From Haematomicrobium sanguinis DSM 21259 (GTDB taxonomy: Bacteria > Actinomycetota > Actinomycetes > Actinomycetales > Micrococcaceae): a stretch of DNA of 64,000 nucleotides. The position numbers and the translations under genes are program-made. Under the pieces are notes generated by a model. That model was not told the DNA's origin. It ran no database searches and worked only from the letters and a program-made list of their open reading frames with translations. The stretch lies in contig NZ_JIAG01000001.1 of assembly GCF_000688395.1 (NCBI RefSeq), positions 248,001 through 312,000 of the forward strand, written 5' to 3'. Numbering within the stretch: position 1 is the stretch's first letter; every line of letters starts with the position of its first letter. Below, piece by piece: positions 1 through 64,000 of this stretch.

Positions 1-1
1 G

Positions 2-172
2 TTGCCGTTCTTGATGATTGCCGCTGTCTGGTACCTGATCATCACGAGCATTTTGATGGTTGGACAGTACTACCTGGAGCGGTACTTTGGCCGAGGCATT
101 GACAACCTTTCACCAACCCCGGTGAACAATCCTCCGCTCAGCGCACAACGAAGCACACAGACGGCGGCGTGA
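2..172 (+). CDS. amino-acid ABC transporter permease, C-terminal fragment
   Basis: The window opens inside this gene. The last 56 codons are visible and end in TGA at 170-172. They encode a final membrane helix ([20 protein letters not shown]), a short FGRG turn and a hydrophilic tail. A helix ending in Y-x-LE-(R/K)-x-F/Y followed by a basic G-rich turn is the usual C-terminus of HisM/GlnP-type permeases of polar amino-acid importers. The ATPase gene overlaps its stop by one base, so the two should be co-translated. Substrate cannot be told from this piece. Confidence 0.8.
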
Positions 173-966
173 TGATGACAGAAAACACTGCAAAGACAGA
201 CGGCTTCAAGCCCCTCGTCAGCATTGACGGCGTGCACAAGTTCTTCGGCGACCACCATGTGCTCAAGGGCATCGACATGGAGGTTAAGCAAGGCGAGGTC
301 TCGGTACTGATCGGCCCTTCGGGATCCGGAAAGTCGACGCTGCTCCGTTGCGTCAACCTGCTAGAAACCATCGACGCCGGACGGATCACCGTTGACGGAG
401 AGCTGATTGGCTACAAGGAACGCAACGGCAAACTCTACGACCTGACTAGCAGGCAGATTGCCGATCAGCGCTCGGAAATCGGCATGGTCTTCCAGAAGTT
501 CAACCTCTTTGGCCACAAGACCGCGCTCGAAAACATTATCGAGGCGCCGGTACAGGTCAAGAAAAAGTCCAAGGCGGAAGCCAAACAGCGCGCCATGGAA
601 TTACTGGAAACCGTGGGATTGGCCAGTCACGCGAACCATTACCCGGCCCAACTTTCCGGCGGCCAGCAGCAGCGCGTCGCGATTGCCCGGGCGCTCGCGA
701 TGGACCCGGAAATCATGCTGTTCGACGAGCCAACCTCGGCCCTGGACCCAGAGCTGGTGGGAGACGTTCTTCAGGTCATGAAGGATCTTGCGGCCTCGGG
801 CATGACCATGATGGTCGTGACGCATGAGATCGGTTTCGCCCGCGAAGTCGGCGACACGCTGACCTTCATGGCGGACGGCGTCGTCGTCGAGTCCGGCGAT
901 CCGCGCGAAATCATTGCCGACCCGAAGCACCAACGCACCCAGGAATTCCTCTCCAAGGTGCTCTAA
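172..966 (+). CDS. polar amino-acid ABC transporter ATP-binding protein (GlnQ/HisP type)
   Basis: ATPase subunit of an amino-acid importer, acting on the inner face of the membrane with the permease encoded just upstream. Visible motifs: Walker [10 protein letters not shown] near residue 48, Q-loop [10 protein letters not shown], signature [15 protein letters not shown] near 161, Walker [15 protein letters not shown] near 181 and switch His in VVTHE near 218. A single ABC domain of about 264 residues is normal for the family. ATG at 172 overlaps the permease stop (TGATG); GTG 169 and ATG 175 are alternatives. The 3' end overlaps the convergent bioB stop by 4 bp. Amino-acid specificity is unknown. 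Confidence 0.92.
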
Positions 967-2051
967 GCGTTCGGGGCCACTGCGGTACCGGCCCCACGTA
1001 ACCGAACTTCAGGCGAGTTCCCGGTGAAAGCCGGGGACTCGCCGTCGTTCTTCTGCGCCTCGCCCGAGCCTGCCCCGACCACCACAAACCCGCCATCGGC
1101 AATCATTTCAAGGTCCGCTGCGGCTGCCGCGCCCTCACTCGTCAGGTAATCCCCGAGGAACAGCGAATTCGCGACATGCAGAGCCAGCGGCTGTAGCGAG
1201 CGCAAATGCATTTCGCGCCCGCCGGCCATGCGCAACTCCGCCTCGGGTGCCACGAGCCGTGCCACGCTGAGGATCCGCAACGCACGCGTCGGCGAGAGAT
1301 TCCACGTCCCTTCCAGCGGCGTCCCATCAAAGGGCATCAGAAAATTGATTGGAATGGATTCGGCACCGAGTTCCCGCAAGGCGAAGAGCGCCTCGACGAG
1401 TTGTTCCTCGCTCTCGCCCATGCCGACGATCAACCCCGAGCACGCTTGCAATCGGGCAGCCTGCGCCATCGCCACCGTCTCGACGCGCTCTGCGTAGGTG
1501 TGCGTCGAGCAAATCTCCGGATAGGCGGACTCCGCGGTGTTGAGGTTGTGATTGTAGGCGTCAACCCCGGCGTCGCGGAGCGTTTCGGCCTGGCCCGCGT
1601 GCAAGAGTCCAAGGCACGCGCACACCTCGACCTCGGGGTTCGCACCCTTGATTGCCGCCGTCATTTCCGCGACCCTGGCAACGTCCCGGTTGCTGGGACC
1701 GCGCCCCGATGCGACGAGGCACACTCGCGACGCGCCCGCGGCAATCCCTTGGCGCGCTTGTTCGGCGGCCTCGTCGGTGCTCAGCCAGGAATATTTCAGA
1801 ATCTGCGCTGCCGACCCGAGACGCTGCGAACAATAGGTGCAGTCCTCCGGGCATTTCCCGGACTTCAGGTTTACGAGGTAATTGACCTTGACGGTGTTCC
1901 CGAAGTGCCGGCGGCGCAATTCGCTTGCGGCGGCGACCAGGGGCATCAGCGCTTCGTCTGGGGCGGTGAGCAGGTCCAGAGCCTCTGACGGGGTGAGTGC
2001 CGCGCCGCTTGCGATCCGGTCTGGGAGTCCGTAAATATCCTTATTGAACAC
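963..2051 (-). CDS. bioB: biotin synthase
   Basis: Radical-SAM enzyme inserting sulfur into dethiobiotin, the last step of biotin synthesis. The SAM cluster motif is CPEDCTYC (C67, C71, C74) and the YNHNLNT segment is typical of BioB. The GTG start lies inside a 17-bp palindrome, and a CAGAAT hexamer 6 nt upstream suggests a leaderless mRNA. The C-terminal ~32 residues form an unusual Gly/Ser/Pro tail containing KNDGESP, encoded by a copy of the dispersed 22-bp element and a 13-bp-arm hairpin. The BioQ-like regulator gene lies divergently nearby. No other bio gene is in view. Confidence 0.95.
1012..1052 (-). repeat. dispersed 22-bp element copy with hairpin, inside the 3' end of bioB
   Basis: Positions 1040-1052 read AAGAACGACGGCG on the minus strand, followed by AGT and CCCCGG. 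The second half forms a stem: 1012-1024 pairs with 1031-1043 (GGCGAGTTCCCGG against CCGGGGACTCGCC, one mismatch, 6-nt loop). In the bioB frame it encodes [14 protein letters not shown] in a tail beyond the conserved enzyme core. A related stretch lies at 46388-46408. Confidence 0.7.
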
Positions 2052-2059
2052 CGTTCAAT
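2043..2059. promoter_or_regulatory. BioQ-type operator
   Basis: ATTGAACACCGTTCAAT is a perfect palindrome with 7-bp arms and a 3-bp centre. It matches the TGAAC-N3-GTT(A/C) dyads known for BioQ repressors of corynebacteria and mycobacteria. It covers the bioB GTG start (2049-2051) and abuts the likely bioB -10 (CAGAAT, 2058-2063), so bound repressor would block bioB initiation. The divergent membrane gene and BioQ-like gene start about 85 bp away and may share this control. Confidence 0.8.
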
Positions 2060-2142
2060 TCTGGCATGATCGGGCGGGTTCGCCAAGCGAGGTGTGCGCG
2101 CACCTGTAGATTTAGAGGCACAGCGCCCATTCAAGGAGCACC

Positions 2143-2553
2143 ATGACATTCAAGCGAACGAGCCTCACGCTCACCATCGTTGCACTCGCCGCCTCGCTGC
2201 TGTTCTTTGTGGTGTTCCTGGCGGAGGGGCTCAAGGATCGCGCCGGTTGCGGGTCCGCGTTTTTCCCCTCGGATTCCACCCAAGCCGACGCCGGGCCGAA
2301 CGCGTATGTGCCTTGCGATTCCATATTGATATACAACGCGAATCCGCTGTACTTTTACTCGATTGCCACAGTGGCCTTTGCGCTCCTTGCTGGCGTGATC
2401 TGGATGTGGCGGCAGCAGGTCCTTGAGCGCACCACCGCGCAGGCGACCGCACAGCCCACCCCGGCCGCGCCCGAGGCCGAGCCAGCCACACCCGTCGCCG
2501 AGCCCATCGATGCGCCGGCTACCCACGAACAATTCCAGCGCCCCACCACCTAA
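2143..2553 (+). CDS. small membrane protein between bioB and the BioQ-like gene
   Basis: 136-residue protein of unknown function. It has an N-terminal membrane helix (about residues 8-28), an external loop with two cysteines (C36, C58) that could form a disulfide, a second helix (about 70-88) and a charged Pro/Ala/Glu-rich cytoplasmic tail. A good ribosome site (AAGGAG, 2133-2138) precedes the ATG. Its stop codon directly abuts the ATG of the next gene, so the two are translationally coupled and divergent from bioB. That context hints at a biotin-related role, for example envelope or transport, but nothing in the sequence proves it. Confidence 0.75.
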   Translation: MTFKRTSLTLTIVALAASLLFFVVFLAEGLKDRAGCGSAFFPSDSTQADAGPNAYVPCDSILIYNANPLYFYSIATVAFALLAGVIWMWRQQVLERTTAQATAQPTPAAPEAEPATPVAEPIDAPATHEQFQRPTT

Positions 2554-3114
2554 ATGGCCATCACCCACCGCGACATCGTCACCACCGGCCTCACCCTGCT
2601 GCGCCAGTACGGCCTCGCCGACCTCTCCATGCGCCGCATCGCCAAGGAGCTCGGCGTCCAGCCCGGCGCGCTCTACTGGCATGTGAAAAACAAGCAGGAA
2701 CTTCTGGTCGCCTTGGCTCGCGAACTCACCGCGCACCCGGTGACGCACGACGGCGAGACCTCACCCGCTCGCCCCACCTCACCGGATGGTTCGGCTACTA
2801 CGAGCGAGCTCGTGGTGTCTGCCGCTCAAACGATGATCGATCAGCTTGCCGAGGTGCCCGACGGCGCCGAAGTGGTGCAGCTTGCTTACGCTCTGGAACC
2901 GGAGTCGGTGACGCCGTTGGCCCGGCTACGCGAGGCACTCACGGATCGGGTGGCAGATGCCGACATCATTACCAACGCCACAGCACACCTGGTCTTGGGC
3001 GAACTGATTGCGATGCGCACCCGCGCCCTGGCAGGGTCTCGCTCGGGCACCGGAATGGCCGCGGATGCCTTTGACGCCGTGAAGGTCGCGCTTCTGATGC
3101 TAACCCGCCCGTGA
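2554..3114 (+). CDS. bioQ: TetR-family repressor of biotin genes (BioQ-like)
   Basis: 186-residue TetR-family regulator. The N-terminal helix-turn-helix is clear (DLSMRRIAKELGVQPGALYW, about residues 26-45), followed by the WHVKNKQELL segment and a divergent ligand or dimer domain. The assignment as BioQ rests on position (divergent from bioB) and on the perfect TGAAC-N3-GTTCA operator between them. The region around residues 65-75 (THDGETSP) is encoded by a copy of the dispersed 22-bp element and sits in a loop after the DNA-binding domain. The 3' end overlaps convergent menD by 15 bp. Confidence 0.8.
   Translation: MAITHRDIVTTGLTLLRQYGLADLSMRRIAKELGVQPGALYWHVKNKQELLVALARELTAHPVTHDGETSPARPTSPDGSATTSELVVSAAQTMIDQLAEVPDGAEVVQLAYALEPESVTPLARLREALTDRVADADIITNATAHLVLGELIAMRTRALAGSRSGTGMAADAFDAVKVALLMLTRP
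2744..2765 (+). repeat. dispersed 22-bp element copy inside the BioQ-like gene
   Basis: ACGACGGCG at 2747-2755 is followed by AGAC and CTCACC. In the regulator frame it reads THDGETSP, the same frame as the copies in bioB, menB and ccsB. It lies in a variable linker, so the protein could tolerate it as an insertion. Confidence 0.6.
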
Positions 3115-4998
3115 CGCGGCCTCTCGAATCCGATCGTGCAGCTCCCGCAGCCCGCCGCGATCCACCGCCACCTCCACGATGGTGACCCCGCGAATCGGTG
3201 CGGCGAGCGCGGTGGCGAGCTCCGCCGTCGTACTCACTGCCGTGTGCGGCACCCCGTAAGCCGCCCCGAGGTGGGCAAAATCGACGTTGTGCGGCGTCGC
3301 GAAAAGCCGCTCGACCGCGTCCGCCATGCCTTCGCGCGCGCCGACCTCGCCGTGTTCGAGCACCCCGAAGATTGCGCCGCCGAGGTCGTTGAGCACTACG
3401 ATTTGCAACGGGACATCGCCCTCAAAGGCGCCGCGGAGCAGGCCGCCGACATCGTGCAAGGCGGTCACGTCACCCACGTAGAGCCGCGTAGGTATTCCGT
3501 CTGCCGCGGCAACCCCGAGCCCCGTCGAGACGGTACCGTCAATCCCCGCGAGGCCGCGGTTCGCAAAAACGTCGAGCGGGCGGTGCGCGGCGCTGGCCAT
3601 AAGGTCAAGGTCCCGCACCACATTTGAGGATCCCACCACCAAATTCGCCCCGCTCGCATTCCACACCATCTCCGCCGCGCTCAAGCTCGGCAGGCTCGGC
3701 TCGTCGGCCAAAATGCGGCGGATCGACTCGGCCACAACGCTTCCCGCGCGTTGCCATGCCGCCAACCAGCCCTCGGGACCAGCCCCGGCAAACTCGGCAA
3801 GCTCGGCCAGAGAATCGGTGACCGGCCCGGGCGCGCGCTGCCCCTCAAACCAGGCCACGGGGGTTCCGGCGTACAGCGCCAGGGGGCGAGTGCCGTCCAT
3901 CAGCGAAGCGACCGGCCGGGACAGTGTCGGGTGCCCGAAGACCACCACGCGCTCAATGCGCTCGGCAAACGAAGGGATCAGCAGCCGGTACGGCTCGATC
4001 GCATTGGGCCCGAACCGCGCGTTGGAGGACGGTTCGGCCAAGAGCGGCAGGCCCTGCGTGCGCGCAAAGTCCTCGGCGACCCCGCCCGCGCCGTCCCCCG
4101 CAATTACCACGGTGCGGCTTTTGTCCACCGCGGCGTATCCGGCGTCGGCAAGATGCGGAACTTTCGCCGCTTCGGCAGCTTCGGCCTTCGCGGCCTGCAC
4201 CTGCTCCCACCGCGCACGCTCTGGCGTTCCCGGGAGCCCCTTCACGAGCATCGGCGAAAACTGCACGAGCTCCAGCATGAGGTTCTGCGCAATCGGAATG
4301 CCGCCGGGAGTGGTGCGCGGAACCGTATTGGGATCCACCTCGCTCGGCTCAACCGGCGGTTGATACGTCCACTCGGCGTCCGGCACGAGCGGCGGCGCAA
4401 ACTGCACATTCACATGCACCGGCCCGGGCGCCGCAACAATCGGCATCGCGTCCAGCATCTCGGGCGGCCGCACCCACATTTCGGGGGGCACGCGCGCGTT
4501 GTCGGTTGGCGCCTTGATCCCGCGCGCCACCCAGGCGGCATCTTGGGAATATACGACGGCGATGCGCGGCTGAGTGCCGACCGGCACGTCATAATTCTGG
4601 CGGACAAAGCGACCAAAAATCCGCTGCTGAAACGTTGTCTGATTGGCACCGGTTCCGTGCATATCCTCGGGCCGATCCGCGGTGAGGATAACCAACGGCA
4701 CACTCGAGTGACTGGCTTCCATAACGGCGGGAAGGAGGTTGCCCACGGCCGTCCCGGAGGTCGTGATCACGGCGGCAAGCGCACCGGCTTTACTCAAGCC
4801 AAGGGCGAGGTAAGCGGCATCTCGCTCATCGATCCGGACGTGAATGCGGGCGTGACCGGCGCGCTCGGCGGCAGCCACCACGTAGGCGAGCGGCGCGCTC
4901 CGAGACCCGGGTGCGATCACAAAATCTCGCACGCCATTGTCGATCAGCCCATTAATGAGCGCGTTCGCGGTTTGCAGGCTCGTGGCGGGGGTCCTCAC
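3100..4998 (-). CDS. menD: 2-succinyl-5-enolpyruvyl-6-hydroxy-3-cyclohexene-1-carboxylate synthase (MenD)
   Basis: ThDP-dependent enzyme of menaquinone synthesis joining isochorismate and 2-oxoglutarate. At 632 residues it is somewhat longer than many homologues. The N-terminal Pyr domain (VIAPGSRSAPLA, then RIHVRIDERDAAYLALGLSK with the catalytic Glu region and TTSGTAVGNLLPAVMEA) and the C-terminal PP domain (NRGLAGIDGTVSTGLG, then YVGDVTALHDVGG and LNDLGGAIFGVLE) are clear. The GTG start has a -10 TAGACT 6 nt upstream, suggesting a leaderless mRNA. That hexamer includes the stop codon of the upstream HipA remnant. menC lies further upstream on the same strand. Confidence 0.95.
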   Translation of the reverse strand: MRTPATSLQTANALINGLIDNGVRDFVIAPGSRSAPLAYVVAAAERAGHARIHVRIDERDAAYLALGLSKAGALAAVITTSGTAVGNLLPAVMEASHSSVPLVILTADRPEDMHGTGANQTTFQQRIFGRFVRQNYDVPVGTQPRIAVVYSQDAAWVARGIKAPTDNARVPPEMWVRPPEMLDAMPIVAAPGPVHVNVQFAPPLVPDAEWTYQPPVEPSEVDPNTVPRTTPGGIPIAQNLMLELVQFSPMLVKGLPGTPERARWEQVQAAKAEAAEAAKVPHLADAGYAAVDKSRTVVIAGDGAGGVAEDFARTQGLPLLAEPSSNARFGPNAIEPYRLLIPSFAERIERVVVFGHPTLSRPVASLMDGTRPLALYAGTPVAWFEGQRAPGPVTDSLAELAEFAGAGPEGWLAAWQRAGSVVAESIRRILADEPSLPSLSAAEMVWNASGANLVVGSSNVVRDLDLMASAAHRPLDVFANRGLAGIDGTVSTGLGVAAADGIPTRLYVGDVTALHDVGGLLRGAFEGDVPLQIVVLNDLGGAIFGVLEHGEVGAREGMADAVERLFATPHNVDFAHLGAAYGVPHTAVSTTAELATALAAPIRGVTIVEVAVDRGGLRELHDRIREAASRAG

Positions 4999-5004
4999 TC
5001 TGCG

Positions 5005-5010
5005 AGTCTA
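5005..5010 (-). promoter_or_regulatory. menD -10 hexamer (TAGACT)
   Basis: Read on the minus strand, TAGACT ends 6 nt before the menD GTG, placing the expected +1 on the start codon. The first three bases are the TAG that ends the truncated hipA frame, so menD seems to use a promoter at the edge of the decayed insertion. No good -35 is visible. Confidence 0.55.
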
Positions 5011-5178
5011 GTTGACTGGCAACGCGCGCGGGAGGCTAATTGGTGCGAGCGCGAGGGGCGGATCGGTGCAACATTGACCAGCGGGCGCCCCGGAGCTCAC
5101 CGCAAAGTCGGCATCTCGATCGTTGTTGCCCTCAAAGGTGCCGATAATCTGCCCATACAGCTCAACGTTGAGGCGCAT
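5008..5178 (-). pseudogene. truncated HipA N-terminus
   Basis: A 56-codon frame starting ATG at 5178, which overlaps the stop of the HipB-like gene as in intact hipBA operons. Its beginning (MRLNVELYGQIIGTFEG) resembles the HipA N-terminal strand-turn-strand (xVYLNGxxVGTLE), and ALAPISLP may correspond to the next HipA motif. It then stops at TAG 5008-5010. The kinase core of roughly 350-400 residues is absent, and menD follows. I read it as a deletion remnant of a HipA toxin gene; a short unrelated peptide is possible. Confidence 0.5.
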
Positions 5179-5401
5179 CCCCGCTCCATTCCGCCTTGAT
5201 CGTCACATTGAGAGCGTCGAGCAGGGTAAAGATGCGTTCGGCGTAAATGGTGTGCTTTCCGGATTCAACATCGCTGATGGCACTTTGCGCAATTCCGGTG
5301 GCCTTCGCGAGTTGACGCTGGTTGAGGCCCGCGGAAATTCGGGCCTGTTGCACGGTGAATCCAAGATCTTCCGGGCTGCGAATGTTTGACCAGTAATCCA
5401 T
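5162..5401 (-). CDS. HipB-like helix-turn-helix protein (orphan antitoxin-type regulator)
   Basis: 79-residue XRE-family DNA-binding protein. The HTH (QARISAGLNQRQLAKATGIA then QSAISDVESGKHTIYAERI, about residues 18-56) is followed by the LLDALNV(T)I strand characteristic of HipB-like antitoxins. The ATG at 5401 is chosen because GGAGG sits 5 nt upstream; the frame extends further but would overlap menC. The partner toxin gene is reduced to a 56-codon stub, so this is an orphan regulator lying between menC and menD. Whether it now regulates men genes is unknown. Confidence 0.8.
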   Translation of the reverse strand: MDYWSNIRSPEDLGFTVQQARISAGLNQRQLAKATGIAQSAISDVESGKHTIYAERIFTLLDALNVTIKAEWSGDAPQR

Positions 5402-5426
5402 TGTGCCTCCGATCTGGTTTTTCAGA

Positions 5427-6449
5427 TCAGGCTTCGGCATTCACGAGGTTCGCGTACGTACGCGCCACGCGATCGAGCCACCACTGCTTCCGTTGGCCCT
5501 CAACGCTCGCTCTCTCGATCAAGTCCTGCCGAACCGCATCGCCGCTATGTACGCGCTTCGCGTCCTCAACCCTGATCATTCCGCCTTGCGGGACGAGCGA
5601 CGGGTCGGCAACGTCCTCGGCAAACAGCGCAACCGTTGCGAGCCCGCACGCATAGGGCAATTCGGGCAAGGCGGCGGCCAGCGCAACCCCGGCCGCAATC
5701 CCGACCGAGGAGTCCAGCGCGGAACTGACCACACAGGGCAACCCGCTTTCCTTGACGATGCTCAACGCTCGAGCCACCCCGCCGAGCGGCATCGCCTTGA
5801 CCACCAGGAGGTCCGCGGCACCCAACCGGGCAACACGCAACGGGTCCTCGGCCTTGCGAACGCTTTCGTCGGCGGCAATCAGCAACGGCACCCCCCGGGC
5901 GTCCAACGTCTCACGCACGCGCGCTAGAGCTTCAACACTGGGAACGGGCTGCTCGGCGTACTCGAGACCAAGATCGGCGAGGGCGCTCAACGCATCCACG
6001 GCCTCAGACTCGGACCAGCCCCCGTTCGCATCCACACGAATGTTCGCGGTGGGCAACAGATCCCGGACTTGGCGCACCCGGGCAAGGTCATCCACAAGCG
6101 CTTGCCCGCGCTCGGCGACCTTGACTTTGACGGTTGGCCGCTCACCCATATCGCCAAAACGCTCCAACACGGACTCCACCCGGCCGGCGGGAACCGCGGG
6201 CATGGTCGCATTCACGGGAACGTGCGTGCGCACGGGAGGCACGTCGCATCCCCAACCCCACTCCAAGGCGCCGCGAAGCCAGGAAGCCGACTCATCGTCG
6301 TCGTATTCCACAAATGGCGCAAATTCTGCCCAGCCCTGCGGGCCCTCGAACAGCACGATTTCGCGCTCGGTGACACCGCGGAACTTCACGTTCATGCCGA
6401 GGCGGATGACGTGGGCGCGGGCGAGGACGTCGGGTAGTGGCGGGAGCAT
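5427..6449 (-). CDS. menC: o-succinylbenzoate synthase (MenC)
   Basis: Enolase-superfamily dehydratase converting SHCHC to o-succinylbenzoate in menaquinone synthesis. Visible catalytic features are VKVKVAE (Lys108/Lys110), metal ligands D140 (VDANGGW), E166 (YAEQPVPS) and D194 (AADESV), and the second acid/base K218 (VVKAMPLGG). Length 340 residues is normal for the actinobacterial short-capping-domain type. A TAGAGT -10 lies 6 nt before the ATG, consistent with a leaderless transcript. The HipB-like gene follows after 25 bp, and menD comes after it. Confidence 0.93.
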   Translation of the reverse strand: MLPPLPDVLARAHVIRLGMNVKFRGVTEREIVLFEGPQGWAEFAPFVEYDDDESASWLRGALEWGWGCDVPPVRTHVPVNATMPAVPAGRVESVLERFGDMGERPTVKVKVAERGQALVDDLARVRQVRDLLPTANIRVDANGGWSESEAVDALSALADLGLEYAEQPVPSVEALARVRETLDARGVPLLIAADESVRKAEDPLRVARLGAADLLVVKAMPLGGVARALSIVKESGLPCVVSSALDSSVGIAAGVALAAALPELPYACGLATVALFAEDVADPSLVPQGGMIRVEDAKRVHSGDAVRQDLIERASVEGQRKQWWLDRVARTYANLVNAEA

Positions 6450-6531
6450 GGTTCGACTCTACTGGTTTTGCGGGCGGCGTCGGCGCGCCCACCAGCGAAT
6501 GCCCAGCGAACGGTGCGAGTCTTTAAGGGCT

Positions 6532-7458
6532 ATGTTGATTGATCGTGCCCCGCTTGTGACGCGCCCGCAGAGCGCGCCGCGCCCGAAGATCGGACTGTTT
6601 CTGGTTGCCGCGCTTGCGTGTGCGGCGGCCGTGTTTGCGGTGTATTGGGCGTTTGTGCGGACCGCGACCGGCCAGTTTATTGATGAGAATGCGCTACAGC
6701 AGGCCGAATTGGGCGGCGCCTCAACACGTGGGCAGCTGTTTGAGTTTCTGGATCAGTTGCCGGTGATTTCGCTCGTGGTGGCCGCGACGCTGGTGCTGAT
6801 TTTAGCGGCGGTGCGGCGCGCGTGGGTGAGTGCGCTCGTTGCTGTCGGCGCAATGGGTGCCGCAAATTTGAGTACCCAGGTGTTGAAGAATCTTGTCTTT
6901 GACCGCCCTGATTTGGGACTGGAGACGCTGAGTTTCAACTCGCTTCCCTCCGGGCACACGACGATCGCCGCTTCCGCCGTGGGTGCGGTTTTCCTGATGT
7001 CCGCGCCGCGGTGGCGGCCGTTTGCCGCGTTTGCCGGAGCACTGTTTGCCGTGGTTGCAGGGGCGGCAACGTTCGTGAATATGTGGCACCGACCGGCCGA
7101 TATTGTGGCGGCGCTGTTTGTGGTGGCCGCGTGGGTTTTTGTCGGCGGCGCCGTTGTGCAGTTTGTGGAACGTGGGCGGATTCGCGCGGGCGTTCGCGCC
7201 GGACACGTCTGGACCTGGCTTGCAGCGGGAGTGGGTGGCGTGGCGCTCCTCGCCACGATTCTGCTGTTTTCGCTGGATGCCAAGGCGAGCCAATCGAGCA
7301 ACGAGGTGCAGCCCTGGTTGTCCTCGACCTTCCTTGGCGGGATTGCCTTCATTATCGCGGCGGGATTCCTGATCGCCGCTGTAGCCTCCTGGATTTTCTC
7401 CCGGGCTGATTCTCGACCTGGTATTCGCGCTAGCTCCCGCGCAGCCTCGTCCCGCTAG
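6532..7458 (+). CDS. PAP2-family membrane phosphatase
   Basis: 308-residue integral membrane phosphatase with about six helices. The three PAP2 signature motifs are present: KNLVFDRP (residues 119-126), PSGH (139-142) and HRPAD (186-190, the SRxxxxxHxxxD motif with the nucleophile His at 186). Family members remove phosphate from undecaprenyl pyrophosphate, phosphatidic acid or similar lipids on the outer face of the membrane; the substrate here is not determined. The ATG at 6532 is chosen because the hydrophobic protein starts there. The long in-frame extension upstream is antisense to menC. The Ser/Arg-rich C-tail is cytoplasmic. Confidence 0.85.
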   Translation: MLIDRAPLVTRPQSAPRPKIGLFLVAALACAAAVFAVYWAFVRTATGQFIDENALQQAELGGASTRGQLFEFLDQLPVISLVVAATLVLILAAVRRAWVSALVAVGAMGAANLSTQVLKNLVFDRPDLGLETLSFNSLPSGHTTIAASAVGAVFLMSAPRWRPFAAFAGALFAVVAGAATFVNMWHRPADIVAALFVVAAWVFVGGAVVQFVERGRIRAGVRAGHVWTWLAAGVGGVALLATILLFSLDAKASQSSNEVQPWLSSTFLGGIAFIIAAGFLIAAVASWIFSRADSRPGIRASSRAASSR

Positions 7459-7470
7459 CCCCCCGCCCGC

Positions 7471-7540
7471 GTTTCGAATCCCCGTACCGCAAATTCAGAG
7501 CCGCACACGCCTCTCAAAACGCGGTACGGGGATGCGAAAC
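7471..7540. repeat. long inverted repeat between convergent genes
   Basis: 7471-7490 pairs with 7521-7540 (19 of 20 positions; arm starts GTTTCGAATCCCCG) around a 30-nt loop. It fills the space between the convergent phosphatase and MFS genes and has no U-tract on either strand, unlike a classic terminator. It belongs architecturally with the palindromes at 31803, 57687 and 63418. Confidence 0.8.
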
Positions 7541-7543
7541 GAG

Positions 7544-8773
7544 TTACGTTTTGGCGTGGAACCGCGCTGGCGGAGTACGCGGCACAAAGTACCAGAGCGC
7601 CGCCGCCCCGATCAGCCCAAAAACCCCGGCGCTGGCAATACCGGCCCCGAGCGACACCGCCGCCGTCACCGCGGAAATCACCGCCGGCCCGGCGAGCGCA
7701 CCCACGTCGGTCTGCAAGCGCCATAGCGCCAAGAACTGCGGGCGCCCAAACGTCGGCGAGTAATCCGCCCCAAACGTCATCACGATCCCAGAACCGAGCC
7801 CGTTGCCGAAGCCAATGATCATGGACACCAGAGCGTACGCCACGAGCCCGGTGGTCAGCGGCAACGCCAAGGTTGCCAGGCCCATAATGAGCAGGCACGG
7901 CACCGCGACAAATAACCGCCCTCGCTTATCCATCGCTCGCCCGGCCGGATAGAACACTGCCATGTCGATGAATCCCACCGCCGCATAAACCAGCGAGATC
8001 GTCGCGTCATCCAACCCCAAGTGGCTCCCCCACAGCGGGATGACCACTTGGCGGCTAGCCCGCACTGCGCCAATCGTCATGATCCCAATGCCAACGGTAA
8101 AGAACACTCTGCGATACCGCCGCGCAATGTCCATCACCGTCACGCGCGCCCGCGGCTCCTGAACGGGCGCCCCGGCTCGCGAGGGATCAACCGAGTTCCG
8201 AATCCTGGTATCCCGATCCAGTTCCGGCAGCGTCAGGGCAAGAAGCGTCGCCGCCCCAATTGCCACCAGTGCCACCACGTACGCGCCGTTGGTTCCCATG
8301 AGCGTGATGACCCCGGCGCCGATCACCGGCCCAATGAACACTCCAATCCTGAGTACGCCGCCCAGGGTCGATAGCGCCCGCGCCCGGAAGTGAAAAGGCA
8401 CCGCCTCGGTCAGGTAACTTTGCCGCGCCAGATTGAACACCGAATTGCTCATGCCCACCATCACCATGGCAGCAATGAATGTCCAGAGCCCCCCGGTAAA
8501 GAGCGCCAGCGCCATTGCCAACGTGGACCAGCCGGCCGCCGCCACAATCGCCCACTTTTCGCCAAACTTGCTCGTCACCGCGGACGCCGGAATGTTGGTC
8601 ACGAGCGAGGCCACCGCAATAAACGTACTCATCAGCGCCGCCAACGCGACGGACGCACCGTGTTGTTGCGCCGAAATCACAATGACCGGCAGAATCGCCC
8701 CGTAACCAATCCCAAAGAGCAGGGACGGCCCGTACGCGGGAATCAGGATCTTGCGGAAGGAAAACTCGCTCAT
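7544..8773 (-). CDS. MFS transporter
   Basis: 409-residue major-facilitator protein with about 12 hydrophobic segments. It has a central cytoplasmic loop around residues 185-215 rich in Arg/Asp, and the MFS motif A-like turn in loop 8-9 (GRAMDKRGRLF). ATG at 8773 is chosen because it overlaps the stop of the upstream metallo-beta-lactamase gene (ATGA), giving translational coupling. Substrate is unknown; the pairing with a hydrolase might suggest joint export or detoxification, but this is inference. Confidence 0.85.
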   Translation of the reverse strand: MSEFSFRKILIPAYGPSLLFGIGYGAILPVIVISAQQHGASVALAALMSTFIAVASLVTNIPASAVTSKFGEKWAIVAAAGWSTLAMALALFTGGLWTFIAAMVMVGMSNSVFNLARQSYLTEAVPFHFRARALSTLGGVLRIGVFIGPVIGAGVITLMGTNGAYVVALVAIGAATLLALTLPELDRDTRIRNSVDPSRAGAPVQEPRARVTVMDIARRYRRVFFTVGIGIMTIGAVRASRQVVIPLWGSHLGLDDATISLVYAAVGFIDMAVFYPAGRAMDKRGRLFVAVPCLLIMGLATLALPLTTGLVAYALVSMIIGFGNGLGSGIVMTFGADYSPTFGRPQFLALWRLQTDVGALAGPAVISAVTAAVSLGAGIASAGVFGLIGAAALWYFVPRTPPARFHAKT

Positions 8774-9609
8774 GAAGCGGGTGTCTTGGGCAGCCACGCC
8801 CACTTCGCCAAGGTGCGCAACCGCCGCAACAGCACCCGTGACGCCAGCGGCCCATACGGCAGAATCGGGATCGCCTTGGTGACATCCACCGACGCATCAT
8901 CCATCGCCGTCTTCGTCACCCGCACCGCGGTCCTCATCTTGTTCATCTGCGTGCTGACAAAATCCACCGTCACCGCAGCCCCATGCCCGGGCACAAACGT
9001 CTCATGCAAATCCTCCAGCGCCACAATCTTGCCGAGCACCCGAATCCACTCCGAGGGGAAGGAATCCTCAAAGGACGGGTCGGCACCCTCCTCCACCAGA
9101 TCGCCGGTAAACAGCACCCGCCCCACCGATACCAGGAGATCGCCCTCGGTGTGTCCACGCCCCAAAAACAGCAGATTCGCGGTCACCCCGCCAAGATCAA
9201 TCTCCGCCGGCGCGCCCTCCACGAGCCGATCCGGCACCACAATTTCGGTGTTCTCGCCAACACCCGCGCCCATGCCTGGCTCCGAGGGGGCAACCATGGA
9301 CCGTTGCGATTCGCCCGCCTTCGCCAACGCCTGCGCCGTTACGGCATGCGCCCAAAACTCGCTCACGCCCAGCGCCCGAAAATACGCATTCCCAAAAACA
9401 TGATCGAAATGCGCATGCGTATTGACGACCACAAGCGGCAGCTCGCTCACCTCGCGGACAGCCGCGTAAATCTCCGCCGCCTGCACCGGCCCGCCGCCGG
9501 TATCAATCACCAACGCCCGCTCATCGCCGACCACGAGCCCCACGTTCACCCCAAACGGCTCAAACTTCCGGTACCAGACCCGTTCTTCGACCGCGTTCCA
9601 CTCGCTCAT
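8770..9609 (-). CDS. metallo-beta-lactamase-fold hydrolase
   Basis: 279-residue MBL-fold protein. The metal-binding motif THAHFDH (His65, His67, Asp69, His70) follows the strand VIDTGGG, and later ligands fit LGRGHTEGDL and the C-terminal FVPGHGA. It resembles small actinobacterial hydrolases of the glyoxalase II/beta-lactamase type. The reaction is not identifiable from sequence. GGAGG lies 5 nt before the ATG at 9609, which decides the start. First gene of a two-gene unit with the MFS transporter. Confidence 0.85.
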   Translation of the reverse strand: MSEWNAVEERVWYRKFEPFGVNVGLVVGDERALVIDTGGGPVQAAEIYAAVREVSELPLVVVNTHAHFDHVFGNAYFRALGVSEFWAHAVTAQALAKAGESQRSMVAPSEPGMGAGVGENTEIVVPDRLVEGAPAEIDLGGVTANLLFLGRGHTEGDLLVSVGRVLFTGDLVEEGADPSFEDSFPSEWIRVLGKIVALEDLHETFVPGHGAAVTVDFVSTQMNKMRTAVRVTKTAMDDASVDVTKAIPILPYGPLASRVLLRRLRTLAKWAWLPKTPAS

Positions 9610-9680
9610 ATCAGCCTCCATCGCGCACCCGAGTCTAATTTACCCAGGTTCGCTCGCCTCCCGCGCGTTCGCACCCAAAG

Positions 9681-9702
9681 AATTACGACGGCGATGCTCG
9701 CC
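9681..9702 (+). repeat. dispersed 22-bp element copy (intergenic)
   Basis: ACGACGGCG at 9685-9693 followed by ATG and CTCGCC, preceded by AATT. It lies between two divergent genes, about 65 bp upstream of the oligopeptidase start, where no coding constraint explains the motif. Confidence 0.65.
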
Positions 9703-9767
9703 CTCCTGCTTCGCCTCACCTTCCTCCAGTGGCGGGCATGCGAGCTGACTGGCGATAGATTGAGTGC

Positions 9768-11921
9768 ATGAGCGAAAACGTGCCGGCGCCCCCACGCGCC
9801 AAAAAGGTCCCCACCACCCGCACCCATCACGGTGACACCTTCACCGATAATTACGAGTGGATGCGGGACAAAGACAACCCCGAAGTGATCGAGCACCTCG
9901 AAGCCGAGAACGCCTACACCGATGCCCTCACCGCCAGTTGGGCTCCGCTTCGCGAGGACATCTTCAACGAAATCAAGTCCCGCACCAAGGAGACCGATCT
10001 CTCGGTCCCCTGGCGCAAGGGCGACTGGTGGTACTTCACCCGCAGCACCGAGGGCAAGCAGTACCTCACTCACGCGCGCGTGCCGGCCAGCAACACCGGC
10101 GACGCGCACACCGATTGGACCCCGCCCACCATTGACCCCGAGGTGATGCTCGACGGCGAAGAGCAGCTTCTCGACGAAAACGCTGAGGCAGAGGGCCACA
10201 AGTTTTTCTCCTTGGGCGGGGCAACAGTAAGCGAGGACGGCACCTTATTCGCCTACGCGGCAGACTATGCGGGCGACGAGCGCTACACGATCCGCTTCAA
10301 AAACCTGGAGACCGGAGAGTACCTTGCGGACGTGATTGAGAACGCATTCTGGGCGCCGATCCTGGACCCGAATGGCTCTCGCGTTTTCTACACCACGATG
10401 GATGAGAGCTGGCGTCCGTGGCGGGTGTACTCCCACGTATTCGGGACTCTGCCGGAAGAGGACGAGTTGCTTTATCAAGAGGATGACGTCGCGATGTGGA
10501 CGGGCCCCGCTCTCAGCGACGACGACTCACTGCTCATGATCGGCATCGGGAACTCGGAAGTCTCCGAGACCCGCGTCCTTGACCTGACCGACCCCGATGC
10601 AACGCTCACCACGCTCATTTCCCGCGACGAGGGTCTGCTCTATGAGGCGCAACCGATCAGTGTCGACGGTGTGGACTGCTACCTCATGGTGCACAATCGC
10701 GACGCGATCAACAATATGGTCTCGCTCGTGGTGACCACCGAATTAAGCAAGCCTCTCGACGAGCAGGTGTGGAACGCCGTCGTACCTCATCGCGAGGATG
10801 TGAAGGTGGATGGCCTCACGCTCACCGAATCCCATGCGGCCATTTCGCTACGCCGGGGCACCATCCCGACCGTGGAGTTCATCCCGGTTGAGGGGATCGG
10901 AACCGCGGAGCAACAGCCCGGCGTGGAGCCGGAGTTTGCTGAGTCGCTGTTTACGTTGGCGGTTGCGCGCGCGGATTTCAGCGCGCCGGTGGTGCGGCTG
11001 AGTTTCCAGAGTTACTTCACACCGCCGCAAGTGCTGGACTATTTTCTGGGCAACTCTCAGCTGGTGCTGCGCAAGGAGACCGAGGTGCTCGGCGGCTACC
11101 ACCCCGATCAGTATGTCGCCGAGCAGATGTGGGCGAGAGCGCGAGACGGTGCGAAGATTCCGGTGACGCTCATGCGCTCTACGCGGGTGCGGCCGGGGGC
11201 GAACCCTGGGATTATCTACGGTTATGGCAGCTATGAAATGAGCATGGACCCGTTCTTTTCGGCCGGGCGGCTGAGCCTGCTGGACCGCGGGATCGTGTTT
11301 GTGGTTGCGCATGTGCGCGGCGGCGGCGAAATGGGGCGCGGTTGGTATGAGGATGGGAAGAAGTTGCGCAAGCGCAACTCGTTCACGGACTTTGTCGATG
11401 TGACGGATTTTGTGGCCGAGTCCGGCTGGGTGGATCCTGCTCGCCTCGGTGCTGCCGGCGCGTCGGCGGGCGGTCTGCTGATGGGTGCGGTGGCGAACCT
11501 CGCGCCGGAGAAATATGCGGCCGTGGTGGCGCGGGTGCCGTTTGTGGACGCGCTGACGACGATCCTGGACCCGGACTTGCCGCTTTCGGCGCTGGAGTGG
11601 GAGGAGTGGGGCAACCCGATCGAGGACGCCGAGGCTTATGCGTACATGAAGTCCTACACGCCGTACGAGAATATTCAGGCTGTCGAGTATCCGCGGATTC
11701 TTGCGCTGACCAGTTTGAACGACACGCGCGTGCTGTATGTGGAGCCCGCGAAGTGGGTGGCGCAGTTGCGCGAGGTCACGGTCGGCGATGAGCCGGTGTT
11801 GCTGCGGACCGTCATGGACGGCGGGCACGGCGGGGCGAGCGGCCGCTATGAGAAGTGGCGCGAGTTCGCCTGGGAGTTCGGGTTCCTGGCCGACGCGATT
11901 GGGGCGCGCGAGTTGCGGTGA
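9768..11921 (+). CDS. ptrB: S9 family oligopeptidase B
   Basis: Cytosolic serine peptidase of the prolyl-oligopeptidase family, 717 residues, cleaving short peptides, usually after basic residues. The N-terminal part is a beta-propeller gate (starting DNYEWMRDKDNPEV). The C-terminal alpha/beta hydrolase holds the triad Ser566 (GASAGG), Asp652 (SLNDTRV) and His687 (GGHGG). No signal peptide is seen. A TAGATT hexamer 6 nt before the ATG suggests a leaderless mRNA. The stop codon is the first part of a dyad-rich direct repeat, so the transcript end is unusual. Confidence 0.92.
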   Translation: MSENVPAPPRAKKVPTTRTHHGDTFTDNYEWMRDKDNPEVIEHLEAENAYTDALTASWAPLREDIFNEIKSRTKETDLSVPWRKGDWWYFTRSTEGKQYLTHARVPASNTGDAHTDWTPPTIDPEVMLDGEEQLLDENAEAEGHKFFSLGGATVSEDGTLFAYAADYAGDERYTIRFKNLETGEYLADVIENAFWAPILDPNGSRVFYTTMDESWRPWRVYSHVFGTLPEEDELLYQEDDVAMWTGPALSDDDSLLMIGIGNSEVSETRVLDLTDPDATLTTLISRDEGLLYEAQPISVDGVDCYLMVHNRDAINNMVSLVVTTELSKPLDEQVWNAVVPHREDVKVDGLTLTESHAAISLRRGTIPTVEFIPVEGIGTAEQQPGVEPEFAESLFTLAVARADFSAPVVRLSFQSYFTPPQVLDYFLGNSQLVLRKETEVLGGYHPDQYVAEQMWARARDGAKIPVTLMRSTRVRPGANPGIIYGYGSYEMSMDPFFSAGRLSLLDRGIVFVVAHVRGGGEMGRGWYEDGKKLRKRNSFTDFVDVTDFVAESGWVDPARLGAAGASAGGLLMGAVANLAPEKYAAVVARVPFVDALTTILDPDLPLSALEWEEWGNPIEDAEAYAYMKSYTPYENIQAVEYPRILALTSLNDTRVLYVEPAKWVAQLREVTVGDEPVLLRTVMDGGHGGASGRYEKWREFAWEFGFLADAIGARELR

Positions 11922-11989
11922 CCGTAATCCGCGGATTGTGGTCACCCACGCGTGTGGGTGACCATAATCGAGGGATTGCAGTCACCCCC
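11918..11989. repeat. two 32-bp direct repeats, each a dyad, at the oligopeptidase stop
   Basis: GTGACC-N-TAATC-N3-GGATT-N3-GTCACCC occurs at 11918-11949 and again at 11958-11989, period 40 bp. Each unit is itself roughly palindromic, and the junction GGTCACCCAC/GTGGGTGACC forms another 10-bp-arm palindrome. The first unit begins on the stop codon of the oligopeptidase gene. Confidence 0.75.
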
Positions 11990-12004
11990 ACCGCGACTCA
12001 CGAA

Positions 12005-12035
12005 GAAGGGCCCCGCTCATGGAGCGGGGCCCTTC
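12005..12035. terminator. strong hairpin between convergent genes
   Basis: GAAGGGCCCCGCTC (12005-12018) pairs perfectly with 12022-12035 around a 3-nt loop. On the minus strand it is followed by TTCTTCG, so it probably ends the surface-protease transcript. It can also act on the convergent oligopeptidase transcript. Confidence 0.8.
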
Positions 12036-12077
12036 GACTAGGTGCGAGTGGAGAATCGGTGACTCTCCCCTAGGTTT

Positions 12078-14738
12078 TTAGTGCTGTGCCTTGCGGCGAC
12101 GGATTGCGGTGTATGCCACGGCACCTGCACCGGCAAGCAACAGGGCGGAGCCTGCGAATACCAGCGGCATGGTCATTCCGTTAGCACCGGTGTCGGGGAG
12201 GCCGTCACCGTTGTTATCGCAATTCGGGTCAACCGGGATGGCCTTAGCGGTCGGCTTGCCGTCCGGGCCGATTTCCACAACAACCTCGGTCTCGCAGGTA
12301 GGCTGCGGGCTCGGGCTGGTGGTCGGCTGATCGGTCGGCTTCGGCGACTCGGTCGGAGGAGCGGTCGGCTCTTCGGTCGGCTTCGGGGTCTCGGTCGGAG
12401 CCGGAGCAACGATCTCGATGCCTACGCGGGCCTCAGGAGCGGCAACGCCGTCCACGGTCTGCGATGCCACGATGTCGTAGGTTCCGGCTGCAAGATCCTT
12501 GGCAGGAAGGCTAGCAGTCCACTTGCCGTCCTTGACCTCGAACATTGCGGCAACGCCGCCGTCGAATCCGACGCGTACTTCGCCGTCCACGGACGCGGTG
12601 CCTTCGATCTTGATCGAGGCGGTGCCCTGGTCGTACTTAGCGCCGCCACCGGGGTTGGTGATGGTCACTGGACCCGGCTTGACGAAGAAGGAGCTGGAAA
12701 CCCACTCGGATGCGGCACGGTCGCCCTTGGCGGCCTGGCGTGCCTCGATCTTCTGAGCGTCGTTGGAGAACGGAACGCCGCCCTCAACCTGGTAGCTCCA
12801 CTTGCCGTCTGCATCCACGGTCACCGTCACGGTTCCGTCAATACCTGCGCCCTTGAGCTCAACAGTGGCATCCGGGGTTCCGGTGCCGTAGTAAGCGAGA
12901 ACGCGGCCGAAGGTTTCGCCATCCTTAGGCGAGGTGATGGTCGGCTTGTCCATCGGTGCAGCCTTCACGTCAACGGTGAAGTCGGCAACTGCGGACTTGT
13001 TGAAGCCGTTGATGGCCTGAGCGGTGAAGTTGTACTTGCCCGAGGAGTTCGGAGCCTTGATGGTCCACTGACCGTCAGTCACGGCAACGTACTGATCCTC
13101 AGCACCCGCGGACTTGATGACGACCTTGGTGCCATCTGCCGCATCTGCAACGGCGCCAGTGATGGTGCCGCCCTGAACAACAGTTCCGTTGTTTTCAGGG
13201 GAAACAAGGGTCGGAGCGTTGACGTACAAAGCAACGGTGTATCCGTCGGTGACTGCCAGACCCTCTTCGATCTGGTTGCCAACGGAAATGTCGTACATTG
13301 CGCCCGTTTCTGGGTCTTGGGCTTGCCTGCCGCCAGTCAAAGTACCCACAGCAACCGATCCAGCAATAATGGATCCGCCCGAGTCGCCAGAATCCGAAAT
13401 TGTTTCGCGATTGGCGCCTTCGAACTCAAAGCCGTAGGTGGCACGAATGTCATTCTGATCCGCGGGGTAGTTGTCGCCACCGGTCAGTGCAACACCAACA
13501 CGGTTGACGGTTCCACAGGTCCAGAATGTAGTGCGGCCAGACTTGCAAACTGCATCGCCAACGACCGCGTTACGCACAGAGGTCACCTTGACTGCGTCGG
13601 CAGAAAGGTTTGTTCCGTCGCCCCATTGGGTAACGGCAGCAGGAAGGTCGTAGCTTTCGGGGATGCCGTCGATCACTGCGATATCGGTACCAACATTGCC
13701 GGTGTTATCCCAGTTTTGGAAGTCGACGTTCTCAGCGACAGAATTGCCTGGGCCACCAAACTGGCTGAAGCTGACAGCACCGAAAAGGTAATCGCTACTC
13801 AGATCGCTGCCGAGATTGACACCTGAGTCTCCCTGAAGATCCGCGCGGGGATCACTCAGCGATACATTGTTGTAGGTCCCATCGCTAGTGCAGTGACCTG
13901 CGGTGATTCCCGCCGGCTGTCCATCCTTATTCCAGCCGTTGAACCCCAACGAGCAGAGCCCAATCGAACCAGTGGGCTCTTTGGTCTCGTCCATTATGAT
14001 TCCGTGACCGCCAGGCACATCGTAGCGTGTCTGGGTCAACTCCGGCGCGGTCTCGGTAGATACGTTAGAGAATTTAGAGGTGAATCCGGCTTCCGGTGCT
14101 TCAGCTGAACGAGCCGCCTCATTCGAGTTGGCCTTCTTCGTGATGAAGAAGTTGCCTTGTTGGTCAGTGGTCACCGAGACTAGGCCGTCAATGCCGTTCT
14201 TTGCGGCATATTCGTTGTAGAGCGCGACGACATCGCCTTTATAAGTCTCTTTGACTTCGGCTTTCGCAGGCGCTGGCTTAGTGGTGCCAACATCGCTAGC
14301 CTCGGCCTTCTTCGCCGCGGTGTCCTTGAACTCGAAACCGAGCTTCTTCACGGCAGCCTTCAGCGCTTCACCGGTACCGGAGACGACGACCTTCTTGCTG
14401 TCCACAAGAGCGATGCCCTCGTAGCCCTCGATGGCGGAAAGCTCCTTGACCGCGTCTGCGGCCTTGGTGCCTAGCTCGCCAGCGGCGACGAATTCCTCGA
14501 CGGTCATGCCGAGGTCGCGCTTGATGGCCTCGACCAGAGCCGGGTCATCGATGACGGCACCCTCAGTTGCCGGAGCCTGAGTCGCAGGCGCCTCAGTGGC
14601 AGGTGCAGTTGTTGCGGTGGTTTCCTTATCCGGTGAAGCGTTTGCCGGGACGGCAATGAACGCGCCAGAAAGGGCCAGCGCCGCAGCAGCGCACACAGCG
14701 CTGGAACGCCGGATAAAGGCGTGCGGCTTCTTATTCAT
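12078..14738 (-). CDS. secreted, sortase-anchored trypsin-like (streptogrisin/alpha-lytic type) serine protease
   Basis: 886-residue surface protein. Order: signal peptide (residues 1-34, ending VPANA), Ala/Thr-rich linker, pro-region with repeats reminiscent of the alpha-lytic prodomain (about 60-215), chymotrypsin-fold protease with His282 (ITAGHC), Asp near 352 (DIAVIDG) and Ser453 (GDSGGS), two or three Ig-like domains (about 515-790), a Pro/Thr/Glu wall-spanning segment, and LPDTG (847-851) with membrane helix and RRRK tail for sortase. ATG 14738 gives a typical signal peptide; the frame runs further upstream without coding character. An adhesin-like or nutrient-acquisition protease; its substrate is unknown. 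Confidence 0.92.
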   Translation of the reverse strand: MNKKPHAFIRRSSAVCAAAALALSGAFIAVPANASPDKETTATTAPATEAPATQAPATEGAVIDDPALVEAIKRDLGMTVEEFVAAGELGTKAADAVKELSAIEGYEGIALVDSKKVVVSGTGEALKAAVKKLGFEFKDTAAKKAEASDVGTTKPAPAKAEVKETYKGDVVALYNEYAAKNGIDGLVSVTTDQQGNFFITKKANSNEAARSAEAPEAGFTSKFSNVSTETAPELTQTRYDVPGGHGIIMDETKEPTGSIGLCSLGFNGWNKDGQPAGITAGHCTSDGTYNNVSLSDPRADLQGDSGVNLGSDLSSDYLFGAVSFSQFGGPGNSVAENVDFQNWDNTGNVGTDIAVIDGIPESYDLPAAVTQWGDGTNLSADAVKVTSVRNAVVGDAVCKSGRTTFWTCGTVNRVGVALTGGDNYPADQNDIRATYGFEFEGANRETISDSGDSGGSIIAGSVAVGTLTGGRQAQDPETGAMYDISVGNQIEEGLAVTDGYTVALYVNAPTLVSPENNGTVVQGGTITGAVADAADGTKVVIKSAGAEDQYVAVTDGQWTIKAPNSSGKYNFTAQAINGFNKSAVADFTVDVKAAPMDKPTITSPKDGETFGRVLAYYGTGTPDATVELKGAGIDGTVTVTVDADGKWSYQVEGGVPFSNDAQKIEARQAAKGDRAASEWVSSSFFVKPGPVTITNPGGGAKYDQGTASIKIEGTASVDGEVRVGFDGGVAAMFEVKDGKWTASLPAKDLAAGTYDIVASQTVDGVAAPEARVGIEIVAPAPTETPKPTEEPTAPPTESPKPTDQPTTSPSPQPTCETEVVVEIGPDGKPTAKAIPVDPNCDNNGDGLPDTGANGMTMPLVFAGSALLLAGAGAVAYTAIRRRKAQH

Positions 14739-15178
14739 TAGGTGTACCCCCAAATAAGTACAGGTTGTTGCGCCTTGTCGGGTCCAGGCCCCGTCGCCTC
14801 GCAGTTGGCCAGCGAGTGCCACATGTCACACAGCACTCAGACTTTCCAAAGCTTACAGACTTTTCTCAGGTTCGCCAATGGAAAATTTGAGAGTTCAAGC
14901 GCCGTTAACCTGAAATCGCGTACGACGGCGTTGCTCGCCAAAGCGCGCAAACGCGCCAATCCGCGGGTCAAGAAATCTCAAAACACCTAGTCAGACGCCG
15001 TTACCAGCCAGTTACCTTTCTTTCAGGAAACGTCCAGCTACCACCTGAGTACTTCCTGAGAAAATTTATGCAAGATTTTTTCCCTTCCCGGCTTTTTTGC
15101 CGCTCTCCCACCCTGGTCCCGACCTGGCTCGAGCGAAGCGCCCCTATATATAGGAGTCGCGCAGATAGACTCGACCCT
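14739..15178. other. 440-bp divergent intergenic region
   Basis: No gene seen. It holds the two divergent promoters (for the surface protease and menB) and one dispersed-element copy (14918-14939). It also has an inverted CAGGAA/TTCCTG pair around 15025-15060 and the AT-rich run CTATATATAGGAG (15144-15156) upstream of menB. On the protease side, TGTAC/GTACA half sites flank the AT-rich stretch just before the start codon. Confidence 0.6.
14918..14939 (+). repeat. dispersed 22-bp element copy (intergenic)
   Basis: ACGACGGCG at 14922-14930, then TTG and CTCGCC, preceded by GCGT. It sits in the noncoding region between two divergent genes, so coding bias cannot explain it. Confidence 0.65.
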
Positions 15179-16165
15179 GTGAGCAACAATCCGCACAGCA
15201 CCCCGAACCCCGTCCCCGCCACCGTTTCCGACACATTCGACCCGGAGCGCTGGCGCACTGTCGAGGGCTTTGCGGATCTCACCGACATCACCTACCACCG
15301 GCAGGTGGACCGAAAGAAGCACGACGGCGTTAACTCACCTTCCGAGCGCGACTTGCCTACCGTACGGATCGCCTTCAATCGCCCCGAGGTGCGTAACGCG
15401 TTCCGTCCCCACACCGTGGATGAGCTGTACCGGGTGCTTGACCACGCCCGCATGACACCGGATGTCGCCACCGTGCTATTGACCGGCAACGGCCCAAGCC
15501 CCAAGGACGGCGGTTACGCGTTCTGCTCCGGCGGCGATCAGCGCATCCGCGGTCGTGACGGCTACAAATACGCCGACGGGGAAACCAAGGATTCGATCGA
15601 CCCGGCCCGCGCCGGACGGCTGCACATCTTGGAGGTGCAGCGCCTCATCCGCACCATGCCCAAGGTCGTCATTGCGGTCGTGAACGGCTGGGCGGCCGGA
15701 GGCGGTCACAGCCTGCACGTAGTTTGCGATCTCACCATCGCCTCGAAGGAGCACGGCAAGTTCAAGCAGACCGACGCCACCGTCGGTAGCTTCGACGCGG
15801 GCTACGGCTCAGCACTTTTGGCCCGCCAAACCGGGCAAAAGTTTGCGCGGGAAATCTTCTTCTTGGCCCGCGAATACTCCGCCGAGGACATGGTGCGCAT
15901 GGGCGCCGTCAATGAGGCCGTCCCCCATGGCGACCTGGAAAACACCGCACTGGACTACGCGGCCGACATTGCCCGCCAGTCCCCGCAAGCGATTCGGATG
16001 CTCAAGTTTGCCTTCAATCTCCCCGATGACGGCATTGCAGGCCAACAGGTCTTCGCCGGGGAAGCCACCCGCCTGGCATACATGACCGATGAAGCCGTCG
16101 AGGGCAAGGAAGCATTCTTGCAAAAGCGCGATCCGGACTGGTCCCGCTTCCCCTATTACTTCTAA
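15179..16165 (+). CDS. menB: 1,4-dihydroxy-2-naphthoyl-CoA synthase (MenB)
   Basis: Crotonase-fold cyclase of menaquinone synthesis, 328 residues. Highly conserved blocks are TDITYHRQVD, RPEVRNAFRPHTVDELYRVL, FCSGGDQRIRGRDGY, NGWAAGGGHSLHVVCDLT, FKQTDATVGSFDAGYGSA and a C-terminus ending YYF. Compared with the M. tuberculosis protein (from memory), there are about 14 extra residues (RKKHDGVNSPSERDLP) after the ITYHR block, exactly where a dispersed-element copy lies. GTG 15179 is chosen; a TAGACT -10 ends 7 nt before it, so it is probably leaderless. menE and menA follow on the same strand. Confidence 0.95.
   Translation: MSNNPHSTPNPVPATVSDTFDPERWRTVEGFADLTDITYHRQVDRKKHDGVNSPSERDLPTVRIAFNRPEVRNAFRPHTVDELYRVLDHARMTPDVATVLLTGNGPSPKDGGYAFCSGGDQRIRGRDGYKYADGETKDSIDPARAGRLHILEVQRLIRTMPKVVIAVVNGWAAGGGHSLHVVCDLTIASKEHGKFKQTDATVGSFDAGYGSALLARQTGQKFAREIFFLAREYSAEDMVRMGAVNEAVPHGDLENTALDYAADIARQSPQAIRMLKFAFNLPDDGIAGQQVFAGEATRLAYMTDEAVEGKEAFLQKRDPDWSRFPYYF
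15317..15339 (+). repeat. dispersed 22-bp element copy inside menB
   Basis: AAGCACGACGGCG (15317-15329), then TTAA and CTCACC. In frame it encodes KHDGVNSP, which falls within a segment lacking a counterpart in the shorter MenB of M. tuberculosis. This is the best evidence that the element can insert into reading frames. Confidence 0.7.
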
Positions 16166-16197
16166 CCTGTCGACCATCTAAGGAAGCAGGATCCAAG

Positions 16198-17385
16198 ATG
16201 CCCCCACAAGACATCCGCATCACCGCAATCCAAGCAGACCCGAGTGAGCCGCAAACGCTCTTACGACCGCTCATGCGCGCCCTGGAAACAGAAGGCGAAA
16301 CGCTCGGCATCTATCACGGGGACACGAACCCGTTCCCCACGCACGCCACAATAGACGTTCCCGAGGACGATGACGCTGCCCTCATCATCGCCACCTCCGG
16401 TTCGACCGGCACCCCCAAACAAACGGTCCTGACCGTGGACGCGCTCTCCGGCTCCTCGATGGGCACCGCGATCACCTTGGGGATGGAGGGTCAGTGGCTG
16501 CTCGCGCTCCCGACCTCCTACATCGCCGGAATCCAGGTGCTCGTCCGCTCGCTCTACGCTGGAACCGCGCCGATCGTCATGCCGCTGGACGCGAAGTTCA
16601 CCCCCGAACTCTTCACCGCATTCGCCCGCGAAATGACCGACCGCACCCGCATGACCTCGCTCGTCCCCGCGCAACTCGACACGCTCCTGCAGGACCCCAG
16701 CCCGGAGACCCTCGCCGTCCTGCAACGCTTCAACGCGATCCTAATTGGCGGCGCCCCCATTCCAATGGCACTCCAAAACCGTGCCGCAGAACTGGGCCTC
16801 AACCTCATCCGCACCTACGGGAGCGCTGAAACCGCGGGCGGATGTATCTATGACGGCACCCCCATTGACGGTGCCGAAGTCCGCATCGAGGACGGCGCAA
16901 TCCTCCTCGGCGGCGCCACTATCGCAGCCGGATACCTGGACAACCCTGCCCTCACCGCAGACCGCTTCTTCACCGACGAGAATGGCACCCGCTGGTACCG
17001 CACCGATGATCTTGGCCACATCACTGACGGCGTGCTCACCGTCACCGGCCGCCGCGACGACGTCATCAATACCGGCGGCATTAAGGTCTCCGCAGCCCTC
17101 ATTCAAGAGCGGCTCAATCAGCACGAGGCAGTAGCCGAATCCTTTGTGACGGGCACCGAACACCCGCACTGGGGCACCCAGGTGAGTGCCGCCGTCGTGC
17201 TTCACACCCCGGTACCCGAAGACCAACTGGCCGCGTGGGTGGAAGCCGAGCTCGGCAAACCCGCGCGCCCGCGCCGCTGGCTGCGCGTGCCGGCGCTTCC
17301 GGTGCTGAATAATGGCAAGGTGGATAGGCAGGCGCTGATTGCGCGGCTGCGGGAGATGAACGACGGCGAGCGGCCGGCTAAGTAG
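16198..17385 (+). CDS. menE: o-succinylbenzoate-CoA ligase (MenE)
   Basis: Acyl-adenylating enzyme activating o-succinylbenzoate with CoA for MenB. It is 395 residues, shorter than typical 450-residue forms but usual for actinobacteria. The ATP-binding loop is TSGSTGTPKQTVL (about residues 66-78), followed by YGSAETAGG, YRTDDLG, GRRDDVINTGGIKV and the catalytic Lys in NNGKVDRQALI. The extreme C-terminus (MNDGERPAK) is encoded by an ACGACGGCG motif. It starts 32 bp after menB with AGGAAG upstream, and menA follows after 16 bp; this is one operon. Confidence 0.92.
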   Translation: MPPQDIRITAIQADPSEPQTLLRPLMRALETEGETLGIYHGDTNPFPTHATIDVPEDDDAALIIATSGSTGTPKQTVLTVDALSGSSMGTAITLGMEGQWLLALPTSYIAGIQVLVRSLYAGTAPIVMPLDAKFTPELFTAFAREMTDRTRMTSLVPAQLDTLLQDPSPETLAVLQRFNAILIGGAPIPMALQNRAAELGLNLIRTYGSAETAGGCIYDGTPIDGAEVRIEDGAILLGGATIAAGYLDNPALTADRFFTDENGTRWYRTDDLGHITDGVLTVTGRRDDVINTGGIKVSAALIQERLNQHEAVAESFVTGTEHPHWGTQVSAAVVLHTPVPEDQLAAWVEAELGKPARPRRWLRVPALPVLNNGKVDRQALIARLREMNDGERPAK

Positions 17386-17401
17386 CGAAGGGAACCAGAG
17401 C

Positions 17402-18286
17402 GTGGCAACAGTGGGGCAATGGATTGCGGGAGCTCGTTTGCGGACGTTGACGATGGCGATCTCGCCGGTCATTGTCGGTAGCGCCGCAGCGTTTGACCTC
17501 GGCTCGTTCCGGTGGGAATACGCGCTCATTGCGCTCGGGATTGCGCTGCTGCTGCAGATCGGCGTGAACTACGCGAACGACTACTCGGACGGAGTGCGCG
17601 GCACCGATGACAAGCGCGTCGGACCGTTGCGGTTGACCGCCTCCGGTGCGGCCTCACCGGGTGCGGTGAAGACCGCCGCGTTCGTGTGCTTTGGGCTGGC
17701 GATGTTGCTGGGGCTGTTGCTCGTGGTGCTGACTCAGACCTGGCCGCTGCTTTTGGTCGGCGTCGCGTGCGTGGTGGCCGCGTGGGGGTATACCGGCGGC
17801 AAGAACCCGTACGGGTATCTCGGGCTCGGCGACGTGTTTGTGTTTATTTTCTTTGGGCTGGTGGCGACCCTGGGGACAACGTACACGCAGGCCGGGCGAC
17901 TGGGGACCGTCGCGTGCATCGGAGCGATTTGTTGCGGGTTGTTCGCGATGGCGTTGCTGATGGCGAACAACGTGCGGGACATTCCGACCGACCGTGCCGT
18001 CGGCAAGAAGACGCTCGCCGTGCGGCTCGGGGATTCCGCGGCGCGGCTCGCGTTTGTGATGATGCTTGGCGCCGCGATCTTGCTACCGCTGATTCTGGTG
18101 GGGACGCACCCGTGGGTGTTGCTTGTGCTGCTGTTGATTCCGGTGTGTTTGATTCCGGCGTGGGTGATGTTGCGGGCGAGCTCGCCCGAGGCGCTCATTC
18201 CGGTCCTGAAGCAGACCGGGGTGGCCTCGCTGCTGTTTGCTGTGCTGTACTCCGGCGGCGTGGTGCTGACGCGGGTGCTGTCTTAG
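17402..18286 (+). CDS. menA: 1,4-dihydroxy-2-naphthoate polyprenyltransferase (MenA)
   Basis: UbiA-family integral membrane prenyltransferase, 294 residues and 8-9 helices, adding the isoprenoid tail to dihydroxynaphthoate to give demethylmenaquinone. The two Asp-rich prenyl-diphosphate sites are NYANDYSDG (residues 56-64) with DDKRVGPLRL after it, and NNVRDIPTDRAVGKKTLAVR later. The GTG start has GAAGGGAACC upstream. Last gene of the menB-menE-menA run. Confidence 0.93.
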   Translation: MATVGQWIAGARLRTLTMAISPVIVGSAAAFDLGSFRWEYALIALGIALLLQIGVNYANDYSDGVRGTDDKRVGPLRLTASGAASPGAVKTAAFVCFGLAMLLGLLLVVLTQTWPLLLVGVACVVAAWGYTGGKNPYGYLGLGDVFVFIFFGLVATLGTTYTQAGRLGTVACIGAICCGLFAMALLMANNVRDIPTDRAVGKKTLAVRLGDSAARLAFVMMLGAAILLPLILVGTHPWVLLVLLLIPVCLIPAWVMLRASSPEALIPVLKQTGVASLLFAVLYSGGVVLTRVLS

Positions 18287-18345
18287 GGGCTGTGCGGTTT
18301 TGGGGGCTGCGCGGCTTTGGGAGCGTGTGGCCTTGGGGGTTGGCG

Positions 18346-18627
18346 CTAACGGTTTTGCGGGCGGACGTTCGGGTCCGCGTCATCCTCAGCGGCGGCGTCG
18401 TCAAGCTCTAGCTTGTTCCGTTTCGGCGTGCCCGTGCGCTTGACCTTGTCGCGAAGGTAGATGCCGGCCGCGTCGCGCCACTTGCTGAAGAAAAGGAAGC
18501 ACACGCACCACGCGACGATAGCGCCGAAGATAACGCCAAAAATCGGTCCCGTCCCTAGGTACCAGAACAGCAAAAAGAAGGCGACGGTCAGCCCAAAACG
18601 TAAAGCGGTGTATCTCCAAAATGGCAC
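18346..18627 (-). CDS. DUF4229 membrane protein
   Basis: 93-residue protein with two membrane helices (WRYTALRFGLTVAFFLLFWY, then GPIFGVIFGAIVAWCVCFLFF) and a basic then acidic C-terminal tail. This pattern matches the actinobacterial DUF4229 family, often found beside menA, with no known function. GTG 18627 is chosen over an upstream ATG because a consensus TACAAT (18634-18639) lies exactly 6 nt before it, which would give a leaderless message. Convergent with menA. Confidence 0.75.
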   Translation of the reverse strand: MPFWRYTALRFGLTVAFFLLFWYLGTGPIFGVIFGAIVAWCVCFLFFSKWRDAAGIYLRDKVKRTGTPKRNKLELDDAAAEDDADPNVRPQNR

Positions 18628-18633
18628 GTGGTT

Positions 18634-18639
18634 ATTGTA
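18634..18639 (-). promoter_or_regulatory. -10 hexamer of the DUF4229 gene (TACAAT)
   Basis: TACAAT on the minus strand, 6 nt upstream of GTG 18627. The spacing puts +1 on the start codon. One of the clearest leaderless starts in the window. Confidence 0.6.
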
Positions 18640-18737
18640 CGGGCCGAACCTGGGTGCCCGCTCCGGCTTCTCCGCGCTGCTGTACGCCACACTCCGCGAC
18701 TACGGGTTTCGGTGCTCACGGGTTGCAGGAATCCCAC

Positions 18738-18743
18738 TAGAAT
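18738..18743 (+). promoter_or_regulatory. -10 hexamer of the PLDc_N gene (TAGAAT)
   Basis: TAGAAT followed by 7 nt and the ATG at 18751, with no ribosome-binding site between them. This predicts a leaderless transcript. Confidence 0.6.
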
Positions 18744-18750
18744 TAACGCC

Positions 18751-19128
18751 ATGCCTCGACTCGTGTTGTTCCTTGCCATCGCACTCATTGCGCTCCTGGT
18801 GTATGCGCTGATCGATTGCGCGATGTCAGATCGCAGCCGTGTCCGGAGCATTGCAAAGCCTTGGTGGATTCTCATCATCATTGTGTTGCCCGTCGTGGGC
18901 CCCGTGCTGTGGTTTGTGCTGGGCCGGCCCCGCCGCGACTACACTCCGCCGCCGCGCACGCGTCCTGTTGGCCCGGTAGCACCGGATGATGATCCTGAAT
19001 TCTTGCGGATTCTCGAGCAACGCCGCCGCAATCAGGCCAAGGAGGCTGAGCTGAACGCCCGCGAGGAACAATTGCGCAAACGCGAGCAGGGTCTGGGCAA
19101 AGAAAACCGCGACGAAGACCCCTCTTAA
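18751..19128 (+). CDS. PLDc_N-domain membrane protein
   Basis: 125 residues. The first helix (residues 3-20) and a second (about 37-57) frame the PLDc_N motif KPWWILIIIVLPVVGPVLWF followed by GRPRRDY. Family members are small actinobacterial membrane proteins often encoded near menaquinone or cytochrome genes, with no catalytic phospholipase residues. The C-terminal third is a charged coiled-coil-like stretch (QRRRNQAKEAELNAREEQLR). Function unknown. The start is supported by the leaderless -10. Confidence 0.8.
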   Translation: MPRLVLFLAIALIALLVYALIDCAMSDRSRVRSIAKPWWILIIIVLPVVGPVLWFVLGRPRRDYTPPPRTRPVGPVAPDDDPEFLRILEQRRRNQAKEAELNAREEQLRKREQGLGKENRDEDPS

Positions 19129-19214
19129 GCGGACCGTCTCCAGGCTGTTCACCCACACGTCACGCCCAGGTCACGTCGGCGCCACGCCCCCGATGCCGCA
19201 CCCCACCCCAAAAA

Positions 19215-19274
19215 GTTGACGCAGATTAACAAAAGTGTGCGGGATCCCGTACAACTTTGGTGATCTGGTACAAC
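19215..19274. repeat. 60-bp palindrome family, copy 1 (right half decayed)
   Basis: Same 60-bp unit as at 46291-46350. It starts GTTGACGCAGATTA, has centre GGGATCCC, and the right half ends ATCTG-N3-CAAC with several changes. It lies just beyond the 3' end of the DUF559 gene, and copy 2 lies beyond its 5' end. A preceding run CCCCACCCCAAAAA matches the pyrimidine-rich flank of the other copies. Confidence 0.8.
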
Positions 19275-19286
19275 TGCGTGACGTGC

Positions 19287-20255
19287 TTACTCAGCCTCAG
19301 CCCACTGCACTCCTGCGCCGCGCAAGAGCTGGACGAGCCGCCCGGGTTCACGGATTTCGTCCCACCCCCAGCGCACTACGGTGTAACCGAGTCGTCGCAA
19401 CCGGTCTTCACGCTTCTTCTCAGCCAAGAGAACTTCCTCAAGAGACTTCCCGTTGCGAAACTTGGCATCTCGGTACTTGACCATTCCGTCGAACTCACCG
19501 ATAACCCGCGATTTTCTGAAGAACGCATCGACGTAAGCGACGAAACCGAGTTCGTCCTCGAACCTGACCTGCAACTCGGGCACTTCAAGCCCCGCGTCAA
19601 TCGCGATTATTCGGCTAAGTGTTTCGCCTGGCGACATGGAAAGCGGAGTCGCTAGGTCGAGTATCGCAGTGGCCAACTGACGTTTGGTCTTCGCATTGAG
19701 CCGACGGATGGTTTCTGTGATTTGTGTCCGTGCTTCTTCCTCGCTTATCCGATCTTCGAACACCATTTGCCGGAGGAGCCAGTCCATGGCGGCGACTGCC
19801 CACGACCGTGACAATTGCACGGACAAGCTGACCACGGTGTCAGTACGGGCCAGAACTTTGATCCCGTCGGGACGTCGCACCAGCCGTGGGTCGGCAAGGA
19901 AGGTGACAAGTCGCTTATAACCTTTCCCACTGCGTTGGCCAGTTCGGGTGCGCAACACCTCTACAATGGTTGGCGTAAATTCGAGCCAGATTTCCCAATA
20001 AGTTGCAGCGCTTCTGCCGATGAGCGCGAAGTTCGTGAGACCTCGCCTGCTGAGCGCTTGGACTTTGAGTTCATGGCGTTGCAAATGCGAGAGTTCCTCG
20101 CTGGAGGAAACATAAGAGCCATAGTGGACACATGTGAGTTCACCAGCACCGACTTTTCGGTAAAAGCGCTGTGAACTTCCGAGGCGGGGTGCGTCGTCTC
20201 GGTGTGCTTGAAGTGGTGGAAGTGTCTTACTCATGGGGAAAGCATTCCGAGACAT
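19287..20255 (-). CDS. DUF559 (Vsr-like PD-(D/E)XK) protein with AbiEi-like N-terminus
   Basis: 322 residues. The N-terminal part resembles actinobacterial AbiEi-antitoxin-type proteins (a GELTCVHYGSYVSS start then SAATYWEIW). The C-terminal ~100 residues match DUF559, a Vsr-like nuclease fold: the strand RVIGEFDGMVKY supplies E and D of the PD-(D/E)XK core, followed by LLAEKKREDRLRRLGYTVVRW. Nuclease activity is plausible but unproven. It is flanked by two 60-bp palindromes, and its upstream region carries the bipartite motif shared with the tad pilus genes. ATG 20255 is used; ATG 20234 is an alternative. Confidence 0.75.
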   Translation of the reverse strand: MSRNAFPMSKTLPPLQAHRDDAPRLGSSQRFYRKVGAGELTCVHYGSYVSSSEELSHLQRHELKVQALSRRGLTNFALIGRSAATYWEIWLEFTPTIVEVLRTRTGQRSGKGYKRLVTFLADPRLVRRPDGIKVLARTDTVVSLSVQLSRSWAVAAMDWLLRQMVFEDRISEEEARTQITETIRRLNAKTKRQLATAILDLATPLSMSPGETLSRIIAIDAGLEVPELQVRFEDELGFVAYVDAFFRKSRVIGEFDGMVKYRDAKFRNGKSLEEVLLAEKKREDRLRRLGYTVVRWGWDEIREPGRLVQLLRGAGVQWAEAE

Positions 20256-20283
20256 GAGGTTTAGCGACAGTGCGGATCAAGCA

Positions 20284-20328
20284 TTTGTGGATAACCGCTC
20301 GCAAAAACAGAACTGTGTAGGAGCATCC
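20284..20328 (-). promoter_or_regulatory. shared bipartite promoter motif, site A (DUF559 gene)
   Basis: On the minus strand: GGATGCTCCTACACAG, 17 nt, GTTATCCACAAA, then about 28 nt to the ATG at 20255. The same two boxes with the same 17-nt gap occur at 51688-51727 (Flp-like pilin). Boxes with a 28-nt gap occur at 55797-55842 (ssd-tad operon). CACAAA may be the -10; the CTCCTACACAG box would be an activator site. Confidence 0.65.
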
Positions 20329-20382
20329 GCTCTCGCATCAAGAGTTGCAGATTCGCTCGCGCCGCCCCAAAGCGCTGAAAAA

Positions 20383-20442
20383 GTTGACGCAGATCGCCGA
20401 AGTTGTGCGGGATCCCGCACACTTTTGTTAATCTGCGTCAAC
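20383..20442. repeat. 60-bp palindrome family, copy 2
   Basis: GTTGACGCAGAT...ATCTGCGTCAAC around GGGATCCC, with mismatches between the arms. It lies between the 5' side of the DUF559 gene and the 3' end of ccsB, flanked by C-rich and AAAAA on the left and TTATTT plus G-rich on the right. Together with copy 1 it brackets the DUF559 gene. Confidence 0.85.
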
Positions 20443-20467
20443 TTATTTGGGGGGAGGGGGAGGTGGG

Positions 20468-21559
20468 CTAGGTCGGGTTCACTCCCGAGTATGAGTGCAA
20501 CCCGGAGAAGTAAATGTTCACGATCGAGAAGTTGAACACCACGCACAAGTAGCCGACCATGTTCAGCCAGGACGCGCGCACCCCGGTCCAGCCGCGCGTC
20601 GCACGAGCGTGCAGATACCCGGCGTACACCACCCAGATGATGAACGTCCACACTTCCTTGGTGTCCCAACCCCAGTAGCGCCCCCACGCCTTTTCCGCCC
20701 AGAGCGCTCCGGCCATCAGCGTGAACGTCCACAGCACAAACCCCAGCGCGGTAAGCCGGTACGCCAGCGTCTCCAGCGTCAGCGCACTCGGCACGTTCGC
20801 AAAGAACCCGGTAATCGCCGACTTCGCTGCCTTCGCCTTACCCTCCACACGCGTCTGAATCAGTTGCAACACCGAGAGCGCAAACGCAATCGTGAACAAG
20901 CCCGACGCCATCACCGCCACCGACACGTGGATCACCAACCACGGGCTTTGCAACGGCGGAGACGTCGGCGCCACCGGCGTCGGGAACACCACCACGGCCG
21001 CGGTCATCATGATCACCACGAGCCCCAGCACAAACGTGCCAATGAAGCGCAGGTCCCGCTTGATCAGCACAATCAAGAACACCGCCACCACCACAAGCGC
21101 GCCGGTGGTGCAGAACTCGTACATGTTGCCCCACGGCACGCGATTGGCCGCAATGGCTCGAGTGACCACGCCAATCGCGTGGATGACCAGACCGAGAATC
21201 GTCAGTGCCACCGCCACGCGCGCCGAGGGCCGCGGCTTGGACGTGTACGCGAGCGAATCGAGTTTCATGCCGCCCTTGCTCGAGGCGACCCGAGAATTGT
21301 CCAGGTCCGGCACTTGAGGCGAGTAACCGCCGTCGTTCTTCACCCCCGCACTACCCGCGCCGCCCGCGGAGGCCATGGCCAGCTTCTTGGCGCGCCGCTC
21401 TTCCTTGGTCCCGCTCGCGGACACGGTCTTGAGCGATTCGCCGCCGGAAACCATTTCCCAGGCGAAGAAGATGAACGCGACCGTATACGTTATCCCGGCC
21501 AGGAGCATGAAAATTTCGCTGAAGGTGCCAAGCTCTGCATTGACTATCGGATTGTTCAT
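20468..21559 (-). CDS. ccsB: cytochrome c biogenesis protein CcsB (CcsA/ResC type)
   Basis: 363-residue multi-helix haem-handling protein of System II cytochrome c maturation. The tryptophan-rich haem motif WGRYWGWDTKEVWTFI is present, with GNMYEF earlier and a conserved C-terminal VNIYFSGLHSYSG. It partners with ResB, encoded just upstream and overlapping by 4 bp. Residues about 70-100 form a non-conserved cytoplasmic loop containing VKNDGGYSPQV, encoded by a dispersed-element copy. Haem ligation and transfer occur on the outer side of the membrane. Confidence 0.92.
   Translation of the reverse strand: MNNPIVNAELGTFSEIFMLLAGITYTVAFIFFAWEMVSGGESLKTVSASGTKEERRAKKLAMASAGGAGSAGVKNDGGYSPQVPDLDNSRVASSKGGMKLDSLAYTSKPRPSARVAVALTILGLVIHAIGVVTRAIAANRVPWGNMYEFCTTGALVVVAVFLIVLIKRDLRFIGTFVLGLVVIMMTAAVVVFPTPVAPTSPPLQSPWLVIHVSVAVMASGLFTIAFALSVLQLIQTRVEGKAKAAKSAITGFFANVPSALTLETLAYRLTALGFVLWTFTLMAGALWAEKAWGRYWGWDTKEVWTFIIWVVYAGYLHARATRGWTGVRASWLNMVGYLCVVFNFSIVNIYFSGLHSYSGVNPT
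21318..21340 (-). repeat. dispersed 22-bp element copy inside ccsB
   Basis: Minus strand AAGAACGACGGCG, then GTTA and CTCGCC. In frame it reads KNDGGYSP, in a variable loop between the first and second membrane parts of CcsB. Same frame as the copies in bioB, the BioQ-like gene and menB. Confidence 0.65.
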
Positions 21560-23205
21560 GAGTTGTCCTTGCTGGCGGTGACCAGGGTGTCGTCGGTGTC
21601 GGGTCTATTTTCGTCGTGATCGTCTGGGGCGGGCAAGTCCCAGGCGGTAGAGAGCATCTCGGAGACGGAATCGCGTTCGCGCGCGAGCCCGTGATCCTCG
21701 CCGCGCGCCAGCAAGCCGAACTCCACCATGGTGCGCCCATCGGGGTGTTGCCCGGCGCGCACCCAGACGCGGCGGCGCGCAATGAACAGCGAGCCGATCA
21801 GCCCGAGCAGCGCGAGCGAGGAGAAAATCAGCGCGGGGATCTTCCCCGGGTCATACGTGATATCCACGCCGATATAGCGTTGCAACCCGCTGAAAGTGAT
21901 CGAGCCCTTGCCTTCGGGCAGGTCATAGGTCTGTCCGGGCTCGAGCACAATGCCGCCGGAGGACAAATCCCGCGAATTGAGCGGCGTCAACGTCGAGGTG
22001 TCTAACACGTACACGTTGGAGGGCACGCCGTTATCCAGCCCCAAATCCCCGTAGTAGGAGTTGATATTCAGCGTCGGGTTAAAGGGATCCGGGTCTGCCG
22101 AGTACGCCACCCCGTTAGCCGAGGTCACCGCGGTCGGCAGGAAGAATCCCACAAAACTCAGCTGATCCGGGCGCGCGTCCGGGACCTTCAACACAAAGGT
22201 CGAGTTGTAGTTGGAGTCGTTCGGCAGCGTCACTACCGGCCCCTCGGAGGCGATATTCCCGTTGCCATCGCGCACCGTGATCGAGGGCGCATAGCCGTTG
22301 CCGACCAAATAAATCTCGGTCCCGCCAAGGCTGAGCGGCTCATTGACCTTGAGCACCTGTTTTTGCTCCGGGGAGTCCGGCGAATCCTTCGTTGTCACAA
22401 ACGCTTCAAAGTTGGTGGGTTGCCCGTACTGCACCTTCTCGCGGTTGAACGTCGGCTTGAACTCGTCGAGGCGCACCGAATACGGCACGAGCGAATCCTG
22501 GTTGAAGTACCCGCCCTTGCGGAAGTTGTCATAGGCGACGAGGTTATTCACAAACGTATCGCCCTCGATAATGACCTTCTGCCCGCGATAACCAAACAGC
22601 CCGGTCACCGCGAACGCGATCATCACGCCGATCAGCGAGACGTGAAACACCAGGTTGCCGAGTTCCTTCAAAAATCCGCGCTCGGCGGCCACGGACGGCC
22701 GGTCGGTGTCCAGGTCCTGCACCACCACGCGGTATCCGCGCTTTTTCAGCGCTTTTGAGGCTTGTACGACGGCGTCTTCCGCACTTAATCCCGCGGCTGC
22801 CGGTACCTGGAGGGTTCCGTATTCGGAAAGTCGGGACAGCCGTTTTGGAGTCTTGGGCGGCTTGGCGCGCCACTGTTTGTAGTGCTGGCGTGTCCGCGGG
22901 ATGACGCAGCCGGCCAGGGAGATGAAAAGCAACAGGTAGATGGCGGAGAACCAGAACGAGGAGTACACGTCGAAGAGTTGGAACGTGTCCATCCACTCGC
23001 CGATGCCCGGATTGTCTTGGATGTATTTGGTGACCGCGGCCGGGTTCTGAATGCGTTGCGGGAAAAGGGAACCGGGGACTGCCGCAACAGCCAGAAGCAG
23101 CAGCAGGAAGAGGGCGGTGCGCATGCTGGTGAGCTGGGTCCACGCCCAGCGCAACATTTCCACAAACCCGAGGGCGGGTGCTTTTACACTGTTGTCTTTA
23201 CTCAT
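21556..23205 (-). CDS. resB: cytochrome c biogenesis protein ResB
   Basis: 549 residues. It has three membrane helices near the N-terminus (LTSMRTALFLLLLLAVAAVP, FWFSAIYLLLFISLAGC and FHVSLIGVMIAFAVTGLFGY), a large extracytoplasmic domain (about 215-465), and a final helix (ALIFSSLALLGLIGSLFIA). This is the usual ResB/Ccs1 layout. It forms the haem-export and ligation complex with CcsB; the start codon follows the ccdA stop by 7 bp and the end overlaps ccsB by 4 bp. Confidence 0.92.
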   Translation of the reverse strand: MSKDNSVKAPALGFVEMLRWAWTQLTSMRTALFLLLLLAVAAVPGSLFPQRIQNPAAVTKYIQDNPGIGEWMDTFQLFDVYSSFWFSAIYLLLFISLAGCVIPRTRQHYKQWRAKPPKTPKRLSRLSEYGTLQVPAAAGLSAEDAVVQASKALKKRGYRVVVQDLDTDRPSVAAERGFLKELGNLVFHVSLIGVMIAFAVTGLFGYRGQKVIIEGDTFVNNLVAYDNFRKGGYFNQDSLVPYSVRLDEFKPTFNREKVQYGQPTNFEAFVTTKDSPDSPEQKQVLKVNEPLSLGGTEIYLVGNGYAPSITVRDGNGNIASEGPVVTLPNDSNYNSTFVLKVPDARPDQLSFVGFFLPTAVTSANGVAYSADPDPFNPTLNINSYYGDLGLDNGVPSNVYVLDTSTLTPLNSRDLSSGGIVLEPGQTYDLPEGKGSITFSGLQRYIGVDITYDPGKIPALIFSSLALLGLIGSLFIARRRVWVRAGQHPDGRTMVEFGLLARGEDHGLARERDSVSEMLSTAWDLPAPDDHDENRPDTDDTLVTASKDNS

Positions 23206-23212
23206 CTACGCA

Positions 23213-24016
23213 TCACACCGGCAACGTTACTGTGGTCAAAAGTCCCTGAAGGTTGGCAATCCATGCTTGCCACACACCAAACACCATGAGCAGGCCAAGC
23301 ACAATGAGCATTCCGCCGCCGATCCGCTGAATCAGCACGCGGTGCTTCTTGAAGAATTTCATGGCGCCCATGCCGCGGCGCACGCCCAGCGCAATGAGGA
23401 GGAACGGCAGCCCCAAGCCTAGGCAGTAGAACAGGGTTAAGAAGGCGCCCTTGAGCGCGCTTCCTTCCGAGTCGGAGAGGACAAGCAACTGGATTGCGGC
23501 GAAGGTCGGCCCAATGCACGGCGCCCAACTCAGCCCAAAGATCACGCCCAACAGCGGCGCCCCCCACAGCCCGGCGGGCGGACGCGCTTCGATACGCCGA
23601 TCACGCTGGAAAAAGGAGAACCCGCCGAGGAAGACGATTCCCATGACAATGACCACCACGCCGAGTGCACGCATGATCCACTGCTGGTTTCCGGCCTGCA
23701 GCCACACAGCGACCTGGCCGAAGAAGGCGCCCAGCAACACCATGACGACGGTGAACCCCAGCACAAAGAGCCCAATCCCGAGCAGCATCCTCCCGCGCCG
23801 CTGCTTCTCCAGGTCGACACCGCTCAAACCGGTGACGTAGCCCAAATACCCCGGGACAAGCGGAAGCACACACGGCGAAACGAAGGACACCAGGCCGGCC
23901 AACACCGCGACCGGGATGGCAAGGAGCATCGAGCCGTTGAGGATGGCTTCGCCAAAGGGGTTCGCCTGCATGACGGGCGTGAGCGGAGCGAGCGCCGGAG
24001 CGAGGGCGAAAGTCAC
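23213..24016 (-). CDS. ccdA: cytochrome c biogenesis thiol-disulfide protein CcdA
   Basis: 267-residue membrane protein with six helices that passes electrons from cytosolic thioredoxin to the outer side to keep apocytochrome thiols reduced. The two conserved cysteines lie in SFVSPCVLPLVPGYLGY and GLSWAPCIGPTFAAIQ. ATG/GTG overlap with the resA stop (4 bp) shows coupling. Order resA-ccdA-resB-ccsB is the standard System II cluster. Confidence 0.92.
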   Translation of the reverse strand: MTFALAPALAPLTPVMQANPFGEAILNGSMLLAIPVAVLAGLVSFVSPCVLPLVPGYLGYVTGLSGVDLEKQRRGRMLLGIGLFVLGFTVVMVLLGAFFGQVAVWLQAGNQQWIMRALGVVVIVMGIVFLGGFSFFQRDRRIEARPPAGLWGAPLLGVIFGLSWAPCIGPTFAAIQLLVLSDSEGSALKGAFLTLFYCLGLGLPFLLIALGVRRGMGAMKFFKKHRVLIQRIGGGMLIVLGLLMVFGVWQAWIANLQGLLTTVTLPV

Positions 24017-24648
24017 CCTTCGTCCACCACGGTCTGCAATAGGGTACGCAGCACGGACTCTTGAGCGAGCCCAATCACGCGTGCACTCACCCGGCCTTCC
24101 TTATCCAAAATAATGGTGCTGGGCACGGCCTGCGGCGGAACAAACTTGCTGAGCGCGAGGAGCACCGAGCCGTCCGAGTCTGGAACCGAGGGGTAGGGAA
24201 TCTTGAAGTTGCGTTCAAACGCCTGGGCGGTCGCCTTCTCATCGCGCACATTAATGCCCAAGAAGTTGACCTTGTCGCCAAACTCGTCGGCCATTTTCAC
24301 CAGCGTGGGCGCCTCCGCGCGACACGGTGCGCACGCGGCGTACCACACATTGAGTAGCCCAGGTTTGCCGCGCCAATCCGAAGCGGCGACTGCCACGCCG
24401 TCGTACGTGGTTGCTTTAAACTCCACCGGCTCGCTCCGGTTGCCCTTGGCATATTCGGTGACCGAGCCATCCCCGGCAATGTAGTTCTTGTTGTCCCCGG
24501 CGCTGGCCTGCTGGGCGAGCGAATCCTGCGGCGCGCACGCGGCGAGCGCCGGAAGAGCCAGGGCGCCAAGCGCCAACGCGGAAAGCACGGTGCGGCGGGG
24601 GGCGACGCCGGGCAGACGTCCAGGGCTATCGGCGGGGGGAAAGTTCAC
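24013..24648 (-). CDS. resA: thioredoxin-like lipoprotein (ResA/TlpA family)
   Basis: 211 residues. An N-terminal Arg pair and hydrophobic stretch lead to a lipobox, LPALAAC, with Cys38 as the lipid-modified residue. The redox domain follows with WYAACAPC (C106, C109) and PQAVPSTIILDKEG carrying the cis-proline. It reduces apocytochrome c on the outside, receiving electrons from CcdA. GTG 24648 has GGAG 5-6 nt upstream. The upstream region contains a TAC-rich dyad. Confidence 0.9.
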   Translation of the reverse strand: MNFPPADSPGRLPGVAPRRTVLSALALGALALPALAACAPQDSLAQQASAGDNKNYIAGDGSVTEYAKGNRSEPVEFKATTYDGVAVAASDWRGKPGLLNVWYAACAPCRAEAPTLVKMADEFGDKVNFLGINVRDEKATAQAFERNFKIPYPSVPDSDGSVLLALSKFVPPQAVPSTIILDKEGRVSARVIGLAQESVLRTLLQTVVDEG

Positions 24649-24707
24649 GTTTTCTCCAGGCGGATGCGCGTGGGTCGATGGGGGATCGAGTGCGGCGCGC
24701 CCGTTTT

Positions 24708-24732
24708 CTACGACTTGTAGTAGACAATACTA
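24708..24732. promoter_or_regulatory. TAC-rich dyads upstream of the resA-ccdA-resB-ccsB operon
   Basis: CTACGACTTGTAGTAG (24708-24723) is a dyad with arms CTACNAC/GTNGTAG, and TAGTA-N5-TACTA (24718-24732) overlaps it. The composition resembles operators of BlaI/CopY-family repressors. It is AT-rich against the surrounding GC-rich DNA and is the obvious promoter region of the cytochrome operon. The cognate regulator is not in the window. Confidence 0.4.
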
Positions 24733-24741
24733 TTACGACAA

Positions 24742-25485
24742 CTACGCGCCCGGTAAATTCGCCGCTTTGGCGAGCAATGGCGCGTTGGGCTCATGGTACC
24801 GAACCGATCTGAGCGCGCCATCCAGGAATTCAAAACTCGTGATGGACGTGAGTGTGCACTCGCGCTTGCGGGGATCGTGTGGCAGCGGGCGGCCCTCGGC
24901 GGCCAACCGGGTCACCCAAATGGGTAGCTGGTGCGAGACCATGACAATATGGGCGCCACCCGGCTCGCGTTGCGCGACGCCAGTGCCGCGCGGAGTTTCA
25001 GTGCCGTGCGGGTCCTCAGTGCCGTGCGGGGCACCCGCGCTCTCCGCCGCTACTCTCGCGCGCTCCATCGCCCCGCGCATCCGCGCCACCTGCGCCCGAT
25101 ACGCCTCCCCCCACGATGGCCGAAACGGATTGACCAAATACGGCCAGTGCCGCGGATTGCGCAGCTCAGAGGTGATCCCAGAAAGCCCTTCGAAATGATT
25201 CTCGGCCTCGATAATGTCCGGCTCCTCGCGCACCGGAAGCCCAAATGCTTGCGCCAGCGGGGCCGCCGTCTCCTGGGCCCGCTCCAGCGGCGAGGCGTAC
25301 ACCGCAACGAGTCCGGTGCCCCACGGCCGCCCGGCCTCCGCCGCCTCGACGAAATACCGAGCCACGCCTTGGGCCATCCGCCGCCCCAATTCGGAGAGAT
25401 GAAAATCCGGCAATCGCCCGTAGAGCACTTTGTCAGGATTGTGGACCTCGCCGTGGCGGATGAGGTGGATCGTTGTCAGTGGCAC
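24742..25485 (-). CDS. histidine phosphatase (phosphoglycerate-mutase-like)
   Basis: 247 residues. The RHG motif (IHLIRHGEVHNPDKVLYGRL) gives the nucleophile His10, with the ER-box (YASPLERAQETAAPLA) and the second catalytic His in VMVSHQLPIW. Small cytosolic phosphatases of this type act on sugar phosphates or other small phosphoesters; the substrate is unknown. Residues about 150-172 contain three imperfect copies of a hexapeptide P-(H/R)-G-T-(E/G)-x, encoded by an 18-bp tandem repeat, in the loop before the second His. The nearby cytochrome operon suggests an association but no function. Confidence 0.85.
   Translation of the reverse strand: MPLTTIHLIRHGEVHNPDKVLYGRLPDFHLSELGRRMAQGVARYFVEAAEAGRPWGTGLVAVYASPLERAQETAAPLAQAFGLPVREEPDIIEAENHFEGLSGITSELRNPRHWPYLVNPFRPSWGEAYRAQVARMRGAMERARVAAESAGAPHGTEDPHGTETPRGTGVAQREPGGAHIVMVSHQLPIWVTRLAAEGRPLPHDPRKRECTLTSITSFEFLDGALRSVRYHEPNAPLLAKAANLPGA
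24978..25033 (-). repeat. 18-bp in-frame tandem repeat in the phosphatase gene
   Basis: CAGTGCCGYGCGG recurs three times at 18-bp spacing (24979, 24997, 25015). It encodes PRGTGV, PHGTET and PHGTED in the loop before the catalytic VSHQ strand. Length variation would be tolerated in frame. Confidence 0.7.
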
Positions 25486-25574
25486 GCTCCAAGTTTGTCA
25501 AAAAATGTCGAACCCTCTGGAATAAACATGCGTTTGCATGGATTATGGTTCCTGAGGGCGGGACATAAACGCCC

Positions 25575-25595
25575 CTGTTGGACCTGGTCCAACAG
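25575..25595. promoter_or_regulatory. perfect 21-bp palindromic operator upstream of yceI
   Basis: CTGTTGGACC, T, GGTCCAACAG: perfect 10-bp arms. It sits directly 5' of TATACG (25597-25602), a possible -10, so it would overlap the -35 region. The TTGGACC...GGTCCAA dyad is of the kind bound by MarR- or GntR-type dimers; no regulator gene is adjacent. Confidence 0.6.
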
Positions 25596-25633
25596 ATATA
25601 CGATTGACCAAAATCACACTTATAGGAGACTTC

Positions 25634-26185
25634 ATGTCACTCCCCACCGGCATCACTCAAGGCACCTGGAACCTGGACCCCGCCCACAGCGACATCAGCT
25701 TCTCGGTTCGCCACGCAGGCATTTCCAAGGTCCGCGGCAGCTTCAAAGACATCAACGCGCAGCTCAACGTCGGCGAGACCCTCGAGGACTCCTCGGTCAC
25801 CGCCGAACTTAAGACCGCGAGCATCGACACCCGTGACGAAAACCGCGACGGCCACCTCAAGTCCGGCGACTTCTTCGACTCCGAAAACTTCCCGGCCATC
25901 ACTTTCAAGAGCACTGAGATCTCCGGCAGCGGCGGAAGCTACGACATGACCGGCGAACTCACCATTCGCGACACCACCTCCACCGTGCAGGTCGAGGTGG
26001 AATTCAACGGCGTCGCCATCGACCCGTTCGGCAACACCCGCGCGGGCTTCAGCGGCGAAACCACCATCAACCGCAAGGACTTCGGCCTGACCTGGAACGC
26101 CGCACTGGAAACCGGCGGCTTCCTGGTCGGCGATAAGATCACCATTTCCATCGACGCATCTTTCATCGCGCCCAAGGCTGACTAG
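25634..26185 (+). CDS. YceI-family lipocalin-like protein
   Basis: 183-residue YceI protein with an eight-stranded barrel that binds polyisoprenoid or similar lipids. Diagnostic segments are GTWNLDPAHSDISFSVRHAG, VRGSFKDI, DENRDGHLKSGDFFD, FPAITFKS, GELTIRDTT and FSGETTINRKDFGLTW. There is no signal peptide, so it is cytoplasmic, as in other actinobacteria, where it may serve quinone or isoprenoid handling; the link to the menaquinone genes nearby is inference. AGGAG lies 5 nt before ATG 25634. A hairpin follows the stop. Confidence 0.9.
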   Translation: MSLPTGITQGTWNLDPAHSDISFSVRHAGISKVRGSFKDINAQLNVGETLEDSSVTAELKTASIDTRDENRDGHLKSGDFFDSENFPAITFKSTEISGSGGSYDMTGELTIRDTTSTVQVEVEFNGVAIDPFGNTRAGFSGETTINRKDFGLTWNAALETGGFLVGDKITISIDASFIAPKAD

Positions 26186-26197
26186 TCGCCTAGCGTG

Positions 26198-26220
26198 AAT
26201 TACGACGGCGCGTGCTCACC
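26198..26220 (+). repeat. dispersed 22-bp element copy downstream of yceI
   Basis: ACGACGGCG at 26202-26210, then CGTG and CTCACC, preceded by AATT. Its core forms the left arm of the hairpin 26203-26237, so here the element is paired with its own reverse copy. Confidence 0.65.
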
Positions 26221-26237
26221 GCGAGCACGCGCCGTCG
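26203..26237. terminator. 15-bp-arm hairpin after yceI
   Basis: 26203-26217 pairs with 26223-26237 (arm CGACGGCGCGTGCTC) around ACCGC. It follows the yceI stop by 18 bp and likely ends that transcript, though no T-run follows. The left arm is a dispersed-element copy. Confidence 0.65.
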
Positions 26238-26351
26238 CCATATGCTGGGGTACTTTGTGCGAATTTTGTGGCGCTGGTTCGCCATAAGTACGGGCTAAAC
26301 GGGTAGTGTTTTCAGTATCCGAATGTCCCAGAAGCACAGAAAGTGTGAGAC

Positions 26352-27038
26352 ATGAGCACTCCACCACAAGAACCCACGAACCCGCAGGACCCCGCCGCTG
26401 GGGCGAACGGCACTCCTGCCAACCAGCCGCAGTACGGCCAGACGTCACAACCTTCGCAACCGCAGTACGGCCAGCCCGCCGCAGGCCAGGATGCCGGTGC
26501 GTCCTACAACTACCCGGGCGCAAACGAAGCCGCCGCACCCTACACCCCGGGCGCGTATGGTAACGGAGCTCCCGCTGGCCCCGTTGCCACACCCAAGTAC
26601 GTGAACATTGCGTTTTGGCTGTACCTGGCCGCGGCGGCGCTCTTTATTATCGGCGGCATCGTCAACATTCTTGCCATTAACTCACCGACTGGACGCGATC
26701 TCATCCGCCAGAGCATTGAGACCTCGAACCAGACCGTTCCGGCCGGCACCTCGATGGAAGAAGTCATCAACATTGCCGTCGGAGCTGGCACCGGCTTCGT
26801 GATCTTCATGATGATCATTGTGGCGATTTGCTACCCGTTGTGGGCAGTCTTCTTCCGTAAGGGCAAGGGCTGGGCTCGCATTATGGCGACCATCTTCGCC
26901 GCAATTGCGATCTTCATCGGCTGGGTTTTGGCCGGTGCGATCTTCGGGACCATCGCGATCATCCTGGGCATCGTCGCGGTGATCTTGCTCTACATCGGCG
27001 ATTCCGCGCCGTACTTCCGCAAGGCGCCTAAGTACTAA
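26352..27038 (+). CDS. four-helix membrane protein with Pro/Gln/Tyr-rich N-terminal tail
   Basis: 228 residues. Residues 1-78 are low-complexity and hydrophilic (repeats such as QPQYGQ), then four membrane helices: about 83-105, 140-163, 175-197 and 198-220. This tail-plus-tetraspan arrangement is common in actinobacterial envelope proteins, often annotated DUF4064-like. No catalytic motif is seen and the function is unknown. It ends convergent with rex, 18 bp apart. Confidence 0.75.
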   Translation: MSTPPQEPTNPQDPAAGANGTPANQPQYGQTSQPSQPQYGQPAAGQDAGASYNYPGANEAAAPYTPGAYGNGAPAGPVATPKYVNIAFWLYLAAAALFIIGGIVNILAINSPTGRDLIRQSIETSNQTVPAGTSMEEVINIAVGAGTGFVIFMMIIVAICYPLWAVFFRKGKGWARIMATIFAAIAIFIGWVLAGAIFGTIAIILGIVAVILLYIGDSAPYFRKAPKY

Positions 27039-27056
27039 GCCGCACGGGCCTCAACA

Positions 27057-27746
27057 CTAGAGGGCGTGGGACTCCGGAACATCCGGGTCCTGCGCCCTTT
27101 GTGCGTGATAGGCCAAGATCTGCAATTCCGTTGCGACATCGACCTTGCGCACTTGGACGTGCTCGGGCACCTGCAACACCACCGGCGCAAAAGACAGAAT
27201 GCTGGTGATCCCGGCGGCCACAATCCGATCGGCCACCTCTTGGGCCACCGCGCCAGGCACCGCCAACACCGCCATATTGACCCGGGTCATACTGAGTACC
27301 TGCTCCAATTGACTCATCGGTGCGACGCGCAAGTATCCGATCTCGGTTCCGACTACCAGCTGATCGGCGTCAAAAATGGCGGCCACATCAAATCCGCGGG
27401 TCCCGAAACCGCTGTATCCCGCGAGTGCGCGGCCCAAGTTACCGGCACCGATAATGGCAACCCGCCACTGCTGGCTCAGTCCCAGCACGTGCGAGATTTC
27501 CGTCATGAGCACCTTGACGTCATATCCCACGCCGCGCGTTCCATAGGTCCCCAGGTGTGAGAGGTCACGTCGCAGTTGCGGCGAATTGACCCCGGCCGCC
27601 TCTGCGAGCTCTTCCGAGGACACCCGCTCAACCTCGTCAGCGAGAAGGTTCGTCAAGACGCGCAAGTAAATGGGCAAGCGCGCAAGCGAGGCGGGAGGTA
27701 TGCCGCGGGCGCGATCCTGCGCGTCAGACTCGATGCGTTCGCTCAT
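27057..27746 (-). CDS. rex: redox-sensing transcriptional repressor Rex
   Basis: 229-residue repressor that releases DNA when NADH is high. It has an N-terminal winged helix (SSEELAEAAGVNSPQLRRDLSHLG, about 43-66), the invariant GTRGVGYDV link, a Rossmann fold with GAGNLGRALAGY starting near 100, and a C-terminal swapped helix. It normally controls respiratory genes; cytochrome biogenesis, lactate oxidation and menaquinone genes are all within 20 kb. Its ATG overlaps the stop of the glutaredoxin-like gene (ATGA). Confidence 0.95.
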   Translation of the reverse strand: MSERIESDAQDRARGIPPASLARLPIYLRVLTNLLADEVERVSSEELAEAAGVNSPQLRRDLSHLGTYGTRGVGYDVKVLMTEISHVLGLSQQWRVAIIGAGNLGRALAGYSGFGTRGFDVAAIFDADQLVVGTEIGYLRVAPMSQLEQVLSMTRVNMAVLAVPGAVAQEVADRIVAAGITSILSFAPVVLQVPEHVQVRKVDVATELQILAYHAQRAQDPDVPESHAL

Positions 27747-28018
27747 GCGCTGCCCAGTTCCGCGCGCACCAACCGCTCCAGCCGATCGGGGTCAATGGTC
27801 CAAAAATCGCGCTGTATGCCGTTAATAAACACCACGGGAATCTCCTCGGCGTGCCGTTCCATCAACTCGGCTTGATCCTCCGGACCCCACTCTTCCCACG
27901 GCACCCCCAGCGAGAGCGAAACGGCGGCGACCACGCGACGCGCGTCCTCGCACAAATGGCATCCCGGCTTGGTCAATAAGCTCACTCGGGGAGGTGCCGC
28001 CGCGTCCATCTCACTCAT
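27743..28018 (-). CDS. glutaredoxin-family protein
   Basis: 91 residues with the thiol motif KPGCHLCEDA (Cys20, Cys23) and the downstream IPVVFINGIQ strand carrying the cis-Pro: a DUF836/glutaredoxin-like thiol oxidoreductase. The ATG at 28018 is used because everything upstream in frame lacks domain character and is antisense to the HAD gene. Operon with rex, overlapping by 4 bp; this grx-rex pairing is conserved in actinobacteria. Confidence 0.85.
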   Translation of the reverse strand: MSEMDAAAPPRVSLLTKPGCHLCEDARRVVAAVSLSLGVPWEEWGPEDQAELMERHAEEIPVVFINGIQRDFWTIDPDRLERLVRAELGSA

Positions 28019-28077
28019 ACTCTCAACAATACTCACGAGTTCCGGGTCCACGAATCGGGCGCGATACCATTGGCTAT

Positions 28078-28893
28078 GTGCCTGAGCCCACCGGACAAAC
28101 TTTGCCACTCGTGGGCGGCACCCTACCTCGAAACGCCGAAGCGGCGTTCTTCGACGTCGACAACACCCTGATGCGCGGGGCGAGCCTCTTCCATGCGGCA
28201 CGCAAAATGTATGAGCACCGCGCCTTCACGCTTGGTGATGCGGCCGGCTTTGCCTGGAAACAATTCCTCTTCTCCTTGCGCGGCGAGAACCTCGACCACG
28301 TCAATTCCATCCGCGACAGCGCACTGGGCATCATCAAAGGAGTCAAGCGCAGCGAAGTGGCGCACGTCGGCGAAGAGGTGTTTGACGAGATGATCTCCTC
28401 GCGTATTTGGCCCGGCGCCCGCGCCCTGGCCAATCAACACATCCAGTCCGGTCGGCGGGTGTGGCTTGTCTCGGGCACCCCGATCGAAATCGCCGGCGTC
28501 ATTGCCGACAAATTGGGACTCACCGGCGCGCTCGGCACCGTGGGCGAAGTCCTCGACGGGGTCTATACCGGCAGACTGGTCGGTGACTTTTTACACGGCC
28601 CGGCCAAAGCAGCAGCCGTCCAAGATCTCGCCGAACGCGAGGGGCTGAACCTAGAGAACTGCTGGGCCTACTCGGACTCGCACCACGACCTACCTCTCTT
28701 GACAATGGTCGGGCATCCCGTCGCCATCAACCCGGACGCCAAGCTGCGCAAATACGCAAAAGAGCATCGCTGGCCGGTTTACGATTTTCGCTCCGGCACC
28801 CGCGCGGCGACCTGGGGACTCAAGGCCGCAACCCTTGGCGGGATCGTTTACGGCGTTGGCAAGGGCGTACGGCTGGCTCTTCGGCGCCGTTAA
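28078..28893 (+). CDS. HAD-superfamily IB hydrolase (SerB-like)
   Basis: 271 residues. HAD motif I AAFFDVDNTLMRG (nucleophile Asp26), motif II RRVWLVSGTP, and motif IV ENCWAYSDSHHDLPLL. The C-terminus is a short hydrophobic/basic tail. Resembles actinobacterial phosphatases annotated as phosphoserine-phosphatase-like (subfamily IB) that dephosphorylate serine or lipid-linked substrates; the true substrate is not known. GTG 28078 has TACCAT ending 7 nt upstream, consistent with leaderless initiation, and diverges from the glutaredoxin gene. Confidence 0.88.
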   Translation: MPEPTGQTLPLVGGTLPRNAEAAFFDVDNTLMRGASLFHAARKMYEHRAFTLGDAAGFAWKQFLFSLRGENLDHVNSIRDSALGIIKGVKRSEVAHVGEEVFDEMISSRIWPGARALANQHIQSGRRVWLVSGTPIEIAGVIADKLGLTGALGTVGEVLDGVYTGRLVGDFLHGPAKAAAVQDLAEREGLNLENCWAYSDSHHDLPLLTMVGHPVAINPDAKLRKYAKEHRWPVYDFRSGTRAATWGLKAATLGGIVYGVGKGVRLALRRR

Positions 28894-28960
28894 CGGCCCA
28901 CCCCGCAGGCGCTCGAAGCACCCCCGCCATCCCCAGCAATGCTCGGCCAAGGCGGGGCCG

Positions 28961-28983
28961 CGCCGTCGTTCTTAAAACAACAA
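28961..28983 (-). repeat. dispersed 22-bp element copy after the bS22 terminator
   Basis: Minus strand AAGAACGACGGCG, then CGGC and CCCGCC. It immediately follows the bS22 terminator and lies in noncoding DNA between convergent genes. Confidence 0.65.
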
Positions 28984-28984
28984 A

Positions 28985-29008
28985 CCCCGCCGTTTTCGGG
29001 CGGGGCTT
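28985..29008 (-). terminator. Rho-independent terminator of the bS22 gene
   Basis: Minus strand: GCCCCGCC, loop CGAAAAC, GGCGGGG, then TTTGTTGTTTT. Stem of 7-8 GC pairs with a U-rich tail starting 10 nt after the bS22 stop codon. A textbook intrinsic terminator, in contrast to the long palindromes elsewhere. Confidence 0.85.
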
Positions 29009-29018
29009 GGTCAGCGCG

Positions 29019-29117
29019 CTACTTTTTATTGCGGCGCTGGTGGCGTGTGCGGCGCAACAGCTTGCGGTGCTTTTTCTTAGCCATCCGCTTGCGACGCTTC
29101 TTAATAACTGAGCCCAC
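29019..29117 (-). CDS. bS22/AURKAIP1-COX24-type small ribosomal protein
   Basis: A 32-residue, extremely basic peptide (starts MGSVIKKRRKRMAKKKHRKL, ends RRNKK). It matches the actinobacterial AURKAIP1/COX24-domain protein that sits near the 30S decoding centre (bS22). GTG 29117 gives the conserved MGSVIKKRRKRM start. Too short for most gene callers. A clean intrinsic terminator follows, and the BldC-like gene lies upstream on the same strand, as in other actinobacteria. Confidence 0.93.
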   Translation of the reverse strand: MGSVIKKRRKRMAKKKHRKLLRRTRHQRRNKK

Positions 29118-29195
29118 TCAAGTCCTCACAGGTGTATTCGACGGTAAAACAGTCCTTAACAGCCTACATTCTTCGCGGCAAAAGCCCGAATGCGC

Positions 29196-29402
29196 TTATC
29201 CGGTCCGTCCCTCGCGCACGGTCGAACGGCGCAAATACTCCTGGACCGCGGTGTCCGGCACCCGGAAGGAACGGCCCACTTGGATCGCCGGAAGCGAGCC
29301 CGAATGGATCAGCCGGTACACGGTCATCTTGGATACGCGCATCATTGCGGCAACTTCCTGAGCCGTCAAAAACGTCGACTCGGCATAAGGTCTTTCAGCC
29401 AT
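29196..29402 (-). CDS. BldC/excisionase-like helix-turn-helix protein
   Basis: 68 residues, almost entirely one MerR-type winged HTH: FLTAQEVAAMMRVSKMTVYR then LIHSGSLPAIQVGRSFRVPD. Such proteins (BldC-like) bind DNA as head-to-tail arrays and regulate development or stress genes in actinobacteria. ATG 29402 follows GGGGAAG by about 5 nt; an upstream extension is not conserved. 78 bp before the bS22 gene, a conserved neighbourhood. Confidence 0.85.
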   Translation of the reverse strand: MAERPYAESTFLTAQEVAAMMRVSKMTVYRLIHSGSLPAIQVGRSFRVPDTAVQEYLRRSTVREGRTG

Positions 29403-29520
29403 AATCTTCCCCAGAGCGTGCCTTGGCAGGCGGTGATGATGCGCGTTGAGCGCCATGAATCTGTTTGTCACTCTAGTGGCAAATGGGACAAAAGTTAATG
29501 CGCGAACAAAATTTGTCCGT

Positions 29521-30297
29521 TCATGACCGCCCGTGCGTGACCCGATAGAAGCCCTCGATATGGGCTTGCAGGAGGTGTGCGGCATCCTCGCGGCGGCCGT
29601 CAATGAGGGCGTCGAGAATCGCGCGATGCTCGCGGTCGAGTCGGTCGGCGAGCTCGGGCCAGTCGGTGATTCCCGCGATCGATTCCAAGGTGTAGTGGCG
29701 CACCGATTCGCGCAGCCCGCTCATCAGCGCATGTACGACGGCGTTGCCCGCCGCCGCGGACAAGGTTACGTGAAATTCGGCGTCCAGGGCGAGGAAATCG
29801 GTGGGGGTCGAAGGGGCCGGGTCGCCTTCCTGGGGGCGCTGGGGGCCTGCGGGGTTTGGCGTGGCTGGCGGGTTGGGCGCGGCTGCGGGGTTGGGCGAGG
29901 TTGCGCTGGGGTCCATGCGGTGCAGTATCTCGGCGGCTTCCTGCAGCGCGGGGTGGGCCGAGTCAGCGTGCTCGGCCGCCCAGGTTTCCAAAAGCACTCG
30001 CGTTTGGACGATGTCGGTGAAGGGAAGCGTCGCGGAGGCGAGGTGTAGCTTAAGGGCGGAAGCGAGCGGAATGTGCGGGTCGGCGGTGATAATGGTGCCG
30101 GCGTTAGCGCCGCTCCCGGTCGCGGCCCGCACCAAGCCCATGGCCTCCAGGATGCGCACGCCTTCGCGCACCGAGGGGCGGGACATGCCCAGCCGCTCCG
30201 CCAGGTCGCGCTCGGAGGGGAGGCGCTGGCCGGTGGAGAGGGTGCCGTTTCTCAGGTTGTCCTCGACCCACTGCAGCAATTGTTCGTGCGACTTCAC
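29521..30297 (-). CDS. lldR: FadR-subfamily GntR regulator (LldR-like)
   Basis: 258 residues. N-terminal winged helix (LSTGQRLPSERDLAERLGMS then RPSVREGVRILEAMGLV) and C-terminal FCD ligand domain (DAEFHVTLSAAAGN, EHRAILDALIDGRREDA). A Pro/Ala-rich insert (about residues 132-160) separates FCD helices. GTG 30297 is fixed by TAGAAT (30305-30310) 7 nt upstream. It is divergent from lldD, and a perfect TGGTCAGACCA site at the lldD promoter matches the LldR box, so it most likely represses lldD in the absence of lactate. Confidence 0.85.
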   Translation of the reverse strand: MKSHEQLLQWVEDNLRNGTLSTGQRLPSERDLAERLGMSRPSVREGVRILEAMGLVRAATGSGANAGTIITADPHIPLASALKLHLASATLPFTDIVQTRVLLETWAAEHADSAHPALQEAAEILHRMDPSATSPNPAAAPNPPATPNPAGPQRPQEGDPAPSTPTDFLALDAEFHVTLSAAAGNAVVHALMSGLRESVRHYTLESIAGITDWPELADRLDREHRAILDALIDGRREDAAHLLQAHIEGFYRVTHGRS

Positions 30298-30304
30298 CCT
30301 CCCG

Positions 30305-30310
30305 ATTCTA
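30305..30310 (-). promoter_or_regulatory. -10 hexamer of the LldR-like gene (TAGAAT)
   Basis: TAGAAT, 7 nt, GTG 30297 on the minus strand; leaderless spacing. It decides the start codon among several upstream in-frame candidates. Confidence 0.6.
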
Positions 30311-30395
30311 CGAGCCGCCGTCCCGCGTGCCCGGCGCCGCGCCCGCGCGCAGTCCCCCGCGCCGTCCCCCGCGCGCCTTGGCTCTACTCCCTCGC

Positions 30396-30456
30396 GCCGA
30401 AACGGCACATATTCCGCTAAAGAGGGCGTCTTTAGCGGAATATGTGTCGTTTCGGC
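30396..30456. repeat. long inverted repeat in the lldR-lldD intergenic region
   Basis: 26-bp arms 30396-30421 and 30431-30456 with one mismatch and a 9-nt loop (arm starts GCCGAAACGGCACATATT). Unlike most other long palindromes here, it lies between divergent genes, upstream of the lldD promoter, so a terminator role is unlikely. Confidence 0.85.
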
Positions 30457-30477
30457 GAAGGGGGTCGGTGCGATATT

Positions 30478-30494
30478 CTGTGGTCAGACCACAG
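30478..30494. promoter_or_regulatory. LldR operator at the lldD promoter
   Basis: CTGTGGTCAGACCACAG is a perfect 7-3-7 palindrome containing TNGTNNNACNA, the LldR consensus of corynebacteria and enterics. TATTCT (30474-30479) just upstream is a likely lldD -10, so the operator covers the transcription start. Confidence 0.75.
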
Positions 30495-30545
30495 GCGGCC
30501 TTAGCCGCCCCCCACACGCTTCGTGACTCTGCAAGGTGAGACCCG

Positions 30546-31796
30546 ATGACCAATCCACACACCCCTAAACCCACACCCGAGGCGCTGCGACGCCGGATTC
30601 CCGATATCAAAACATTGGCCGAAGTGATGAAGTTCAAGGCTCCGACCCTGGATTTCAAGAAGCGACGGCTTCAAGAGGCGCACACCGTGTGGGACTTGCG
30701 ATCTATCGCCAAGCGACGCACGCCCAAAGCCCCGTTCGATTACACCGACGGCGCGGCCGACGGCGAAATCAGCATCACCGGTGCCCGCGACTTGTTCAGC
30801 AAGGTGCAGTTTGTGCCGTCAGTGCTCAACGACGTAACCGAAGTGGACCTCTCGGTGGAGATTCTGGGCAAGCGCTCCGCCATGCCGGTGGGTATCGCGC
30901 CGACCGGGTTTACCCGGCTGATGCAATCCGAGGGCGAGTACGCGGGAAGTTCCGCCGCCGAAGCGGAGGGCATTCCATTTTCGCTCTCCACCTTGGGGAC
31001 GGCGTCGCCCGAAGATGTGGCCGCCCACGCGCCGCACGCTCGCCGCTGGTTCCAGCTCTATGCGACTCGAGATAAGGACCGCAACGCGAGCCTTATCCAA
31101 CGCGCCGCGGACTCGGGTTTCGACACGCTCATGCTTACTGTCGATACCGCAGTCGGCGGCAACCGCATCCGCGATCTGCGCAATGGCATGAAGATGCCGC
31201 CGCAGCTCACGCTCAAGACCGTTTTGGACGCGTCTTACCGCCCGGCATGGTGGTACAACTTCCTAACTCATGCGCCACTGGAGTTCGCCTCGCTCTCCCA
31301 CTTCGATGGAACCGTGTCTGAGTTGCTGACCTCAACATTCGACCCGGGCCTCAGCTTTGACGACGTTGCTTGGTTGCGCGAGAACTGGAAGGGCAATCTT
31401 TTGGTCAAGGGCATCCAGAATGTAGATGATGCTCGCCGCAGCATGGACGCCGGGGCCGATGGCGTCATCCTGTCCAACCACGGGGGGCGGCAGCTTGATC
31501 GTGCACCGATACCATTGCAACTTGTCGCACCCACCCGAAAGGCGCTGGGCGAGAAGGCGACCATCATTATGGACACTGGAATCATGCACGGCGCCGACGT
31601 GTTGGCGGCGATAGCGGCGGGTGCCGACTTCACGCTAGTGGGGCGCGCGTACCTCTTTGCTCTGATGGCTGGCGGCGAGGCGGGAGTCTTGCGCATGTTG
31701 GAGATCTTGCGCGGCGAAATGACCCGGACCTTGAAACTCATGGGCGTGACGCGCGTGGAGGATTTAACCCCGGATCACGTACGCATCCCCGACTAA
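30546..31796 (+). CDS. lldD: quinone-dependent L-lactate dehydrogenase (alpha-hydroxy-acid oxidase family)
   Basis: 416-residue FMN enzyme oxidising L-lactate to pyruvate and reducing menaquinone at the membrane. Family motifs: FDYTDGAADGE, GIAPTGFTRLMQSEGE, WFQLYATRDKD, LTVDTAVGGNRIRDLRNG, LVKGIQNVDDA and SNHGGRQLDRAP with the catalytic His and the substrate Arg. Diverges from its likely regulator. Not membrane-spanning; peripheral. The downstream palindrome ends the transcript region. Confidence 0.9.
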   Translation: MTNPHTPKPTPEALRRRIPDIKTLAEVMKFKAPTLDFKKRRLQEAHTVWDLRSIAKRRTPKAPFDYTDGAADGEISITGARDLFSKVQFVPSVLNDVTEVDLSVEILGKRSAMPVGIAPTGFTRLMQSEGEYAGSSAAEAEGIPFSLSTLGTASPEDVAAHAPHARRWFQLYATRDKDRNASLIQRAADSGFDTLMLTVDTAVGGNRIRDLRNGMKMPPQLTLKTVLDASYRPAWWYNFLTHAPLEFASLSHFDGTVSELLTSTFDPGLSFDDVAWLRENWKGNLLVKGIQNVDDARRSMDAGADGVILSNHGGRQLDRAPIPLQLVAPTRKALGEKATIIMDTGIMHGADVLAAIAAGADFTLVGRAYLFALMAGGEAGVLRMLEILRGEMTRTLKLMGVTRVEDLTPDHVRIPD

Positions 31797-31802
31797 TTCC
31801 CG

Positions 31803-31862
31803 TCTATGTAGCGCGACACGCCGAAGGAAACGCGGTTTCCTCGGCGTGTCGCGCTACATAGA
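31803..31862. repeat. long inverted repeat between convergent lldD and the ArsR gene
   Basis: Left arm 31803-31830 and right arm 31836-31862 pair over 27 bp with one bulged A; loop CGCGG. Arm starts TCTATGTAGCGCGACACG. It fills the convergent intergenic space and lacks a T-run, so it may be a bidirectional terminator of unusual type. Confidence 0.85.
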
Positions 31863-31867
31863 TGGGG

Positions 31868-32338
31868 TTAGGGGTCCTCGCGGCGGCGTCGCAGCTTCGG
31901 TAAGTGTGAAAACAGATCGGCGGCACGTTCGGCGGCACGCTCGACGGTGCGTTGAAACTGTTGCTGGACGCTCGGGTCATTTGCGTCCAGTCCAGAAAGA
32001 TCCGGCTCCGCCTCCGCAATCGTTGCGGCCGGAGTCGCAGCCGGGACATCACGGAGCGGTTTCGCGACCGACGCTGGGCGCACACCAAAGTTCGCGAGCC
32101 ACGCGGAAACCTCGCCAAGCGGCGCCTTGTTGAGCGAATAGAACCGCCGTTGGCCGTCGGCTCGCATCGTGACAAGCCCGGTTTCGCGGAGCAATTTCAG
32201 GTGCTTGGAAACGGTTGGCTGACTGGCGCCGAGCTCATCAACGAGCTCTCCTACGGCAAGGTCACCCTCGCGCAACAAGCTAAGAATCTGTCGGCGCGTG
32301 GGATCAGAAATTACCGCGAAGACGTCGCTGCTGCTCAT
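31868..32338 (-). CDS. ArsR-family transcriptional regulator
   Basis: 156 residues. A full ArsR winged helix is at the N-terminus (FAVISDPTRRQILSLLREGD, VDELGASQPTVSKHLKLLRE, RRFYSLNKAPL). It is followed by an Ala/Pro-rich linker and an acidic/basic tail ending RRRRE. No cysteine metal-box is seen, so it is not an obvious arsenic sensor. TATGGT ends 6 nt before the ATG (leaderless). An ATAT-N4-ATAT dyad lies just upstream and may be its own operator. Target genes unknown. Confidence 0.85.
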   Translation of the reverse strand: MSSSDVFAVISDPTRRQILSLLREGDLAVGELVDELGASQPTVSKHLKLLRETGLVTMRADGQRRFYSLNKAPLGEVSAWLANFGVRPASVAKPLRDVPAATPAATIAEAEPDLSGLDANDPSVQQQFQRTVERAAERAADLFSHLPKLRRRREDP

Positions 32339-32387
32339 TTCATAACCATATCTGCATATTTTTGGCCGGGCTAGACAGTGACGGCTT

Positions 32388-33599
32388 TTAGTCGAACCAG
32401 GGGTCGAGACCGTGCAGCGGGAACACTTCCTTGCGGGTCGCCATGATCGCTCGGTCTATTGCCGAATTCGGGTCATAACCAATGTCCCAGGACTTCCACC
32501 ACAGATCGGCCCCATCCCCCATCCGCTCCGGAGCTTCCACACCGTAACGTTCCTTCACCATCTCCCTCCACGGTGCTGGTACCGCGGTCTCGAGAGGGAT
32601 GGCGCGCCCGGACGCGAGCGCCATGAGATGAGTCCAGGTGCGGGGCACTACCGACGTAATGTTGTATCCGCCTCCACCAAGTGCCAGCCAGCGCGACTCG
32701 GTGTGTTTGCGCGCTAAGGAATCCACCGAGAGCACCGCTTGCCGTTGGGCGTCCACCGATAGTCTTAAGTTGGTAAGCGGGTCGGATCGGTGTGAATCGC
32801 AGCCGTGCTGGGACACGATCACTTCCGGCTCAAAGGCGGCGGCCAGTTGCGGAACCACCGAGTGGAAAGCGCGCAGCCAGTCCCCGTCTCCGGTCCGGGC
32901 GCCAAGTGCCACGTTCACCGCGGTGCCCTCGGCGTTTGCGCCCCCAATATCATTCGCGAAGCCCGTTCCGGGAAAGAGCGTCATCCCGGACTCGTGCAGC
33001 GAAATGGTCATCACCCGCGGCTCGTCCCAAAACACTTTCTCCACGCCGTCACCGTGGTGCGCGTCGACGTCAATGTAGATGACTCGGCCCACACCCAAAT
33101 CCAAAAGTTCCTGTATGGCCAAAGCGGCATCGTTATAGACGCAGAATCCGCTGGCCGCTCCCGGCATGGCGTGGTGCAGACCGCCGGAAAAGTTCACCGC
33201 ATGAGTGATTCTTCCCGACGCGACATCTCGCGCCGCCAAGAGCGATCCGCCCACGATTCGCGCCGACGCATCATGCATTCCAGCAAAGGCGGGATCGTCC
33301 GCGGTTCCGAGCCCGCGCTCTGGGATCGAGAGCGTAGGGTCCTCGCTGACCGCACGCACCGCCTCGATATATTCCGCGGTATGCACATGTTCGAGCTCCG
33401 CATCGGACGCGATCTCAGGTTCACCCAGCGAAACATTCTCTAAGTCGAATATTTCGAATTGCTCCGCCAATTCTGCCGTCAGCCGCAACCGTTCCGGGTT
33501 CATCGGATGCTGGTCGCCAAAGTTATACGCAGTGAGCGCTGGGTCCCAGTAGATACGGGTGGGGACCGGGCTATGGGCCAATGGTGAGCGTGCAGTCAC
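32388..33599 (-). CDS. acuC: histone-deacetylase-like AcuC protein
   Basis: 403-residue class-I-type deacetylase fold. Metal and catalytic motifs: NFSGGLHHAMPGAASGFCVYND with the HH pair, YIDVDAHHGDGVEKVFW (Asp, His), and SQHGCDSHRSDPL with the third ligand Asp. AcuC removes acetyl groups from acetyl-CoA synthetase in other bacteria; acs is encoded 27 kb away in the same window. GTG 33599 has TAGCCT ending 7 nt before it (leaderless). Cytosolic. Confidence 0.9.
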   Translation of the reverse strand: MTARSPLAHSPVPTRIYWDPALTAYNFGDQHPMNPERLRLTAELAEQFEIFDLENVSLGEPEIASDAELEHVHTAEYIEAVRAVSEDPTLSIPERGLGTADDPAFAGMHDASARIVGGSLLAARDVASGRITHAVNFSGGLHHAMPGAASGFCVYNDAALAIQELLDLGVGRVIYIDVDAHHGDGVEKVFWDEPRVMTISLHESGMTLFPGTGFANDIGGANAEGTAVNVALGARTGDGDWLRAFHSVVPQLAAAFEPEVIVSQHGCDSHRSDPLTNLRLSVDAQRQAVLSVDSLARKHTESRWLALGGGGYNITSVVPRTWTHLMALASGRAIPLETAVPAPWREMVKERYGVEAPERMGDGADLWWKSWDIGYDPNSAIDRAIMATRKEVFPLHGLDPWFD

Positions 33600-33683
33600 C
33601 TAACACAGGCTACGCGAACTTGTGGCTTGACCCACATTTGAGCCCGCTTCGCGCCCGGGTGAGTGGTTGAATAAGCAAGGTAC

Positions 33684-35129
33684 ATGTTCAAGCTGCGACA
33701 AGGGACGGTGAGCACCGGGTTGAGTTTTCCACGAGCCGCACGTGCGCACCACCAAGGACCGCGCCGATCAATTTTCGCACTGGTCCGCGACTTCATTAAC
33801 TCGGTCGCCAACTCCTCCCCGGCCCGCCTAGCGCTCATCGTCTTTGCCATGGTCGTGTTCTTCTTCACGGCTCTGCTGATGTTGCCCATCTCTTCGGCAA
33901 GCGGCGAAGTCACCCCGCTCCCGGACGCCCTTTTCACCGCCGCGTCCGCGGTCTGCGTGACCGGACTGACTGTCGTTTCCACCGCAACGTACTGGTCCTT
34001 CTTTGGCCAGTTGGTCATCCTGATCGGCGTCTTCATCGGTGGTCTTGGAACCCTCACGCTGGCATCAGTTCTCGCGCTCATTGTGAGCAAGCGACTGGGC
34101 GTGCGCGGCAAACTCATCGCCGCCGAGGCCACCAACACCGCCGGAAAGCTCGGCGAAGTGGGCACACTACTGCGAATCGTGATCACCACCTCGGTCATCG
34201 CCGAGTTCTCCATTGCTCTTATGCTGTTTCCGCGCTTCCTGATCCTGGGCGAGTCCGTCGGCCAAGCGCTCTGGCATGCCATCTTCTACGGCATCTCCGC
34301 GTTTAACAACGCCGGATTCACCCCCCACTCCGACGGGCTCATCCCCTATGAGGAAGACCCGTGGATCCTGGTCCCGCTCATGCTCGGTGTGTTCCTGGGC
34401 AGCCTCGGTTTCCCGGTCATGATGGTGCTCATCGCCTCCCGATTGCGCGTCAAACGCTGGAACCTGCACACCAAGCTCACCATCCTGGTCTCGCTCATTC
34501 TGCTCGTCGCCGGCACCATCGGCTGGGCGCTCCTGGAGTGGAACAACCCGAAAACCATTGGCGACATGACGTTCGGGGACAAGACCCTCCACTCGGTGTT
34601 CGCTTCGGTCATGATGCGCTCGGGCGGATTCAACCTGGTCGAAATGATTGACCTGAACTCATCGTCGCGCCTGCTCACCGACGCCCTCATGTTTGCCGGC
34701 GGCGGCTCCGCCTCGACCGCGGGCGGCATTAAGGTGACCACCATCGCCGTCGTATTTCTTGCCATCGTGGCCGAAGCGCGCGGTGACGCGGACATGAAAG
34801 CCTATGGACGCACGGTGAGCCTCGGCACGCTGCGCGTGGCCGTCTCCGTGATTGCCATGGGCGCGACCGTGGTGCTCATCGGCACCGGCGCGATCCTCAT
34901 CACGAGCGACACCAATTTGGACCGCGCGCTCTTTGAGGTCATTTCCGCGTTTGCGACCTGCGGGCTGAGCACCGGGCTGTCGGCTGAGCTCGATCCGGTC
35001 GGAAAGTATATTCTGTCAGCACTGATGTTTACCGGGCGCGTGGGCACCGTGACGCTCGCGGCGGCCCTTGCACTGCGGCAACGCAGCCAGCTGTATCACT
35101 ACCCGGAAGAGAGGCCGATCATTGGCTGA
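33684..35129 (+). CDS. trkH: TrkH/KtrB-type potassium channel subunit
   Basis: 481-residue potassium transporter with repeated M1-P-M2 units. Selectivity-filter turns: SAVCVTGLTVV, SAFNNAGFTPHSDG, MMRSGGFNLVEM and SAFATCGLSTG. The first ~30 residues are basic and cytoplasmic. It works with the TrkA ring protein encoded next, whose TTG start lies within its last 8 bp. The pair imports potassium using membrane potential. Confidence 0.92.
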   Translation: MFKLRQGTVSTGLSFPRAARAHHQGPRRSIFALVRDFINSVANSSPARLALIVFAMVVFFFTALLMLPISSASGEVTPLPDALFTAASAVCVTGLTVVSTATYWSFFGQLVILIGVFIGGLGTLTLASVLALIVSKRLGVRGKLIAAEATNTAGKLGEVGTLLRIVITTSVIAEFSIALMLFPRFLILGESVGQALWHAIFYGISAFNNAGFTPHSDGLIPYEEDPWILVPLMLGVFLGSLGFPVMMVLIASRLRVKRWNLHTKLTILVSLILLVAGTIGWALLEWNNPKTIGDMTFGDKTLHSVFASVMMRSGGFNLVEMIDLNSSSRLLTDALMFAGGGSASTAGGIKVTTIAVVFLAIVAEARGDADMKAYGRTVSLGTLRVAVSVIAMGATVVLIGTGAILITSDTNLDRALFEVISAFATCGLSTGLSAELDPVGKYILSALMFTGRVGTVTLAAALALRQRSQLYHYPEERPIIG

Positions 35130-35808
35130 GAGACAATCAGGCGCATCCAGGCCAGACCACTTGGCACCGGTACTCGTGATCGGGCTGGGCCGTTTCGGCG
35201 CCGCGACCGCCGCCCAATTGGTGGAACTGGGCCGCGAAGTCCTCGCGATCGAGCGCGACCCCGCCCTGGTTCAAAAGTTTGCCGGCCAGCTCACGCACGT
35301 GGTCGAGGCGGACGCGACTAACATTGACGCGCTACGCCAATTGGGCGCCGAGGAATTCACCTCCGCGGTGGTCGGCGTCGGCACCTCCATCGAGTCCAGC
35401 GTGTTGATCACGGTGAACCTGGTCGACCTGGGTATCGAGCACATTTGGGTCAAGGCCATCACCGCCGCGCACGGCAAAATTCTGGCGCGCATCGGCGCGA
35501 ACCACATCATCTACCCGGAAGCCGATGCCGGCCGCCGCGCCGCGCACTTGGTCGGTGGGCGCATGCTGGACTACATCGAGTTCGATGACGACTTCGCGAT
35601 CGTCAAAATGTACCCGCCCAAGGAGACCGTCGGCTTCACGCTCGGCGAGGCGCAAATCCGCAGCAAGTACGGGGTCACCGTGGTCGGCGTGAAGTCGCCC
35701 GGCGAGGATTTCACCTACGCGCGCCCCGACACTCGCGTGTCCAGCCGCGACACGCTCATCGTGTCCGGTCACGTGGAACTTTTGGAGCGGTTCGCGGCCA
35801 GGCCGTGA
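35122..35808 (+). CDS. trkA: TrkA-type potassium uptake regulator (RCK domain)
   Basis: 228 residues. Rossmann NAD-binding motif VIGLGRFGAATAAQL (residues 19-33), acidic beta-2 end AIERDP, then the TrkA-C subdomain (about 140-225). Controls gating of the TrkH channel by nucleotide binding. TTG 35122 is preferred: AGAGAGG is upstream at the right distance and the frame overlaps the trkH end, giving coupling. Confidence 0.9.
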   Translation: MAERQSGASRPDHLAPVLVIGLGRFGAATAAQLVELGREVLAIERDPALVQKFAGQLTHVVEADATNIDALRQLGAEEFTSAVVGVGTSIESSVLITVNLVDLGIEHIWVKAITAAHGKILARIGANHIIYPEADAGRRAAHLVGGRMLDYIEFDDDFAIVKMYPPKETVGFTLGEAQIRSKYGVTVVGVKSPGEDFTYARPDTRVSSRDTLIVSGHVELLERFAARP

Positions 35809-35861
35809 GGGCCCGCGCACCGGCACGCACCCGATAGCCGCACCTAGATCTCCCCGGTCAG

Positions 35862-35884
35862 AGACCCATAACAGTTATGGGTCT
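35862..35884. terminator. short palindrome between convergent trkA and proC
   Basis: AGACCCATAAC, A, GTTATGGGTCT: perfect 11-bp arms with a 1-nt centre. It lies between the convergent trkA and proC ends. Partial repeats of both halves (GTTATAC, AGACCC) follow at 35894-35907. No T-run. Confidence 0.55.
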
Positions 35885-35919
35885 AAACCTCCCGTTATAC
35901 AGACCCGCAGGTGCCACGC

Positions 35920-36774
35920 CTACGCCCCGCCGAGCTCCCGCGTGATCTCTTCGGCACGCTCGCTCGCCGCCTGTGCCGCACGCGCCATGATCCCGCGCAT
36001 ATCCGCGTCATCGAACACGCGAATCGCCGCCTCCGTGGTGCCATTAGGGCTTGTCACAGCCTTGCGCAGCACACCCGGGTCAACCTCGGGCGCGTCCAGC
36101 ATCCTCCCTGCGCCGGCCACCGTCTTCGCGGCCAGAACGCGGGCTAGATCCGCGTCTAGCCCGAGCTGCTGCCCCGCCGCCGCCATGATCTCCGCGAGAT
36201 AAAACGCGTACGCCGGCCCCGAACCGCTCACGGCCGCAACGGCATTGACCTGATCCTCGGGCACCTGGGTCACAAAGCCGGTGGACTTGAGCAGGTCGGC
36301 CACGCGCTTCATGTCCGCTGGCCCCGTCCCGCGCCCCGCACTGATCGAGGTGACCCCCATCCCGACCTGGCTCGGCGTGTTCGGCATCGCCCGCACCACC
36401 GGCTGCCCGGCGCGCAGTTGCGCCTCAATCATGCCGGTCGTGACCGCGGCGGCCACCGACACCACAATCGCGCCCTTCTCCAGCGCTTGGCTTATTTCCG
36501 CGGCAAGCGCTTGGATGCCCTTGGGTTTCACCCCGAGTACGACGACGCCGGCCCTCTTCACTGCCTTGGCGTTGGCTTGGCCATCGGTCTCCGAGGCGAC
36601 GACGGTCACCGGTACCTGATTGCGCAAGGCGTTAGCGCTTTCTTCGCTCCGGCAGGTCGCAATCACGCGATCGGGGTCGAAGCCCGAGGCGAGAAGGCCG
36701 CGCAAGATCGCGCCGTTCATGGAACCCGTGCCCAAAAAAGCAACCTTGAGATCGGTGGTGGATGAGCTGTTCAC
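35920..36774 (-). CDS. proC: pyrroline-5-carboxylate reductase
   Basis: 284 residues; last step of proline synthesis, reducing P5C with NAD(P)H. The Rossmann motif VAFLGTGSMNGAILRGL begins near residue 11. VVLGVKPKG, RAMPNTPSQVGMG and the C-terminal AVSGSGPAYAFYLAEIMAAA block are diagnostic. GTG 36774 has GAGAAGGAG about 9 nt upstream. A promoter TTGACT-N16-TATTTT lies just before it. Confidence 0.92.
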   Translation of the reverse strand: MNSSSTTDLKVAFLGTGSMNGAILRGLLASGFDPDRVIATCRSEESANALRNQVPVTVVASETDGQANAKAVKRAGVVVLGVKPKGIQALAAEISQALEKGAIVVSVAAAVTTGMIEAQLRAGQPVVRAMPNTPSQVGMGVTSISAGRGTGPADMKRVADLLKSTGFVTQVPEDQVNAVAAVSGSGPAYAFYLAEIMAAAGQQLGLDADLARVLAAKTVAGAGRMLDAPEVDPGVLRKAVTSPNGTTEAAIRVFDDADMRGIMARAAQAASERAEEITRELGGA

Positions 36775-36804
36775 AGTGGTTTTCTCCTTCTCAAACCGGA
36801 CCAA

Positions 36805-36832
36805 AAAATATTCACAGATTACACACAGTCAA
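36805..36832 (-). promoter_or_regulatory. proC promoter
   Basis: TTGACT (36827-36832), 16-bp spacer, TATTTT (36805-36810), read on the minus strand; about 30 nt before the GTG. AT-rich against the GC-rich surroundings. Confidence 0.6.
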
Positions 36833-36879
36833 TCTTCGGTGTTATCCCAACCAGGGACCCTAATGTTTTAACTACCTCA

Positions 36880-36978
36880 TAAAGGTGCGAGTGATGATGA
36901 ATCAGATTTCCTGATCTGATCCTGGCGCCGGTGCTGGTCTAGGGAACCCCCAATCCCTCACCAATAGCACCGGCGCCT
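36880..36978 (+). other. unassigned region with a possible 9-codon frame and a 12-bp-arm hairpin
   Basis: A nine-codon frame (GTG near 36889, encoding MRVMMNQIS) is followed by a small stem CAGAT/ATCTG. Then comes a 12-bp-arm hairpin: 36925-36936 (GGCGCCGGTGCT) pairs with 36967-36978 around 30 nt, followed by TTTCTC. It sits between proC and the next gene with no gene of its own, and no + strand CDS reads through it. It could be a small RNA or a leader; I cannot assign a class. Confidence 0.35.
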
Positions 36979-37039
36979 TTCTCATGTCCGCGACCCCTTT
37001 GCGCAAAGCACCCCGCCACATCCGCTCACCGAGCGATTG

Positions 37040-37825
37040 CTACACCGACGCGGGGAACGATTCCCTTGCAAACTCCAGTGAGCGGCGCAGAAGCTCTTCC
37101 CGCTCCCCCGGCTCCTTGAACTTTCGGGTGCTCACTTCCACCGCCACGACCCCGTCCCACTCGCTGTCTTTGAGGTACTGCAGTGTTTCGCGCACCGGCT
37201 GTTGGCCATCCCCGGGCACCAAGTGGGCGTCCTTGTTGTTGGCGTTGCCGTCGGTCAAGTGCAGGTGTGCGAGCCGGGAGCCCAGCGCCTTAATTGCCGT
37301 GAGGGAATCCTGGTCGGCAATGGAGGCATGTGAAAAGTCCCAGGTCACGTTTTGATAGTCCAGTTCCACGGGATCCCAGTGCGGCAAATATGCTTTCATA
37401 TCTGAGCCGCGCACCCGCCATGGGTACATGTTCTCGACCGCGATCCGCACCCCGTATTCGTTCTCAATGTCTCGGATACCCTCAGCGAAGGATTCCGCGT
37501 ATCCGGTCTGCCACCGAAACGGCGGGTGCGCCACCACAACTTCGGCGCCAACATCGTGAGCCATTTGCGCCGAGCGGTGGATCTTGTTCCACGCTTTGCC
37601 CCACACCTGCTGGGTCAAGAGCAGTGTCGGAGCATGGACTGCCAGAATCGGTTGCGCATATTTTTGCGAGAGCGACTTGAGGACCTGGGTGTTTTGTGAG
37701 TCCTGGTTGTTTGTCACCATGACTTCGACGCCGTCATAGCCAAGATCGTGAGCGACGGCAAACGCATCGTGAACGTTGAGCGGATAGACCGAGGCCGAGG
37801 ACAGTGCGATGGGCACGTGCGGCAT
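37040..37825 (-). CDS. xylose-isomerase-like TIM-barrel sugar phosphate isomerase/epimerase
   Basis: 261 residues with AP endonuclease 2-fold features: VYPLNVHDAFAVAHDLGYDG, EVMVTN, ILAVHAPT, VVVAHPPFRW, IAVENMYPW, TWDFSHASIAD, LAHLHLTDGN and VVAVEVST. Metal ligands are likely Glu in VENM, His in DFSHA, His in HLHL and Glu in VEVS. The substrate is unknown; it is third in the topA-ppx run, 15 bp after ppx. Confidence 0.8.
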   Translation of the reverse strand: MPHVPIALSSASVYPLNVHDAFAVAHDLGYDGVEVMVTNNQDSQNTQVLKSLSQKYAQPILAVHAPTLLLTQQVWGKAWNKIHRSAQMAHDVGAEVVVAHPPFRWQTGYAESFAEGIRDIENEYGVRIAVENMYPWRVRGSDMKAYLPHWDPVELDYQNVTWDFSHASIADQDSLTAIKALGSRLAHLHLTDGNANNKDAHLVPGDGQQPVRETLQYLKDSEWDGVVAVEVSTRKFKEPGEREELLRRSLEFARESFPASV

Positions 37826-37840
37826 ATGCTCTTCCTCGTG

Positions 37841-38842
37841 TCAGGTCTGGGTGAATGGCGGCGGCGCGAGTTCCACGTGCCCCACTCCCACCGTAGGCAT
37901 TTTCTCTTCGGATTCAAACATAAGCGTATCGAACCTGCGCAGGATAAGCCCTTCGCGTAGCGCCCAAGGACATATTTCCAAGCTGGCGACGTTGAACTTT
38001 TCCATGGCCGCCTCGGCAACCATGGCGCCCGCGAGCACTTGCCGTGCGCGCAAGGCGGAGACCCCGTCCAGGTTGACGCGGTCTGCCACGCTCATCGCCG
38101 TCAACCGCTTGGTCCAGATCCGCAAGTCATGCAGGCGCAACTCTCGGCGCACCAACGGCCCCTCACCGCTTGGCGCGGCGCCGGTCATCCGGGCCAGCGA
38201 GCGGAAGGTCTTCGAGGTTCCCACCACCATGTGGGCAGTGCCCAGCTTCGTGAAGGGCTTTATGTGCGGCGCGAGCGTTTCACGAATGTATTTGCCAAGC
38301 TCCTTGACGCTCTTGGCGCTCGGCGGGTCCTCAGGCAACCAGTCGCGGGTGAGGCGTGCGGCTCCGAGCGGAACGGAGGCTGCGTGCGTGGGTAGTTCAT
38401 CTTCACCCATGGCCATTTCGAGCGAGCCGCCGCCAATATCGAGATTGAGAATGTTTCCGGCGCCCCAGCCAAACCAGCGGCGCACCGCCTGAAACGTTGC
38501 GGCGGCTTCTTGCGGACCGGAGAGTTCGGTCAAGACCACGCCGGTCGTCTTCCGGATTCGATCAATGACGTCTTCGCCGTTGCCTGCTTCGCGGATAGCC
38601 GAGGTGCAAAAGGCGAGCAGGTCATCTGCTTGATGCTCGGAGGCGAATTGCCGTGCTCCGGTGACAAAATCCATCAGCGAGCGCTGCCCCGACTCGGTAA
38701 TATTGCCGGCCGCATCCAACATGGTGACCAGTTGGAGCGGCTCCTTGTGCGAGGCAAACGGGATGGGCCTGGCGCCCGGGTAGGCGTCGACGAGTTGCAG
38801 ATGCCCGGTGTTGGAGCCAATGTCCAACACGCCTAAACGCAC
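37841..38842 (-). CDS. Ppx/GppA exopolyphosphatase family protein
   Basis: 333 residues with the actin-like fold: phosphate loop LDIGSNTGHLQLVDA at the N-terminus, ELSGPQEAAATF and NLDIGGGSLEMAMGEDE (Gly-rich P2 loop). It hydrolyses polyphosphate or pppGpp; the lack of the C-terminal HD part makes the short, mycobacterial Ppx1/2-like form the best match. GTG start with AGGGGA upstream, 8 bp after topA. Confidence 0.88.
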   Translation of the reverse strand: MRLGVLDIGSNTGHLQLVDAYPGARPIPFASHKEPLQLVTMLDAAGNITESGQRSLMDFVTGARQFASEHQADDLLAFCTSAIREAGNGEDVIDRIRKTTGVVLTELSGPQEAAATFQAVRRWFGWGAGNILNLDIGGGSLEMAMGEDELPTHAASVPLGAARLTRDWLPEDPPSAKSVKELGKYIRETLAPHIKPFTKLGTAHMVVGTSKTFRSLARMTGAAPSGEGPLVRRELRLHDLRIWTKRLTAMSVADRVNLDGVSALRARQVLAGAMVAEAAMEKFNVASLEICPWALREGLILRRFDTLMFESEEKMPTVGVGHVELAPPPFTQT

Positions 38843-38850
38843 CGGGTCCC

Positions 38851-41571
38851 CTATTTCTTCTTGGCGGTACGCCGGCCGCGAGCGGGCTTCTTTGCTGGAC
38901 CCTTGGCGCGCTTCTCGGCCAACATTTCGAAGGCGCGTTCCTTGGTCAGCTCTTCCACGGCCATGGCCCGCGGCACCGTGACGTTAGTTTCCCCATCCGT
39001 CACATAGGGGCCGAAGCGCCCGTCCTTGACGACGACCTTCTTGCCATTGGTCGGGTCCTCGCCGAACTCGGCTAGCGGTGCCGATGCGGCGGAGCGCCCG
39101 CGCTGCTTGGGCTGTGCATAGATCTCCAGAGCCTCGGGGAGCGTGATCGTGAAGATCTGCTCCTCGCTGGCAATGGAGCGAGAATCCGCACCCTTCTTGA
39201 GATACGGCCCGAACCGGCCGTTCTGCACCGTAATATCGACACCCTCGGCGTCTTGTCCCACCACGCGAGGTAGGGACATCAGCGCGAGCGCGTCCTCCAA
39301 CGTCACGGTGTCCATGCCCATGCTCTTGAACAGGCTGGCCGTCCTGGGGCGCACCTTGGCCGGTTTCTTTGGCGGCTTGGGTTTGCCGTTTTTGTAGTAC
39401 TCCACCGGCTGGTTTGCCAACTCCTCGGCACTCGGCTCGGGGATGACCTCGGAAACATAGGGACCGTACTGCCCATCCCGGACCACAATGTCGCGGCCGG
39501 TTTCCGGGTCTTGGCCAAGTACACGGTCCCCAAAGGATGCCTGTTCCATCAGTTCACGCGCCTTCTCGGCGGTCAACTCATCCGGGGCAAGGTCCGCGGG
39601 AATGTTGGCGCGTTGCGGATCGGTCACGACCCCGTCCGCATCTACCGTCTCGGCGGATTCCAGGTAGGGGCCGAATTTGCCGACGCGCAGGGTAATGCCA
39701 TCGGCAATCTCGATGGAGTTAATAGCGCGGGCGTCGATTTCGCCGAGCCCGTTCACCACACCCTGCAGTCCGCGCTCATCTCCGGAACCAAAGTAGAACT
39801 GGGAGAGCCAATCATTGCGCATGGTTTCTCCGCGCGCAATGGAGTCCAGGTCTTCTTCCATTTCGGCCGTGAAGTCGTAGTCCACGTAATTGGAAAAGTG
39901 CTCCTCCAAGAGCCGCACCACGGAGAACGCAATCCAGCTGGGCACCAACGCCGAGCCGCGTTGATTCACGTAACCGCGGTCCATGATCGTGGAAATCGTC
40001 GCGGCGTAGGTTGATGGGCGGCCGATCCCGCGCTCTTCCAGCGTCTTGACCAGGCTGGCTTCGGTGTAGCGGGGTGGCGGGGACGTGTCGTGGCCCGTCG
40101 GGGAGAGTTGCTCGGCCGCGACCTTTTGCTTCTCCGCCAATTCGGGAAGGTGAGCTTCGCCGGTGGTGGAGGCATCGCCGTCGTCATTCCGGCTTTCATC
40201 CTTGCCTTCCTCATAGGCGGCCATGAAGCCGCGGAAGGTGATGACGGTGCCGCTCGCGCTGAACTCGGCGACGCGGGCATCGCTGGCCGTGCCGGTGATC
40301 TTGACCGAGGAGGTGGAGCCCTTCGCGTCCTCCATTTGGGAGGCGACCGTGCGCTTCCAGATCAACTCGTACAGCTTGAACTCACGCGCCGAGAGGAGGC
40401 TCTGCACTTGACGCGGGGTGCGGAAGGAATCGCCGGCGGGTCGGATGGCCTCGTGCGCCTCCTGCGCGTTCTTGGTCTTGCCCTTGTAGATGCGCGGGGA
40501 AGAGGGCACGTATTGCTGGCCGTAGAGTTCGGCGGCTTGGCGGCGGGCGGCGTTGGTGGCCTGGTCGCTCAGCGCCGTCGAGTCGGTGCGCATATAGGTG
40601 ATGTAGCCGTTTTCATAGAGTCGTTGGGCGACCTGCATGGTCTCGCGGGCGGAAAAGCGGAGCTTACGCCCGGCTTCCTGTTGCAGGGTGGACGTGGTGA
40701 ACGGCGCGGCCGGACGGCGAGTGTACGGCTTATTCTCAACGCTCGTGACGGTGAACGGCACGCCGGTCAGCCCCTCGGCGAGGCTGGTGGCCGCCGCCTC
40801 ATCCAGAGCGGCGGCACCGCGAGCCTTGAGCTGACCCTTATCGTCAAAGTCCTTGCCGGTGGCAACGCGGGAACCATCAACCGCACTCAAACGCGCCGCG
40901 AAGGACTGCCCCTCGGCGGTAAAGGTGCCCAGAATGTCCCAGTAGTTCGCCGATCGGAAGGCCATCCGCTCGCGCTCCCGGTCCACCACCAGGCGGGTCG
41001 CCACAGACTGCACACGACCGGCGGACAAACCGCGCGCCACCTTGCGCCACAGCACCGGAGATATCTCGTAACCGTAGAGCCGATCCAGGATGCGCCGGGT
41101 TTCCTGGGCGTCGACAAGGGCATCGTCGACGTCTCGCATTTCCTTCAGCGAGCGGTGAATGGCTTCCTTGGTGATTTCTGGAAACACCAGCCGGTGCACG
41201 GGCACCTTGGGCTTGAGGACTTGGAGCAGGTGCCAGGCTATCGCCTCGCCTTCCCTGTCACCGTCGGTGGCGAGGAAGAGTTCGTCGGCATCTTTGAGCG
41301 CGGCCTTGAGTTCGGTGACGGTCTTTTTCTTGTCATTGGAGACCACGTAGTAGGGCTCAAAGTCATTGTCGATGTCCACCGCGAATTTGCCCACCGAGGT
41401 CTTTTTCAGCTCGGCTGGCAGGTCGGAGGGCTGGGGCAAGTCACGGATGTGCCCCATCGAGGCGGTGACTTCATAGCCTTCGCCCAAGTAGCTTGCGATG
41501 GTCTTGCCCTTGGCGGGGGACTCCACGATCACAAGTTTTTTGGACGGTTTGGTGGTGGCCTTGGCTGGCAC
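38851..41571 (-). CDS. topA: DNA topoisomerase I
   Basis: 906-residue type IA topoisomerase relaxing negative supercoils. Toprim KLVIVESPAKGKTIASYLG and ATDGDREGEAIAWHL; catalytic Tyr326 in GYITYMRTDSTAL; C-terminal repeats (FGPYLESAE, YGPYVSE, FGPYLKKG, FGPYVTDG) replace zinc fingers, typical of actinobacteria, and a Lys-rich tail follows. A loop around SRNDDGDASTTG contains an ACGACGGCG motif. GTG 41571 is supported by AGGAG 5 nt upstream. Confidence 0.95.
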   Translation of the reverse strand: MPAKATTKPSKKLVIVESPAKGKTIASYLGEGYEVTASMGHIRDLPQPSDLPAELKKTSVGKFAVDIDNDFEPYYVVSNDKKKTVTELKAALKDADELFLATDGDREGEAIAWHLLQVLKPKVPVHRLVFPEITKEAIHRSLKEMRDVDDALVDAQETRRILDRLYGYEISPVLWRKVARGLSAGRVQSVATRLVVDRERERMAFRSANYWDILGTFTAEGQSFAARLSAVDGSRVATGKDFDDKGQLKARGAAALDEAAATSLAEGLTGVPFTVTSVENKPYTRRPAAPFTTSTLQQEAGRKLRFSARETMQVAQRLYENGYITYMRTDSTALSDQATNAARRQAAELYGQQYVPSSPRIYKGKTKNAQEAHEAIRPAGDSFRTPRQVQSLLSAREFKLYELIWKRTVASQMEDAKGSTSSVKITGTASDARVAEFSASGTVITFRGFMAAYEEGKDESRNDDGDASTTGEAHLPELAEKQKVAAEQLSPTGHDTSPPPRYTEASLVKTLEERGIGRPSTYAATISTIMDRGYVNQRGSALVPSWIAFSVVRLLEEHFSNYVDYDFTAEMEEDLDSIARGETMRNDWLSQFYFGSGDERGLQGVVNGLGEIDARAINSIEIADGITLRVGKFGPYLESAETVDADGVVTDPQRANIPADLAPDELTAEKARELMEQASFGDRVLGQDPETGRDIVVRDGQYGPYVSEVIPEPSAEELANQPVEYYKNGKPKPPKKPAKVRPRTASLFKSMGMDTVTLEDALALMSLPRVVGQDAEGVDITVQNGRFGPYLKKGADSRSIASEEQIFTITLPEALEIYAQPKQRGRSAASAPLAEFGEDPTNGKKVVVKDGRFGPYVTDGETNVTVPRAMAVEELTKERAFEMLAEKRAKGPAKKPARGRRTAKKK

Positions 41572-41718
41572 GGTACTCCTACGCGATGGACACACCGCCC
41601 GTGGTGTGAGGCGGTTTGTGGTTGTCAGTGCTCAATCATAACTGTGCACGCAAATCTCAAGCCTATCTGACCAGTGCGGAGCGGGCGCGGTCAAGGCGCG
41701 GGTCCCAGGGCACCCGCG

Positions 41719-42378
41719 CTAGGTCGGCCCCTCGAAGCCCGGCGGCTCCCCATCAATGAGCCGCTGGCTTTCCGGCACTGGCATCCCGAGCATTACCACG
41801 GTTGCGAGCACCGACTGCGGGGAGGTCTCTTGGCCGTCCTCGGCGTCCTGCTCCCACTTTTGCGCCTGTAAAAAGATGTCCCGGATTTTCAGCTGCACTT
41901 CGGACACTTGGTCCGGGGTGAGATAGAGCCTATTAAAGAGGAGATAGGAGGCGCTATCGAAGATGTCCTCATTGATGGCGCCCATCCGCAAGTTTGATCC
42001 GTATATATTGAATCCGCGTTCGGCGAGTTCGGCGAGGTGGGACTTGCCGGTTAGGCTCACCATGATTTCGGTGCCGCGTGCACGCCAGTGCCGCTCGCGG
42101 CTATCCCCGTTGTTTTCGCCAGGACGCACCAGTCCGCGTCTCTCCAGGAGTCGAAGGTGGTAGCTCGTCGAGCTAGGCGAGATTCCGGTGATTTCGGCAA
42201 GTTGGCTGGCCGTGTAGGTGTTTTGGGTTCGGTACAGTTCGGTGATGGCAATGCTGCGCGCCGGGTGCCGAAATGCTTCGGCTGCGGCGTTGTCGCTGAG
42301 GTGCACCAAAGCGCCGTCCTCACCGGCAACGGGAGTGGGCATACCCGAGGCAGGCTCCCGTGGATTTTCTGTAATCAA
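41719..42378 (-). CDS. winged-helix (ArsR-like) regulator of the adjacent exporter
   Basis: About 219 residues. The DNA-binding part is AEAFRHPARSIAITELYRTQ then LAEITGISPSSTSYHLRLLE RRGLVRPG split over two helices. The C-terminal ~110 residues resemble the domain following such wHTHs in exporter regulators. Start uncertain: TTG 42378 follows a G-rich stretch (AGAGGGGGG); an ATG 36 bp further in is possible. Divergent from an MFS exporter, with a promoter region containing TTGGGC-N16-TATTCT on its own strand. Confidence 0.75.
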   Translation of the reverse strand: MITENPREPASGMPTPVAGEDGALVHLSDNAAAEAFRHPARSIAITELYRTQNTYTASQLAEITGISPSSTSYHLRLLERRGLVRPGENNGDSRERHWRARGTEIMVSLTGKSHLAELAERGFNIYGSNLRMGAINEDIFDSASYLLFNRLYLTPDQVSEVQLKIRDIFLQAQKWEQDAEDGQETSPQSVLATVVMLGMPVPESQRLIDGEPPGFEGPT

Positions 42379-42434
42379 AGTCCCCCCTCTGATCCGTATC
42401 GAGAATATCAACAAAATAGTTATGCCCAACCGTG

Positions 42435-42463
42435 TTGACATCGCCCGGCGCTAACCATACGTT
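42435..42463 (+). promoter_or_regulatory. promoter of the MFS exporter
   Basis: TTGACA (42435-42440), 17-bp spacer, TACGTT (42458-42463), then 7 nt to ATG 42471. A full -35/-10 promoter giving a leaderless transcript. The divergent regulator promoter overlaps this region. Confidence 0.7.
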
Positions 42464-42470
42464 CAAGTGC

Positions 42471-43754
42471 ATGGTATTGAAGAGAAGTGGCGTTAAATCC
42501 ACTGACGCCCCTTCCGTTTGGCGTGTGCCGGACTTCCGGATCGTGGTCGCCTCCAGATTCCTTTCGCAAATGGGAGTTGCCGCTCTCATTGTGACGGTCA
42601 TGCTGAGCCTGCAAGCCAATGGCCAAGGCACGCTCACGGTCGCGCTGTACCTGTTGTCTTCCACCGTGCCGATCATGATTCTTGCCCCGTGGGCCGGGCG
42701 CATCGCCGATACTCATGATTCACGCCGCATCATGGTGGTGGGCGGTCTGATTTGCGCCGCGTCCGCGCTGGGGATGACCGTAGGCGCATGGCTGGCACCG
42801 TTTCCGGTGCCCTACTTCATTGTGTTTACTATCACCCTGAATATCGGCAATGCGTTGCTGAACCCGGTGTGGCAGGCTTTGTTGCCGCGCATTGTCGGGG
42901 AGGACCGCAACCCCGAGGCGATTGGCGCGCTTCAGGCCTCACTCACAATTTCACAATTGGTCGGCACGGTTTTGGGCGCCTGGATCCTGCAGATCTCCTC
43001 GGCACCGGTGGTTTTCGCGCTGGCGACGTTGGGATACCTCGCACTCACTTTTGGCGCCTCCCGCATTCAGACCCGTCGGCATCTTCGCAAAGAGGCCCCC
43101 GACGCGCAGCCCTCCAAAATTTTGGATGGTTTCCGCGCCGCGAAGGCAGATCCGATCATTTTGCAACTCATCATCGGGGTGAGCGTGCTTTTGCTCTTCG
43201 CCCAGGGGCTGGACGTTATCGAGCTGTTCTTGGCCACCGAAACCCTGGGCGCTAGCGAATTCGAGTACGGCGTTCTCGCCGCGTGCGGCGCCTTGGGCAT
43301 GGTCGCCGGTGCGATCCCGGCCGGCAAAATCAAGGACAACGTGGTGCGCCGCAACGTCTACTTGGCTGCGCTCATATGGATTCCGTTGGGCGCGGTGGTG
43401 GCAAGTTTCGCGCCGAACATGTGGTTCCTCTACGTGGTGTTCTTCGCTTTCGGGGTGGGTCTCGGCGCGCTCAACTCCACCTACGCGGCGCTGCTCATCG
43501 CCCGTTCGCCGGAGAACCGCCGCGGCCAGGTCGCCTCGCTCAGCACCGCGATCATGCGCACCGTCGGGGTTGTCTCGGTCAGTCTCGGCGGCATTCTCGG
43601 TACCATCCTTGACCCGCGCAGCGCCTACCTGTACGCCGGAATTGTCGGTATCGCCTTCGGGCTCGTGGCGCTCGCCTTCTTCCTGCGCACCGAACGGCGC
43701 AACGACGCCGCCCCGGTGTCAGCGGCCGAGAGTAGCAGCGTCCAAGAAGCCTAA
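42471..43754 (+). CDS. MFS multidrug-type exporter
   Basis: 427 residues, about 12 helices: a member of the group with N-terminal FRIVVASRFLSQMGVAALIV and motif A-like AGRIADTHDSRRIM. Similar to DHA3-type exporters paired with wHTH regulators. ATG 42471 is fixed by the promoter spacing. Its last 36 bp overlap the convergent methyltransferase gene. Substrate unknown. Confidence 0.82.
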   Translation: MVLKRSGVKSTDAPSVWRVPDFRIVVASRFLSQMGVAALIVTVMLSLQANGQGTLTVALYLLSSTVPIMILAPWAGRIADTHDSRRIMVVGGLICAASALGMTVGAWLAPFPVPYFIVFTITLNIGNALLNPVWQALLPRIVGEDRNPEAIGALQASLTISQLVGTVLGAWILQISSAPVVFALATLGYLALTFGASRIQTRRHLRKEAPDAQPSKILDGFRAAKADPIILQLIIGVSVLLLFAQGLDVIELFLATETLGASEFEYGVLAACGALGMVAGAIPAGKIKDNVVRRNVYLAALIWIPLGAVVASFAPNMWFLYVVFFAFGVGLGALNSTYAALLIARSPENRRGQVASLSTAIMRTVGVVSVSLGGILGTILDPRSAYLYAGIVGIAFGLVALAFFLRTERRNDAAPVSAAESSSVQEA

Positions 43755-45344
43755 GAGCACGAGCTGCCTCGCCTCATCGAGCAACGCCTGCGCAAAATTC
43801 TCGTCCTCGGGTTCCAGTAGCGCTTCCAATGCCCCAATAATCGCGCGGACACTGAGCGTGCCATCACAGGCCGACACGAAACCGGCGCTCGCGGTGTCCA
43901 ATTGGCGGGTGCGCCGCCACCCCGAGCCTTGGCGCAGCATAATGATCTGCGGATGCTCGGCGCCCGGGGTGTGATGCCGCTCCTCGGTCACATCCTCGCG
44001 GACCGCAAGTTTCAGCTCGCCAAAGGCGGCATCGCCAAGCGCTTGCAGCGCATCCTGAAGCACGACGGCGCGTGCCCACCAATTCCCCATCGGTGCGCTG
44101 AGTGCCTGGCTGACAGCTTCGAAACGGTGCCACGCGGGGACTGCAATCTGCCGATGTACAAGCACATAGCCAAACCCAATCCCGGCGACGTTCCGTGAGT
44201 CGAAATCATCCAGGTAACGCTTGAGCTGCTGCTCGTAGCGGGCAGAGTCCATGTCTTCGCCGGCGTCCCGCAACCAGGTCAGGGCGTACTCGGCGGGAGA
44301 TTCGACCTCGCGTTGCACAAACCATGCACTGGCGTCGGGGTGCGCCCAGGTGCGCGGACCGGCGAACGGGTCATGGAGATCGGTCATTTCCCAGTTCGCC
44401 AGCATGAATGCGCTTGCGCCGGTGGCCAGATGCTCGCTCACCCCGGAGACGAGTTCGGCGACGAGCCGGTCTCCGGGCTGGCCGCCGTCGCGGTAGGTGT
44501 ACTGGTCTTCCGCACGTTCCGAGAGTGAGCGCGGGGTGATGACAAAGGGCGGATTGGTGGCGATGAGGTCAAAGCGTTGCTCTGCTACCGGTTCGAGGAG
44601 ACTGCCCTGCACAAGCGTCACTCTCTGCTCCAGGTTATCGGGATCGATATCGAGGGCTTGCGCGTTGAGCAGCAGATTGGCTCGGGTGATGTCCAGGGCG
44701 CGCTGGGAGATGTCGGTCGCCGTGACGTGATCGGCATGGCGCAGCAGGTGAAAGGTTTGGATTCCGCAACCGCAGCCGAGGTCGAGTGCGCGTTCCACGG
44801 GAGTGCGCGGGATGAGTCCGGCCAGGGTCAGCGACGCTTGGCCGATGCCGAGGACGTAGTCGCGGGGAAGCGGCTGGCCGGTTTGGTCGGTGCCGAGATC
44901 TGAGAGGACGACGAGATTGACGCCCTCGCTCGTTGAACGCTCGTCCGTGAAGCTATAAGGGCGCACGTCAAAATTCGTGCGAACCGCGCTAGCGGTGCTC
45001 TCACCCTCTGCCGCAAGCACACCAATGCGCAGAAGGCCCTCCACGCTGGCTGCGGGCAGAACTTCTTCCACGTTTTTGACCGTGACGGATGTAGCGCACA
45101 CAAAAAGCAGGGTCAAAATGGCGAGGGCACGGTCCGTAGTGGTTGCCGTATCGCGGGACAGCACGTCTTTGGCCACCACGGTGCACAGCGGAATCGAGGA
45201 AAGCGCTTCTGCGCCGAGAAGATCGCTGATCGCATCCACCGTGTAGTCGGCGGTACGGAGCCGGTTAGCGAAATCGGTGAGTACCGCCTCGTCGAGGAGC
45301 GAGGATGTATCGGGGCTGGCGGATGCTCCGGATGCTTTCGGCAT
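43719..45344 (-). CDS. class I SAM-dependent methyltransferase (HemK/RlmG-like)
   Basis: 541 residues. A non-catalytic N-terminal domain (about 1-175) is followed by a Rossmann methyltransferase with SAM motif LDLGCGCGIQTFHL (187-200), acidic TATDIS, and the amino-methylating motif NPPF (264-267). An extra C-terminal winged domain follows (about 330-541). NPPF indicates methylation of an amide or exocyclic amine nitrogen, such as release factor Gln or rRNA guanine; the exact target is unclear. Its 3' end overlaps the MFS gene. Confidence 0.85.
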   Translation of the reverse strand: MPKASGASASPDTSSLLDEAVLTDFANRLRTADYTVDAISDLLGAEALSSIPLCTVVAKDVLSRDTATTTDRALAILTLLFVCATSVTVKNVEEVLPAASVEGLLRIGVLAAEGESTASAVRTNFDVRPYSFTDERSTSEGVNLVVLSDLGTDQTGQPLPRDYVLGIGQASLTLAGLIPRTPVERALDLGCGCGIQTFHLLRHADHVTATDISQRALDITRANLLLNAQALDIDPDNLEQRVTLVQGSLLEPVAEQRFDLIATNPPFVITPRSLSERAEDQYTYRDGGQPGDRLVAELVSGVSEHLATGASAFMLANWEMTDLHDPFAGPRTWAHPDASAWFVQREVESPAEYALTWLRDAGEDMDSARYEQQLKRYLDDFDSRNVAGIGFGYVLVHRQIAVPAWHRFEAVSQALSAPMGNWWARAVVLQDALQALGDAAFGELKLAVREDVTEERHHTPGAEHPQIIMLRQGSGWRRTRQLDTASAGFVSACDGTLSVRAIIGALEALLEPEDENFAQALLDEARQLVLLGFLDAATLGR

Positions 45345-45359
45345 GTCGACGGCGGTTGT

Positions 45360-46256
45360 TTAAGCTGCCGTGCACCCTGCGGGGCATGACAGCTCGGCGC
45401 CGGAAGCGACACAGTCCTCGCAGTAGAGCGTCAGTTTGCGGCAGGAGAGGTTGGCACAGTTTTCAAAGTTGCTGGTGGGTTTGGAGCACCGCTCGCAACG
45501 CCCGATGATGGTGGCGTCCTCGGTGAACTCGGTGTGCATGCGCTTATCAAAGACGTACAGCGAGCCTTCCCATAGGCCGGAATCGCCGTAGGTCTCCCCG
45601 TAGCGGACGATCCCGCCCTTCATTTGGTAGACCTCGCTGAACCCGCGGTTCACCATGAGGGAGGAGAGCACCTCGCACCGGATGCCGCCGGTGCAATAGG
45701 TGATGATCGGTTTGTCTTTGAGCTCGTCGTACTTGCCCGATTCGAGTTCGGCGATGAAGTCATGGGTGGTTTCAACGTCCGGCACGATCGCGCCCTTGAA
45801 CTTCCCGATTTGCGCCTCAAACGCGTTGCGCCCGTCGAAGAAGACGACCTCCTGGCCCTCGGCCCGTTTCGCGTCGATGAGTTCGTGCACTTCTTCTGGG
45901 CGCAAGTGGATCCCGCCGCCTTTGACGCCGTTTTCGTCAACGCGCAGTTCGCCGGGCGCACCGAAACTGACGATCTCCTCCCGCACTTTGACACTCAGGC
46001 GCGGGAAATCTTCGGCGGAACCGTCCGACCACTTGACGTCCATCTTTTTCAAGGGCGCGTACTCGCGGGTGGCCTTCACGTATTTTTTGACCGCGTCGAT
46101 CCCACCGCCGACCGTCCCGTTGATCCCGTGCTCGGAGATGAGGATGCGACCGCGAAGTCCGAGCGACTCGCACAGGGTGCGTTGCCAGAGGCGAATCGCT
46201 TCAGGGTCGCTTAGGGGCGCGAAGGCGTAGTAGAGAATGATCTTATTTTGGGCCAC
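45360..46256 (-). CDS. trhO: tRNA uridine(34) hydroxylase TrhO (rhodanese-type)
   Basis: 298 residues. It has the N-terminal TrhO domain ([14 protein letters not shown]), a rhodanese domain with catalytic Cys188 ([11 protein letters not shown]), and a C-terminal Cys-rich region ([20 protein letters not shown] and YCEDC) likely binding zinc. TrhO installs ho5U at the wobble position of tRNAs. GTG 46256 has TAAAAT ending 6 nt upstream: leaderless. A 60-bp perfect palindrome lies immediately upstream. Confidence 0.93.
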
Positions 46257-46290
46257 TGTCCCATTTTACCGGCCCCTCCCCTCCCCCCAA

Positions 46291-46350
46291 GTTGACGCAG
46301 ATTACCGAAGTTGTACGGGATCCCGTACAACTTCGGTAATCTGCGTCAAC
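46291..46350. repeat. 60-bp palindrome family, copy 3 (perfect, no loop)
   Basis: Two 30-bp arms that are exact reverse complements, GTTGACGCAGATTACC... to ...GGTAATCTGCGTCAAC, around GGGATCCC. Flanks are CCCCTCCCCCCAA on the left and TAAAAAAGGGGGG on the right, extending the dyad. Located between divergent trhO and the GNAT gene. Copies 1 and 2 lie at 19215 and 20383. Confidence 0.95.
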
Positions 46351-46387
46351 TAAAAAAGGGGGGAGCGGGTGGGTGAGGGGCGCGTGA

Positions 46388-46412
46388 AAGTCGGGGACAC
46401 GCCGTCGTATGT
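46388..46412 (-). repeat. dispersed 22-bp element copy (intergenic)
   Basis: Minus strand ACATACGACGGCG, then TGTC and CCCGAC followed by TTTCA. 46388-46408 matches the bioB copy at 1027-1048 with only two differences, showing that the element is larger than the 9-bp core. Between trhO and the GNAT gene. Confidence 0.65.
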
Positions 46413-46487
46413 CACAATTGCTCATCCTTCGGGCTGAAATCCCGCCAGAAGTTACCGCTAATCCCGAAAGCAAACTATCGTCGAGGT

Positions 46488-47150
46488 ATGGCTACTTCTC
46501 TGACTCAAGAATTGGTGAACACCTGGGTGAACGGGTGGGCGGCGGCCCGCAATTATGCGACGAGTCAGGACGGCGATCTGCCGGTGGTGCACCTGGGCGA
46601 GGATCGCGGAAATGGGCAGGAGTATTTCCTGCTTGATCCCACCGAGGAGCATGTCCGGCATGCTGTGCAGAAACTCGGCGGCGATCCTGCCGGGCGCATT
46701 ACGATTGTCACGAATGAGCTAGCGAACGTGTACCCGTTGGCAGAGCAGTTCGGTTTGGATGTGGTGCGGACCGAGGAATCGCTCATGGTTGCGAACATGG
46801 CGTTCCAGGATGTTGAAGAGCCGCCGATGCCGTGGGAGGAGTTCTCCAGAGAGGTTGAGCGCTCGGACTCCAGGGCGATCTTGCGGGTGCTACACGAAGA
46901 TAACGACATTGCGCACGGATCGTTGGCGCTGGTGGACGGCACTGCCGTGTATGACCGGGTGGAAACCTCGCCGGAATATCGGCGGCGCGGACTGGGGTCC
47001 TATGTGATGCGGGCGCTCTCGGCCATTGCCCTGGAGCATGACGCGGATGCGGGCATCATCATTGCCAGTGCCGACGGTCGGATGCTGTACCAGTTCTTGG
47101 GCTGGGAAAGTGTCGCGGCGGTGGCAACGCTTAAGCCGCGGAAGGCTTAA
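46488..47150 (+). CDS. GNAT-family N-acetyltransferase
   Basis: 220 residues. The acetyl-CoA loop is SPEYRRRGLGSYVMRAL (Q/R-x-x-G-x-G/A), followed by IIIASADGRMLYQFLGW, which forms beta-5 and the Tyr-containing helix. The N-terminal half is an unconserved domain. Substrate unknown. TATCGT ends 6 nt before the ATG. Its 3' end overlaps the convergent membrane gene by 4 bp. Confidence 0.85.
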   Translation: MATSLTQELVNTWVNGWAAARNYATSQDGDLPVVHLGEDRGNGQEYFLLDPTEEHVRHAVQKLGGDPAGRITIVTNELANVYPLAEQFGLDVVRTEESLMVANMAFQDVEEPPMPWEEFSREVERSDSRAILRVLHEDNDIAHGSLALVDGTAVYDRVETSPEYRRRGLGSYVMRALSAIALEHDADAGIIIASADGRMLYQFLGWESVAAVATLKPRKA

Positions 47151-47821
47151 ATTTCCCAGTTTCCCGGGTCGCCGTAGGGGCTTTTGGGTGCGCCCTTGCT
47201 GTGCGTTTCGCGTTTTTTGCGTTGGCTGTCCTGACGCGGCCCTTCACCGTTGGAGGTGGTGGCGGCGCGGTGCGGAATGTCCAGGGTTGGGGTGGCGGAA
47301 TTGCTGGATAGCGGGATGGTTCCGGTGATGGGCGGCGGGTCTTTTTTTGTGGTGGGTGCAACGCGCGCGGCACGGTAATTGCAGTATTCTTCCACGAGCC
47401 GGTAGCTGAAGATCAGGTAACCGCACAGTCCGATCACGTAAAGCCACCAGGTGAGCCATGCGCTCGGGAGCTGGTCCTGGAAGGCTCGGCCCACAAAGCC
47501 TTGGACCAGGAACGGGACAATGTAGTAGAGCACCACCGCCACGAAAATGCCCCAGCCTTCGCGCTGCTGCCACGGCATTGCGGAGGCCGTCACCCAGGAG
47601 CGCCCCGGGGATGCGAGCCGGCGCATATAGACAATGAATGCCGCGAAGGCGGCGAAGAGCGGTAGCAAGAGCCAAGCGAACGTCGGATTGCTGTTGAAGA
47701 CCAGCACCAACATTCCGGCAAAAAGGGCCGCCAGCGCGGCAAGAACGATCAGAGCGACGCGGTTGATGGCGAAGGGTTTGCGGTCACCGGACGTGGGTGT
47801 GCCGGGCCGTATTGCGTTCAT
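47147..47821 (-). CDS. four-helix membrane protein
   Basis: 224 residues with helices at about 20-43, 45-63, 85-107 and 119-139, then a long hydrophilic Ser/Thr/Pro-rich cytoplasmic tail. No known family motif that I recognise. ATG 47821 is fixed by TAAGAT (47829-47834) 7 nt upstream, giving a leaderless start. Divergent from the helicase gene. Confidence 0.75.
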   Translation of the reverse strand: MNAIRPGTPTSGDRKPFAINRVALIVLAALAALFAGMLVLVFNSNPTFAWLLLPLFAAFAAFIVYMRRLASPGRSWVTASAMPWQQREGWGIFVAVVLYYIVPFLVQGFVGRAFQDQLPSAWLTWWLYVIGLCGYLIFSYRLVEEYCNYRAARVAPTTKKDPPPITGTIPLSSNSATPTLDIPHRAATTSNGEGPRQDSQRKKRETHSKGAPKSPYGDPGNWEI

Positions 47822-47888
47822 AGTGAAAATCTTAGCGAGTTCCGCTGGTTGCCCCGAACCCTCGGGCACAAAATGGGACAATGTTCAT

Positions 47889-50294
47889 ATGCGCTCATCA
47901 ACCTCACTTGTGCCCTTGCTGGGTTCGAGCGCTCAGCCGGAACAGATTCGTCATATCCGCGAACTGCCTTCACGTGCCGCGCGTCATGTCGCCTGGCCGG
48001 ACTGGTTGCACCCGGACCTGGTGTCTCTGTTCCAGGACCGCGGCATTGATCAACCGTGGGCTCACCAGGTTGCGGCGGCGGAGTTAGCGCACGGTGGTCA
48101 GAACACGGTCATTGGCACCGGTACCGCGTCAGGTAAGTCCTTGGCGTATCTCATGCCGACCGTGGATGCCATTTATCGCGGCGAACTCGAGACCGAGGCG
48201 TCCTTGCAACCGCTGGACAGTGTTGTGCTGTATCTGTCTCCGACGAAAGCGCTGGCCGCGGATCAACAGAATTCGATTGAGTCCCTGGGTGTGCGTGGCT
48301 TGCGGGTGGCGACCTATGACGGGGACACCGAGGTTGCCGAGAGGCGCTGGATCAGGGATAACGCAAACTTCTTGCTGACGAATCCTGACATGCTGCATTT
48401 CGGCATTTTGCCCAATCATGCGCAGTGGTCCCGATTCCTGCGGCGGCTGAAGTACGTTGTGGTGGATGAAGCGCACTCTTATCGCGGGGTTTTTGGTTCG
48501 CATGTCTCGATGGTGCTGCGGCGGTTGCGGAGAGTCTGTGCCCTGTACGGGACGTCACCGGTATTTATCGGAGCATCGGCGACCTCCGCGACGCCCGATG
48601 CGACGTTTTCCAAGCTCTTGGGGGTTCCGGCCGTCGCTGTGACCGAGGATGCCTCACCGCACGGCGCGACCGAGGTGGTGTTGTGGGAGCCGGAATTGAC
48701 CGATTTTGTGGGCGAGAACGGGGCACCGCAACGGCGTAGTTCCATTGTGGAGACCGGGGATTTGATGGCGAACCTGGTGTCCTCGCATGTGCGCACCATC
48801 TCCTTTATCCGCTCCCGCCGCGGCGCTGAGGCCATATCGCTGTATGCCAAGCGGGAACTGGAAGAGGTCGATGCGTCCTTGGAGCCGCGCGTGGCGGCGT
48901 ACCGGTCCGGCTATTTGGCCGAGGAGCGCCGCGACGTCGAAGCGCGATTGCGGGATGGGCGGCTCCTGGGTGTGGCGAGTACCCCGGCGTTGGAGCTCGG
49001 GATCGATATTGCGGGCCTCGATGCGGTGCTGATTGCGGGCTGGCCGGGGACGCGCGCCTCGTTCTTCCAGGAAATCGGCCGTGCCGGGCGTGCCGGACAG
49101 TCGGCGCTGGCGGTGCTGATCGCTAGCGACGACCCGCTCGATACCTATTTGGTCAATCACCCAGAAGTAATTTTTGATTCGCCGTTGGAAGCCACGGTGT
49201 TTGATCCGCACAACCCCTATGTTGCCGGTCCGCATTTGTGTGCGGCGGCTGCCGAATCACCGCTGACCATGGCAGACGCCGAATATTTTGGCGAAACCAA
49301 TATGGAACTTTTGCCAACTTTGGTGGAGCGCGGATTGCTGCGGAAGCGTCCGGCGGCGTGGTACTGGACGCATCCGCAAAGCGCGGCCGGAATGGTGTCG
49401 ATTCGCAACGAGGGTCCGGGGCCGGTGAGCCTGGTGGATGGGGAGAACGGCACACTCTTGGGCACGATGGATGGCAGCTTGACCCATTTCCAGGCCCACG
49501 ACGGCGCCGTGTATACCCACCAGGGCGAAACGTTCATCGTTGACGAATTGCGCGAAGAGGATCGCATGGTCTTATTGCACCGCGCCGCGCCCGACTATTT
49601 CACCCAGGCTCGAGACATCACCGAGGTTGAAGTGTTGGAGGTGCTCCGTCAGCGGCAGTTCCCCGATCTGGGCATCTTCTTTGGCGATGTGAAAGTGCAG
49701 ACCCAGGTCATTTCCTACCAGCGCAAGTCCGTGCTTTCCAACGAGGTGTTAAGCGAGGAACCGCTGGATCTCGAGGCGCGCGACCTATTTACCAAGGCAG
49801 TGTGGTTCACGCTGACGAAGGAATCGCTCAAGGCCGCCGGTGTGGATCCGGTGATTCTGCCCGGGTCCTTGCATGCGGCCGAACACGCGAGTATCGGGTT
49901 ATTGCCACTGGTGGCCACGAGCGACCGGTGGGACATTGGCGGTGTTTCCACCGCAATTCACCCGGACACCGGGTTGCCCACGATCTTTGTCTATGACGGC
50001 CAATCCGGCGGTTCCGGATTTGCCGAACGCGCCTACGACGTTTTCGAAGAATGGCTGGGCGCCACCCGCGAAGCGATTATGGATTGCGAATGCGCCGAGG
50101 GTTGCCCGTCCTGTATCCAGTCGCCCAAGTGCGGCAACCGTAACAACCCTCTCGATAAGGAAGGCTCGATCAAGCTTCTCGGGTTGGTGCTGGATCGGCT
50201 GAAAGACGCCCGGGAGCGCGGCGATGACGGTGTTCCGGTTGGTTCTGGCAGCGAATCCACCGCCACCGCGCACGTTGCTCCTTCCGAGACGTAG
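47889..50294 (+). CDS. DEAD/DEAH-box helicase with C-terminal DUF1998 cysteine cluster
   Basis: 801-residue superfamily 2 helicase. Walker A IGTGTASGKSLAY (residues 75-87), DEAH box YVVVDEAHSYRG, motif III GASATSATP, motif VI QEIGRAGRAGQSA. The C-terminal DUF1998 zinc- or Fe-S-type cluster is CECAEGCPSCIQSPKCG. Related to the Hrq1/Mrf family of DNA repair helicases. It sits beside the tad locus in many actinobacteria. GACAAT ends 6 nt before the ATG. Confidence 0.9.
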   Translation: MRSSTSLVPLLGSSAQPEQIRHIRELPSRAARHVAWPDWLHPDLVSLFQDRGIDQPWAHQVAAAELAHGGQNTVIGTGTASGKSLAYLMPTVDAIYRGELETEASLQPLDSVVLYLSPTKALAADQQNSIESLGVRGLRVATYDGDTEVAERRWIRDNANFLLTNPDMLHFGILPNHAQWSRFLRRLKYVVVDEAHSYRGVFGSHVSMVLRRLRRVCALYGTSPVFIGASATSATPDATFSKLLGVPAVAVTEDASPHGATEVVLWEPELTDFVGENGAPQRRSSIVETGDLMANLVSSHVRTISFIRSRRGAEAISLYAKRELEEVDASLEPRVAAYRSGYLAEERRDVEARLRDGRLLGVASTPALELGIDIAGLDAVLIAGWPGTRASFFQEIGRAGRAGQSALAVLIASDDPLDTYLVNHPEVIFDSPLEATVFDPHNPYVAGPHLCAAAAESPLTMADAEYFGETNMELLPTLVERGLLRKRPAAWYWTHPQSAAGMVSIRNEGPGPVSLVDGENGTLLGTMDGSLTHFQAHDGAVYTHQGETFIVDELREEDRMVLLHRAAPDYFTQARDITEVEVLEVLRQRQFPDLGIFFGDVKVQTQVISYQRKSVLSNEVLSEEPLDLEARDLFTKAVWFTLTKESLKAAGVDPVILPGSLHAAEHASIGLLPLVATSDRWDIGGVSTAIHPDTGLPTIFVYDGQSGGSGFAERAYDVFEEWLGATREAIMDCECAEGCPSCIQSPKCGNRNNPLDKEGSIKLLGLVLDRLKDARERGDDGVPVGSGSESTATAHVAPSET

Positions 50295-50391
50295 AACTTA
50301 AGGCGAGCTGGCCTCCTTTCCAGGTTGGTAGCGTCTGCATCTCGGGCGCGGGGGGGATTCTAGGGCGGCCGGTGTCGAGGCTGGTGATCGC

Positions 50392-50841
50392 CTAGGGCGG
50401 AGGACCCGCACGTGCTCTCCCTTTTGCCTCGGGAATCACCCAGGAGAGGATGGCGGGTGTTTTGACCGCAGTTTCCACCCGCACGGTCTGGTTGCTTTCT
50501 AGAGTGCAACTGCGCAATTCTGCGTTATTGCTCGCGACCAGGCGTGCCGCTTTCTCGCACGGATCGCCTGGGGTGAGTCCGCGGTACGCGTCTGCGGCCG
50601 CAAGCGCAGCCAGATCGGCGGCCGTGCTCGCTCGCGAGGCGGCAAGTGCGGCGCTGATGAGGATGGCGGCCGTGACAAAGAACAGCATGATCACGGCGAC
50701 CAGAGCGATCCCCGTCACGGTACTTGCACCGCACTCGTCGTCCCTGCACCGGGCTGGGGAGCGCCCTGCGCCGACGCTTCTGGAAGCCTCAGTCTCTGGG
50801 ACCGGTCCGCCCACTGCGCGTCGGCGCAGGTATCCCCTCAT
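50392..50841 (-). CDS. TadE-like pilus/secretion protein (Rv3654c-like)
   Basis: 149 residues. A short basic region leads to GASTVTGIALVAVIMLFFVT, a prepilin-like hydrophobic helix with the G-x-x-T/S-V entry of TadE/TadG pseudopilins, followed by a small extracellular domain with two Cys (PGDPC, LRSC). Found at the end of actinobacterial tad loci as a helicase/secretion-neighbourhood protein. Overlaps the preceding TadE gene (ATGA). Confidence 0.78.
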   Translation of the reverse strand: MRGYLRRRAVGGPVPETEASRSVGAGRSPARCRDDECGASTVTGIALVAVIMLFFVTAAILISAALAASRASTAADLAALAAADAYRGLTPGDPCEKAARLVASNNAELRSCTLESNQTVRVETAVKTPAILSWVIPEAKGRARAGPPP

Positions 50842-51176
50842 TTTTGAGCCTCCGACAGAGCCGTGGCGTCCGCGCTGAAGTTCAAATTCAACACGTTCGC
50901 CACTAACCCCGTTGGGGTGCCGGTGACGCGAACCGAAACGTACTCGCCTTCTCGAGAGAGTTCGGTGGTCACGCCGTCACCGGCAATCCTGGACACCGTG
51001 GAAGCTACTTGCCCTTGATCATCGCCTCGCGCCAGGCTGCGTGCGGCCGCCGCGGCTGCCTCGCTCACCCGCACTTGGGAGATGCCGACGCTCAGAAACC
51101 CGACGAGCAGAACCACAATGGTGGTAATGCCCGTGAGCACCATGGCAAATTCCGCGGTCACACTGCCACGTTCCAT
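50838..51176 (-). CDS. TadE-like pseudopilin
   Basis: 112 residues. The N-terminus MERGSVTAEFAMVLTGITTI then VVLLVGFLSVGISQVRVSEA is the TadE helix with E9 at position +5 of the predicted prepilin-peptidase cut (after G4). The rest is a small extracellular beta-rich domain. TadE minor pilins prime Flp pilus assembly. ATG 51176 is the first that gives the TadE N-terminus; upstream frame has no domain. Confidence 0.82.
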   Translation of the reverse strand: MERGSVTAEFAMVLTGITTIVVLLVGFLSVGISQVRVSEAAAAAARSLARGDDQGQVASTVSRIAGDGVTTELSREGEYVSVRVTGTPTGLVANVLNLNFSADATALSEAQK

Positions 51177-51184
51177 GCGGACCG

Positions 51185-51559
51185 CTAGAATGAGAGGGCG
51201 TTCTGAATGATCGCCATCAAGAATCCGCGGACCTCGTTGCTCTTCAAAATGGCTATTAGAAGGGCGGCGAAACCTACGGCGGCGAGGGTTGCAATCGCGT
51301 ACTCTGCGGTCGCCATTCCGGCCTGTCCCAGAGTCGCCACGCGGAACCGTTGCCGAGCGTTGCAAGCAAACTCTGCGAACCGTCCTCTGCTTGTCACCCG
51401 ATCGCGTTCGGCGAGGTCCTCTTCGGCCCAATGCGCCTGGTACGCCTGCGGCAGGTACACCACATTGCTGCGAGGGTCGGGGCCCTCTACGGTCATGTCG
51501 TGAGCGTCCTCGTGTTCCTGATCCGCGCTCGCGAGAAGCAATTTCAGTGATTTTTTCAC
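51185..51559 (-). CDS. Flp pilin-like protein (DUF4244)
   Basis: 124 residues. A hydrophilic leader of about 80 residues ends QAG, then MATAEYAIATLAAVGFAALL then IAILKS: the Flp-pilin motif with cut after Gly and Glu at +5. The long leader is a DUF4244 feature. GTG 51559 has GGGGAAAG upstream. It probably forms the major fibre. The shared bipartite promoter motif lies 129 bp upstream, so the pilin can be expressed apart from the ssd-tadABC operon. Confidence 0.82.
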   Translation of the reverse strand: MKKSLKLLLASADQEHEDAHDMTVEGPDPRSNVVYLPQAYQAHWAEEDLAERDRVTSRGRFAEFACNARQRFRVATLGQAGMATAEYAIATLAAVGFAALLIAILKSNEVRGFLMAIIQNALSF

Positions 51560-51687
51560 GGTCTTTCCCCATGTTCATGTTGTGCTTACGCCGCCGCCTG
51601 GACGGCAACGGCGCCGGAAACGATAGCCTCCGTATCTCGAGAATGGTCCTGGTTGCCACCGCCGTCACCCACCTGTTTCCCGATTCT

Positions 51688-51727
51688 GGATAACTTTCGA
51701 AAAAAAGTGGCCTGTGTAGGAGCATCC
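51688..51727 (-). promoter_or_regulatory. shared bipartite promoter motif, site B (Flp-like pilin)
   Basis: Minus strand: GGATGCTCCTACACAG, 17 nt, GTTATCCAGAAT. The first 16 nt are identical to site A. CGAAAGTTATCCA is shared with site C. CAGAAT could be the -10, leaving a ~120-nt leader to the pilin GTG. Lies 20 bp beyond the stop of tadC. Confidence 0.65.
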
Positions 51728-51747
51728 TCATGTCCGCGAAAGCGCAC

Positions 51748-52341
51748 TCACCACAGTTGCGGGATGACAGAAATGATGACCGGGACCACCCCGAGGACAA
51801 GGAACGCCGGAAGCACACACACGCCTAGCGGCACCACTAGCTTCACACCGAGCTGGCTTGCACGCTTCTGCGCGTCGCGCTGACTTCGTCGCCGCAACTG
51901 TCCGGCTTGGGCACGCAGCGCCACAGCCGCTCCGGCTCCCGTCAGCGCGGTCAGCGACAAGGCTTGCTTCAATGCGCGCAAGCGCTGTTCCCGGGACGGT
52001 TCGAGGACCCAGGCCGACTCCCAGTCGACGCCCAGACGCAGCGCGGCAGACACGCGTTTCAGGTCCTCAGCCTGTTGCTCGGGCGCCACACGCGCAAGGC
52101 ACTCAAGCGATCGATCTAAACTGGTGCCGTTCGCCAACATTGCGGCCATGAGATCCAATGTCAAGGGCACCGGCAACGCGCCCGAGGGAGAATCGCCGGC
52201 GAACACCTCGCCTGGAGCGCCCAGATGCCGCGACTCGGCCGCAGTTCCGCCGCTCATCACCCGCGCCAGCCGACCCGTATCCTCTCGGCACATGAGCCAA
52301 CAGACCGCCGCCAGGCAGGCAAAAATCATCAATCCGGTCAC
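51748..52341 (-). CDS. tadC: TadC-like pilus platform protein (T2SSF domain)
   Basis: 197 residues: one helix at the N-terminus, a cytoplasmic T2SSF domain (PLTLDLMAAMLANGTSLDRS through ALRLGVDWESAW) and two C-terminal helices (VKLVVPLGVCVLPAFLVLGV then VPVIISVI). With TadB it forms the inner-membrane platform. Its GTG overlaps the tadB stop. Confidence 0.85.
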   Translation of the reverse strand: MTGLMIFACLAAVCWLMCREDTGRLARVMSGGTAAESRHLGAPGEVFAGDSPSGALPVPLTLDLMAAMLANGTSLDRSLECLARVAPEQQAEDLKRVSAALRLGVDWESAWVLEPSREQRLRALKQALSLTALTGAGAAVALRAQAGQLRRRSQRDAQKRASQLGVKLVVPLGVCVLPAFLVLGVVPVIISVIPQLW

Positions 52342-53252
52342 AGCGGCGGCACCTCAGCTTGACTCACCAAGCGCGCGCTCCACACTTTTCCACAGATCAT
52401 GAGCACCGCGCCCGCCACCAATAATGCGAGCCCCCATGGCGACCCAAGAAATATGCTGGCCACATCCGCACCCGCTACCGCACCGAGCAGCAGGCCACAC
52501 ACGGGTAGCCAGGCTAACAGCTTCGCGGTCGCGCGAGGTCCAGCAAGAACCGCTTCACGCCCATGATTGGCGTCAATTTCATCCTCGGATTGCTCGGCAA
52601 AGCGCCGAAGAATACAACTGAGCGGCGCGCCCGATTCCTCAGACACGGCCACACATATCGCGAGTTTCTCCAGCCCTTGCCTGGCAACAACGGGCAGGGT
52701 TTCCCGCTTGGACTCGCGGAACAGGGCAAGACTCGCCGAGTATCCCAACGTTGCAAACCGCGCGCACGCCTCAAAGATCTCGGCGAACTCGTGCCACAGC
52801 TTCCCATCGTCTTCGCGAGATCGAGATCGGCACACCATCGCAGCATCGCTCCACAACTGTTGCGGGCTCCGCCCCGCTTCCAGGAGAGTGGCCAGTTCAT
52901 GGACAACCAGCGGCACGCTGTCGGCATCCAGCACGGTGCGCTTACGCCCCGAGACAGTCCTTTCGCTACCCGCGGTTTTGCGCGACATTCTCAGTCGAGA
53001 GCTCGCCTGCATTCTGCGCTCAGGGTCCACCTCGCCGCGAGCGCCACGAGCGCCACTAACACCGCGAGCGCCACGAGCGCCAGTAACACCACTAACGCCA
53101 CGAGCGCCACTAACACCGCGAGCGCCACTAACACCACTAACACCACGGGCGCCGCCACCATCTCCGAGAATCCGCCGCACCCGGCTCCCGGTTTCGCCGA
53201 CCAGGAGCCAGAGCGCCAAAACTAACACCACAAAGAGTGCGAGCGCCACCAC
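52338..53252 (-). CDS. tadB: TadB-like pilus platform protein with collagen-like insert
   Basis: 304 residues. One N-terminal helix (2-19), a Gly-X-Y repeat of 13-14 triplets (residues 34-75: GAR, GVS, GVT), a basic linker, T2SSF domain (LVVHELATLLEAGRSPQQLW through AVSEESGAPLSCILRRFAEQ), and two C-terminal helices. The triplets come from a 9-bp DNA repeat. TadB homologues normally have no such insert. It is probably on the cytoplasmic or membrane-proximal side. Confidence 0.85.
   Translation of the reverse strand: MVALALFVVLVLALWLLVGETGSRVRRILGDGGGARGVSGVSGARGVSGARGVSGVTGARGARGVSGARGARGEVDPERRMQASSRLRMSRKTAGSERTVSGRKRTVLDADSVPLVVHELATLLEAGRSPQQLWSDAAMVCRSRSREDDGKLWHEFAEIFEACARFATLGYSASLALFRESKRETLPVVARQGLEKLAICVAVSEESGAPLSCILRRFAEQSEDEIDANHGREAVLAGPRATAKLLAWLPVCGLLLGAVAGADVASIFLGSPWGLALLVAGAVLMICGKVWSARLVSQAEVPPL
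53037..53153 (-). repeat. 9-bp minisatellite encoding collagen-like Gly-X-Y triplets in tadB
   Basis: Minus-strand units GGCGCTCGT/GGCGCTCGC and GGTGTTAGT alternate for about 117 bp, giving 13 triplets (GAR x6, GVS x6, GVT x1). The near-identical synonymous codons show recent repeat expansion. Confidence 0.85.
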
Positions 53253-53255
53253 GTG

Positions 53256-54512
53256 CTACTCCCCTGCTATTCCGCACCGCCGCGCCAGAATGCCCCATGC
53301 CGGCCCGACCTCTTCACGAGTTCCGTCCCAGCGCAGCGCGGTCTCCACCCGCAAGGCACCGTCAACCAAACCAATGGCCGCGATCGTCCCGACACGCCTA
53401 GTCCCCGAACCCCGCTCGATATGCACGAGCACATCAATGGCACTAGCAACCTGCAACGTCAACGCTTCATGGCTGAGCCGAGCCAGAGCCCCCAAAGCGG
53501 CCAACCGCGCCGGAACAGCTTCGGCACTATTGGCGTGCACGCTGGCTCCTGCACCCTGATGACCCGTGTTCATTGCGGTAAGCAGATCCAAGATTTCGGC
53601 ACCGCGCACCTCCCCGACAACCAGTCGATCCGGTCGCATGCGCAAAGCCTGGCGCACTAAATCATCGAGCCGTATCTCTCCACTTCCTTCCACGTTGGCC
53701 CGCCGTGTTTGCAAGCTCACACAGTGCGGGTGGCGAGGACGCAATTCAGTGGCGTCCTCCACTACGACAATCCGCTCGCGTTCCTCACATAACTCAAGAA
53801 GCGCACCTAACAAGGTGGTCTTTCCAGTGCCGGTGGCTCCACTGATTAAGAAATTCAGTTTGGCCGCCACCATGGCCTGCAGCATCCGGGATGACCGGGG
53901 TGAAAACATCCCCAGCGCTTCCAGCTCCGCAAAGCGCATTCCGGCGGGCCGGTTCACCCTGATGGACAACAGCGTGGCTGACCCGGAAACCGGTGGGATC
54001 ACTGCGTGCACACGGTACTTGCTCAATGTCACGTCCACGCACGGGCTTCCGTCATCCAAGCGCCGTCCTCCGGCGGCGATCAGCCGTGATGCGAGCGAGC
54101 GCACGTTCTCTTCCGAGCCCAAGTGCACACCCACCCGTTGCAGACCACGTGCCCCATCTGTCCACACCTGCCCGGGGGCATTCACTAAAATGTCCGTGAC
54201 GCCCGGATCCGCAAGGAGCGCTTGCAACGGCCCGAGTCCATGCAGTTCCGCGTGCACTTGGTCTGCAACGTGCATCGCGCCGGTCGTCCCGCGTAGCGAA
54301 CTATGCTGCCCCACTACCCGCGAGAGTTCATCGGCATCCAGGCCACCAGCACGCAACCCACTCTCTAAAACCTCGCGGCGCAGGCGTTGCACTTCGTCCG
54401 CGCTCAAACTCAGCGAACGCGGCCGCACCCGCCCACCAGTGCCCGCCCGCGCCACCGCAACCCCGCGCTCCCTGTCCGTCGACCGCCCACCAGAAACCCC
54501 GCGCCCGCTCAC
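53256..54512 (-). CDS. tadA: TadA/CpaF-family pilus assembly ATPase
   Basis: 418-residue VirB11-like ATPase that powers Flp pilus assembly. Walker A SGATGTGKTTLLG (224-236), Asp box VVVEDATELRPRHPH, Walker B RMRPDRLVVGEVRGAEILD, and His box TGHQGAGASVHANS. N-terminal ~30 residues are basic and variable. GTG start overlaps the ssd stop by 4 bp. Confidence 0.92.
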   Translation of the reverse strand: MSGRGVSGGRSTDRERGVAVARAGTGGRVRPRSLSLSADEVQRLRREVLESGLRAGGLDADELSRVVGQHSSLRGTTGAMHVADQVHAELHGLGPLQALLADPGVTDILVNAPGQVWTDGARGLQRVGVHLGSEENVRSLASRLIAAGGRRLDDGSPCVDVTLSKYRVHAVIPPVSGSATLLSIRVNRPAGMRFAELEALGMFSPRSSRMLQAMVAAKLNFLISGATGTGKTTLLGALLELCEERERIVVVEDATELRPRHPHCVSLQTRRANVEGSGEIRLDDLVRQALRMRPDRLVVGEVRGAEILDLLTAMNTGHQGAGASVHANSAEAVPARLAALGALARLSHEALTLQVASAIDVLVHIERGSGTRRVGTIAAIGLVDGALRVETALRWDGTREEVGPAWGILARRCGIAGE

Positions 54513-55741
54513 CGCTCCACCCCTAACCCCTCGACAATGCGTCCCAACCCTCGCCGGAGAAGCCGCGAACGCATCTCCGCGACCAACCGTCCAGACCCTG
54601 CGGCCCGCCCCACGCGACGCGAACGCACAAACAACCCCGCCACCTCACACCCAAACTCGTGCTCCAGGTCGCGTTCCGAAAAACCGTCCGGCATGCGTCC
54701 GGTCAGCACTAGTCGCACCGGCAGCGGCGACAAATAAGCGATCGTATTGCGCGCGGCCACGAGTCCTGCCACATCGGGTCGCACCGCCAGCAACACCTCG
54801 TCACACCACGGCAAGAGCGACCACTCCGCCACCGCCCACCGCCCAATATCGATCACGCAGATCTCCGCACTCTGCCGCGCGGCGTCCATCACCGCCGGCA
54901 TGGACCCGCGCGACGCGCTAATCCGATCCCCCGACGCGCTCTCGGGCAAAGCTCCCCACCCGAGATATCCCATTCCGCCCACCCGCGGCAGCGCCTCGCG
55001 AAGCGCCCCGGGCGCGAGTTCACCCTCGACCTGTTGCAGATCGGCCCAGCCCGCCCCACGCCGATCCTCGGTTCCCAAAATCGCCTCGATGCTCCCGCCA
55101 ATGGGGTCGCCATCGATCACCACCGCATCGGAGCCGCGAGCCGCAAGCTCCAAACCCAGCGCACACGCCAGCACGCTAGCCCCGACCCCGCCGCTCGCCC
55201 CCATCACCCCCACGCCGCGCCCCTCACGTTGCGTCTGCGCGCCGGTCAACAGCTCCAGCAACCAGCGCGCACCATCCGGCATGAGCACCACATGGTCCGC
55301 CTGAAGCGCCTCGCCCACTGGCCAGAGCTCCGACATGTGCTCGGCGACTCCCACCGCGATCACCACCACACCGTCCCGCCATTGGCGCCGCGCCCCGGAC
55401 CAACCCGCCCCCGGCCAATCTGCCCCGGACCACCCCGACGCCGACCGACCTGTCGCGGCCCCCTCCGCCACCCCCACATCGGCACCGACCAACACCACCG
55501 GGCCCCCGGAACCTCCGCCAACTTCCGCACTCACGTCCTGAAGCTCAGCCACCGTATGCAATTGCAATCCAGCCGCAACCACCACCCTGGCCACCTGCTC
55601 CTGCACCCCGACATGAGCACTCACCAGCGTCACCGTCCGCGCGCCGACTCCCGCCTCCGGCCCCGCCGAAAACTCGTTTTCACGTGCCGCACCGAACCCC
55701 GCGTCCCCGGAACCCCATGACCTCGCCGCATCCCCACTCAT
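54509..55741 (-). CDS. ssd: Ssd/CpaE-like MinD-family protein
   Basis: 410 residues. C-terminal half is a deviant MinD/ParA ATPase (GVGVMGASGGVGASVLACAL; AVVIDGDPIGGSIEAILG), with the Walker A lysine replaced by non-Lys residues. The N-terminal half is Gly/Ala/Ser/Trp-rich with internal repeats (SGWSGADWPGAGWSGARR). Related to septum-site determining proteins at the head of tad loci. ATG 55741 is used because the motif site C lies upstream of it. Overlaps tadA. Confidence 0.85.
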   Translation of the reverse strand: MSGDAARSWGSGDAGFGAARENEFSAGPEAGVGARTVTLVSAHVGVQEQVARVVVAAGLQLHTVAELQDVSAEVGGGSGGPVVLVGADVGVAEGAATGRSASGWSGADWPGAGWSGARRQWRDGVVVIAVGVAEHMSELWPVGEALQADHVVLMPDGARWLLELLTGAQTQREGRGVGVMGASGGVGASVLACALGLELAARGSDAVVIDGDPIGGSIEAILGTEDRRGAGWADLQQVEGELAPGALREALPRVGGMGYLGWGALPESASGDRISASRGSMPAVMDAARQSAEICVIDIGRWAVAEWSLLPWCDEVLLAVRPDVAGLVAARNTIAYLSPLPVRLVLTGRMPDGFSERDLEHEFGCEVAGLFVRSRRVGRAAGSGRLVAEMRSRLLRRGLGRIVEGLGVER

Positions 55742-55796
55742 GCGCCAATCCTGCGCGCCAACCCCAGCATCCCGCGACCCCCAATGCCGCAATTGT

Positions 55797-55842
55797 GGAT
55801 AACTTTCGGGAGAATGGAAGAATTCAATGCCCTGTGTAGGAG
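55797..55842 (-). promoter_or_regulatory. shared bipartite promoter motif, site C (ssd-tadABC operon)
   Basis: Minus strand: CTCCTACACAG (55832-55842), 28 nt, GTTATCCACAAT, then about 50 nt to ATG 55741. The gap is 11 bp longer than in sites A and B, one helical turn. The upstream box also carries the AGGAG ribosome site of the divergent polymerase gene at 55852. Confidence 0.65.
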
Positions 55843-55851
55843 TAACCACGG

Positions 55852-57597
55852 ATGTTCCTTGTTGTTCAGCCCGCGCCGGAGGCGGACGGCACGTGGAACG
55901 TCCTTGAGCTCAGCGCCACCCAGACAAAGCACGACGGCGTTACCCACCGCATTCCCGATTCCCGCCTTGCCGAATGGGTCGCCGCGCAGGAAGCTTCGCA
56001 TCCGCGCTGGGCATTCTTGAGCACGCGCGAAACCTACAAGGGGTGGTTTGAACGCGGGATCAGGGTCATGCGCGCGCACGACATCACCCTCGTGCGGCGC
56101 ATCCTCATCGACTCCGCCTTCACCCATCCGGAGTACCGTCCGGCCGAACTCCCCGCGACCACCCGCGAACCCCGCACCCACGTGGTCAGCCACCTCGGGC
56201 GCCCTGGCGACCCATTTTCACCGCAACAAGCCCTGCCAACCCAGGCATCGCCGTCGGACTTCATGGAACCGCTCTTCGACGCGCTCCCGGCGCGCCCCGT
56301 CCCAGTCACACCGGAGCCACGCGAGCTCGCCCGCTGGCTAGCGCAGAACCTCGAGGCCATCGAGACCAGCGCTCACCCGGCCAAACTGCGTTTGCTTGCG
56401 AGCGCCGAGTCCGCGGGCGCGCTGGTTGCCACCGAGATGGAAGTGCACGGGGTGCCCTGGGATGTGGCCGAGCACCGGCGCATCTTGGAGGACGCGCTCG
56501 GTCCGCGCCCGGCGCCCGGCGAGCTCCCCCGGGATTTGGCGCGACTGGCCGCCGAGGTCGCCGCGAAACTGGGCGTCGCACCGTTCAACCTTGATTCGCC
56601 GGTGGACCTGATCCGCGCACTGCACCGCGCCGGGATTGAGGTCAAGAGCACGCGATCGTGGGAGCTGCGCGGGCACAAGCACCCGGGGATCGAGCCGCTT
56701 CTGGAGTACAAGAAGCGCGCGCGGCTGATGAGCGCGAATGGTTGGGCGTGGCTGGACGAGTGGGTGCGCGGCGGGCGATTTCGGCCCGAATATGTGGTCG
56801 GCGGTGTGGTGACCGGGCGGTGGGCCTCGCGTGGCGGGGGCGCGCTGCAGATTCCGCATCTGGTGCGTAGCGCCGTGGTGCCGGGACCCTCGCGCGTGCT
56901 GATCGTGGCCGACGCCGCCCAACTGGAACCTCGAATTCTGGCGGCGCTGTCCCGCGATGCGGCGTTGGCGGCCGCGGGTTGGCAACAAGATTTGTACCAG
57001 GGCACCGCGGATAGGACGTTCGAGTCGAACCGCGCGAAGGCGAAGGTCGCGATTCTGGGGGCCATGTACGGCGCGTCTAGCGGCGCTTCCGGGGCGCTCA
57101 AACCACAGTTGGCGCGCGATTATCCGCGGGCGATCGCTCTCGTTGAAGCGGCGGCGCGGGCCGGTGAGCGTGGGGAGGCCGTTCACACGTATCTTGGCCG
57201 TACGACTCCCCCACTGGATGAGGCGTGGGCTGTGGGGCAGCGCTCGGAGACGGCCGGCGAGGAACGGCGCGCCCGGTCTTTGGCGCGCTCTCGGGGGCGT
57301 TTCACCCGGAATTTTGTGGTGCAGGGGACGGCGGCGGAGTGGGCATTGTGCTGGCTCGCTGAAATACGACGGCGCGTGGTCGCCTTAAGCGCGGAGCATC
57401 CCGACCTGCCGGCGTGCGAGCTCGTCTTCTTCCTGCACGACGAGGTGATGCTGCACGTTCCCTCGGTGCTGGCGGAGGAGGTTGAAGGCGCGGTGCGGGA
57501 TGCGGCTACCGCGGCAACCCGGCTCGTGTTTGGCGACATACCGGTGGATTTTCCGCTCAGCGTGGCGAGGGTGCTGAGGTATTCGGACGCGAAATGA
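55852..57597 (+). CDS. family A DNA polymerase (3'-5' exonuclease-like/polymerase, actinobacterial)
   Basis: 581 residues, short PolA-like protein without a 5' nuclease. Polymerase motif A ADAAQLEPRILAAL, motif B-like RAKAKVAILGAMYGASSGAS, and motif C VFFLHDEVMLH are present. The exonuclease half is degenerate. The N-terminus contains TKHDGVTHR, encoded by a dispersed-element copy. Starts 10 bp after the site C box, divergent from ssd. Function may be repair or a role with the uptake genes; unproven. Confidence 0.82.
   Translation: MFLVVQPAPEADGTWNVLELSATQTKHDGVTHRIPDSRLAEWVAAQEASHPRWAFLSTRETYKGWFERGIRVMRAHDITLVRRILIDSAFTHPEYRPAELPATTREPRTHVVSHLGRPGDPFSPQQALPTQASPSDFMEPLFDALPARPVPVTPEPRELARWLAQNLEAIETSAHPAKLRLLASAESAGALVATEMEVHGVPWDVAEHRRILEDALGPRPAPGELPRDLARLAAEVAAKLGVAPFNLDSPVDLIRALHRAGIEVKSTRSWELRGHKHPGIEPLLEYKKRARLMSANGWAWLDEWVRGGRFRPEYVVGGVVTGRWASRGGGALQIPHLVRSAVVPGPSRVLIVADAAQLEPRILAALSRDAALAAAGWQQDLYQGTADRTFESNRAKAKVAILGAMYGASSGASGALKPQLARDYPRAIALVEAAARAGERGEAVHTYLGRTTPPLDEAWAVGQRSETAGEERRARSLARSRGRFTRNFVVQGTAAEWALCWLAEIRRRVVALSAEHPDLPACELVFFLHDEVMLHVPSVLAEEVEGAVRDAATAATRLVFGDIPVDFPLSVARVLRYSDAK
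55927..55948 (+). repeat. dispersed 22-bp element copy at the polymerase N-terminus
   Basis: AAGCACGACGGCG (55927-55939), then TTA and CCCACC. In frame: TKHDGVTHR, with the HDG of the other coding copies but not the SP, since the spacer is one base shorter than in menB. Confidence 0.6.
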
Positions 57598-57617
57598 GCC
57601 GGGGTGTTTTGCCGCAC

Positions 57618-57697
57618 GGCCCGCCGCTCATCCCCATGGCCCGCCGCTCATCCGTAGGGCCCGCCGCTCATCCGTACGGCCCGCCGCTCATCCGCTA
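57618..57697 (+). repeat. 20-bp tandem repeat (4 copies)
   Basis: GGCCCGCCGCTCATCC plus a variable 4-nt spacer, four times at exact 20-bp spacing. It begins about 20 bp after the polymerase stop and its last copy merges into the left arm of the palindrome at 57687. Confidence 0.85.
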
Positions 57698-57748
57698 ATT
57701 GCATTTTCATGACGCAATTTCGGGATGAAAACGCAATTAGCGGATGAG
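57687..57748. repeat. long inverted repeat between convergent polymerase and NUDIX genes
   Basis: 24-bp arms 57687-57710 and 57725-57748, one mismatch, 14-nt loop; arm starts CTCATCCGCTAATTGC. No T-run. The left arm is continuous with the tandem repeat 57618-57697, so the repeat may have grown from the arm. Confidence 0.85.
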
Positions 57749-57804
57749 AAGCGGGCGGTGTTGGGACGGGGACGGGTTGGTCGTGGGTTGGCGGAGGGTA
57801 GGGG

Positions 57805-58497
57805 TCAGATCGGCGCCGGGATGGTGCGATCCCGATCCCAGGGCTCGGTCCAGCCAAGCTGGTTGAAAAGGTGATCCAGCAGCATTCCGGTGAACCCCCA
57901 GACGGTGACGCCGTCCACTAGGAAGCCGGAGCTGGAGATGACGGCACCCTTGTGATTGATCACGCAGGTGACCCGGTTGTCCGGGTTGAGCAGGTCCGCG
58001 ACCGGAACGCGGAAGACCCGGCGTGTTTCCCGCTGGTCCACTGCTTGCACTGGCGAGGGCGCATCCCACCAGGCAAGAACCGGGGTGACCAGGTAATTAC
58101 TGACGGGCAGTCCCACCGCCGGAAGCGGGCCGAGAATACGCACCCCGTCTGAGTTGAGGCCGGTTTCTTCGACGGCCTCGCGTAGCGCGGTCGCCTCAAT
58201 GCTTGCGTCACCCGGCTCAACGCCGCCACCGGGTAGGGACACTTGTCCGGGGTGATTGTTCAGATCGGCGGCACGCTCCATTAAGAGGATGTCGATATCT
58301 TTGGCGACGGCGCGGGCGTCGTGGTCGGCGGGAACGGAATCGAGGCGGCCAAAGAGCACCAGGACGCCCGCTCGTCGTGCCGTTGCCGGGTCGACCGGGC
58401 GGATGTTTCTGACTTCATCGGTGTGTGGGGAAACGTCGCCACGAGCGGCGCGCCGCGCTATGTCCTCGAGATCCGCCAATGCGCCCACTGCAGACAC
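57805..58497 (-). CDS. NUDIX hydrolase (CoA pyrophosphatase type)
   Basis: 230 residues. CoA-type motif LLMERAADLNNHPGQVSLPG followed by the NUDIX box GGVEPGDASIEATALREAVE with ETGL. Cleaves CoA or related dinucleotide pyrophosphates. GTG 58497 is chosen because upstream sequence is a 26-bp tandem repeat and not conserved. Together with nth and the MarP-like protease it recalls the mycobacterial Rv3671c-Rv3674c region. Confidence 0.85.
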   Translation of the reverse strand: MSAVGALADLEDIARRAARGDVSPHTDEVRNIRPVDPATARRAGVLVLFGRLDSVPADHDARAVAKDIDILLMERAADLNNHPGQVSLPGGGVEPGDASIEATALREAVEETGLNSDGVRILGPLPAVGLPVSNYLVTPVLAWWDAPSPVQAVDQRETRRVFRVPVADLLNPDNRVTCVINHKGAVISSSGFLVDGVTVWGFTGMLLDHLFNQLGWTEPWDRDRTIPAPI

Positions 58498-58562
58498 CTT
58501 TCTTTCCGCGCCCCGCTTGATGGTGGGCGAGCCTTGCCGGTTATACCGCGCCGTTGTTTCAC

Positions 58563-58628
58563 CCCTGTTGCCAGGCCCCTTGCCGTGGCCCTGTTGCCGC
58601 GCCCCTTGCCGTGGCCCTGTTGCCACGG
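58563..58628. repeat. 26-bp tandem repeat between nth and the NUDIX gene
   Basis: CCCTGTTGCC plus 16 nt recurs at 58563, 58589 and 58615 (2.5 copies). Noncoding spacer of about 150 bp. Confidence 0.8.
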
Positions 58629-58655
58629 CTCTGGCAGGAGCGCCCATGTCCCACC

Positions 58656-59447
58656 CTACGGTGTCAGGCTGTACCCCTCTTGGCGGAGCTCGCGGCGGGT
58701 TCTGCCGGAAAGCATCTTCTGGTGTAGGTCTTCGCGTCCGGGCGCCAACTCGTAGGCGAGCAGCTTCCGTGCCACTTCCGGGTCGGTGGGACCCAAACCG
58801 AAGCTCGGGCAGTCTTTGGCAATGGGGCACACCCCGCAGGCGGGTTTTTTAGCATGGCAAATCCGCCGCCCGTGATACACCACCACGTGCGAAAGAGTGG
58901 TGTAATCCCGGCGCGGAAACATGGCCCCCACCGCTGCTTCGACCTTGACCGGGTCGGTTTCCTCGGTCCACCCAAAGCGGCGCACCAGCCGTCCGAAATG
59001 CGTGTCTACGGTGATCCCCGGAACCCCGAACGCATTGCCGAGCACCACGTTAGCGGTCTTGCGACCCACCCCGGCGAGCGTAACCAACTCGTCTAGGCGT
59101 CCGGGAACGTCGCCGCCAAATTTCTCCACCAAGGATGCAGCGAGCTTGCGAATGCTCTCGGTCTTTGCTCGGTAAAAGCCCAGCGGCCGGATGATCTCTT
59201 CCACCGCGGCCGGGTCCGATGCGGCGAGCGCGGGCGCGTCCGGATAGGCCGCGAAGAGCGTCGGGGTGACCGAGTTGACCCGCACGTCCGTGGTTTGTGC
59301 CGACAATACGGTCGCGATCAGCAATTCGAAGGGGTCGCGGAAGTCGAGTTCCGCCACGGCGTAAGGGTAGGTACTCGCCAACACCCGAAACATTCTGCGA
59401 GCGCGGCGAGTCTTGGCAAGCTCGGTTTCGGTTTTAGGCTCGTTCAA
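58656..59447 (-). CDS. nth: endonuclease III (DNA glycosylase/AP lyase)
   Basis: 263 residues removing oxidised pyrimidines. Helix-hairpin-helix [20 protein letters not shown] with catalytic Lys, then Asp in TVDTHFGRL, and the C-terminal 4Fe-4S motif C-x6-C-x2-C-x5-C ([17 protein letters not shown]). TTG 59447 overlaps the upstream gene end; ATG 59393 is an alternative start (MFRVLAST). Confidence 0.93.
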
Positions 59448-60579
59448 CGTTGGAAATATCCTCCAAGATGCCGGTCTCACCGTTTTCAGTAGACACGAGG
59501 AAACTGGTTCCGCGGTCTTCCAGCGCCAGAATCCACATTCCGGGCTCCAGGGCGGCCACCCGCGTCCCGCTTCCGGGCTCAACGATGTGGCGTGTCTCCG
59601 GTACCGCAAACCAGAACGCGGTCTGTCCATCTTGTGGGGCTTCTTGCGCCGTCTCTTCGGTCTCCGGACGGGCCGGTTCCCCCTCCCGCGGCGCCGAGCC
59701 CGCACTCTCACGGGCCGAATCCTGCGGAGCCGATCCGGCAAAAGACCGTTGTTCCGTGGGCGTTTGCTCCGCCCCGCCCGGGGCACCCAAACGGTCTCCT
59801 TGAGCCGCCGAGTCACTCGAGTTCACAGCGCTACCGCTCCCAGCGTTACCGCCCCCGGAACTGGCAGCCCCAGCGGCCGCAACCCCCGTGTTACCGACCC
59901 CACCCGGGCCGGTCTTCCCCGACGCAGTATGCGGCTCTCCTGCACCACGGCCCCAGGACAGCGTGGTAGACGCTTTGGACGCTCCTGAATCCGCCGCTCG
60001 CGGAGCAACCCCGGGTCGAGCCAGGAAACTCGGCTCCTCGCTAACCCCCGCGGCTCCAGTCCCGGCACTGCGCTCGGTATTCGGCTCGGCACCCAGCCCG
60101 GCACCCGCCTCCGCCCCGCGCGCAAACTCGTCCTTGAACGGCGCGAGGAACGGCGCAACGGCCGCAAAAAACAGGTACCCGAGCGCCCCGATCAGCGCGA
60201 AAACAAACCCGCCCACAACGCCGCTCGGCAAAAACTGCGCGTACGGCAGCACTTCAAAAAGCGTCACCGGGATGACGAAGACCCCTGCCACAATCGACGA
60301 CACCATCGCCACCTGATTGAGGCTCAGCCCCAGAAGCCGCCATTCCTTGCGTGTGAACGCACGCACGCCGAGCATCACGAGCACATACAGCGGTATCAAC
60401 AGCAAAAACAGCCACCCAAACGGCGTCCACACAAATGCCGGCGACGCGGCCGTCACCAAAATGCCGATCAGCATGACAAAAACCGACAACGCGGTAAACA
60501 GTTCCCGCTGATGAAATTTGGCAATAACCCCGTTCGCCGTGTTGGCCACGCCAGCACTCGAATTTCCCTGACTGCTCAT
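59434..60579 (-). CDS. membrane protein with Ala/Gly/Ser-rich linker
   Basis: 381 residues. Four helices between about 25 and 140, then a ~170-residue low-complexity Ala/Gly/Ser/Glu region, then a small C-terminal globular domain ([40 protein letters not shown]). No family recognised. ATG 60579 has GGAGGAAG 1-2 nt upstream; it overlaps the nth start by 14 bp, so it is the first gene of an operon with nth and probably the NUDIX gene. Confidence 0.78.
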
Positions 60580-60702
60580 ACTTCCTCCCACGCCGCTACT
60601 CTTTCCTCACACCCTAGCCGCTCGCGCTGACATTGGGCACCGGCCGCCCTCGCTCCCGTTCCTAAGCAAGGACCTGGCACGGTACTTTCCGCTCGCAACA
60701 TG

Positions 60703-60724
60703 AAGTACGACGACGCCCCTCACC
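60703..60724 (+). repeat. dispersed 22-bp element copy (intergenic, degenerate)
   Basis: AAGTACGACGACG (one change in the core), then CCC and CTCACC. Noncoding, between divergent genes. Confidence 0.5.
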
Positions 60725-60825
60725 TTCACCCCGCAGCGCACCCAAGCGCGGGGTGCTTGGTCAACCCACGGGCGGCACGAGCACCGCCCGCTAGTCGCAC
60801 AAACACGCACACTAGTCCCGCACGC

Positions 60826-60841
60826 TGTGACACAGCGCACA
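60826..60841. promoter_or_regulatory. CRP/GlxR-like site upstream of acs
   Basis: TGTGACACAGCGCACA has TGTGA-N6-(G)CACA, close to the TGTGA-N6-TCACA dyad of CRP-family regulators. acs genes are common targets of such regulators. About 80 bp before the acs ATG. Confidence 0.4.
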
Positions 60842-60920
60842 AACTGAACCCCGAAAGTACTAGGCTGAATTGCGGAAAGAGTGACCGCGTGCCACAGCAA
60901 AAACGTGACAAAGGAATCTG

Positions 60921-62897
60921 ATGACTGAGCAGAACACCCAAACCGGATCCCAAGCCTCCGGCGATGCCTTTGAAAACCTGTTGAAAGAGAACCGCCAGTT
61001 CCCGCCCAGCGAGGAATTCGCCGCCAACGCGGTCGCCCAGCCGGAGATTTATGAGCGTGCCAGCGCCGACCCGCTCGCCTTTTGGGCCGACCAAGCCCGA
61101 AACCTCCTGACCTGGGACAAGGACTTCACCGACACTCTTGACTGGAGCGACGCCCCCTTCGCGAAGTGGTTTGTCGGCGGTGAGCTGAACGCCAGCTATA
61201 ACGCTCTGGACGGTCACGTTGAGGAGGGCAATGGCGACCGTGTGGCCATTTATTTTGAAGGCGAACCCGGGGACAGCCGCGCCATTACCTATGCCGAGCT
61301 CACCGAAGCGGTGAAGAAGGCGGCCAACGCCTTTGAAAGTTTGGGCGTCCAAAAGGGCGACCGCGTCGCGGTGTACTTGCCGATGATCCCGGAAGCGGCC
61401 ATCACCATGTTGGCTTGCGCCCGCATTGGCGCCGTGCACTCCGTGGTCTTTGGCGGCTTTTCCGCAGACGCGCTCCGCAGCCGCATCGATGACGCCGAAG
61501 CGAAACTCGTGGTCACTGCGGATGGCACCTATCGCCGCGGCAAGCCGAGCGCACTCAAACCCGCGGTGGACCAGGCCCTCGAGAAGCCGGGCCACACGGT
61601 GGAAAACGTTGTTGTGGTCAAGCGCAACGGTGAAGACGTTCAGTGGAATGAGATTGACACGTGGTGGGATGACCTCATGGCCGAGGCGAGCCCGGAGCAC
61701 ACCGCCCAAGCCCATGACGCCGAGCATCCGCTGTACATTCTCTATACCTCGGGCACCACCGGCAAACCCAAGGGCATACTGCACACCACCGGCGGCTACC
61801 TCACTCAGTGCGCTTTCACGCATCTGAACACCTTTGACCTCAAACCGGAAACCGATGTGTTCTGGTGCACCGCGGACGTCGGGTGGGTCACCGGACACAG
61901 CTATGTTGTCTACGGCCCGCTCGTCAACGGCGCCACCCAGGTCATGTATGAGGGCACCCCCGATACTCCGCACCAGGGCCGCTGGTGGGAGATCGTGGAG
62001 AAGTACAAGGTCTCGCTCCTGTACACCGCTCCCACCGCGATCCGCACTTTCATGAAGTGGGGCCGTGACATCCCGCAAAAGTACGATCTCTCCTCCTTGC
62101 GCCTGCTCGGTTCGGTCGGCGAGCCCATTAACCCTGAGGCGTGGATGTGGTACCGCGAGATCATTGGCGCGGGTATCACACCGATCGTCGACACCTGGTG
62201 GCAAACCGAGACCGGCGCCCAAATGATCACTCCGCTGCCTGGCATCACCGCAGCCAAACCCGGATCGGCGCAGGTGCCGTTGCCCGGAATCGCGGTGGAT
62301 GTCGTGGATGAGATGGGCACGCCCGTTCCCAACGGTCACGGCGGTTTCCTGGTGGTCAAGGAGCCATGGCCGTCCATGTTGCGCGGCATCTGGGGCGACC
62401 CCGAACGCTTTAAAGAGACGTACTGGTCGCGCTTTGACGGCATGTACTTTGCCGGCGACGGCGCAAAAAAGGACGAGGACGGCGACATCTGGCTCCTGGG
62501 CCGGGTCGATGACGTCATGAATGTCTCCGGTCACCGCTTGTCCACCACCGAAATCGAATCGGCGCTGGTCAGCCATGACTCGGTGGCAGAAGCCGCCGTC
62601 GTCGGTGCGAGCGATGACACGACCGGCGAAGCCGTCGTCGCGTTCGTGATCCTGCGCGGCTCGGCCAAGGATGACGATGACATCGTCACCACCTTGCGTA
62701 ACCACGTGGCGAAGGAGATCGGCCCGATCGCTAAACCCAAGCACGTCCTGGTAGTTCCCGAGCTTCCTAAGACCCGCTCCGGCAAGATCATGCGGCGCCT
62801 GCTCAAGGACGTCGCCGAGGGCCGCGAGGTTGGCGATGCGACGACCCTCGCCGACCCGAGCATCATGCAGGAGATCGCCGAATCCATGCGCAAGTAA
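60921..62897 (+). CDS. acs: acetyl-CoA synthetase
   Basis: 658-residue AMP-forming enzyme activating acetate. Motifs: [18 protein letters not shown], the [11 protein letters not shown] block, and catalytic Lys622 (SGKIMRRLL), the site acetylated in other species. AcuC, encoded in the same window, is a plausible deacetylase. AAAGGAAT lies 5-6 nt before the ATG. Confidence 0.95.
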
Positions 62898-62967
62898 CTC
62901 ACCGAAAGCAACACCCATCACGTCATCAAGGCTGGGGTTGGGCGCCGTTGTGAGTGAGAATAGGAAT

Positions 62968-63432
62968 ATGAACGCACCCGCAGAGGGATCACGCACCCTG
63001 CTCATTCTCAACGGCCCCAACCTCAATCTGTTAGGTACTCGGGAACCGGAAGTCTATGGCGAGGCGACGCTAGAGGACGCGATCGAGTTGGCCTCGGCCG
63101 CCGCCGAGCGGGCGGGGTGGACTATCGAGAGCTTCCAGTCCAACTCCGAAGGCGCGCTGATCGATCGCATTCACGCTGCGCGGGGCAACGCCGCCGGTAT
63201 CGTCGCGAACCTCGGCGCGTACTCGCACACCTCGCTCGCCATTGCCGATGCCCTCGCCGCGGTGAACATCCCGGTGGTGGAGGTGCACGTCTCCAACGTC
63301 TTCGCTCGCGAAGGCTTCCGCCACCACTCCTACATTTCGGCGCTTGCCCGGACCGTCATCGTCGGCGCGGGCATCGACGGCTACCGCCTCGCGACCGAAC
63401 ACCTCACCCGCTCCCTCCCCTCGACTGTGTAG
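62968..63432 (+). CDS. aroQ: type II 3-dehydroquinate dehydratase
   Basis: 154 residues, shikimate pathway. Diagnostic LILNGPNLNLLGTREPEVYG (catalytic Tyr), ESFQSNSEGALIDRIH, LGAYSHTSLAIADAL and VEVHVSNVFAREGFRHHSY. TAGGAAT precedes the ATG. The stop codon lies inside the left arm of the palindrome 63418-63488. Confidence 0.94.
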   Translation: MNAPAEGSRTLLILNGPNLNLLGTREPEVYGEATLEDAIELASAAAERAGWTIESFQSNSEGALIDRIHAARGNAAGIVANLGAYSHTSLAIADALAAVNIPVVEVHVSNVFAREGFRHHSYISALARTVIVGAGIDGYRLATEHLTRSLPSTV

Positions 63433-63488
63433 CAGTTAATGCCCATCCCAGCGCGTAACATGGGCATTAACTGCTACACAGTCGAGGG
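63418..63488. repeat. long inverted repeat overlapping the aroQ stop
   Basis: 29-bp perfect arms 63418-63446 and 63460-63488 (arm contains ACTGTGTAGCAGTTAATG), 13-nt loop. The left arm includes the last aroQ codons and stop; the right arm ends 9 bp before the convergent protease stop. So coding sequence is copied as its reverse complement outside the gene. Confidence 0.9.
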
Positions 63489-63496
63489 AGGCGGGG

Positions 63497-64000
63497 CTAC
63501 TTGACGGTGCAGACCCCGGTTTGCACCTGCTCGTTCATCCCGGGCGCACCGGCCGCCACCGGTTCGAGGATGCTCTGCGACAAGGCATAGCCCACCGGCT
63601 CGCTCTGCACGGCCTTCGCAAATATCACCCCGGCCACTCGACCTTGCGCGTCCAACAACGGCCCCCCGGAATTCCCCTGCTGCACATTCGCCGCCAGGGT
63701 ATAGACATTGCGCAGGCTCGGTTCGGCCCCGTAAATGTTCGCGACCGCTACATCGGAGCGCGAAATGACCTTGCTCGGCTGAATCTGATACGGCCCGCCC
63801 GCCGGGTACCCGCCAAACGCTCCGGTGCTCCCGGGATCCTGCCCCGGCGCCAACGGAATCGGCGCGAGCCCGAGCCCCTCCACCGCTATGACCGCGATAT
63901 CGTTCGCCGGATCAAAATAGACCACGCGCCCGGCCCGCGAAGACTGTCCCGGAATATCCACCACCGGCTCGCTCACACCGGCAATCACGTGCGCATTGGT
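63497..64000 (-). CDS. MarP-like periplasmic serine protease, C-terminal part
   Basis: 168 codons visible; the N-terminus (membrane helices) lies outside the window. Chymotrypsin-like triad: TNAHVIAG (His), DPANDIAVI (Asp), QQGNSGGPLL (Ser). The C-terminus ends in a Cys-containing VCTVK. Matches MarP-type acid-resistance proteases, whose mycobacterial gene sits beside the NUDIX and nth genes, as here. Confidence 0.85.
   Translation of the reverse strand, partial: TNAHVIAGVSEPVVDIPGQSSRAGRVVYFDPANDIAVIAVEGLGLAPIPLAPGQDPGSTGAFGGYPAGGPYQIQPSKVISRSDVAVANIYGAEPSLRNVYTLAANVQQGNSGGPLLDAQGRVAGVIFAKAVQSEPVGYALSQSILEPVAAGAPGMNEQVQTGVCTVK

Follow-up and report, generated by a model that had tools for sequence, protein, structure and literature searches.

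An orphan hipB gene with residual hipA sequence in the menC-menD interval of Haematomicrobium sanguinis

The stretch of DNA analyzed here (64,000 nucleotides, referred to as the window) carries a decayed hipBA toxin-antitoxin module between the genes menC and menD. As judged from sequence comparison, the antitoxin gene and one probable operator are left of this module, together with a short 5' remnant of the toxin gene. We consider it likely that the whole locus consists of a hipBA relic behind menC, a menD promoter that is older than the relic, a HipB protein acting as an autorepressor, and a dead hipA stub. The features of the locus are as follows.

5427..6449, minus strand: menC (o-succinylbenzoate synthase; NF002782, 394.9 bits, cut-off 288)
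5429-5427, minus strand: menC stop codon TGA, running into the operator palindrome
5411..5428, minus strand: 18-bp palindrome GATCTGAAAAACCAGATC, touching the menC stop; probable HipB operator from sequence comparison
5406..5410, minus strand: GGAGG, Shine-Dalgarno-like sequence of hipB, 4 nt before its start
5162..5401, minus strand: hipB, intact gene for a 79-aa Xre-type HTH antitoxin (open frame and profiles)
5008-5178, minus strand: 56-codon frame (the stub), overlapping the end of hipB by 17 nt
5092..5178, minus strand: hipA remnant, HipA codons 1-29 (pairwise similarity extends to residue 31, base 5086)
5011..5091, minus strand: remainder of the 56-codon frame, without accepted HipA similarity
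5005..5010, minus strand: TAGACT, probable -10 box of menD by comparison with relatives, 6 nt before the menD GTG
5010-5008, minus strand: stop codon TAG of the stub frame, identical with the first half of TAGACT
3100..4998, minus strand: menD, GTG start (TIGR00173, 318.2 bits, cut-off 244.2)

The curated profile cut-offs were passed by both menC and menD, the genes flanking the hipB site. Of the other men genes, only menB was sought; it maps roughly 10 kb from this site, at about 15359-16150 in the window (converted from contig coordinates). A first-pass annotation had described an intact HipB-like gene overlapping a 56-codon HipA N-terminal stub in the menC-menD interval, with the stub's stop TAG forming part of TAGACT. 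Frames and profiles confirmed the former statement, and the latter is evident from the sequence itself.

The hipB product is a HipB-type HTH antitoxin, as in a HipBA module. It matched HTH_3 (E = 2.1e-12) and TIGR03070 couple_hipB (E = 8.8e-14), yet its 51.2 bits against the latter fell below the curated cut-off of 71.65. HipB homologues were sought in three overlapping sets, each including the window's own genome: 59 related genomes (match in 27, E <= 0.001), 395 genomes of the family (19, E <= 1e-9), and 396 genomes of the order (4, E <= 1e-17). No other member of the same genus was present in the related or family sets. The nearest intact hipBA pairs found were those at L003 (genome G041) and L112 (genome G636), with a HipB identity of 64-65%, and the hipB start at 5401 agrees with the L003 homologue. 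HipB relatives were also present in seven plasmid records, with an identity below 60% in all of them, and in two viral contigs, both distant. Compared with hipB of L003, identity by codon position was 70/78/40% (67 codons), a pattern that reads as past purifying selection. The third-position G+C content was 62% for hipB and 77-78% for menC and menD, which may be a weak sign of foreign origin.

For the identification of the stub, a HipA hidden Markov model (HMM) was built from 14 loci with full-length HipA after hipB; L004, L005, and L007, which have a long frame after hipB, were left out. The stub scored 22.2 bits over residues 1-29. In a single BLASTP comparison, it matched the HipA of L003 at 48% over 31 residues (E = 1e-7). 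No match to Pfam or NCBIfam was obtained up to an E value of 10, for which the shortness of the fragment is the probable reason. Thus, the annotated identity of the 56-residue frame as a HipA N terminus was upheld by the custom HMM, with Pfam and NCBIfam silent, for residues 1-29 or 1-31 only. For the last ~25 codons, translated in every frame, no acceptable similarity was seen among the matches listed against HipA proteins, nor did the HipA HMM give one. This segment (5011..5091) is possibly the old menC-menD spacer or hipA sequence decayed past recognition. A weak alignment with the HipA of L039 that ran through the stub stop was rejected because the HMM match ends at residue 29.

The overlap with hipB was informative as well. 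As in the stub, HipA starts 17 nt inside the end of hipB in L003 (with the start MRL), L112, L039, and L042. The overlap is variable, at 4 nt in L032-L038 and 8 nt in L045, L046, L047, and L049. The three partner HipAs examined contained Couple_hipA (about residues 3-105) followed by HipA_C. No HipA kinase stands behind hipB in the window, where 29-31 codons remain. In the window's genome, which is 99.99% complete by its record, no HipA_C domain, and hence no HipA kinase domain, was found; of 14 genomes searched in the same way as a control, four gave a match, C. glutamicum among them. The absence of HipA_C from the genome and the end of similarity at residue 29-31 indicate that the toxin is gone. 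The proposal of a decayed hipBA module is therefore borne out by the HipA similarity of the stub, the overlap shared with L003 and L112, and the missing kinase. The stub is most likely a dead remnant.

We then considered the age of the loss. Over the first 31 codons, the third-position G+C content of the stub is 74%, close to that of the host genes, and its identity to 13 other HipAs was 35-53%. Intact pairs with a HipB identity of 30-60% averaged 45-52%; this comparison left out L035, and the 60-70% bin to which the window-L003 pair belongs held no intact pair. The stub is conserved about as well as it is in intact pairs whose HipB proteins are less alike, which implies that the loss of hipA was recent or that the stub is under some constraint. 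Relative to the divergence from these relatives, the loss may be recent, or the stub may be under weak constraint.

To place the module relative to its neighbors, we compared 22 distinct fetched loci, window included, in which both genes lie on the same strand of a single stretch; the duplicates L081 and L092 were removed. Spacing was taken as the distance between the menC stop and the base aligned with residue 1 of menD. The window's spacing was 428 nt, and 18 of the 21 other loci had 209 nt or less. In L066, L078, and L079, 883-1239 nt separated the two genes. hipB occurred between menC and menD in none of the 21. Conversely, neither menC nor menD was detected at the 47 loci found by hipB hits (L003-L049, most with ~1.5 kb per side; E <= 1e-8) or near L112 and L114 (E <= 1e-5). 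Among the 61 menC/menD loci (L050-L110), the stub was confined to L051 and L081, which are both copies of the window itself, all other matches having E values of 0.027 or worse. Accordingly, the same stub in relatives without hipB, which the first-pass annotation had named as evidence against its reading, did not occur in these loci, and its view that the module was inserted or left behind agrees with the spacing and with the confinement of hipB to the window. The adjacency of menC and menD is not universal, as both were in the stretch in 15 of the 31 loci L050-L080. A MenD query of genome contigs returned one locus, from a Micrococcaceae MAG. No repeats of at least 10 nt were found at the insert ends. 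The comparison, which included no other genome of the genus, sets neither the order nor the date of insertion and deletion.

For menD, a box was scored when an in-frame ATG or GTG close to the start of the gene was preceded, at a distance of 5-8 nt, by TANNNT. Of the same 61 loci, 45 had the menD N terminus and 43 of these were distinct; the box was present in 25 of the 43, including the window. When all upstream bases were shuffled, the mean was 0.4 loci and the maximum 2 (200 trials), a lenient control because start codons were destroyed as well. When start codons were kept and the 50 nt before them shuffled, the mean was 0.84 and the maximum 4 (500 trials). The spacing was 6 nt in 17 loci and 7 nt in 6, and the rest of the range from 0 to 25 nt accounted for 6 cases; this tally leaves out two loci whose starts are located farther upstream. 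In L085 and L086, TAGACT was present a few bases further away. A simple sigma-70 scan of positions 4500-6500 on both strands called no promoter, so the designation as a menD -10 box rests on the comparison with relatives.

The box just before the start codon is a feature that menD shares with leaderless actinobacterial promoters of the TANNNT type. In Mycobacterium tuberculosis, the -10 motif is mainly TANNNT, with no conserved -35; for 73% of primary start sites it is centered 7-12 bp upstream, and leaderless transcripts are frequent (PMC3898074). The same paper describes leaderless mRNAs as nearly absent from the respiration and energy genes of this species (PMC3898074), a point that counts to some degree against menD being leaderless. 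The conserved spacing makes it probable that menD is expressed from its own TAGACT box as an mRNA translated without a leader, and this leaderless-type promoter is probably older than the insert.

Upstream of hipB, a single predicted 18-bp operator of the L003/L112 type was found. With a matrix derived from L003, which comprised five 18-mers (two of them out of register between the others), the site at 5411 ranked first in the 64 kb (20.5; next 13.3). When the matrix was taken from one L003 site alone, the palindrome scored 16.5 vs 11.0 for the next site. Before hipB, L003 has three palindromes in register, and L112 likewise has three in register, spaced by 28 bp, with two further sites that share their outer form in between. 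L042 has two 18-bp TATC-N10-GATA sites, TATCTGGATTTCAAGATA and TATCTTGAAATCCAGATA, which are probably the HipB operators of another intact pair; several other hipB loci showed no such palindrome by the same test. For comparison, the sequence bound by HipB of Escherichia coli, TATCC-N8-GGATA, has the same length of 18 bp (PMC3376134). Genome-wide, the window palindrome was the only mismatch-free copy for the patterns used. The strict operator pattern had six matches in the window's genome (two of which are the 5411 site read on both strands), and the reversed pattern had one. The loose pattern TGATCTGNNNNNCCAGATC, with up to three mismatches, had 372 genome matches vs 83 for its reverse, perhaps reflecting word bias. 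Elsewhere in the genome, TGGCCTGGATTTCCAGATCG (G000:C10:57027-57046), with two mismatches to the strict pattern, is a candidate second HipB site. No TANNNT box was found in the 150 nt before the hipB start. With this and the single site left, hipB probably no longer has a promoter of its own and relies on the menC transcript, from which HipB would probably be translated. HipB probably binds the predicted palindrome and holds down its own expression.

Taken together, comparison with relatives suggests the following history. A hipBA module, or its 5' part, would have arrived directly behind menC and upstream of an existing menD promoter. hipA past codon ~30 is missing, and the kinase with it; what the sequence retains is hipB with its ribosome site and a single operator-like palindrome. 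Alternatively, a fragment of hipBA may have been captured in one step. HipB made from the menC transcript would then bind the palindrome and limit its own synthesis, while menD would be expressed leaderless from its own TAGACT, the stub being presumably dead.

Other readings of the stub and of its stop codon carry far less weight. The silence of Pfam and NCBIfam would fit a chance frame with an accidental likeness to HipA. However, the best of 2000 shuffled stubs reached only 4.1 bits in the HipA HMM, and the stub lies in the expected place and frame with the overlap of L003 and L112, which leaves accident extremely improbable. The frame might instead encode a working small protein, similar to the HipS antitoxin part of HipBST: HipS is encoded right after hipB and resembles the HipA N terminus, the hipB/hipS overlap in E. 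coli O127 is 16 nt (PMC6581861), and the stub's codon-position identity to L003, 65/68/32% over 31 codons, is a coding-sequence pattern. However, HipS as described has ~100 aa (PMC6581861) and the HipA N-terminal domain of the partner proteins is of similar extent, compared with 29-31 HipA residues here, and the genome has no HipA_C-type kinase domain for such a protein; we judge this reading highly improbable. The first-pass annotation had also proposed that the deletion in hipA created or placed the menD promoter, thereby joining the stub stop to the -10 box. The TAG is truly part of TAGACT, and 18 of the 43 menD loci lack a box by our rule, so that a box at menD is not obligatory. However, the 24 of 42 other menD loci that have the box are all without hipB there, and exact TAGACT-N6-RTG occurs in the window and in the hipB-less loci L070, L076, L102, and L110. 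L102 and L110, which read TAGACTCGAAGCGTG where the window reads TAGACTCGCAGAGTG, are near-identical and hence not independent. Because hipB-less relatives carry the box at the same distance, no hipA deletion is needed for it; the stub frame ends in TAGACT because it happens to run into the box. The proposal was thus not borne out, and a deletion-made promoter is very unlikely.

The role of HipB leaves more room. HipB might have been domesticated, either blocking, when bound at the menC stop, the read-through from menC into hipB and menD or acting elsewhere in the genome. An intact hipB without a toxin, its codon-position pattern of past purifying selection, and the operator-like site kept between menC and menD are all in favor. 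Nevertheless, the operator is followed ~400 nt downstream by a box of menD's own, the six strict matches vs one reversed outline no clear regulon, and the selection on hipB may wholly predate the loss of hipA. Domestication is therefore rather unlikely in our estimate, and still more doubtful is the specific idea that orphan HipB at the remaining operator forms a roadblock that would uncouple menC from menD and tune menaquinone synthesis. We thus retain the reading of HipB as a probable autorepressor within a hipBA relic.

The locus is of interest as a toxin-antitoxin module caught after toxin loss, with the antitoxin and an operator-like site kept, at a position between two metabolic genes that are neighbors in about half of the relatives examined (15 of 31). 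It also illustrates that a stop codon inside a promoter box can suggest a false promoter origin when insert-free relatives have the box too. If HipB still binds, the locus would make it easy to test the idea that orphan antitoxins persist as regulators. Among the matches listed in an open-access literature search joining both subjects, none reported a hip module at a men locus, which does not prove absence.

Among known systems, HipBA (the serine/threonine kinase HipA with the Xre-type antitoxin HipB) is the closest, sharing the HTH antitoxin gene in first place and the HipA start overlapping its end. As in the window, the E. coli operator is an 18-bp palindrome; four operators are described there (PMC3376134), compared with three in register in L003 and L112 and one in the window. 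The window differs from HipBA in the lost kinase and the position between menC and menD. With HipBST, it shares a short HipA-N-terminal-like frame right after hipB, but this frame falls short of HipS in size, and the HipA_C profile finds no counterpart of the HipT kinase in the genome. In orphan (solitary) antitoxins, the antitoxin is retained after loss of the toxin gene. The orphan hipB with its hipA remnant between menC and menD is real, largely explained, and another case of this known phenomenon, differing in that a piece of the toxin gene can still be read.
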